In this document: positions 1 to 32,702 of the stretch, one piece after another | How the letters are laid out: every line of letters begins with the position of its first letter | How positions within the stretch are numbered: the stretch's first letter is position 1 | DNA from: a virus | Virus record (IMG/VR): IMGVR_UViG_3300035698_002198 | Span: 1-32,702 of that record | DNA length: 32,702 nt | Strand: one strand, 5' to 3' | Translations under genes and position numbers: made by a program | The notes under the pieces: model-generated | Told to the model about the DNA's origin: nothing | Database searches by the model: none | The model's input: the letters and a program-made list of their open reading frames with translations, nothing else

Positions 1-560
1 CTAGAGATGGTATTCTTGTTACTAAAAAAGAAGAAACTACTATCGAGAGACATTCTCCTAAACGTCCATCAGAAATTCAATGTGATGTATTTGTTCCTAC
101 TGTAAAGAAGAAACAATATTACGTAGTTGTTGGAATGTTTGATGGCAAACCGTATGAGATTTTCACTGGTGAAAACTATGATAACGAAGGTAATAACTTT
201 ATACCAAAAACTGTAAAAAGTGGAACTGTTAAAAAAGTTAAAACTGGAAGTTATTTATTGGTTGCTGATAATGGTAAAGAATATGCTATCACCAATGGGC
301 ATAGTATTGAAGAAGCTGAAGCTCTTTCAAGACAAATATCTCTTAATCTTAGACATTCTACTCCACTTCACTTTGTAGTAGAACAACTATCTAAAAATGG
401 TGGTCTTGTTGCTTTTAATAAAGCACTGGCCAGAACGTTGAAGAAGTACATCAATGATGATACTGAATCAACTGATACGTGTCCTCAATGTACGACACGT
501 CTGGTATACAAAGAAGGCTGTGTATCATGTCCAAGTTGTGGATTTAGTAAATGTGCATAA
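1..560 (+). CDS. nrdJ: Adenosylcobalamin-dependent (class II) ribonucleotide reductase, C-terminal part
   Basis: This is the 3' end of a gene that begins before the window; the frame is open from base 3 to the TAA at 558-560. The enzyme reduces ribonucleotides to deoxyribonucleotides in the cytoplasm. The visible part holds the stretch ERHSPKRPSEIQCDVFVP, then a region with PYEIF and RQISLNLRHSTPLHFVVEQL that matches the region near the C-terminus of NrdJ-type reductases. It ends in a cysteine-rich tail with TCPQC and CPSCGFSKC. This paired-cysteine tail is typical of B12-dependent reductases, where it re-reduces the active site. The catalytic barrel lies outside the window, so the class assignment rests on the C-terminal region only. 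It sits three genes upstream of dut, consistent with a dNTP supply module. Confidence 0.82.
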   Translation, partial: RDGILVTKKEETTIERHSPKRPSEIQCDVFVPTVKKKQYYVVVGMFDGKPYEIFTGENYDNEGNNFIPKTVKSGTVKKVKTGSYLLVADNGKEYAITNGHSIEEAEALSRQISLNLRHSTPLHFVVEQLSKNGGLVAFNKALARTLKKYINDDTESTDTCPQCTTRLVYKEGCVSCPSCGFSKCA

Positions 561-563
561 TAT

Positions 564-773
564 ATGAAAATAATTAAAGGTATAGGTTATTATAAAGTAA
601 ATGATAAACATATAGTTATCGTAAGTGATGACTACCATGGTTCGCCTATTATAACGTGGGAGTATGACATAATTTTATGTAGTAAAAGATTACTCTCACG
701 TTATAGATCTAACTTAGTAGCAAAACATTTAACAGACAACGGGTGGAAGCCAGTTGTCAAATATATACAATGA
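564..773 (+). CDS. Small hypothetical protein (69 aa)
   Basis: I do not recognise this protein. It is basic, with alternating hydrophobic and charged residues (KIIKGIGYYKVNDKHIVIVS near the start), which suggests a small beta-rich soluble fold. There is no signal peptide, membrane segment or cysteine motif. The ATG lies three bases after the nrdJ stop with no clear Shine-Dalgarno sequence, so translation is probably coupled to nrdJ. It lies inside the nucleotide-metabolism stretch between nrdJ and dut, but that position alone does not give it a function. Confidence 0.6.
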   Translation: MKIIKGIGYYKVNDKHIVIVSDDYHGSPIITWEYDIILCSKRLLSRYRSNLVAKHLTDNGWKPVVKYIQ

Positions 774-781
774 AAATGAAT

Positions 782-787
782 AGAGGT
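782..787 (+). promoter_or_regulatory. Ribosome binding site deciding the start at 791
   Basis: AGAGGT lies four bases before the ATG at 791. Other in-frame starts exist at 743 (GTG), 770 and 776, but none has a comparable site. The ATG at 770 overlaps the preceding TGA (ATGA), so coupled starting there cannot be excluded. Confidence 0.45.
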
Positions 788-790
788 AAA

Positions 791-997
791 ATGAAGACTG
801 TAATAGTATTAGGTAACTCCCCTTCTGAATGTAGTTTAGAAGTTGATGGAAAAATAATAAAGAATGTAAGTAACGTCGAAGCTATGGTAAATATGGACCA
901 TGGGCCACGATTAATTTATCACACAATGGTAGATTCAGAAGAAGGCCCTGTAGAAGAAGTGCATGAAATATCATTTGAAACAATAACAAAGGAATAA
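791..997 (+). CDS. Small hypothetical protein (68 aa)
   Basis: This is an unknown acidic protein. From the chosen start it begins MKTVIVLGNSPSECSLEVDG and ends with a glutamate-rich segment. Short beta-strand patterns (TVIVLG, RLIYHTMV) suggest a small soluble fold. The start at 791 is chosen because AGAGGT precedes it; an upstream ATG at 770 overlapping the previous stop codon would add seven residues, and a GTG at 743 would add sixteen. Two bases separate its stop from the dut start, so the two are probably co-translated. No function can be assigned. Confidence 0.6.
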   Translation: MKTVIVLGNSPSECSLEVDGKIIKNVSNVEAMVNMDHGPRLIYHTMVDSEEGPVEEVHEISFETITKE

Positions 998-999
998 TA

Positions 1000-1593
1000 A
1001 TGTCAGAAGAAACAACTAAAGTAAAAGAAATAAGTAATCCTAAATTACTTGTTGAAATAGTAGACGAGAATGCTAAATTACCAGTAAAGCCAACATCACC
1101 TACAGATAGTGGATTTGATGTATTTGCTTACGACGTAAAAGAATTATATTATCACGGAGGTGGTAATGGTGAAAGTGTTCTAAAAGGAGAAGACATAGAA
1201 CGTAAATTTGTTGAACCTGGAGTTATTGAGTTACAATGTAACGAGAGAGCTTTAATCAATACAGGAATTAAAGTTACTGTTGGTCCTGGGTATGAAATAC
1301 AGGCTCGTCCTAGAAGTGGTATGGCATTAAAAAAAGGTCTTACTGTGTTAAATACACCTGGAACTATAGATGAATCTTATAGAGGTAACCTAATGATTAT
1401 TATATTAAATACTTCTAGACAGGCTCAGACTATTAAATTAGGTGAGAGAATTGCACAAATAGTTCCTATGAAAGTTGAACTTTTAGAAATAGAAGAGACT
1501 AAATTAGATAAGACTGATCGTGGAGATGGTGGGTTTGGTTCTTCTGATGTAAAAGCAAAGATATATAAACCTATGAATGGACCTATACTATAA
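1000..1593 (+). CDS. dut: dUTP diphosphatase (trimeric dUTPase)
   Basis: It hydrolyses dUTP to dUMP and pyrophosphate, keeping uracil out of phage DNA and supplying the thymidylate precursor. All five trimeric dUTPase motifs are visible: I DSGFDVFA (36-43), II RPRSG (103-107), III LNTPGTIDESYRGN (117-130) with catalytic Asp124 and Tyr127, IV GERIAQI (148-154) and V RGDGGFGSS (174-182), the Gly-rich lid. At 197 residues it is longer than the usual 140-150. The extra length is an insert of about 25 residues between motifs I and II (roughly 48-72, Gly-rich then charged) and about 15 residues after motif V. GGA six to seven bases before the ATG serves as the ribosome site. With nrdJ it forms a nucleotide-supply module. 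Confidence 0.95.
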   Translation: MSEETTKVKEISNPKLLVEIVDENAKLPVKPTSPTDSGFDVFAYDVKELYYHGGGNGESVLKGEDIERKFVEPGVIELQCNERALINTGIKVTVGPGYEIQARPRSGMALKKGLTVLNTPGTIDESYRGNLMIIILNTSRQAQTIKLGERIAQIVPMKVELLEIEETKLDKTDRGDGGFGSSDVKAKIYKPMNGPIL

Positions 1594-1599
1594 AATATA

Positions 1600-1615
1600 T
1601 TTGGCTGATGCCAAA
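1600..1615 (+). promoter_or_regulatory. Short hairpin after dut
   Basis: Arms TTTGGC (1600-1605) and GCCAAA (1610-1615) can pair around a TGAT loop in the 47-base gap between dut and the next gene. There is no T tract, so it is more likely an mRNA processing or stability hairpin than a terminator, or it may be chance. Confidence 0.25.
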
Positions 1616-1640
1616 ATAAATCTAACAAGGAGAAATACAA

Positions 1641-2174
1641 ATGGATTTTAATATTACAAGTGATTTAAGTATCACAGGAACATCAATTACGGTTGATGGA
1701 ACAAAAGTAGACAATGTAGTAGGACTTAATGTTTGGGCATCTAGTCCGACAAAAGATAGTGGAAGTGCTGGATATGTAGATGTCACAGTAACAACTGTAA
1801 CAGACGATGGTACAGTAGAAGATAAATCATATAGAAAATCTGAATACATGAGTGAAAAAATACCTATGGGTAAAGAAATCAAAGATATGATTAAAACTAA
1901 AGATAATGTAGTTCGTTATTTGGGAGCAAGTGTAGATGAGAGTATTAAAACTATTGTAGATTCTATTGTTGCCCATTGTAAAGATAATGATATTAAATGT
2001 CCATCAGAAGACACATTATGTAGTAGAAGTATATCGAGTCTTACAGATAAAGCTGTAGATCTTGGTATAGTGTTAACTGATGAAACGCCTAAAACTGAGG
2101 AAACAAATGAAACAGAAGACGAAAAGAAGAACGAAGTCGATCCTGAAAAGAAAGAAAACAAAGAAGACGAGTAG
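1641..2174 (+). CDS. Hypothetical protein with beta-rich N-terminus and acidic tail (177 aa)
   Basis: Not recognised. Residues 1-65 are rich in Thr, Ser, Val and Asp with alternating strand-like patterns (LSITGTSITVDGTKV, YVDVTVTTVTDDGTVED), suggesting a small beta-sandwich. The middle (about 75-145) looks helical and carries three cysteines. The last 30 residues are almost all Glu, Lys, Asp, Asn and Thr, a disordered acidic tail. AAGGAG nine bases before the ATG is a good ribosome site. It is the last gene before a strong terminator, so it closes the transcription unit that includes dut. The fold could suit a virion decoration or DNA-mimic role, but that is speculation. Confidence 0.65.
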   Translation: MDFNITSDLSITGTSITVDGTKVDNVVGLNVWASSPTKDSGSAGYVDVTVTTVTDDGTVEDKSYRKSEYMSEKIPMGKEIKDMIKTKDNVVRYLGASVDESIKTIVDSIVAHCKDNDIKCPSEDTLCSRSISSLTDKAVDLGIVLTDETPKTEETNETEDEKKNEVDPEKKENKEDE

Positions 2175-2228
2175 AGGATCGTATAGATTGAAAAAATAAG
2201 AGTTAGTTACTCTTGTTTCTCCGTAAAG

Positions 2229-2259
2229 GGTCATATTAGTAATAATATGGCCTTTTTTT
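2229..2259 (+). terminator. Intrinsic terminator after the dut unit
   Basis: Arms GGTCATATTA (2229-2238) and TAATATGGCC (2243-2252) form a ten-pair stem (one G-T pair) with a GTAA loop, followed by seven T (2253-2259). A second, weaker hairpin (AAGAGT / ACTCTT, 2198-2214) lies just upstream. Confidence 0.88.
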
Positions 2260-2277
2260 ATAATATTATATCATAAC

Positions 2278-2290
2278 ATACTATACTACT
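2278..2290 (+). promoter_or_regulatory. Candidate promoter before the Vsr-like endonuclease gene
   Basis: ATACTATACTACT contains a -10-like TATACT at 2282-2287 immediately after the terminator. The same 11 bases, ATACTATACTA, recur at 17450-17460 after the other strong terminator. No convincing -35 box is seen. A start seven or eight bases downstream would fall on or next to the ATG at 2295, giving an almost leaderless transcript, which fits the lack of a Shine-Dalgarno sequence there. Confidence 0.4.
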
Positions 2291-2294
2291 GTTT

Positions 2295-2783
2295 ATGAGT
2301 TGTTTAATATGTAAATCACCTAGTAATAATAAGTTATGTAAAAGACATGACAAGACATATATATGGGATAGTACCATTAGAGGGTTTCGATTAAAAAAAC
2401 GTAACAATGGATCCAGATATACTAAGTCTTCCTTTCATAAGACTGAAACTAAACTAGTAAAGATAATAGAGCATATTGTTGGATTAAAGAATGTAGTTAC
2501 ATCATTCCATCCAGAATGGGCAGTATCTCCAAAAGGAGTATTGTTAGAATATGATATATTGATAAAAGATACTAAACTACTAATAGAGTACAATGGCCGC
2601 CAACATTATGAATTCGTTCCATTCTTTCATAAAACAATGAAGAAATTTAAACTACAACAGCAGAGAGACCACTATAAACAACAGTTAGCGAGCTCTCATG
2701 GATATAAGCTAATAACAATAAAGTACACAGAACCGATCTCTAGATCGTATATTAAAAACAAAATAAGAGGAGAATTAGAATAA
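2295..2783 (+). CDS. Vsr-like (PD-(D/E)XK / EDxHD type) putative homing endonuclease
   Basis: This is probably a free-standing DNA endonuclease. The N-terminus has a putative zinc site, CLIC (Cys3, Cys6) with Cys15 and His18. The core has the strand-strand pattern of very-short-patch-repair-like nucleases: EYDILI (Asp87), LLIEYNGRQHYEF (Glu98, His104), then QQQRDHYKQ (Asp125, Lys128) and a final strand YKLITIKY. This D...E..G.QH...D..K arrangement fits the EDxHD homing endonucleases related to Vsr. At 162 residues it is a typical size. It sits alone after a terminator with its own candidate promoter and no ribosome site, and its stop overlaps the start of the next gene (TAATG). The exact subfamily is inferred by eye. 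Confidence 0.7.
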   Translation: MSCLICKSPSNNKLCKRHDKTYIWDSTIRGFRLKKRNNGSRYTKSSFHKTETKLVKIIEHIVGLKNVVTSFHPEWAVSPKGVLLEYDILIKDTKLLIEYNGRQHYEFVPFFHKTMKKFKLQQQRDHYKQQLASSHGYKLITIKYTEPISRSYIKNKIRGELE

Positions 2784-3184
2784 TGGAAAATGTAAGACTA
2801 GTAAGATTAGCAACAAATCCTAACGAAGGAACATTTGGAGCAGTAATAGTAAATGGACAACCTATGTGTTTATCATTGGAACCATATATAAATGATAACG
2901 TAGTAAACCTATCATGTGTTCCTGAAGGACAGTATATATGTAAGATGACTGAGTCTCCAAAGTATGGTAAAGTATATGAAGTTACACACGTTCAAGGAAG
3001 ATCTCATATATTAATACATTGGGGTAATTGGGACGATAATACAGAAGGGTGTATACTACTAGGTGAGGAATATTCTGTAATAAATAATAAATGGGCAGTT
3101 GCGTCATCTAAAGATGCATTCAATGAGTTCATGAAAACATTAGATAAAAAAGATTTTATGTTAACAATAACTAACGCATATTAA
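2783..3184 (+). CDS. DUF5675 family protein
   Basis: The signature of the DUF5675 family is clear: CVPEGQY (45-51), SPKYG (58-62), GRSHILIHWGN (72-82) and EGCILLG (88-94), ending with a helix containing AVASSKDAFNEF. The family occurs in many phages and some bacteria and its biochemical role is not settled. The His...Gly-Cys pair (His79, Cys90) recalls the catalytic HxxxxxxxGC layout of L,D-transpeptidases, so a peptidoglycan-related role is possible but is only inference. There is no signal peptide. At 133 residues it is of normal length for the family. Its start overlaps the stop of the endonuclease gene by one base, so it is co-translated with it. Confidence 0.78.
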   Translation: MENVRLVRLATNPNEGTFGAVIVNGQPMCLSLEPYINDNVVNLSCVPEGQYICKMTESPKYGKVYEVTHVQGRSHILIHWGNWDDNTEGCILLGEEYSVINNKWAVASSKDAFNEFMKTLDKKDFMLTITNAY

Positions 3185-3202
3185 ATAGATAGGACTATTA
3201 TA

Positions 3203-3844
3203 ATGAATATACGAACAGACCCTACAGCCAAACAAGAACTTTCTATTATGTCTAAGGAGTTACCATTAGATGAATTACTAAGTGTATACCCTGAAGAAGC
3301 TATTGCTAAATTAGTAGCAAACAAGGATAAACTTGTTAAGGTAGCAGAAGCATTTAATAATACATTAAGTGCTGTATCTTTGTCATCGATGGTAATGAAA
3401 TGTAATACTAGTAAGTGTCCTCATAAATCATCATGTATACTTATTAAGAATGGTATTGCTCCTGAATCATATCTTTGTCCAATAGAGAAAAAGATAGTAA
3501 GTGAATTAGAATATAATCTTACACAAGAATTAGAAATAGATACACAGAACACTATTGAAATGGAATTACTTTATGATTTTATTGACGCCAAACTATTAGA
3601 CATGCGTACTTCTGGAATGATTGCAGAATCATCAGTAATACAACTAATAGAAATAGACAATGGTAAATCAGTAAATAGATATAATGATATAGCTCCTGAA
3701 TTTAAAATCAAGATGGATTTAAAGAAATTGAAATCTAATATATTAGAAGAATTTATGGCTACGCGTAAAGCTAAGAAGCGTTACGGAATAAATAATAATC
3801 TATCGTTTGAGAATATTATTAAACAAGCAATGGACAATAAATAA
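3203..3844 (+). CDS. Hypothetical four-cysteine protein, possible packaging-related protein
   Basis: Not firmly recognised. After a helical N-terminus (1-60) comes a compact cysteine cluster, KCNTSKCPHKSSC...LCPIE, with Cys67, Cys72, Cys78 and Cys92, spaced as in a small metal site (zinc or Fe-S). The rest (100-213) is helical, charged and basic at the end (EFMATRKAKKRYG). I associate CP-rich clusters followed by CPIE with proteins encoded near terminase genes in some large phages, so a small-terminase-like role is a possibility; no HTH can be claimed. Its TAA overlaps the ATG of the next gene. An AGGA ten bases before the ATG may serve as ribosome site. Confidence 0.6.
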   Translation: MNIRTDPTAKQELSIMSKELPLDELLSVYPEEAIAKLVANKDKLVKVAEAFNNTLSAVSLSSMVMKCNTSKCPHKSSCILIKNGIAPESYLCPIEKKIVSELEYNLTQELEIDTQNTIEMELLYDFIDAKLLDMRTSGMIAESSVIQLIEIDNGKSVNRYNDIAPEFKIKMDLKKLKSNILEEFMATRKAKKRYGINNNLSFENIIKQAMDNK

Positions 3845-4542
3845 TGTTTGATGCAAGTAAATGGACATGGTATTCACAAGACCGCTGGGAGTCTATGACT
3901 AAAGCGGAAAAAGAAATATCATCCGTTAGTAATGTTGTTAAACAAGTTGATTCAGTTCAAGCTACAGCAAATAATGCTAACATTAGACATAAGCTTGCAG
4001 ATGCTGAAAATAAAAATCCAGGTCAAGCAAATTCAACTAAGGCAAATCCAGAAAAAGATATAGGCACGTCTAAAAAAACTGAAGCAGATATAAAGGCACA
4101 AAAAAAGACTGGAACAAAACCAGAAGGTCATTATGATAAAGGTAAAAAGGGTGGAACTACACAAGGTCGTAAACTAAAACAGATTAATACTAAAAAAGTA
4201 TTAGATGCATTTAGAGGACTATCTGGTAAAGGTAAAGCTGGAGTTATTGGTGCAGGAGTATTAACATTTGCAGTATTGACTGGATTATATGCTAAAAGCC
4301 AATTTAATAAAAAGTCAAAAAGCAATTATATTCCTGAGAAATATAGTAGAGGGTACGATACTATAAAAGAAACTATGACTGACTTTGGATCTAGAGTACA
4401 TATAAGTAAGACTGCAGCTAAAGTAAATATGACTCCTCCTAGTACTACACGTAATGCTACGATAAGAACTACGAGCTCAGTTATTAATTCAAATGCAAGT
4501 TTGAATATGCATAAAAATGCAATAAGACATACGGAGTATTAA
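3844..4542 (+). CDS. Hypothetical basic protein with one hydrophobic segment (232 aa)
   Basis: Unknown. Residues 1-25 contain several Trp and Tyr (WTWYSQDRW). Residues 26-130 are a long, polar, Lys-, Asn- and Gln-rich and probably disordered stretch. Residues 131-150 (AGVIGAGVLTFAVLTGLYA) form a single transmembrane-type helix, followed by a basic, Ser/Thr-rich C-terminus. It starts on the stop of the previous gene with no clear ribosome site (TAATG), so it is coupled. With the next two unknown genes it forms a group of basic proteins with small-residue hydrophobic stretches upstream of terminase. An internal or ejected virion protein is one reading; no homology supports it. Confidence 0.62.
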   Translation: MFDASKWTWYSQDRWESMTKAEKEISSVSNVVKQVDSVQATANNANIRHKLADAENKNPGQANSTKANPEKDIGTSKKTEADIKAQKKTGTKPEGHYDKGKKGGTTQGRKLKQINTKKVLDAFRGLSGKGKAGVIGAGVLTFAVLTGLYAKSQFNKKSKSNYIPEKYSRGYDTIKETMTDFGSRVHISKTAAKVNMTPPSTTRNATIRTTSSVINSNASLNMHKNAIRHTEY

Positions 4543-4543
4543 T

Positions 4544-5083
4544 ATGGCTAATAGATCAAGAAAACAAAATAAGAAAAAACCTCAAAGATTTAAGACCACC
4601 AATAAAGCAAATAAGAGAAATGCTATGGGAAGATCAGTATATGGGGCAGATCTTCGAATGAAGAATGATCAATCTGTATTACGAGAAGCAATGGCAAGGA
4701 GAACTCCGTTCCAAAAGTTAAAATCTAATGTGCAGTCAGGATATGGCAAGTATAATACTAAATTTCAACAAGCTCAACGAAACGTTAGTAGGTCTATTAA
4801 AGGCGGTGTACGCGGTGCATCAGGTATAATGAATGGATTAGGTATGACTACTCTTGCTTCAGCTGCAGTAATAGGTAGTGCAGCAGCATCTGCTGATGCA
4901 TTTATGAAAGGTGGTATGAATCAAGCTCAAGATATAATGATGGATAGATATATGAGAGATTCAAGATACTCTAGTAGATTATTGACTCAGACTAATTTGG
5001 GATCCGCTACTGGAAATAGTACTATATCTATTGGTAATCATACTGGACTAAGTTTAGCAATGAGTAGACGTCGTCATGGGTAA
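4544..5083 (+). CDS. Hypothetical basic protein with Ala/Gly-rich segment (179 aa)
   Basis: Unknown. The first 30 residues are strongly basic (RKQNKKKPQRFKTTNKANKR), which would suit nucleic-acid contact. Residues 88-125 are rich in Gly, Ala and Met (GASGIMNGLG, LASAAVIGSAAASADAF), a small-residue hydrophobic helix. The C-terminus is Arg- and Ser-rich. GGAG ten bases before the ATG is the ribosome site and the gap to the preceding gene is one base. An HNH endonuclease gene follows it and separates it from the similarly built gene at 5651, so the endonuclease probably inserted into a once contiguous pair. It may be a virion protein; function not assignable. Confidence 0.62.
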   Translation: MANRSRKQNKKKPQRFKTTNKANKRNAMGRSVYGADLRMKNDQSVLREAMARRTPFQKLKSNVQSGYGKYNTKFQQAQRNVSRSIKGGVRGASGIMNGLGMTTLASAAVIGSAAASADAFMKGGMNQAQDIMMDRYMRDSRYSSRLLTQTNLGSATGNSTISIGNHTGLSLAMSRRRHG

Positions 5084-5645
5084 TATAATGTTAAAAAGGA
5101 AAGCACACAATGCATTAAATCTAGATATAAATGCGTTAGTATCTAAAAATAATAATGGTAAAACTATAACTGAAATAGCAAAGGAATATGGATGTGCTAT
5201 GGAAACTATTCGACAATGTTTTATAAAAAATAATATTACATATAAACGTTATCATAGATGTAAAAATGAAGAAAAAGTTAGAGCGACTAAAGCACTATAT
5301 AAACGTAATAGACGTAAAGATGCATCGTATAGAGTATTGGATAATTCTAGACGAAGAATAAATTCAGCATTAAATGGAAAAAATAAATCTAAATCTACTA
5401 TGAATCTTATTGGTTGTAATGTTGAAGAATTAAAAATACATTTACAACAGACAGCTATTAACAATGAATATAACTTTTTTGATATAAATAACTATTCTGG
5501 CAAAGAATATCACATAGATCACATAAAACCTTGTTCTTCATTTGATTTAAGTAAACCAGAAGATCAAGCTAAATGCTTTCATTATAGTAACTTACAAATA
5601 CTAACAGTTAAAGAAAACTTAGAAAAAAGTAATAAGGTAGGGTAA
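5076..5645 (+). CDS. HNH homing endonuclease with N-terminal HTH
   Basis: This is a free-standing DNA endonuclease. The HNH core is clear near the C-terminus: YHIDHIKP (145-152) with the metal-binding His/Asp pair, then FHYSNLQILTVKENLEKSNK (168-187) with Asn172 and Asn181. Residues 28-55 (KTITEIAKEYGCAMETIRQ, then the recognition helix) look like a helix-turn-helix for target binding, as in many phage HNH homing enzymes. The middle is basic. The start is uncertain: the ATG at 5076 overlaps the previous gene by eight bases, while an in-frame ATG at 5088 lies four bases after its stop; neither has a ribosome site. Its position between two structural-type genes, and unrelated to them, is typical of a homing element. 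Confidence 0.9.
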   Translation: MGNIMLKRKAHNALNLDINALVSKNNNGKTITEIAKEYGCAMETIRQCFIKNNITYKRYHRCKNEEKVRATKALYKRNRRKDASYRVLDNSRRRINSALNGKNKSKSTMNLIGCNVEELKIHLQQTAINNEYNFFDINNYSGKEYHIDHIKPCSSFDLSKPEDQAKCFHYSNLQILTVKENLEKSNKVG

Positions 5646-5650
5646 TTAAT

Positions 5651-6586
5651 ATGTATCAACAAAGAGGTGTACCAGAACAAGAAAAAGTTAACGCATTTGG
5701 AGCAGCAAGAGATGTTTCTCTTGGTGTAATGAATCCATTTAATTGGTATAAATACAATCCTAATATGTATCATTTTAGGGCTGGTAATATCAATGTATTA
5801 GGTGCATCTTCTAAGAATTATATGGGAGTGTTAAAGGCTGGTACTAAAATTGCAAACTGGGCTGAAGGTGGTGGTAATTTAAAAGACGCAAAACCTATCA
5901 CTCAGTTTTTTTTAAATCTACGTGAAAATTTTAGACAGACTGAATTGGTTGGAAAACAAAATGTTACGTTTGGATTAAAACCTGGTGGTGGATTTGGATT
6001 AAATGCATATGTAGATGATACTGATTTGTATCGTCAGAAAGCTATCGCGTCTGCTATTAAAAAACGTAATGCGTTAAATTTAGGAGGTACAATATCTAAT
6101 CAATTAGATGACGCCGCTCTTAAAATGCCAGGACGTTCTGCAGTAGTAAATCTAAGTAAGAAGGCATGGAGTAAAACATCACAATCAGTATTTAAATTAT
6201 GGCAAGCTCCTGTAAATCTTGTAAAAGGTATTGAAAATAATGGACTGAATTTTGTAACTGGTGCTGGTAAACTTGCAGGTAAAAGTGCATTACGTTTAGT
6301 TATTGGTACAATGAAGATGAGTGCGTATGGTGCACAAGCAGGATTAGCATTAGGGGTTGGTAAATATATTGGTAATCAATTCGGAAGAGCAGCAATAAAT
6401 ACAGTAAATAAAGCATTCGAATTACAACAAAGTTTAATGGATCCTGAATTAGGAGGCAAATTAAACATGGATTATGTATCGTATGGTGCTGCTACAGAAA
6501 GACAACGAGCATTGGCTGCAATATCAAAAGCTCAAATAAATGGAAGAAATGCATTAGGAAACGAAGCATCCTTCAATCATAGATAA
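5651..6586 (+). CDS. Hypothetical structural-type protein with hydrophobic Gly/Ala segment (311 aa)
   Basis: Unknown. The N-terminal part (1-125) is Asn-, Gly- and aromatic-rich (NPFNWYKYNPNMYHF). A basic middle (126-213) leads to a hydrophobic, glycine-rich stretch at 214-240 (LRLVIGTMKMSAYGAQAGLA, then LGVGKYIG), followed by an amphipathic C-terminus. Build and position match the genes at 3844 and 4544: basic flanks around a small-residue hydrophobic helix. It is the last gene before terminase. No enzyme motif is visible. A head-internal or membrane-interacting virion protein is a reasonable guess. The ATG has no strong ribosome site; the stop of the HNH gene lies five bases upstream. Confidence 0.62.
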   Translation: MYQQRGVPEQEKVNAFGAARDVSLGVMNPFNWYKYNPNMYHFRAGNINVLGASSKNYMGVLKAGTKIANWAEGGGNLKDAKPITQFFLNLRENFRQTELVGKQNVTFGLKPGGGFGLNAYVDDTDLYRQKAIASAIKKRNALNLGGTISNQLDDAALKMPGRSAVVNLSKKAWSKTSQSVFKLWQAPVNLVKGIENNGLNFVTGAGKLAGKSALRLVIGTMKMSAYGAQAGLALGVGKYIGNQFGRAAINTVNKAFELQQSLMDPELGGKLNMDYVSYGAATERQRALAAISKAQINGRNALGNEASFNHR

Positions 6587-6616
6587 CTAAACAATTAACT
6601 TCAACGAAAATATATT

Positions 6617-8440
6617 ATGTCTAAACAAAAATTATCAGATGATGAACAGAAATGGTTTATTGATACTTTAAGAAATCCAGCAGATTGGACAGAAAAGTTC
6701 TTAAAGAATCCTACTAACCCACAAGAGAATATTACGTTACGATCGTATCAACGTGAGGTATTAGAAGCTTCTCCTATAAATAAAAATATGTCATTACTAC
6801 AAGGTCGTAGAACAGGTAAATCTGTAGTACTTTGTGCAGACGCATTATGGACAGCTACTGCTCAACCATTGGTAAAACTATACGACGAGCAAGGATCAAG
6901 ACAAGTACCGCAAAACATACTAATATTGACGCCTATGGATTCTCAGATAAAGATGTTATTCGATACAATATTACAATTAGCCGCTGACTCACCATTCATT
7001 CAAAACAATATTACTAAGATAAGAAGATCTGACGTAAGTGAAATTCACTTTAGTAATGGTTCAGTAATTAAAGGTATGACTATTGGTATTTCTTCTGCAA
7101 ACAAAGGTACATCTGTACGTGGATTAAGTGCAGATTATTTATTAATAGATGAGATGGATTATATACCTAGAGATATAATGGAACAAAGTATATTACCTAT
7201 TGCTTCTACAAATAGAGACAGTAGGATGAGAATATCTTCTACTCCTACTGGAAAACGTGATTTATTTTATGAGTATAATACAAATAAAAGTCTCGGTTGG
7301 TGGAATATTAAAGTTCCTTCTTGGCATCCAGATAATCCTTCTTGGATATCTATTAAGGAATGTGAAGATAACGGTAGACCTCTTCATGAGAGTACGGAGT
7401 ATCAGTATAAATCAGTTATGGATTCTAATTCATACCAACGTGAGTTTGGTGCTGAATTCGGAGAAGAAATAAAAGGCGTATATAAAAATGATCTATTAAA
7501 CAAATCATTGGTTAAATATTGTAATAATTATGATATGGCAGATCCAGATTTATTTGATCCAGGATTTCCACAGGTAAATGGTAATAAATATATTATTGGT
7601 GTCGATTGGAATAGTTATGTAAATGGTGGTCAAATTGTAGTATTAGAATTATGCTTAGAAAAAACCATTGTACAATACTTCGACGATGAAACTAATCAAG
7701 AAGTTACTATTGATTTTACTAATAAGTTTAGATTATTTTATAGAAAAGGTGTGAAGATAGAAGACGGAACGCAGCGTGCAACAAGAGCAGAAATAATAAG
7801 AATAATGACTCAATATAGAATCGATCATATGTATGTTGATTATGGTTACGGAGATACTAATATTGAGGAGTTAACTGAATATGGTAGATTACATCCTGAA
7901 TTAGGAATCGCACAAAAATTACATGTAATAGATTCTGGATCTAATATAGAACATTATGATGTGGTGTTACAGAAAACTGTAAAGAAAAGAGCAAAGTCAT
8001 TAATGATAACTACTGGTGTAGTTGCATTAGAAGAAGGTAGAATAATATTACCTATAGAAGAAGATACTAAACCTAGATTAGTTTCACAGATGAGAAGTTA
8101 CAATATTAAGAAAGTAACTGTAAAAGGAGACTATACATATGAAGGTGAAGATCATATACTTGATGCATTTAATTTAGCAATGTGGGGATTTAATCATCAA
8201 TATAGTACGTTCCTTACTACAAAATATGAACATAGAATAAAATTTATGGAAAATAATGCATTATCTGCTGCTCCTATGAGAAAACAGAGTGTAGAATCAC
8301 CTATACTAAAATCAACGATTACTAATATAAAAGATCCTGATGCTCCTGCTTCATACTCATTGCCAAGAATTGGTGGAAAAGTATTAGGTAAAACAAGAGG
8401 ATCAAGTTCATTTGGAACAACATTTAGGAGAACATTTTAA
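6617..8440 (+). CDS. terL: Terminase large subunit
   Basis: This is the motor ATPase and nuclease that cuts concatemeric phage DNA and pumps it through the portal. The ATPase domain shows Walker A GRRTGKS (63-69), Walker B YLLIDE (174-179) and coupling motif SSTPTGK (207-213). The RNase-H-like nuclease domain shows IIGVDWN (Asp330), HMYVDYGYGD (Asp408) and EDHILDAFNLAMWG (Asp516), a complete acidic triad. At 607 residues it has the usual length. The N-terminus carries an adenine-binding-type LRSYQREVLE (41-50). No clear ribosome site precedes the ATG. Its stop overlaps the next start (TAATG). No small terminase is evident next to it; the four-cysteine protein at 3203 is one candidate. Confidence 0.96.
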   Translation: MSKQKLSDDEQKWFIDTLRNPADWTEKFLKNPTNPQENITLRSYQREVLEASPINKNMSLLQGRRTGKSVVLCADALWTATAQPLVKLYDEQGSRQVPQNILILTPMDSQIKMLFDTILQLAADSPFIQNNITKIRRSDVSEIHFSNGSVIKGMTIGISSANKGTSVRGLSADYLLIDEMDYIPRDIMEQSILPIASTNRDSRMRISSTPTGKRDLFYEYNTNKSLGWWNIKVPSWHPDNPSWISIKECEDNGRPLHESTEYQYKSVMDSNSYQREFGAEFGEEIKGVYKNDLLNKSLVKYCNNYDMADPDLFDPGFPQVNGNKYIIGVDWNSYVNGGQIVVLELCLEKTIVQYFDDETNQEVTIDFTNKFRLFYRKGVKIEDGTQRATRAEIIRIMTQYRIDHMYVDYGYGDTNIEELTEYGRLHPELGIAQKLHVIDSGSNIEHYDVVLQKTVKKRAKSLMITTGVVALEEGRIILPIEEDTKPRLVSQMRSYNIKKVTVKGDYTYEGEDHILDAFNLAMWGFNHQYSTFLTTKYEHRIKFMENNALSAAPMRKQSVESPILKSTITNIKDPDAPASYSLPRIGGKVLGKTRGSSSFGTTFRRTF

Positions 8441-9789
8441 TGTCTAGTAATAATAAAAAACCGACAGATATCGAAGGGTTAGCTGGAGAAGAGTTAACTG
8501 ATGAATTATTACAGCAATTGATAACTGAAGGTAGAGTTAGTTTTCCATTTAAGAAAACTAAAACAACAACAATATCTTCACCAGAGGATAAAACACATGA
8601 CACTGTTGCAGATGAAAGAAAGAAATTATTTGACTCTGTAAAAGAGAACGAAGAATACGTAAAACAATTAGAAGATATGCGTGATGACATGTTGAAAGAC
8701 ATGAAGATAAAACCTCGTAATAAACGTATAGCAGATGCAGCAAAAAAATTAGGTTCTACAGATGGCACAATTACTAAAGATGTATTAGACACTGCTGAAG
8801 CGTTATTAGATCCTATGGCGATGGAAGTTGCAACTACTGGAATAAGTTCTCCATTAGCAGCACTTACAGGAAACGGTAAAGTAAGTGGTGATTTTCTAAA
8901 TTGTAATGACGCAACTAAGGGAATGATGGATAGTTGGAATTTGGCAGTAAATAATAATCCTAAAAATCCAACAATAGCTGACATACAAAATAAGGCACAA
9001 GAGGACGTAGTTCAAGATACTAAAGATGCATTCAAAGAGAAAATGAAAGAAATGGCCCTGATGCTACTTCAAATGTTATGGTGGGAAATGATATGGGTAA
9101 GAGTAGTTATATTTACATTAGAGATTGTAGAAAAAATAATAGCTGTACCTATTGATATATGGGCATTGATTTTTAGACTATGGCCAAAAAAACCCACTAA
9201 AGAAAACTTTTATCAATATGGACCAGTACATAGATTATTAAATAAATTAAGAATTATATTATTATGCGTTGTTCCACCTAAAGCATTTAAACAATATAAT
9301 CCAGATCCTGAAGTTCAAATATGGAATAAGCATAAAAAACAATTCCAACCACTTCCTAAATTTTGTAAATCGAGTAATCTAGTAACAGAGTGTCCTAAAA
9401 ATGCACTAGGTGAACCAGATGTAGTAGATCCTACACCAGGATTTGACGGTGAATCAATGGGTACTAGTATGGGTGATTTTGATTATGCTGAGGAACAGAC
9501 ACAAAGTGGATTATCGTTCCCAGAAGTAAAAGCATACTTTGATACAGAGGACCCTATTGATTGTGTACCTTCAAATTTCGCAAACTTATTTAAACAAAGA
9601 GATTTAAAAGGACCAGGAATAACTCCAGCTTGTGCCGAAGCAGCACAAGAAATATTAGAAGAGGTATATTCTGCATCTGTTATTGCTGGTAATAATATAC
9701 GTACTGACCCTGAAGAGAATTCATCAATATTTAATGCTGCAGTAAGTGGAGATATTAAAGCCGCAGCAGCAGGAGACGGAGGACTATAA
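8440..9789 (+). CDS. Hypothetical virion-type protein with hydrophobic helices (449 aa)
   Basis: Unknown. Residues 1-200 are hydrophilic and helical with a Lys/Glu-rich coiled-coil-like part (about 55-105). A long hydrophobic block at 205-248 contains MALMLLQMLWWEMIWVRVVI and AVPIDIWALIFRLW, enough for two membrane-type helices, and a third hydrophobic run lies at 270-280 (RIILLCVVPP). The C-terminal third is acidic, Pro- and Asp-rich with several cysteines. No family is recognised. It lies between terminase and portal with one-base overlaps on both sides, so it is made with the head proteins. The gene at 10033 has a similar build. Membrane or DNA-ejection functions are possible but unproven. 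Confidence 0.65.
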   Translation: MSSNNKKPTDIEGLAGEELTDELLQQLITEGRVSFPFKKTKTTTISSPEDKTHDTVADERKKLFDSVKENEEYVKQLEDMRDDMLKDMKIKPRNKRIADAAKKLGSTDGTITKDVLDTAEALLDPMAMEVATTGISSPLAALTGNGKVSGDFLNCNDATKGMMDSWNLAVNNNPKNPTIADIQNKAQEDVVQDTKDAFKEKMKEMALMLLQMLWWEMIWVRVVIFTLEIVEKIIAVPIDIWALIFRLWPKKPTKENFYQYGPVHRLLNKLRIILLCVVPPKAFKQYNPDPEVQIWNKHKKQFQPLPKFCKSSNLVTECPKNALGEPDVVDPTPGFDGESMGTSMGDFDYAEEQTQSGLSFPEVKAYFDTEDPIDCVPSNFANLFKQRDLKGPGITPACAEAAQEILEEVYSASVIAGNNIRTDPEENSSIFNAAVSGDIKAAAAGDGGL

Positions 9790-10049
9790 TGTCAAATGAT
9801 CAAAATAATAAACACGGATTTATATCCGCTGCGTATCTTTTAAATAGAGCTATTAAAGAAATGAGAGATCATGTAGAATATGAGAAATTTCTATGTAGAA
9901 CTATTGAAGATAATGAAACAACGAGAAACTTTCAAAAAAACACACAAGAATTAGATGAATCTAAGTATAGAGTATTATATGATAATGAAGCTGTTAACAA
10001 ACATACCGCTAAAGGTAAAAAGGAAGCACTAAATGGCAGAAACCAATAA
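9789..10049 (+). CDS. Small hypothetical protein (86 aa)
   Basis: Unknown, highly charged and probably helical (LLNRAIKEMRDHVEYEKFLC near the N-terminus). GGAGG nine bases upstream is a good ribosome site, and the ATG overlaps the previous stop. Its end overlaps the next gene by 17 bases, so the three genes at 8440, 9789 and 10033 form one coupled set between terminase and portal. It might be a small partner or chaperone of the large hydrophobic proteins on either side, judged only by position. Confidence 0.68.
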   Translation: MSNDQNNKHGFISAAYLLNRAIKEMRDHVEYEKFLCRTIEDNETTRNFQKNTQELDESKYRVLYDNEAVNKHTAKGKKEALNGRNQ

Positions 10050-11334
10050 AAATCCTGAACAAGCAGTAATTGAAGGTATATCTGGTGCTATAGATGATAC
10101 TATGGGACATACTTCGTTTTCTGGTATAGGAAATGTTGTAGCGTTAGTTAATAAGGTAGATGCTCAAGGTATGTTAAGAAAACTTACTGATGAAGTAGAT
10201 AATGTAGTATTTAAAAACTTAGCAAAAGACATGTTAGGAATGTTAAGTTCGTTTTATGGATCAGAAGAAGTAATGTGTTGTCTTATAAAAAATATAATAA
10301 TGGCGGCTGGAGCAGGAAAAAGTATAGAAACCTGGAAAGCAAATATACGTGAGTGGAAAGAAGAACAGCGTAGAAAACGGGATGAGCTTGGTGAGGATTT
10401 AGGGAATGAAGAACAATCATTTGATATTGAAGATGATTATAAAATATCTGTAATGGATTTAGCATTTGTTAAAATAATAGATGAAACGATATTCGTCGTT
10501 GATGCAATTATTATGTTTTTACAATTAGAAATAAAAAATTTTACATTTCCTATTCTAGATATAGCTAAATTATTGGCAGATACTGTAGTAGGTATGATAA
10601 TTATAGCTATGCAAGAAATAGTATTTACCTTGAGAGATTCTGCAATTGCGTGGGTAATAGATTCCTTAGAAAAAGCAACAGTTGACGCAGAATGGCTTAA
10701 GTGTTTTCAATTCAAAGATTTCATTCAAATATTAAAGAAGTATATACATGATTATGGTATGTTAGATAAACTGTTTGGAATGATAACTGGTAATATTGGA
10801 GCTAAATCTAAAAAATTTAAAGATCTACATAGTAAAGGTTTAGAAAAAGTTAGAGTATTAGAATTTTTAAAAAGTCTAAGAGGTATTTTAGTTCAAATAA
10901 AGAATGCCGCGATAAGTTGGGAATTTTGTGTAGGTCTTGAATTCGGAGAAGATAATCTAGCTAGTGAAAATAGTGATGCACAAAATAATATTAAATCATT
11001 TTTCGAAGATCCTGACTTTGGTAAATTAAATCCTAATAGTAAAACAGATAATAATTTAGCTTTTGGGGACGATGATACTATACTACGTAATACAGATAAT
11101 GCTAATCTTAATGATTTATTTGGTGGAGCTGATGATACACAGATCCCTAGTGATCAAGAAGTTAATGCTTTTTTACAAAATAGAATGGGAATGTCTAAAC
11201 AAATGGCAGATCAATTGACTGGATTTTTACCTTCTACTAATGAAAATCGTAGTAATACAAATGATTGTGGATATACATTAAGTAATGATGATGTACAGAA
11301 AGCAATTAAACGAGCTATAAATGGTGGAATATAA
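10033..11334 (+). CDS. Hypothetical virion-type protein with long hydrophobic region (433 aa)
   Basis: Unknown. Residues 1-100 are helical with hydrophobic patches (NVVALVNKV, CCLIKNIIMAAGAG). A charged linker (100-135) is followed by a long, strongly hydrophobic to amphipathic helical block at 138-211 (ETIFVVDAIIMFLQLEI, ADTVVGMIIIAMQEIVFTL). The C-terminal third is Asn- and Asp-rich and probably disordered until a final helical segment. The layout parallels the gene at 8440. AAGGA lies eight bases before the ATG. The portal gene starts two bases after the stop. Position suggests a head-associated or ejected protein; no motif confirms this. Confidence 0.66.
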   Translation: MAETNKNPEQAVIEGISGAIDDTMGHTSFSGIGNVVALVNKVDAQGMLRKLTDEVDNVVFKNLAKDMLGMLSSFYGSEEVMCCLIKNIIMAAGAGKSIETWKANIREWKEEQRRKRDELGEDLGNEEQSFDIEDDYKISVMDLAFVKIIDETIFVVDAIIMFLQLEIKNFTFPILDIAKLLADTVVGMIIIAMQEIVFTLRDSAIAWVIDSLEKATVDAEWLKCFQFKDFIQILKKYIHDYGMLDKLFGMITGNIGAKSKKFKDLHSKGLEKVRVLEFLKSLRGILVQIKNAAISWEFCVGLEFGEDNLASENSDAQNNIKSFFEDPDFGKLNPNSKTDNNLAFGDDDTILRNTDNANLNDLFGGADDTQIPSDQEVNAFLQNRMGMSKQMADQLTGFLPSTNENRSNTNDCGYTLSNDDVQKAIKRAINGGI

Positions 11335-11336
11335 GA

Positions 11337-13427
11337 ATGAATATTTTTAATATATTTAAAGCACATAAGATAGAAGCAGAAACTAATACTAAATTAAGTA
11401 TTACTGGAAATGAAATAGCAGATGCGTCTAAGACTAAAGACCCAGGGCTATTATATAGTAAGCCTAGATATACAAGTTATAAACAGCATACTAAACAACC
11501 TTCTAGTGTTCAATTCTATAGCAACGAATATGATTTAAACACTATTGCGAATGCTGTACAACTAGATGGATATCTAAATAGATCAGTAAATATATTTGTT
11601 GAACAGATATTAAAGAATGATTTTACCATTATTTCTAAGAAAGATAACGTTCAAAAGTATGTAAATTCTAGAATTAAAGAAATAGAATTAATGACTAACG
11701 TTAAGATGTATGATATTATTGACACTGTATCTAGACAATTAGTAACATACGCTAACGCGTACATTATTAAAGTTAGAAAAGATGCATCTAAATTTGGTAA
11801 AAAGTATAAAGTATATAATAAAATATTAAATCCTATCGTAGGAATATTTACTGCAGATGCAACAACTATGCAAATAGGTGTAAACAATGCTGGAAAAGTA
11901 ACACATTATAAACAATGTATAAATGGAGAAGAACGAATATATAGTGTAGATGATGTAATTCATCTGACATATAATAAAACTCCTGGAACATTGACCGGTA
12001 TGTCTAACATAAATATGGTATTAGATGATGTTCGTGCTCTACGTAAATTAGAAGAAGAGATAGAAATATTAGGATATCAATACGCAATACCTCTATACTT
12101 ATATAAAGTAGGAACAGATAATCATCCTGCAGCACCCGGGGAAGTAGATGCGGTAAGTAACACAGTAAACAATATGCCTACTTATGGAATAATGGTTACA
12201 CCACATACACATTCAATGGAAGCAGTTTCTAGTAATGGTGATAATTTAAACATAATGGAATATGTATCTCACTTTAAAAGTAGAGCATTTAGTGGACTCG
12301 GTGTATCTCCTATTGCAATGGGTGACGCATCTTCTGGCAATAGAAATACCAGTGAAGTATTAGATTTCACAATGCAAGCAATAACGAAGTCATATCAAAG
12401 CATAATTAAAAACAAGTTAGAGTTGGAATTATTAAACGAAATATTATTAGATGGTGGATTTAGTCTACAACGACTTAGTGCTGAGTTAGCATTTCCTGAA
12501 ATTGACCTTGAGTCACAAATCAAAAAAGAAACACATGTGTTACAAAAGTATCAAAGTAATCTTATTACTAGAACAGAAGCAAGATTAGAAGCAGATTATG
12601 AAGTTAAAATAGATGAGAATGATACTTATTTAAATACAGTACAGGTACCATTAATAGAAGCAGAAGCTGAAGTTCAAAAAGATACACAATTAGCTCTTGT
12701 TAAAGAACAAAGTAAGGCAGCCTTAAAATTACAAGCAGCTGCGATTAAACCTACATCAGGATCTACTTCCGGATCAGCAACTAAAGTAGGTACCGGTAGA
12801 TCAAAAAGCACAAGTACTAAATCAAAGAAAACACAATCAGCATCTACAAATAAAGTAGCAGCAAATAGTAAACCTACAAATCAACACGGTACATCTTTAG
12901 GAAGACCTAAGATAAAGAAAGACTTCCAAGACAATATTACAACACAAGTTAACAGCTTAGGTAATATACTATTAATAGATAACGCGTTCGAATCTCAGTT
13001 AAATAGAGATACATTTAAAACAAGCATAAATGATAAGTTGAGAAGTGAGATAATTACTTACGTAAATGATTGCAATGATGTAGTATCTAAATATTATCAT
13101 GTTGACAAGATTGCTATAAATATTGATGAAATAGTTAATTATTATAGTATTAGTATTAATGAAAAGATAGATAGATTAAAAAATATAAAAGACAATGAGC
13201 ACTCTAATAGTAAAATACAGTATACTATTAATAGTATTATTGATAAATTATTAGATACTGATAAACTCGATAACTATTTGAAAGCTAAAATTTTAAAAGA
13301 TCTTAGTAAAGAAGTTAAGATTGACTCAGCTGAATGTAATTTACATTCAGATACAATTGTAGATAAAGTGACAATTGATAAAGTGCCTCCTCTAGTATAT
13401 GGTTGCACTTGTAAAATAGAAGGTTAA
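11337..13427 (+). CDS. Portal protein with long C-terminal extension
   Basis: The portal is a dodecameric ring at one head vertex that takes DNA in and joins the tail. The first 460 residues read as a portal: LDGYLNRSVNIFVEQIL (77-93), the YANAYIIKVRKD wing strand, VDDVIHLTYNKTPGTLTGMS with the GLS-like turn, a long ALRKLEEEIE helix, and RAFSGLGVSPIAMGDASSGN. Residues 460-525 are a low-complexity Ser/Thr/Lys linker. Residues 526-696 form a helical extra domain ending in KVPPLVYGCTCKIEG. That ending resembles the PP...C.C close of MuF/SPP1-gp7-type head morphogenesis domains, so a portal-MuF-like fusion is possible. At 696 residues it is longer than most portals. It directly precedes the protease/scaffold gene, the usual head order. 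Confidence 0.88.
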   Translation: MNIFNIFKAHKIEAETNTKLSITGNEIADASKTKDPGLLYSKPRYTSYKQHTKQPSSVQFYSNEYDLNTIANAVQLDGYLNRSVNIFVEQILKNDFTIISKKDNVQKYVNSRIKEIELMTNVKMYDIIDTVSRQLVTYANAYIIKVRKDASKFGKKYKVYNKILNPIVGIFTADATTMQIGVNNAGKVTHYKQCINGEERIYSVDDVIHLTYNKTPGTLTGMSNINMVLDDVRALRKLEEEIEILGYQYAIPLYLYKVGTDNHPAAPGEVDAVSNTVNNMPTYGIMVTPHTHSMEAVSSNGDNLNIMEYVSHFKSRAFSGLGVSPIAMGDASSGNRNTSEVLDFTMQAITKSYQSIIKNKLELELLNEILLDGGFSLQRLSAELAFPEIDLESQIKKETHVLQKYQSNLITRTEARLEADYEVKIDENDTYLNTVQVPLIEAEAEVQKDTQLALVKEQSKAALKLQAAAIKPTSGSTSGSATKVGTGRSKSTSTKSKKTQSASTNKVAANSKPTNQHGTSLGRPKIKKDFQDNITTQVNSLGNILLIDNAFESQLNRDTFKTSINDKLRSEIITYVNDCNDVVSKYYHVDKIAINIDEIVNYYSISINEKIDRLKNIKDNEHSNSKIQYTINSIIDKLLDTDKLDNYLKAKILKDLSKEVKIDSAECNLHSDTIVDKVTIDKVPPLVYGCTCKIEG

Positions 13428-13432
13428 TAACA

Positions 13433-14947
13433 ATGAATTTTAATAACATCGATAATATTGTACGACGTATTGACTCTATAGATGTTACAATTTCAGCAAC
13501 TCATCTTAATTATGTAAATGGTAATTCGTTACTGTATACAACAGATGCGGCTCTTGCCGGTGCTAATAGTTGGATCGAACCTTTCGGTAGACCTCAATTG
13601 TTACACCATGATTCCAATACAGATCCTGTAGGAAGAATTGTTAGTTATGATGTTAAATCTCAGACTGATGATCTTAATGAACCTCAAGACTTTGTAGAAG
13701 TTGTAAGTAGAATTACAGATAAGAATGCTATAGAAAAAGTATTAAAAGGATTATATTTCACTTGTTCTGTTGGTAGTAGTACCACCAAAGTAAGATGTAG
13801 TATATGTAACCAAGTGTTAACTGAGGATGGTCTTTGTGAGCACGAAAAAGGATCTTTTACAGATGAAGGCGACCAAGTTTACTGGATTATTGATGAAATT
13901 CAATATAAAGAAAACTCGTTCGTAAATAATCCTGCAGATCCTTATTCACGAATAACGTTTATTGACATTGGTCAAGGACGTATTCCATATAAAGAATTCC
14001 TGGATCACAGGGAGACTTTAATCAACGAATTAGTTATGGAGGACAATGTGCCAAAACTAAACAAAGAAGCTAGAGAAAAACTTACCGATAGTGCTTTTTG
14101 TGGACCAGATAAAAGTTTTCCTGCTCATGATAAAGAACATGTGATTGCAGGATTAGATCTGTTGAAAAATACAGATGAACTTGATAGTGAAACAAAAGCT
14201 AAAGTAAAAGCTACTCTATATAGAAAAGGTAAAAGGTATGAAGTAATTCCTACTGAGGATGAACTTAAAGAAACTCCTAATCTCCTTACATTCCGTATAG
14301 ATGATGAATTTACAGCAGAGGAAGTTAAATCATTACGGGATTTTTTCGAGAAGAATCCTGAAGCTGATCTACCAATTTTGGAAGATCAAGAACCTGAATC
14401 TGATAATACAGATGAAGATGAAATTAACATTATTGAAGATTTTGAAACAGTAAAGACTAAACCTAAAAAAGAAGTCATCGCATTTACTGACAAAATAATT
14501 AGTAATTTTGATATACAGTTGAAAGATAAAGAAAGCGAAGTGACTAACCTTACTGACGAAATTGATAAATTTAAATCAACAATTTCTGAAAAAGATAGTA
14601 TACTAAATAGTAAAGAAGATGAAATATCTAAATTACTAGATGATAACGCTAAACTTGACGTATCATATAAACAAGTAATAATAGACAACATTGTAGATCT
14701 TACGCTCGCTAGCGATAGCAATATTAAGAGGGAAGATGTTGAAACAAAATATATCGGTAGACAAATGGACAGTTTGATCGATACTATTAATGATCTTAGA
14801 AATGAGATTACTAATAAAGATGGTGAAGAAAAAGTGGAAAATCCTACTTTGACAGAAACACCAAACACAGAAAATAAAGATAAAGAAGAAGAAACACCTG
14901 AAGTACCAGAGGGATCCGATTCGAAATTTAATGTTTTCTATAAATAA
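13433..14947 (+). CDS. Prohead protease fused to scaffold-like domain
   Basis: It likely processes prohead proteins during capsid maturation and also acts as an internal scaffold. Residues 30-175 match the prohead protease fold: LLHHDSNTDPVGRIVSYD (57-74, catalytic His58 or His59) and FTCSVGSS (109-116, nucleophile Ser112), followed by FVNNPADPYSRI (163-174). A small zinc knuckle, CSIC...LCEH (Cys122, Cys125, Cys135, His137), sits just after the serine. Residues 208-270 (AFCGPDKSFPAHDKEHVIAG and a following helix) match the DUF6582-type domain seen in phage proteins. Residues about 345-465 are a charged coiled coil like a scaffold, and the tail is acidic. At 504 residues it is far longer than a protease alone. 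AGAAGG precedes the start. Confidence 0.88.
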   Translation: MNFNNIDNIVRRIDSIDVTISATHLNYVNGNSLLYTTDAALAGANSWIEPFGRPQLLHHDSNTDPVGRIVSYDVKSQTDDLNEPQDFVEVVSRITDKNAIEKVLKGLYFTCSVGSSTTKVRCSICNQVLTEDGLCEHEKGSFTDEGDQVYWIIDEIQYKENSFVNNPADPYSRITFIDIGQGRIPYKEFLDHRETLINELVMEDNVPKLNKEAREKLTDSAFCGPDKSFPAHDKEHVIAGLDLLKNTDELDSETKAKVKATLYRKGKRYEVIPTEDELKETPNLLTFRIDDEFTAEEVKSLRDFFEKNPEADLPILEDQEPESDNTDEDEINIIEDFETVKTKPKKEVIAFTDKIISNFDIQLKDKESEVTNLTDEIDKFKSTISEKDSILNSKEDEISKLLDDNAKLDVSYKQVIIDNIVDLTLASDSNIKREDVETKYIGRQMDSLIDTINDLRNEITNKDGEEKVENPTLTETPNTENKDKEEETPEVPEGSDSKFNVFYK

Positions 14948-14962
14948 CTTGGAGGCTTAAAA

Positions 14963-16036
14963 ATGGCTTTAGATAATTTCAAATTACCATTTGATCAACA
15001 GAATGCACAACAGATGCCTATTCGTAATCGCCCTGATAAATATGCAAAATCTCCTCTAGCAGAACGTTTTCGTTTTGAGGTTTCAGAAGGTGTTAGACCA
15101 GCTGAATACTTTGGAGTATATAAATATCTTCCTGCATTACAGAAAGACATTACTACTGAAGACTATGTAGTAATTCCTAAAGGTCGTATTGTAAGTGCGG
15201 TATCAACTGAACAAGCAATACCTGTAAGCGGTATCGTATATCCAGCTAACTCTGGTGAAATTCCATCATTCGTAAGTCAAACTACTGGTAATACAGTAGA
15301 TCGCTCTATCGATGGATCATACTTTGGTTATGACGACTATATGACAAATCTCATTGTTCCCGCTAACGGCGGAGCAGTAAATTCAGGATTCTACTCATCT
15401 CTTGATGTAGATGCTGACACACTTAAAGCTGATGGCACAATTGCTGCTGCAGCTGATTCATTTGTACTTCCTGCTAATAAACCAGTAGGTGTTGCATTTC
15501 ATGACTGGTATCAAGATATCAGAGGTAAATACATTAACTATCGCATGTGGCCAGATGGCGGACACGTATTATGTGATTGGTATGTAGAAGTTCCATATGT
15601 TAAAGCTGAAACTGGCGACCTAGCTCCTAGAGTTGTTGCTGGAGATAACGCAACTGTAACTGCTGCTAAAGGTATTGTAAATAACAAATTTGCATACATG
15701 CAAGTTGTTGCTGCAGATGCATTCGAACCTGGTTCACTTATTGCATCAGATTTAACAGGTAACTATAAAATCCAAGACGATACTAAAACAGCTCAAACTG
15801 TTGGTAAACTCTTAGGTATCGACAACAGATTCCCTAAAGCAATGTTGGATGAAGTGCAGACTTATCCTGGCTCTCGTATGCCTGGTACACAGACTGCTGG
15901 ACTTCCATCTTTCTTATTCGAATTTGTTAACGCGTGTGAAACTCTTAAGAGTGATGCACCTACTATAGAGGAAACGATCAATTTAGTTCGTGCCGGAACC
16001 TATGGTATTGCTAGAATTCAACTTTCTGTAGCATAA
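14963..16036 (+). CDS. Probable capsid decoration / head structural protein
   Basis: The protein is rich in Gly, Ala, Val and Asp with many short strands and few long helices (VPANGGAVNSGFYSS, VVAGDNATVTAAKG), as expected of an abundant beta-rich virion protein. It lies between the protease/scaffold and major capsid genes, the usual place for a head decoration or stabilisation protein. TGGAGG ten bases before the ATG is a strong ribosome site, and codon use looks richer in C-ending and GC codons (GCT, GGT, CGT, ATC) than in neighbouring unknown genes, consistent with high expression. I do not recognise the family, so the decoration role comes from position and composition. At 357 residues it is large for a simple decoration protein. 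Confidence 0.68.
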   Translation: MALDNFKLPFDQQNAQQMPIRNRPDKYAKSPLAERFRFEVSEGVRPAEYFGVYKYLPALQKDITTEDYVVIPKGRIVSAVSTEQAIPVSGIVYPANSGEIPSFVSQTTGNTVDRSIDGSYFGYDDYMTNLIVPANGGAVNSGFYSSLDVDADTLKADGTIAAAADSFVLPANKPVGVAFHDWYQDIRGKYINYRMWPDGGHVLCDWYVEVPYVKAETGDLAPRVVAGDNATVTAAKGIVNNKFAYMQVVAADAFEPGSLIASDLTGNYKIQDDTKTAQTVGKLLGIDNRFPKAMLDEVQTYPGSRMPGTQTAGLPSFLFEFVNACETLKSDAPTIEETINLVRAGTYGIARIQLSVA

Positions 16037-16055
16037 TTAAAAGGAGATTAAAATA

Positions 16056-17366
16056 ATGAAACCTATGTATATTAAAGACGAAGTCGCTTTTACAAATTTT
16101 AAAGATGCGGCAGATCGTAAAACTTTTAACAATGTGTATAAAGCATTTACAAATCGTGGATTAATGGTAAATGAAGATGGTCAGACTAGTAAGTTTGAAC
16201 TTAGAGATTTAGTGGCAACACAAGATCTTACTCGGTTTATCCCACAAACAGTAGAAACAGTTGTTCGTGAAGCTCTTGAGCCTAACTTATTTATTGTTGA
16301 TAAATTATTTCAGGAAATTAACATTCCTCGTGGATCTAGAATCCAAATTGGTGCTGTTGGTGCCATGACTGCTGGTAAAGTTGGCCAGGGTGGAGAATAT
16401 CCTGAAAAATTCGTTGACCTTGATGGTGGCGATATGGTTGCTCTTACAACAGACAAACATGGTTTAAAGATTTCTATGACTCAAGAAGTTTTAGATGAAA
16501 ATCTGTTTGATGTTGTTGGTATATGGCTTCGTGCTGCTGGACGTGCACTTGCTCGTCACAAAGAACGTAGTGCTGCTAAACTCATTTCTGAAATGGGTTA
16601 TGATGTAATGGATAATGTAAATCCTTCTACATCTTACATTGGTACAACTACTGGTCGTGATATCAGTGGTGCTGCTAATGGATCTATGACAGTTAATGAT
16701 GTATTTGAATTATATACTTATCTGTTACAGAGAGGATTTAGTCCTGATACTCTTATGATGCATCCACTTGCTTGGAAAACATACATGTGTGATACTGAAA
16801 TGAGAGAAGTAGTTCTTGCTAACGCAACAGTTGCTTCAGTAAAAGCTCCTAAAGGAAGCTATGCTGAAAACTGGGGAACTTCTCATAATGGTCTTGGTCT
16901 TCGTACAACTGCAACAGGTAATCCTGAAACAGTTGGTAATAACGCTCAGGGTGGAAGTGCTTGGACGCAAACACTTAATCCTCTTGGTGCAACATTTAAT
17001 ATTGCTCCAAGTTACCTACCTACACCGCTTGAAGTTGTTGTTTCACAATACGTACCATATGCTTATGGAGCACGTACTGGAACACAAAATGAAACTGCTG
17101 GCGTTTCTGTAAGTAATGTAATAATGGTTGATTCAGATAACTGTGGTCTTATTGGTAATTCAATGCCTGTGACTATGGATAAATGGTCAGATCCTGAAAG
17201 AGATATCGAAAACATCAAGCTCAAAGAGTCTTGGGGTCTTGGTATCCTCGAACAAGGTAAGTCAATTGCTGTAGCTAGAAATATTTCTAATGCACGTAAT
17301 TACAACTTTGAAAATAGTAATTCACAAACACTTTCTGAAATCCCTAGAGATAGCGGAATTCTGTAA
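16056..17366 (+). CDS. Major capsid protein (HK97-like)
   Basis: This is the shell-forming protein of the head. Residues 59-120 carry the leading helix and extended-loop features (TRFIPQTVETVVREALEPNL, GSRIQIGAVGAM, VGQGGEYPEKFVDLDGGDM). These are followed by KHGLKISMTQEVLDENLFD and the spine helix VGIWLRAAGRALARHKERSA (154-173). The P-domain has MTVNDVFELYTYLLQRGFSP (211-230) then DTLMMHPLAW, the typical helix and strand of HK97-fold capsids. Length (436 aa), a strong AAAGGAGA ribosome site, position two genes after the protease and one gene after a probable decoration protein, and a strong terminator right after it all fit. A processed N-terminus is likely, given the protease, but no cleavage site can be fixed by eye. 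Confidence 0.92.
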   Translation: MKPMYIKDEVAFTNFKDAADRKTFNNVYKAFTNRGLMVNEDGQTSKFELRDLVATQDLTRFIPQTVETVVREALEPNLFIVDKLFQEINIPRGSRIQIGAVGAMTAGKVGQGGEYPEKFVDLDGGDMVALTTDKHGLKISMTQEVLDENLFDVVGIWLRAAGRALARHKERSAAKLISEMGYDVMDNVNPSTSYIGTTTGRDISGAANGSMTVNDVFELYTYLLQRGFSPDTLMMHPLAWKTYMCDTEMREVVLANATVASVKAPKGSYAENWGTSHNGLGLRTTATGNPETVGNNAQGGSAWTQTLNPLGATFNIAPSYLPTPLEVVVSQYVPYAYGARTGTQNETAGVSVSNVIMVDSDNCGLIGNSMPVTMDKWSDPERDIENIKLKESWGLGILEQGKSIAVARNISNARNYNFENSNSQTLSEIPRDSGIL

Positions 17367-17391
17367 GTCGAATTAATATATAGTAAATTAG

Positions 17392-17421
17392 GGGAGTATC
17401 TTCGGGTACTCCCTTTTTTTT
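17392..17421 (+). terminator. Intrinsic terminator after the major capsid gene
   Basis: Arms GGGAGTATC (17392-17400) and GGTACTCCC (17405-17413) form a nine-pair stem closed by a stable C(TTCG)G tetraloop and followed by eight T (17414-17421). It ends the head-gene transcription unit. Confidence 0.95.
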
Positions 17422-17449
17422 GTCATAAATATATGTTTTACCTCCTAAA

Positions 17450-17460
17450 ATACTATACTA
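17450..17460 (+). promoter_or_regulatory. Candidate promoter for the neck/tail unit
   Basis: ATACTATACTA, with -10-like TATACT at 17454-17459, follows the capsid terminator and is identical over 11 bases to the motif at 2278-2288 after the other terminator. Upstream bases contain TTTTAC (17437-17442), but its spacing to TATACT is too short for a classical -35. A start near 17466 would give a leader of about 38 bases before the ATG at 17504. An overlapping CATAAATA at 17424-17431 resembles a T4-type late promoter. Confidence 0.42.
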
Positions 17461-17503
17461 TCTATCATAAGCCCTTAATCAATAACAACAAAGAGGAGAT
17501 ATA

Positions 17504-18256
17504 ATGGCTAAATCAAAGAAATTTCAGTTACCAAAATATTTACAGTTAGCAAAAGGAATGATGTGGTTTGACACACAAGGTCAAAATCCATCAGGTATTA
17601 GGTTGTATCGTAATACAGAAACGTTAATTGGTCGTGGAAACGACGTAGAAGGATACGAAGAAGTAAAAGGATCAGAGAGAACATTTGGTTCTGCTAAATA
17701 TCCTGAATTCAAAGTAAAGTATAAGGCTAGTAATTCTACTGAATTGGCTATACCTAAAGACAAGAATAAAAACAATAATTCACAAGAAGGTGAATATGGC
17801 ATGATTAGCACGACAGAAGATAAAAAATCATGGTTTTGCACAGAGGACATAGATGACTCTAAAAAAGGAACAATCTTAACTGCTTATAATAATAAGATAC
17901 TTATTAAGTATGATCCTAAAGCAAAAATAGAAGACGTAAAAGATAAAGCAAAAGAAGTAGAAGATGCACGCAATTTTACCATAAATAAAGATGGTGATAT
18001 TATATTTACTGGAAGAAATGAAGTAGTGTATAAAATGCTGATGCAATATAATTTTAAAAAACTAAAAGAGTATATAACAAACGCTGGAGCGAAAGCTAAA
18101 TTAAATCTAATGGATATGTATCAGTATGAATTAAAAGGATACAATAAATTAGATAGAGCACGCGGAGAAGTATTAGATCTAATACGAGCTAAGTTAAATG
18201 AATTTGGTGGCGGAATATCTCCTATTACTAAATTCGATTTAGATGATGAGGATTAA
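17504..18256 (+). CDS. Hypothetical structural-region protein (250 aa)
   Basis: Not recognised. The protein is hydrophilic and Lys-rich: an N-terminal part with KKFQLPKYLQLAKGMMWFD, a beta-rich middle (KYPEFKVKYKASN, GTILTAYNNKILIKYDPKA), a Lys/Glu/Asp helical stretch (about 143-158), and a helical C-terminus ending FDLDDED. No cysteine motif except a single Cys, and no membrane segment. AAAGAGGAGAT seven bases before the ATG is a very strong ribosome site. It is the first gene of the unit after the capsid terminator, which suggests a well-expressed virion or assembly protein for the neck, but this is inferred only from place and ribosome site. Confidence 0.68.
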   Translation: MAKSKKFQLPKYLQLAKGMMWFDTQGQNPSGIRLYRNTETLIGRGNDVEGYEEVKGSERTFGSAKYPEFKVKYKASNSTELAIPKDKNKNNNSQEGEYGMISTTEDKKSWFCTEDIDDSKKGTILTAYNNKILIKYDPKAKIEDVKDKAKEVEDARNFTINKDGDIIFTGRNEVVYKMLMQYNFKKLKEYITNAGAKAKLNLMDMYQYELKGYNKLDRARGEVLDLIRAKLNEFGGGISPITKFDLDDED

Positions 18257-18261
18257 AAACT

Positions 18262-18948
18262 ATGTCTAGTTTATATGTATCTGGTCACTATCCTGCTATT
18301 AACGGGCAGGATATACCAACCAATCCAACTATAAGTGTAATCTTTAGTTCAGAAATAAAAACTGATTCTATTGATTATAAAGTATTAAGTGTACACGATA
18401 AATATTATGCCACTATTCCTGGTGAACTAGGGTGGGATTTCACTAATAGAGGAACAGATAGCGGTATATTAAATATACTTACATTTACACCTACTATATT
18501 ATTAACTCCGGATACTGAATATAATGTATATGTTCACAAATATCCTGATAGTGTTGCTACAGTATATAACGAATACTTGGATGATACATATAAATTTTCA
18601 TTTAAAACTGGAATTACTACTTTAGAAAATCCTGATCCTACTCCTCTAGATAAATTATATGAAGATTTATCACGAGCTATTGCTAACGAGAATTGGGCAT
18701 TGGCTGCTGAAATTCAAGCATTGATTGACGCAATGGAATCTGGATCTATTCCTTCCGGAGTATTACCATCAGGAGAAATCCCTGTTGAAACAGTATACTT
18801 GGATATAGTTAGTACATTTCCAGCAAATACACAATCTAATGTTAAAGATTTAAAATTCATAGAATTAAACTTTAATGATATAGTTGAATCAACTAATGTG
18901 GCATTAGGAGATTATATCTCTGTTGCTGCAGAAAATGTACTGGATTAG
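18262..18948 (+). CDS. Ig-like (Big_5-type) structural protein, second domain cut short
   Basis: Residues 7-119 form one Ig-like domain of the SbsA/Big_5 type: HYPAINGQDIPTNPTISVIF at the start (the P..G....NP.I.V.F hallmark), a middle strand ILTFTPT, then LTPDTEYNVYVHK and DTYKFSFKTG at the end. A Glu/Ala helical linker (125-160) and a Ser/Gly/Pro hinge (160-175) follow. From residue 177 a second Ig-like domain begins (VSTFPANTQSNVKDLKFIEL, then NFNDIVE) but the gene stops at residue 228 before that domain is complete. The missing second half seems to lie in the next gene, in another frame. Such domains decorate phage heads, necks or tails and can bind carbohydrates or cell surfaces. Confidence 0.72.
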   Translation: MSSLYVSGHYPAINGQDIPTNPTISVIFSSEIKTDSIDYKVLSVHDKYYATIPGELGWDFTNRGTDSGILNILTFTPTILLTPDTEYNVYVHKYPDSVATVYNEYLDDTYKFSFKTGITTLENPDPTPLDKLYEDLSRAIANENWALAAEIQALIDAMESGSIPSGVLPSGEIPVETVYLDIVSTFPANTQSNVKDLKFIELNFNDIVESTNVALGDYISVAAENVLD

Positions 18949-18951
18949 GAG
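18947..18951 (+). promoter_or_regulatory. Ribosome binding site overlapping a stop codon
   Basis: AGGAG shares its first bases with the TAG stop of the upstream gene (18946-18948) and lies five bases before the ATG at 18957. A ribosome that ends the first protein is placed to restart on the second, so the two Ig-like halves are probably made in a fixed ratio. Confidence 0.6.
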
Positions 18952-18956
18952 AAATA

Positions 18957-20027
18957 ATGGATACGTTTAAAAAAACAACAACTGAAGTATATGATTTGAT
19001 TCATGATTATTCTAGTGTATTGTTAAAAGGTGAAATAATAAAGACTTATGAATCAGTTATAGTTGAAATTGGATCAGGTGTATTTCCATCTGGTTTAATA
19101 ATAAGTGACGCGTCACAATATAATAATGATAAACTTATCACGCGAATAAGTGACGGAGTAAATACTTCTGGATACACAGTACAGACTACAATTACTACTA
19201 ATAAAAATAATACACACATAAATGAAGTACCTGTTGTTATAGATAATGATGATTTCCCTTATTCTTATAAATATCTTAACTATAGATTTCAAACATCGTT
19301 AGTAGATGAATCAGTGTTTATTGTTCCTGATTTAAGTAATACCACAGAAGGAAAAAGTGGATTTGGACTCAATCAAGAATACAATGTATATATTGAACCT
19401 GGTTTATCTGGAGTTACCAATTCTGGTATGTTAGAACCATACAGTTTCTGGTTTACTACACAGTACTGTCCATTATTTGCTACTTCTACGACTATTAAAT
19501 TAATGGGTGGGCCAGCTATTGAAAGTTTTCCTGATGATACAATAAATAGAATGATTCATAGAAATTCATTACAAGCAATGGATTTATTAAACGCAGGAAA
19601 TGGCGTTAATTATCCATATGACTATTATGGCTGTACTCCAGAAAATGTTCCATATCAATTACGTAAGTATGTAGAATGTAAAACTACTTACGATCTATTA
19701 AATATTGCTGATTCTATAGATAGTACAGGAACATCACAATCTAAACATTTAGGTGATATGACTATTGCGTATGGTGGTACTCCTTCTAGTAGTGGTGCAG
19801 GAAGACCAAAAGAAGATCTATATGATTGTTGGAATGGTTTAGTAAATCTTATTTCTACACAAGGTAATGGATTAAATACTGCAGTAAGAGGATTATATGA
19901 TACATCTAAAGGATTTAGTCATCCAGTAATGACAGATAATAGATTAACTACACATGTTGATAATAGACGTAATCAAACACCTGGACAATTTCCAGTACGC
20001 AATGGTCCACATAGGAGATCAATATAA
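18957..20027 (+). CDS. Ig-like half domain plus connector-type protein (356 aa)
   Basis: Residues 10-175 look like the rest of an Ig-like domain, ending in GLNQEYNVYIEPGLSG (137-152) and YSFWFTTQY (162-170), the usual last strands of Big_5-type domains. They would complete the half domain that ends the previous gene. Residues 180-290 contain a helical segment (DTINRMIHRNSLQAMDLLN, YQLRKYVECKTTYDLLNIAD, HLGDMTIAYGG) of a type common in phage head-tail connector-region proteins. The tail is Arg- and Asn-rich and probably disordered. It begins eight bases after the previous stop, with AGGAG across that stop. It probably acts in the neck or as a fibre-like appendage. Confidence 0.66.
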   Translation: MDTFKKTTTEVYDLIHDYSSVLLKGEIIKTYESVIVEIGSGVFPSGLIISDASQYNNDKLITRISDGVNTSGYTVQTTITTNKNNTHINEVPVVIDNDDFPYSYKYLNYRFQTSLVDESVFIVPDLSNTTEGKSGFGLNQEYNVYIEPGLSGVTNSGMLEPYSFWFTTQYCPLFATSTTIKLMGGPAIESFPDDTINRMIHRNSLQAMDLLNAGNGVNYPYDYYGCTPENVPYQLRKYVECKTTYDLLNIADSIDSTGTSQSKHLGDMTIAYGGTPSSSGAGRPKEDLYDCWNGLVNLISTQGNGLNTAVRGLYDTSKGFSHPVMTDNRLTTHVDNRRNQTPGQFPVRNGPHRRSI

Positions 20028-20566
20028 TGAATTGGATTAAAGATGCACATGCTACTGATGTTCTATTAAACCGGTCATTATATGATAATCCTAATTCAGA
20101 AGCAGATGGTATTGATTTACGTGAAGAAATGAATATTATTCTTCACGGTAATTCATATAAGAAACCATTAGGTCACTGGGTAGTACTAAGACACTTTGAT
20201 AGAAGCACTAATTCTAAATATTTTAATCCTATATCTAAAGAAGGTATCGGTGGACCGGCACATAATTATACAGATATACTGTTAAAAACAAGACGTGTTG
20301 GTGCAAGTACTAAAAGTAATACAGAATCTGTAACTAAAGCAGGTGATATATTTAGTGATAAATTAGTATATTACTTCGAATACGATGTTACTATAGGTAT
20401 GGGAGATCAAATATACGAATTAGATGTTGTTAATCATGCAACTAAACCAACGTCTTATAACTTTACTGATAAGTATGACGTAAAAAGATTACATCCGTAT
20501 AGATTAGAAAATGGTAATGTACAATACTTCGCTGCATTAAGCGAATATAGTAATATAACATATTAA
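20027..20566 (+). CDS. Probable head-tail connector (neck) protein (179 aa)
   Basis: Residues 49-58 (GHWVVLRHFD) and 75-83 (GGPAHNYTD), followed by ILLKTRRVG and a later DQIYELDVV, follow a pattern I know from neck proteins encoded between capsid and sheath genes of contractile phages (a G.WV.LR strand, then GGP..xYTD). The protein is compact, beta-rich and without membrane segments. Its ATG overlaps the previous stop (TAATG), with AGGAG ten bases upstream. Order (after capsid and Ig-like proteins, before a tail-completion-like protein and the sheath) fits a head closure or adaptor protein. The exact neck position cannot be told from sequence alone. Confidence 0.65.
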   Translation: MNWIKDAHATDVLLNRSLYDNPNSEADGIDLREEMNIILHGNSYKKPLGHWVVLRHFDRSTNSKYFNPISKEGIGGPAHNYTDILLKTRRVGASTKSNTESVTKAGDIFSDKLVYYFEYDVTIGMGDQIYELDVVNHATKPTSYNFTDKYDVKRLHPYRLENGNVQYFAALSEYSNITY

Positions 20567-20574
20567 GGAATATC

Positions 20575-21516
20575 ATGGGAAGACTAGTAGACAATAATAT
20601 ATTTGAATTGTTAAAATCAGGTGACATGTTACCTGATTTTAGTATGTCGTTATTTGATAAAGGTGATCCTAATGCATCTAATGTAAAATATAGAATATAT
20701 AGCGATTCTGAAGGTAGATTAAAAAGTGTAGGTAACATACAAACTATATTAGGAATGAGTAAATTAATGAATAGTTCATTAAAATTAGTAAGTCCTAACC
20801 TTATATATTCTCCTGATTTTCCAGATTATATGTTATCTGTAGATGATCCTAAATACATCGAACAATACCCACAATTAGTATATAGTGACAATTTAAAGAT
20901 GCCTCATTATAGAAATGATCTATATCAGCGAAACGTAGAAGAATATAAAACATTAGAAAATATTCCTGCTCCACACATTACTTGGGGAATAGTAAGACAA
21001 GAACCAGGATCTGTTGGAGGTGAACCATTCAGAGGAACACAGGAAGTAAAACCAAGACATCGTGAATTTATAGCTAGTATGGATGATGACGAAGCTCAAC
21101 ATTATGTTAATATAAAAGGGCAGGTGTTTGATAACCTTATACAATTTAACGTATGGGCAAGAAGCTCTTGGGAAGTTGAAGAACTTTCCGATTGGTTTAA
21201 AGATTATATGAATAATTATACCGGAATGTATCGAGAAGCCGGAATAGTTCAAATGTGGTTTGATAGAAGAGTACGCGATGACACTCTGAATCAAATTAAA
21301 AACAGGTATCACTTAAGAAGTTTACTATACTACATTAGAACTGAAAGGCTCGATATAACTAGTATTGAACCTATCAAAAGAATTGACGTTAACATTGCTG
21401 TGGATGCGACTACAAAAAATGTTAATATTAATACGAATGATAATGTTATGGAAAATTTCCATGACAACCTATTAAGAAAATATCATCAGTCAAATATTGA
21501 CGATGATGATTCTTAA
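20575..21516 (+). CDS. Probable tail completion / tail terminator-like neck protein (313 aa)
   Basis: Residues 181-260 carry the recognisable part: GQVFDNLIQFNVWARSSWEV (182-201), EELSDWFKDYM, a GIVQMWFDRRVRDD strand (223-236) and HLRSLLYYIRTERLD (246-260). This mix of a periodic-domain beta strand, a helix spanning EELxxWF, and RSL.YY.RTE is common in proteins just before the sheath in contractile phages, where they cap the tail for head joining. The first 165 residues are less conserved to my eye; the C-terminus is Asn- and Asp-rich and likely disordered. AAGGAA lies a few bases before the ATG. It directly precedes the sheath gene. Confidence 0.68.
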   Translation: MGRLVDNNIFELLKSGDMLPDFSMSLFDKGDPNASNVKYRIYSDSEGRLKSVGNIQTILGMSKLMNSSLKLVSPNLIYSPDFPDYMLSVDDPKYIEQYPQLVYSDNLKMPHYRNDLYQRNVEEYKTLENIPAPHITWGIVRQEPGSVGGEPFRGTQEVKPRHREFIASMDDDEAQHYVNIKGQVFDNLIQFNVWARSSWEVEELSDWFKDYMNNYTGMYREAGIVQMWFDRRVRDDTLNQIKNRYHLRSLLYYIRTERLDITSIEPIKRIDVNIAVDATTKNVNINTNDNVMENFHDNLLRKYHQSNIDDDDS

Positions 21517-21549
21517 TTAACTTTGATAATATATTAAAGGAGTATAAAC

Positions 21550-24438
21550 ATGGCTAGAGAATATGCGATACCTTCAACGTCTACGTTCATTCAAGATTTT
21601 GGACTAAATGTTACTCCGCCGCCAGCTAATAGAAATAGAAAAATTGTGATCATCGGAAGTTCCGAAGATGGCCCAATGTACGAACCTGTATCGGTTGATA
21701 AACCAGAAGATTCAGAATTAGTATGGGGACGTTCATCACAAGGTAACCTTGTAAAAGGTATTTTTGAAAGCTGGGGTGCACAAGAAGGCAATCCTGATAT
21801 AGTAGGTGTTAGAATCGGTAATGGAGTAAAGGCAACTTTAGAAATCCTTGAAACTGATGGCGATGGAACTAATGAAGAACAGCCAGATAATAACGGTGAT
21901 GGTGTTACATCACTTACATTAGAGGCTAGATTCCCTGGAGCTATATATAACCAAGTAACTGTTAAGTACGATGATCGTCAAAACGTTGCTATATTTAATC
22001 CTAAAACTGGATTAACATCTATATTTAGTGTAGATACGGGTAATCCCAACAATTCTTCAGTAGATGTACATAATGTTTATGAATTAGCGAACGCGATCAA
22101 TAGTGATCGTAATCTTAATTCAATCATTACTGCATCAACAGATGGAGTATTAACTGATTTCGAGGTTAGTATCAATAGTGATACTGGTAGCGGAGTTATT
22201 CACCAGACTGATGAAGGTATAACAATAGAGCTTCAAGCACTTATTGCAACTTCTGGAGTTATTGCTGATGAAGATTCAGCGTACATTGTACCTGATCCTA
22301 TCTTACCTTATGGTGTAGATGAAATTGATCTTAATGGTAATCGTAAAAATATTACTATTGCTAATAATATTATAGAACTTGACGAAATTGAAGCAGTAAG
22401 TACTTCCGAGTGGGAAGTATTAGAATTTAATGGTATAGCTAGTAATCTAGAATTTAATCCATTAGACGGTAAAGGTACTTCTAGATGGGATACTATTCAA
22501 GCATTGACTGATTATGATAATGATTCTCAGTATATGTTTAATCCTTCTGGTGTTGTTATTTCAGAATTTATCTATAATGTAGATAATGCGTTGATTGATC
22601 AACTTCCTACTACTGCTAAAGGTAAAGATGAATTAAATGAATTCACATTTACTACACCTCTTCCATTTGATGAAAGTGAAGAAGTAGCAACTAGTGGAGT
22701 TTCTTTAGCTTGGCTTACAGGTAGTGCTGAGTATGATGATTACGCTGGACTTAGTTCAGGGTATCTTGATGCTACATGCCAAGGAATAGAAGTAAAAGAT
22801 ATGGATGGTACTGATGTAAGACCTTCTGGATACATTAAAGTATTTGTATCTGATGATGTAGATCCTAATGGTAGTTGGACACAAGTTCCGTATCATTCAG
22901 AATCTGGTATATACATGAGTTCTTTTACTGATGCTACTGCGACTAAAGATGCATTTGCTACATTTGCTATTGGTCCATATGCACTTCTATCATATAGTGG
23001 AACACTTGCTAATGGATATGATACATTATATCTTAACAGTACTTCTGATTACGAAGAACGCGTTAAGTTTACTAATCTTAATCAGTTGATTGATAGTAAC
23101 GGAGACATAAAGAAAGATGTATATATTAGAGTTGAAGCGAATACTGTAAAAGGTTTTATCAATGAAGTAGATACTCTTCCTCTATTAGAAGCTCAGAAAC
23201 CAACTTCTAATCTTACTAAAGCGTCATATTACTTTGTAAGAGGTCAGGAAGTATTATTTAATAAACCACCTGCATTTCCTATGGTTGTTAATTATGGCAC
23301 ACGTATTGTTTACGAGCCAGGTACTAATGTAACAATCAGTGATCCTGTTACTGGTCAAATCAAATTTACAGATCCTCTGTTACTTCCTGGACCAGGTGGT
23401 GGACTATTACAATCCGATAGACAATCAGCTATCAGATTTAAGTTCAAGTATATGCCTAATTTTCCTGCATTTACATCTGCAACTAAATCACTTATTAGTG
23501 GTACCAATGGAACTAAGATGACAGTTAAACAACGTGAAGACGAGCTTAAAAAGGCTTATGATTATTTACGTGACTTTGAAGCTACATTTTGGGTACCTAT
23601 GGGAGCATACATTGATGATGTTAAACAGGACTGGAATAAAACAACTGGTCTTAAAGAAAATGTTACGGCGTCATATGCAGTAGACATTGAAGATTTCTTA
23701 GATGAATTATCTATTAATAGTATTCAACCTCATGCAATATTGGGTGTTAATCAAATTGCTGATAATACTCTTAAATCTAGAGATGAGTTTATTGAAAATT
23801 TAACTGTGTTCGACATTAATGATCCTGTTCGCGGTGCAAATGTGATGGCACAGATTCAGTCTAAGTATATGTCTGTTGCTGCTTTCGAACCTATCTTTGC
23901 AAATATTGGTAGAGGAGCTCCTTATTCCGGAAACGGACAGGCTGCTTATGCTGGTATGTTGGCGTCACTGCCATACGATATTAGTCCTACTAATAAAACA
24001 ATTGCTGGGCTTAGTGCTGTAAGAAGCGTATTTTCTACAAGACAATACGAAGCACTGAATGCTATGAGGTATGTAACAATGCGTACTAAAAAAGGATTCG
24101 ATCCAGTTATTGTGAATGATGTTACTGCTGCACCTTATGGTTCAGACTTTGTAAGTTGGAGTACTTATAGTATTACAGCTGAAGCGTCTGACAGAGTAAA
24201 AGCTGTTGCTGAAACATACTTAGGACGTCCTAACAGTATTGAATTGAAAAACGCCTTAGATCAAGATATTTCTGACACATTGACAAGAATGTCTGGTCTT
24301 CAAGGATTTAATTTCTCATTAACTTCAACCCTAGAACAACAAGTACTTGGTGTTGTAGAAGTTGACTTAATATTAGTTCCAATCTTCACTATGAAGAAAA
24401 TCAGAACTACCGTTAAACTCAGAAAGAATTTAGCGTAA
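21550..24438 (+). CDS. Tail sheath protein
   Basis: This is the contractile outer tube of the tail. The N-terminus has the sheath hallmark KIVIIGSSEDGPMYEPVSV (residues 31-49) and VWGRSSQGNLVKGIFESWGA, in which a tape-like strand handshakes with neighbours. The C-terminal 200 residues match the conserved sheath core: YMSVAAFEPIFANIGRG, AAYAGMLASLPYDISPTNKT, STRQYEALNAMRYVTMRTKK and the final strand VVEVDLILVPIFTMKKIRTT. At 962 residues it is much longer than T4 gp18 (659). The extra length is in the middle (about 90-620), a Ser/Thr/Gly-rich, beta-rich region likely exposed on the tail surface. AAAGGAG seven bases before the ATG gives strong expression. The tube gene follows. Confidence 0.93.
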   Translation: MAREYAIPSTSTFIQDFGLNVTPPPANRNRKIVIIGSSEDGPMYEPVSVDKPEDSELVWGRSSQGNLVKGIFESWGAQEGNPDIVGVRIGNGVKATLEILETDGDGTNEEQPDNNGDGVTSLTLEARFPGAIYNQVTVKYDDRQNVAIFNPKTGLTSIFSVDTGNPNNSSVDVHNVYELANAINSDRNLNSIITASTDGVLTDFEVSINSDTGSGVIHQTDEGITIELQALIATSGVIADEDSAYIVPDPILPYGVDEIDLNGNRKNITIANNIIELDEIEAVSTSEWEVLEFNGIASNLEFNPLDGKGTSRWDTIQALTDYDNDSQYMFNPSGVVISEFIYNVDNALIDQLPTTAKGKDELNEFTFTTPLPFDESEEVATSGVSLAWLTGSAEYDDYAGLSSGYLDATCQGIEVKDMDGTDVRPSGYIKVFVSDDVDPNGSWTQVPYHSESGIYMSSFTDATATKDAFATFAIGPYALLSYSGTLANGYDTLYLNSTSDYEERVKFTNLNQLIDSNGDIKKDVYIRVEANTVKGFINEVDTLPLLEAQKPTSNLTKASYYFVRGQEVLFNKPPAFPMVVNYGTRIVYEPGTNVTISDPVTGQIKFTDPLLLPGPGGGLLQSDRQSAIRFKFKYMPNFPAFTSATKSLISGTNGTKMTVKQREDELKKAYDYLRDFEATFWVPMGAYIDDVKQDWNKTTGLKENVTASYAVDIEDFLDELSINSIQPHAILGVNQIADNTLKSRDEFIENLTVFDINDPVRGANVMAQIQSKYMSVAAFEPIFANIGRGAPYSGNGQAAYAGMLASLPYDISPTNKTIAGLSAVRSVFSTRQYEALNAMRYVTMRTKKGFDPVIVNDVTAAPYGSDFVSWSTYSITAEASDRVKAVAETYLGRPNSIELKNALDQDISDTLTRMSGLQGFNFSLTSTLEQQVLGVVEVDLILVPIFTMKKIRTTVKLRKNLA

Positions 24439-24450
24439 TCGTTTAATATG

Positions 24451-24474
24451 ATTGGTGGTGTAAAAGCCACCAAT
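24451..24474 (+). promoter_or_regulatory. Hairpin between sheath and tail tube genes
   Basis: Arms ATTGGTGGT (24451-24459) and GCCACCAAT (24466-24474) form a nine-pair stem with a GTAAAA loop. No T tract follows; AAGGAG lies just downstream (24481-24486). A similar hairpin sits after the tube gene at 25196-25219. It is probably an mRNA stability or processing element, not a full terminator. Confidence 0.6.
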
Positions 24475-24493
24475 TATTAGAAGGAGATAAAAA

Positions 24494-25186
24494 ATGGCTG
24501 AACAACTAAGTGATACATTTACTAGGACATATAATTCCCATAGTGGAACTGATATTGTCGCAACTATTAATGGTATCTTACTCGGTAATTTAAATGGTAT
24601 TTCTTTTTCTACTACTCGTGAGAAAGCACCAATTTATACTTTAGGTAGTGTAGATGCTGTTTCATTCGGTAGAGGAAAACGTGGTCATGCTGGTTCATTG
24701 ATTTTTACTAATTTCGACAGATCTGCGTTGTATGATGTGAAGAAAGCTAGTAATATTAACGGTAAGCCTCTTAAATACTATAGAAAAGGAACTGATATTC
24801 CTGCTGGTGGAAGAAGTCTGTTACTCGGTACAAATTTAGAAGACGGAGACCTTCGGGCTCTTGGTCAATCTCAACTTGCCGATGCAAACTATTCTGATCA
24901 AATACCGCCTTTTACAATAACACTTACAGGACAGAATGAGTATGGTAATACATCCGTTATGTCTATCTTAGGTGTAGAATTGATCAATGAAGGTTCTGGT
25001 ATATCTATTGATGATATTGTTACAGAAACACAGATGACATTTGTAGCAAGATCTATTTTAACGTGGAGACCACTTCTTGGTGGAGACTTACGTGCATTTG
25101 ATCCTAGCGTAGTAGGTAGAGATAGTGATATCGCTGCTATACGTCAAGCTTGGAATACAAAAGCAGCTAGTGAGAATATAGCATAA
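24494..25186 (+). CDS. Tail tube protein
   Basis: It forms the inner tube through which DNA leaves the virion. The gene follows the sheath gene, as is standard. The protein has two conserved blocks: DIVATINGILLGNLNGISF (20-38) with REKAPIYTLGSVDAVSFGRG and HAGSLIFTNFDR, and later DQIPPFTITLTGQNEYGNTS, SILGVELINEGSGISIDDIV and TQMTFVARSI. Both blocks recur in the next gene (25250), and more weakly in the gene at 27715, so all three share one fold. At 230 residues it is close to other myovirus tubes. AAGGAGATAAAAA precedes the start, the strongest ribosome site of the tail group, as expected for an abundant protein. Hairpins flank the gene on both sides. Confidence 0.87.
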   Translation: MAEQLSDTFTRTYNSHSGTDIVATINGILLGNLNGISFSTTREKAPIYTLGSVDAVSFGRGKRGHAGSLIFTNFDRSALYDVKKASNINGKPLKYYRKGTDIPAGGRSLLLGTNLEDGDLRALGQSQLADANYSDQIPPFTITLTGQNEYGNTSVMSILGVELINEGSGISIDDIVTETQMTFVARSILTWRPLLGGDLRAFDPSVVGRDSDIAAIRQAWNTKAASENIA

Positions 25187-25195
25187 CTAAATTAG

Positions 25196-25219
25196 TGTGG
25201 TGGGGTAATTCCCGCCACA
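25196..25219 (+). promoter_or_regulatory. Hairpin after the tail tube gene
   Basis: Arms TGTGGTGGG (25196-25204) and CCCGCCACA (25211-25219) form a nine-pair stem with a GTAATT loop. The following bases (25220 on) are A/T-rich with TTATTTTT at 25231-25238, but the T run is not adjacent, so full termination is doubtful. It may reduce read-through into the less abundant tube-like gene or protect the tube mRNA 3' end. Confidence 0.6.
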
Positions 25220-25249
25220 TTATAAACCTCTTATTTTTGGATTAAACTA

Positions 25250-27616
25250 ATGGCAAAATTCGGTACAATCTTTCAAGACACTTTAGTTAAAAGAACTAGT
25301 GACTTCACAACAAATATTCGTAACGATGGAACAGATTTCTTATCTCGTGGTCCTGTAAATACAACAATGAATTTTAATCCAGATGATCCAAATGCCGCAT
25401 TTGCAGCAAGTGAAAAATCATATAGTGGAACTGACTGCACAGTAGTAATGAACTATAATGGTAACATGATGGTTATAGGTAATCTAGAAACCTTTTCATA
25501 TTCAACATACAGGGAAAAAGTACCAGTAAGAACATTAGGTAATATATATCCTAAAGGGTTCACATATGGTTGTATTGACGAAAATGAATTAATTCATACT
25601 GATATTGGATTAAAGAAAATAAAAGATGTAAATATAAACGATAATATATTAGCATTTGATGAAAAAAATGAACAATTAGCATATTCTAAGTGTGTGAATA
25701 AATTTGATAAAGGTATAAAACACACATACAATGTACGACTACGAGATGGATCATCTATGAATTTGACAGCTGATCATAAAATATTCACAAATAATGGATG
25801 GAAAAAAACAAAAGATTTAGACATTGTCACTGATAAATGTTTAATTAATACTAAATATGATTATTCAGGTAATACATTAAACATTCCTGATTATTATTTA
25901 AAATTATTAGCATATGGTATAGGTGATGGAACATTCGGCTCATATATGGACAGTAAACAAACAGTATTCGCATTAACGCCAGGAGTAAACGATGATAAAA
26001 TTGTAAATGAAATCGAAACCATTTGTGAACAAAATGATATATTATATAATAAATCATTTAAAAATAATTGTTATAGAATACAAATAAATAATACAGCGAA
26101 ACAAACTGATTGGAGACAACGTAAATACAAAGATTTTATATTATGGACTAGAAAATTAAATATTTATGGTGAAAAAAGTCACCAAAAACACATACCTAAT
26201 GAATTGTTAAGTATGTCAAATGCACAATTAAGTATGTTTTTATCTAGATTATTTGGAGCTGATGGACATATATCTAAAGATAAAAATAATAATAGAGTAA
26301 GAATAGGATATACTTCAACATCTAAAAAACTAATATATCAAATACAATCATTATTAAAACGGTTTAATATATATGCAACTATTGCGAATATAGGTATACC
26401 TAAATCTAAATTAATAGTTGGAAAACACGAAGCATATGTATTAAATATATCTAAAGGTTATGTTTATTCGTTTATAAAACAAATAGGAATATACGGTAAA
26501 GAAGATAAATGTAATAGTTTAATGAGTATAATACTCAATAATCTTAGATATGACGTTAACGATATAAAACAATGGAAACTTGATAATAATTTAAATACTA
26601 AAAAATTACCTATAACGTATAATAGGAAATATATTCGTAAGACGCAAATTCAAATTAATATAGATGAATTATATGAAAATAACATATTTCCTATCGTTGA
26701 AAAAGAAACAACTAAATGGCTACATATAGTTGAAATTACTAAAAATGATAAATCACAAGTATATGATCTTGAAATAGAAGATAATCATAATTTATTTGGT
26801 TCATTTTTATCACATAACTCTAGAACAATTAGTGGAAGTATGATATTTGTTCAGTTTGACGAACATCCACTTTATCCTTTTTTTCAATTTTTTAATAAAC
26901 GAACAGACAAAACACACAGACATAGTTCACCGTTAAGTGACGATATTCCGCCATTTGATATATCTTTAATATTTCAAAATGAATACGGGGCACATTCTAT
27001 TATGCGTCTATACGGAGTAGAGTTATTTCAAGAAGGCGGAGTATTCAGTATTAATGATATATACAGTGAGAACACCATTCAGTGGGTAGCCAAAGATATG
27101 GATCCTATGATTTCTGGCGGAGAAGTAGATTCATTTAAAGAATTACTTTATAGAAAACAGGTAGAAGGTAAAATCGTTGATGAGCACTTCGCATCTATGT
27201 TAAAATATAGACAGAAATTACAACGACAGGTTGCTCAACTAGATAAACAAATCTTACAATTACAAGATGATAGAGGATATATATCTAGAAAGACTGAAAG
27301 GTTATGGAAGGAAGACTCTGAGAATTTATCTAAACGTCGATGGAAAAAGAAAAATGCACAGGCAGAATTAAATAAACTTATTACACAACGAGATACATTG
27401 TACGCAGAACTACAAAAAACTGATGTATCTATTAGAAACTATGAACGATTTAGTATGACTAATGATATGAATTCATCTACGTCTTCTATAATACCTGATG
27501 TATATGGGGATGCAGCAAAACAAACAAATCAAACAGATACTGCTGAACTTACTAAAGAAGAACGTAAAACACAAAGACATAAAGAACGTAAAGGCAAAAA
27601 AGAAGATCGTACATAA
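25250..27616 (+). CDS. Tail tube-like protein interrupted by an intein
   Basis: The precursor is 788 residues; removing the intein (108-523) leaves 372. The joined exteins read as a tail tube relative: GTDCTVVMNYNGNMMVIGNL (60-79), REKVPVRTLGNIYPKGFTYG (88-107) joined to SRTISGSMIFVQFDEHPLY (524-542), then DIPPFDISLIFQNEYG, LYGVELFQEGGVFSINDIYS and TIQWVAKDM. Each block aligns with the tube at 24494 without gaps at the splice site. The C-terminus adds about 160 residues absent from that tube: a long charged coiled coil (LKYRQKLQRQVAQLDKQILQ, and KRRWKKKNAQAELNKLITQ) and a Lys/Glu/Arg tail. It may be a tube initiator, cap or tail-length partner. No ribosome site is clear before the ATG. The same frame stays open for 31 codons past its TAA. 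Confidence 0.88.
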   Translation: MAKFGTIFQDTLVKRTSDFTTNIRNDGTDFLSRGPVNTTMNFNPDDPNAAFAASEKSYSGTDCTVVMNYNGNMMVIGNLETFSYSTYREKVPVRTLGNIYPKGFTYGCIDENELIHTDIGLKKIKDVNINDNILAFDEKNEQLAYSKCVNKFDKGIKHTYNVRLRDGSSMNLTADHKIFTNNGWKKTKDLDIVTDKCLINTKYDYSGNTLNIPDYYLKLLAYGIGDGTFGSYMDSKQTVFALTPGVNDDKIVNEIETICEQNDILYNKSFKNNCYRIQINNTAKQTDWRQRKYKDFILWTRKLNIYGEKSHQKHIPNELLSMSNAQLSMFLSRLFGADGHISKDKNNNRVRIGYTSTSKKLIYQIQSLLKRFNIYATIANIGIPKSKLIVGKHEAYVLNISKGYVYSFIKQIGIYGKEDKCNSLMSIILNNLRYDVNDIKQWKLDNNLNTKKLPITYNRKYIRKTQIQINIDELYENNIFPIVEKETTKWLHIVEITKNDKSQVYDLEIEDNHNLFGSFLSHNSRTISGSMIFVQFDEHPLYPFFQFFNKRTDKTHRHSSPLSDDIPPFDISLIFQNEYGAHSIMRLYGVELFQEGGVFSINDIYSENTIQWVAKDMDPMISGGEVDSFKELLYRKQVEGKIVDEHFASMLKYRQKLQRQVAQLDKQILQLQDDRGYISRKTERLWKEDSENLSKRRWKKKNAQAELNKLITQRDTLYAELQKTDVSIRNYERFSMTNDMNSSTSSIIPDVYGDAAKQTNQTDTAELTKEERKTQRHKERKGKKEDRT
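25571..26818 (+). mobile_element. Intein with LAGLIDADG homing endonuclease
   Basis: A 416-residue self-splicing element lies in frame inside the tube-like gene. It starts with Cys (CIDENELIHTDIGLKKI, block A) right after FTYG. Block B is NLTADHKIFTNNGW with His176. The endonuclease has two LAGLIDADG helices, LLAYGIGDGTF (219-229) and FLSRLFGADGH (330-340), each with an acidic residue before the final glycine region. It ends with block F/G, VYDLEIEDNHNLFGSFLSHN (504-523), followed by Ser as +1 residue. All splicing residues (Cys1, block B His, penultimate His, last Asn, Ser+1) are present, so splicing and homing look functional. Its DNA appears more A/T-rich than the exteins, which suggests separate origin. 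Confidence 0.96.
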
Positions 27617-27712
27617 AGAAGAAAACCTTGGAATGACTATAAGGATAGCCGAGAAGAATACAGAATTAAAACAGGGTATTATGACACAACCGAAGAAGTG
27701 ATAGAGGATTAA
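27617..27712 (+). other. In-frame open stretch past the TAA of the tube-like gene
   Basis: Directly after the TAA at 27614-27616 the same frame reads 31 further codons, beginning RRKPWNDYKDSREEYRIKTG, to a TAA at 27710-27712, two bases before the next ATG. The composition resembles a real charged C-terminus and the resulting gap would match the tight spacing seen elsewhere. It may be a remnant of a longer gene cut by a recent nonsense change, a read-through extension, or chance. No start codon or ribosome site suggests an independent gene. Another frame is also open here (to 27701), so the evidence is limited. Confidence 0.35.
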
Positions 27713-27714
27713 AC

Positions 27715-30700
27715 ATGGGTAATAAAGTAGACAAATCACCTAGAAGAAAAGAAAGAGCTGCAAACGCAGAACGAGAAAATCAAACACAAGGTGGCCTTAA
27801 TAAGGCACTTGGTGCAGGTAATATAGGTTCATCTGATACAACAAAATCTAGGCATAATTACGATACTTATAAAAAAGATTACTTTTCTGGTACTCAAGCA
27901 AACGTATATTTTGGGGATGTATTAGTAGACGACATAATATCTATTCAATATACTACTTCACAAGGTAAAGAACCAATATATGGGTATGCCTCTCAGACGT
28001 TCGATGCGGTAGCTATGGGGACAGTTATGGGTCAAGGTACACTTACTATCGCATTCAAAGAGGTTGGCTATTTAAACGTAGTGCATGCCTTATTAGAAGA
28101 GCAACGAATAAAGACTAGTATAGCTAAACATAATATTACTAATAGAATACAATCTTCTGCAGATGGAGCTATAAGTTCATCTAATAATTCTACTGGTGAT
28201 TACACCGCGGTAATTAATAGTAATACTACTCCTGGATTAATACGTAAAGCTGAAAATATTGAAACTATTATGGATGAGCTTAAAGGTGCTGGTGCTAATG
28301 CAGGAAAGTCATTTTCATACGGACAAGTAAATTACGATGGAATAAATCAAGGATTATTTACTGGTAAAAACGGACTTCGTGATTTTGAAGACATTGCTGA
28401 AATATTAGAAGATACTATTTGGGGAGATAGTAACGGTAAGATACTGGATCCTACAGCAAACCAAAAATTATTAAGAGCAGACGAATTCGACTATAGTTAT
28501 AAAAAGGATAAAGCTATTGGTATTAAATCAGCAGAAGGTGACGAATATGGAAACGTATTAAACATAATGTTAACGTTTGGTGATATAAATGATCTTAGAG
28601 CAGAACACACATTAGTATTATTAAACGATGTTCACTTTACAGGACAAGGATTAGTTACTGCTCCTAGCGGTGAACCTATTGCTGAGACATATCAATTCTT
28701 TTTTAAAGATCTAAATAAATCTTTAAGTAATACAGTATTTAATGTTGATCCTATTAAATTTCATATAGGTACTGATAACGCTATAGATTTAACAAGGGCT
28801 CAAGACGTAAAGACAATACTCGACTCATTAGATAATCAAGGTGGCGAAGCAGCAGTAGACATTCAAGTATTATCAGGATTTGATAACACGACTCAAAAAT
28901 GGACACCTGTTACATTTCCTAAATGGGCATCATACAAAACAGATACTCCATTTTTAAAACTTGGTGCATATGGTGCTTCTGATCTAAATAAATTTATAAC
29001 TGATATGATATATAGTTCATATCTTAATGATGGATCATTGAAACGATATGATAGAATTGCAGCAGAAGTTTTTATTGGTACTGGGAATCCTGATGACTCG
29101 ATACTTCATTATATTTTAGAAAACACAGGTACAAATACTGCTAACTATAAAGTTATATCTCCAGGAAAAAATGACTACCAAGCATTAAACTTAGTAAGAC
29201 GTGAAGACTTCTTTACTGATCCTAATCCAACACCGGAACAAGAAGCAGTAAATGACATTGGTGATTACGTTGCTCCTACAAACGAACAGAAGAAAGTAAA
29301 TATTACTAATGGTCCTGTTGTAGCACCAACTACACCTCCGACTGATGATTCAGCTACTAAGAAAATAGATCAAACTAAACCAAATCAAGGATTTGCACAT
29401 CCTAATCCAAAACAAGGCGGAAAAGGTAGTAAGAGACCTTATAGTGTAGAAGGATTTGAAGAACGTGAAGGAGAAAAGGACTTCACTGATGGATATATCT
29501 ACCCAACTGAAACTCAATATGTGAATTCAAACGATCCAAATCCAAACCCAGTTATGGTTCAAGATTTTACACACATCGATGATACATATGGAACACTAGA
29601 AAACAATAATGCTACGATTGCATCGTATGAAAACATATTAAATATGGAAGATCATACAGAAGTGTTTGAATTTAATATTCCAGGATATAGTGAAATGAGT
29701 CGTAAAGACAAAAAAGTAGCCGAAGAAGAATATTTAGGATTTATAGAAACAAATATAACTAAGCTTAAAATTAACAATGATACCCTAGGAAAACATGAGA
29801 AAATTGATGCTGATATCCTGAGTGTTAATCAGCAACTATTTAACTTAGATAATGATCTAGGTCTAGTGTCACAAAGAGAATTAAATCAACAGGTCAGAAG
29901 TACCAGAGATTCAGATTTTGATGAAAATGGAGCTTTTATACAACCTGAACGTTCTATTACTCGTACCGAAACATTAAATGCTGAAGTAGATAAATATACA
30001 AAAATACAACAAGTTGCGTGGGATAGAATAATAAATGGTAATTTTGATGATATTTCTGTTAAATCATTTGAAAAAGCATCTAAGAACTTAGAAGGTGCTC
30101 AAGAAAAGCTAGATGATTTTTATGATAATACAGAAATTGATAATTTAAAACAAGATGTAAAAGATCTAGATAAACAAATAGACGAGATATATGAACTTAA
30201 GGCTAAAAACTTAAAAACACAACAAGACGCAATTACTACATTCCGTGATGAAATCGTAAATGCACAAGATACAGATCGTGACCAGCGTACATCTGTAGAT
30301 TCAGAAGGTAATATAGTATACTTAAATCCTGATGGAACAACTAAAATAATTCCTACTGATCGTCAATCAAGACACGATATATCATATCTTGAAGTATTTA
30401 AAGAAGAACTTGAACGCAATATTCAAAAACGCGATGGTACTAAACAAGAAAGTAAACCTACAGATAAGTTAGATTTTGGTGATGCGTTTGATGAAAAAGA
30501 AGATAAAGAATCTAGTGATAGACAGAAGAGTAAACAAGAAGAATTAATTAAACAGATAGAAGAAGGTACATATGAAAATAGACGTACTAGATTAGGTAAA
30601 CTAATAACTGCTAAAAGATTATTACCTCTTGGATTAAATAAAACTACTGTAGATGCGTTACAACAAATAGTAGATGATCCTCAAATTCAGGATAGTATAA

Positions 30701-32702
30701 TAGCAAATAGATTTATACAGAAGCAATATGGAATAAGTGTAGATAAAACTAGTGAATTATTAGGAAACGCCAATGATATATTTAATGATGGAGTTACTGA
30801 ATCTGAACTTAATGACTTATCTGCTACGTTAAAAACAATTAGTAGTGACAATACTAAGTTTAATCAATTAGTTGAAACTAATACAGGGTTTAGTAAAATA
30901 GATCTTACTGACAATTTAAATAGATTATCTCCATTTTTATCTAGTTCAATAAGTTTAAATGCTAGTAATATAGATGCGTTGGCAACAACGTTGAAAAATT
31001 TAAAGGACAATCCTCTGTTCGAAACAACTATATTAAAAACTACTGGTAGTAGTATAGAAACGCATCAAAATAATTTAAAAAGATATAACCAAATAGGTAC
31101 GACTGGAACTATAGAAGGTGATCTGAATTTAGCTGATGCTATTTTTGCTGAATATGAAGGAAAAGATTTTGGTGAAAAATTAGTAAAGAATACATTAAAT
31201 GTTAAAAGTATTGCTGAAGCAAGACATAAATTAGGAACAGTAAATTCTACTTTTGCTAATATAGGTAAACAAGATCCAAATAAAACAATAAATACATTAG
31301 TTCCTATTATAACCGAATTAGGTAATTCAGAACTAGTTGAAGATATATTTATATTGAATTATGATAAAACTCCTGATGAGATAATAAGCTTATTAACAAC
31401 AAGTCAGACATTCATCAATAATCCTACATTTGAAGGAATACCTACATTAAATAATAAGGTAGGTGAATTCACTGGTATATCTTTTGCTGAAGACTTATCA
31501 CAAAAGGCATTAGGTGCAAGTATAGGTGCTGTACAAAAAAGTTTAAACAGTATATATAACTCTCAAGAAGATGGTACTCAATTTTCTGACTTTGGTATAT
31601 TTGCAACAGGGTTAGACGCATTAGGAAATACACCTGCTGTAAATAAACTTTCTGAATCTATATTCGGTAAGGGGAAAACTAAAGATAAGGTGTCTAGTGA
31701 TTTTAAGAAGTTATACGAGACATCTACTGGAAAAATTGATGGTACAGAACTATCTACAATAATTGGAGTTATTGACGAATACAAAGATGCTGAATTATTT
31801 AAGACTACATTAGAAGGAGCATTAGGCAATACTCCAATAGAACAAGTAATATCTGAATTAAGTATAGTAGATAACTTATTTGATTTAGGTTTAAAAGATA
31901 TTGCTAATCCTATCAAAGTATATAATGTTGGTAAAGATGCTATTCCTGTAGCTCAAAAATATTCAAAGTTTCCAATCGTTCAAGACTTAGCACTAGCTAA
32001 GTATGGTGCAACTTTAGATAGTTTAAATGCAAAAGATCTATTAGGTGCAATAAAAGCTAAACTTTCTCCTGCTAAAGTTGTTGACTCTGCATTTAAACGA
32101 ATAGATAAATTATCAGATTCAATTAAAACTGAAGTTGCTAACTATGGAAATTTACAAGGAAAAGAAAATCTAATAAAAGGATTAATTTGGCAAGAATCTA
32201 GAGGTAAAGTTAACGCAGAATCTGTAGTAGGAGCAAAAGGGCTTATGCAAATTATGGATGCAACTGGAGCTGAAATTGCTGGAAAATTAAGTATACAGGA
32301 ATATGATTTGAATGATGCTAAAACAAATATTAAATTTGGAGTAAGTTATTTTTCAGGTCTATTAGGTAGATTTAAAGGTAATGAAGCATTAGCATTGGCA
32401 GCATATAATCGCGGTCCAACAGCTGTGGTAAAATTAGATGGTAACCTACCTACTAATAAAGAAACCGCAGAATATGTACCTGGTGTATTCGGTGCAGAAC
32501 AAGTGTTTGCTTCAAGAGATTCATCATTTGTTTCTAGTGCTACTACTGTAGACTCTATAGTTCCTGTTGTGACGGCTACTCAACAGACTAATCAAACAAC
32601 TCCTACTCCTATTACACCAGAAGCTACACAATGGATAAATGATAGACAGAATTCACCGTTGACGTCACCTTCATCATATTCAGAAAACGTATCTAATATA
32701 TA
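27715..32702 (+). CDS. Giant tail protein: tube-like N-terminus and lytic transglycosylase domain (3' end outside window)
   Basis: The frame is open from this ATG to the end of the window, at least 1662 codons, with no stop. Residues 56-126 (YFSGTQANVYFGDVLVDDII, EPIYGYASQTFDAVAMGTVM, GQGTLTIAFKEVGYL) and 283-337 (LNIMLTFGDIND, VLLNDVHFTGQG, AETYQFFFKDL) resemble the two halves of the tail tube fold. Residues about 495-590 are a Pro/Asn/Gln-rich linker, then long charged helical stretches follow (about 655-960). Residues 1485-1575 are a soluble lytic transglycosylase: WQESRG with catalytic Glu1494, GAKGLMQIM (1506-1514), NIKFGVSYFSGLL and AAYNRG (1562-1567). The enzyme part would cut peptidoglycan during entry. 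Position after the tube genes suggests a tape-measure or tail-hub protein. AGAGG lies before the start. Confidence 0.87.
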   Translation, partial: MGNKVDKSPRRKERAANAERENQTQGGLNKALGAGNIGSSDTTKSRHNYDTYKKDYFSGTQANVYFGDVLVDDIISIQYTTSQGKEPIYGYASQTFDAVAMGTVMGQGTLTIAFKEVGYLNVVHALLEEQRIKTSIAKHNITNRIQSSADGAISSSNNSTGDYTAVINSNTTPGLIRKAENIETIMDELKGAGANAGKSFSYGQVNYDGINQGLFTGKNGLRDFEDIAEILEDTIWGDSNGKILDPTANQKLLRADEFDYSYKKDKAIGIKSAEGDEYGNVLNIMLTFGDINDLRAEHTLVLLNDVHFTGQGLVTAPSGEPIAETYQFFFKDLNKSLSNTVFNVDPIKFHIGTDNAIDLTRAQDVKTILDSLDNQGGEAAVDIQVLSGFDNTTQKWTPVTFPKWASYKTDTPFLKLGAYGASDLNKFITDMIYSSYLNDGSLKRYDRIAAEVFIGTGNPDDSILHYILENTGTNTANYKVISPGKNDYQALNLVRREDFFTDPNPTPEQEAVNDIGDYVAPTNEQKKVNITNGPVVAPTTPPTDDSATKKIDQTKPNQGFAHPNPKQGGKGSKRPYSVEGFEEREGEKDFTDGYIYPTETQYVNSNDPNPNPVMVQDFTHIDDTYGTLENNNATIASYENILNMEDHTEVFEFNIPGYSEMSRKDKKVAEEEYLGFIETNITKLKINNDTLGKHEKIDADILSVNQQLFNLDNDLGLVSQRELNQQVRSTRDSDFDENGAFIQPERSITRTETLNAEVDKYTKIQQVAWDRIINGNFDDISVKSFEKASKNLEGAQEKLDDFYDNTEIDNLKQDVKDLDKQIDEIYELKAKNLKTQQDAITTFRDEIVNAQDTDRDQRTSVDSEGNIVYLNPDGTTKIIPTDRQSRHDISYLEVFKEELERNIQKRDGTKQESKPTDKLDFGDAFDEKEDKESSDRQKSKQEELIKQIEEGTYENRRTRLGKLITAKRLLPLGLNKTTVDALQQIVDDPQIQDSIIANRFIQKQYGISVDKTSELLGNANDIFNDGVTESELNDLSATLKTISSDNTKFNQLVETNTGFSKIDLTDNLNRLSPFLSSSISLNASNIDALATTLKNLKDNPLFETTILKTTGSSIETHQNNLKRYNQIGTTGTIEGDLNLADAIFAEYEGKDFGEKLVKNTLNVKSIAEARHKLGTVNSTFANIGKQDPNKTINTLVPIITELGNSELVEDIFILNYDKTPDEIISLLTTSQTFINNPTFEGIPTLNNKVGEFTGISFAEDLSQKALGASIGAVQKSLNSIYNSQEDGTQFSDFGIFATGLDALGNTPAVNKLSESIFGKGKTKDKVSSDFKKLYETSTGKIDGTELSTIIGVIDEYKDAELFKTTLEGALGNTPIEQVISELSIVDNLFDLGLKDIANPIKVYNVGKDAIPVAQKYSKFPIVQDLALAKYGATLDSLNAKDLLGAIKAKLSPAKVVDSAFKRIDKLSDSIKTEVANYGNLQGKENLIKGLIWQESRGKVNAESVVGAKGLMQIMDATGAEIAGKLSIQEYDLNDAKTNIKFGVSYFSGLLGRFKGNEALALAAYNRGPTAVVKLDGNLPTNKETAEYVPGVFGAEQVFASRDSSFVSSATTVDSIVPVVTATQQTNQTTPTPITPEATQWINDRQNSPLTSPSSYSENVSNI

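Follow-up and report, generated by a model that had tools for sequence, protein, structure and literature searches.

The locus described here raises the question of whether the 416 codons that interrupt a gene of tail-tube type are a complete intein, and from which gene such an element could have come. The DNA analysed (hereafter the window) is a complete virus record of 32.7 kb (32,702 nucleotides), in which genes for a terminase, a portal, a major head protein, a tail sheath, and a tube follow each other. It is probably a piece of a larger phage genome, and judging by the presence of a sheath gene, the tail is of the contractile type. Very probably, the interruption is a canonical class-1 LAGLIDADG intein, which lies in frame within the second tail-tube gene and belongs by descent to the terminase Walker-A lineage. 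The genes of the window that bear on this explanation, including both parts of the interrupted gene, are as follows.

6617..8440, + strand: terminase large subunit, with an uninterrupted Walker-A site (GRRTGKS, bases 6803-6823), which is the site of the nearest related inteins in other phages
21550..24438, + strand: tail sheath protein (phrog_16991 tail sheath, 4.3e-40)
24494..25186, + strand: main tail-tube paralogue (tube1), uninterrupted in the window (phrog_9206, 1.6e-40; alignment)
25250..25570, + strand: N-extein of the second paralogue (tube2), 107 aa, with 67% identity to the uninterrupted L004 homologue
26819..27616, + strand: C-extein of tube2, 265 aa and the stop, its first residue being the +1 Ser; tube fold with a predicted helical C-terminal extension (61% identity to the L004 homologue; fold of that homologue)
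27715..32702, + strand: a single open reading frame (ORF) continuing past the window end, which fuses a third tube-like domain (phrog_9206, residues 47-117) to a long region and to a lytic tail domain of transglycosylase-like type

The interrupted ORF (25250-27616) encodes 788 aa, residues 108-523 of which constitute the intein (25571-26818). The following elements can be distinguished within it; residue numbers are those of the intein itself.

25571..26818, + strand: intein of 416 aa, from Cys1 to His415-Asn416, with a LAGLIDADG endonuclease (Pfam/NCBIfam, relatives of solved structure, alignment with terminase inteins)
25571..25609, + strand: splicing block A with the catalytic Cys1 (sequence; Cys1 is invariant among related inteins)
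25748..25789, + strand: splicing block B, T66-x-x-H69 (TADH), T66 and H69 being invariant among related inteins
25904..25930, + strand: LAGLIDADG motif 1 (LLAYGIGDG) with the catalytic Asp119 (alignment with related inteins)
26237..26266, + strand: LAGLIDADG motif 2 (FLSRLFGADG) with the catalytic Asp231 (alignment with related inteins; Pfam LAGLIDADG_3)
26759..26800, + strand: splicing block F (VYDLEIEDNHNLFG; VYDLEIEDNHN), from sequence and alignment
26801..26818, + strand: splicing block G (SFLSHN) with His415-Asn416 (NCBIfam intein_Cterm over its cut-off)

The ends of the intein are exact: the codon of Cys108 of the precursor lies at 25571, that of Asn523 closes at 26818, and the +1 residue is Ser524. 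According to Pfam, Intein_splicing and LAGLIDADG_3 score 42.0 and 56.3 bits (cut-offs 35.8 and 22.5, respectively). NCBIfam reports 21.0 bits for intein_Cterm (cut-off 15.6) and the same value for intein_Nterm, which is slightly below its cut-off of 24.5. When the intein was modelled by itself with AF2 (mean pLDDT 63.5), the best solved matches were TliVMA, PI-PfuI, and PI-SceI, all of them full inteins with endonuclease domains. By fold these share the Hint and LAGLIDADG architecture with the window's intein, but they reside in cellular host genes and have 10-20% identity to it. The features that characterize a class-1 intein are all found, i.e., Cys1, the T-x-x-H of block B, His-Asn followed by Ser, two LAGLIDADG motifs with acidic residues, and an in-frame insertion that is missing from the homologues of the host protein (107/107 other ORFs). 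A preliminary description of the window had placed a complete 416-residue intein with a two-motif LAGLIDADG endonuclease at this position. Both statements hold, the coordinates being exact, blocks A, B, F, and G being in place with the Pfam and intein_Cterm scores over their cut-offs, and Asp119 and Asp231 being kept in a domain that LAGLIDADG_3 recognizes. The intein also differs from its surroundings in composition, having 23.7% GC and a GC3 of 12% in comparison with ~33% and 19-21%, respectively, in the exteins; the difference in GC content fits foreign arrival.

As for the host gene, the joined exteins align over their full length with a gene located after the main tube gene in related phages. 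The nearest tube2 homologue, which is uninterrupted, belongs to contig L004 and shows 64% identity. Both tube1 and tube2 match phrog_9206, and the homologues in Bacillus phage KLEB27-3, situated directly 3' of the sheath gene, are annotated as tail tube proteins. The AF2 model of the L004 homologue, based on a 34-sequence alignment, has a mean pLDDT of 75.6, with much of the barrel above 85. Its matches in the PDB are the phage 812 tube, the AFP/PVC tube and tube-initiator proteins, and the T4 baseplate tube (E of ~1e-6 to 1e-4, probability 1.00). According to this model, tube2 has the tail-tube fold, and a low-copy role as tube initiator or adaptor would suit its long, helical C-terminal extension. 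A scan of bacterial genomes with the tube2 alignment found no relative. Regarding annotation, phrog_9206 carries the label 'major head protein', yet its members fold and sit like tail-tube proteins; this label is probably wrong for genes 8899-9381 and 9803-10327 of Moorella phage MTATph1 (L017).

The junction FTYG|SRTISG aligns without gaps to FGRG|KRGHAG of tube1 (24494-25186), and in the closest uninterrupted homologue it corresponds to KGFTYG-TRTIGGSM. Three IMG/VR scans together with two named phages provided 108 distinct tube2 ORFs, the window's included. The site is contiguous in 107 of them and the sole interrupted ORF is that of the window, these counts representing distinct ORFs, many from related phages, and not independent events. 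Residue -1 is Gly in 106 of the 107 homologues, and residue +1 is Ser or Thr, as an intein requires, in 19. The 11 residues surrounding the junction rank 8th of 151 by conservation and lie at the margin of the one block that is conserved best, and in the L004 model the junction position falls in a barrel strand (residues 110-126). A DNA-pattern search detected no intein ending at the same tube2 site elsewhere in IMG/VR, and two scans of viral contigs with intein-derived peptides detected no close relative, with one single weak match in the second scan. The intein-in-tube arrangement is represented by one copy on one metagenomic contig, in collections that may lack very close relatives of the window. 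The preliminary description had assigned the host gene to the tail-tube type, with which its fold, paralogy, and position directly after sheath and tube agree, and had located the insertion in a block conserved between tube relatives, as the gap-free junction confirms. The comparisons it had proposed gave the expected outcome as well: the spliced product aligns end to end with intein-free homologues, and empty sites exist in related phages. It had also called an intein in such a gene uncommon, and a literature search with incomplete coverage found no published intein in a tail-tube gene.

Inteins occur in several other genes of the phage group. Intein_splicing has matches at E ≤ 0.001 in half of the 40 related virus records (13 above the curated cut-off), and the hosts that can be named are terminase, the large subunit of ribonucleotide reductase, DNA polymerase, portal, helicase, and an exonuclease-like protein. 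In comparisons with the window intein, terminase Walker-A inteins take all of the top four places (134, 86, 76, and 73 bits), and a ribonucleotide reductase intein comes next with 48 bits. These Walker-A inteins (terminases of G004, G020, vB_BauM_KLEB27-3, and G013) are inserted at GRR|xGK or GRRxGK|, and mycobacteriophage terminases have comparable P-loop intein sites, TerL1-a/b (PMC5050341). The inteins of KLEB27-3 and of the IMG/VR relatives G004, G013, and G020 have the LAGLIDADG lineage and the splicing blocks in common with the tube intein and are similar in size (375-409 aa), but reside in the terminase ATPase rather than in a tail tube and show 24-31% identity to it. In a tree of 23 inteins from the phage group, the tube intein falls within the terminase Walker-A set (UFBoot 96 / SH-aLRT 97), the inner branch that joins it to two terminase inteins being weak (86/56). 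Since the window intein is inserted in the tube gene and the window's own terminase P-loop is empty (GRRTGKS intact), it is related to the TerL Walker-A lineage and is not an allele of that site. At the DNA level, 17 of 42 bases agree between the tube site and the K|S site of the terminase, a modest likeness (random mean 11.5, sd 3.0). Because the intein descends within the Walker-A terminase inteins of related phages, the simplest reading of the tree is that it moved ectopically, out of a terminase and into the tube gene. This direction is likely and not proven, given the low identities, the weak inner branches, and the unfixed root; at just 24-31% identity, the terminase origin depends on a tree that is deep and uncertainly rooted.

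As a separate observation, some relatives (L210, i.e., G004, as well as L211 and L213) have several inteins per gene, with at least 2 in the G004 terminase and ~3 in ORFs of 2,600-3,000 aa. Intein-bearing ORFs of 1,500-3,000 aa in the relatives, some located <10 kb from the tubes, were also considered as tail genes. Two of these large ORFs matched Cas4/exonuclease families and the rest could be given no identity, so none was counted as a tail intein.

The tube1 genes of relatives are interrupted as well. In L016, an insert at 8884-9772 splits tube1 at FGRG|KRGHAG; this codon boundary is the homologue of FTYG|SRTISG at the intein. The insert is preceded by U and has G as its last base. Within it, bases 7-16 (GTTTGCCACG, a 10-nt guide) pair without gaps with the joined exons CGTGGT/AAAC, a match that is unique in the 20-kb locus. 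The pairing has the form that a P1/P10 guide takes in group I introns, and the insert is an apparent intron of this type, with a ribozyme core that scores a weak 23.1 bits for Rfam RF00028, below the gathering score of 50. The protein encoded within it is of LAGLIDADG type and merely a distant relative of the window's. A close common endonuclease of the two elements was considered and rejected, since blastp gave no better than E=0.008 in a database of just three sequences. A DNA likeness of their sites was not supported, with 12 of 42 bases identical versus a random mean of 11.5. A second, clear group I intron (9791-9971, Rfam 66.7 bits) lies in the same gene ~20 bases beyond the first. Further tube1 inserts with homing-type ORFs are present in L015 (8890-10001 and 10432-11302), L121 (5056-5950), and L163 (5058-5990). 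Their sites, REKA|PIY or REKAPV|YT and TQM|TFVA, do not coincide with the intein-homologous boundary. Rfam does not recognize the tube1 inserts of these three contigs as group I introns; they are provisionally regarded as introns by their position and the homing-type ORFs they encode. The inserts in L016, L015, L121, and L163 indicate that the tube genes of the group have been invaded repeatedly. Intron and intein do share one codon boundary, but with several inserts and a small conserved region, a preference of both kinds of element for conserved stretches can account for this (compare PMC2814812).

According to the proposed mechanism, translation would yield a single 788-aa precursor, from which the Hint domain (Cys1, the block-B T-x-x-H, His415-Asn416, and Ser+1) would excise itself, joining residues 107 and 524. 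The spliced product would be a tube-fold protein of 372 aa that is extended by helices at its C-terminus. As the 416 residues lie within a strand of the tube barrel, unspliced protein should not form the tube ring, and splicing would thus be needed for this part of the virion. By cutting alleles that lack the intein, the endonuclease is predicted to spread it through homing, and an ectopic move from a terminase would have brought it to the tube gene. Both the splicing activity and the homing are deduced from the sequence.

Alternatively, the intein may splice slowly or conditionally, controlling the dosage or timing of the tube2 protein versus the main tube and gating tail assembly. The preliminary description had raised the dosage part of this, namely that slow or conditional splicing could limit the amount of tube2 protein. 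The tube2 product is probably needed in another copy number than the main tube, and stress-conditional splicing of some inteins is discussed in the literature (PMC7156551, cyanophage terminase). However, none of the other tube2 homologues carries the intein, so it is not needed for normal tube ratios. Moreover, a recent selfish insertion would be expected to have intact endonuclease motifs, low GC content, and relatives in another gene, as is the case here. A regulatory role is thus very unlikely; a selfish element fits the context better, in which the endonuclease motifs are intact, the sequence is AT-rich, no other homologue has the intein, and the nearest relatives reside in another gene.

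That the intein is degenerate or splicing-dead and inactivates tube2, or that it represents an assembly error, might be supposed from its being known from a single metagenomic contig. All catalytic residues are present, however, the frame is open across 788 codons, and both exteins are highly identical to the homologues at conserved positions. In addition, the insertion is codon-exact at the Gly|Ser junction, which is not expected of a chimaeric assembly, and this reading is very unlikely. Weak sub-cut-off matches to Hint and PT-HINT would be consistent with a domain of Hint type (bacterial intein-like or pretoxin/hedgehog Hint) that stays in the mature protein as a stable part. Yet Intein_splicing exceeds its cut-off, the precursor has both a LAGLIDADG domain and the nucleophile Ser at +1, and the flanks align gap-free with intein-free tubes, which makes such a domain extremely improbable.

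In the literature, phage inteins, as most phage introns, are placed in nucleic-acid enzymes, and it is asked why other genes are spared. Group I introns are known in Twort orf142, later recognized as a tail-tube gene (PMC11878797), and Cluster J mycobacteriophages have introns in capsid and tail genes (PMC3706429). Like the window intein, these are self-splicing selfish elements in virion genes, but they are RNA introns and not protein-splicing elements. The apparent L016 intron at 8884-9772 shares the homologous codon boundary with the intein, but is likewise an RNA element, in a paralogous gene and with a distantly related endonuclease. Structural-gene inteins are known from the portal genes of mycobacteriophage cluster C1 (PMC5050341) and are also seen in the relative G033, the host in both cases being the portal and not the tail tube. 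Against this background, both the intein of the window and its kind of host gene are new, and its way of working is a known one. Together with its relatives, it reveals a phage group whose virion tube genes are hit repeatedly by both kinds of self-splicing element, and an intein lineage that seems to have exchanged the terminase for the tail tube as its host. The idea that insertion sites are chosen for being conserved (the 'conserved site' explanation) becomes testable beyond enzyme active sites, and failed splicing of the tube2 intein would appear directly as a tail-assembly defect.

Upstream of the terminase, the window has two free-standing homing-endonuclease-like genes, located at 2295-2783 (phrog_559/9084) and 5076-5645 (endonuclease VII / HNH-like), the latter being AT-rich as the intein is, with 25.7% GC.
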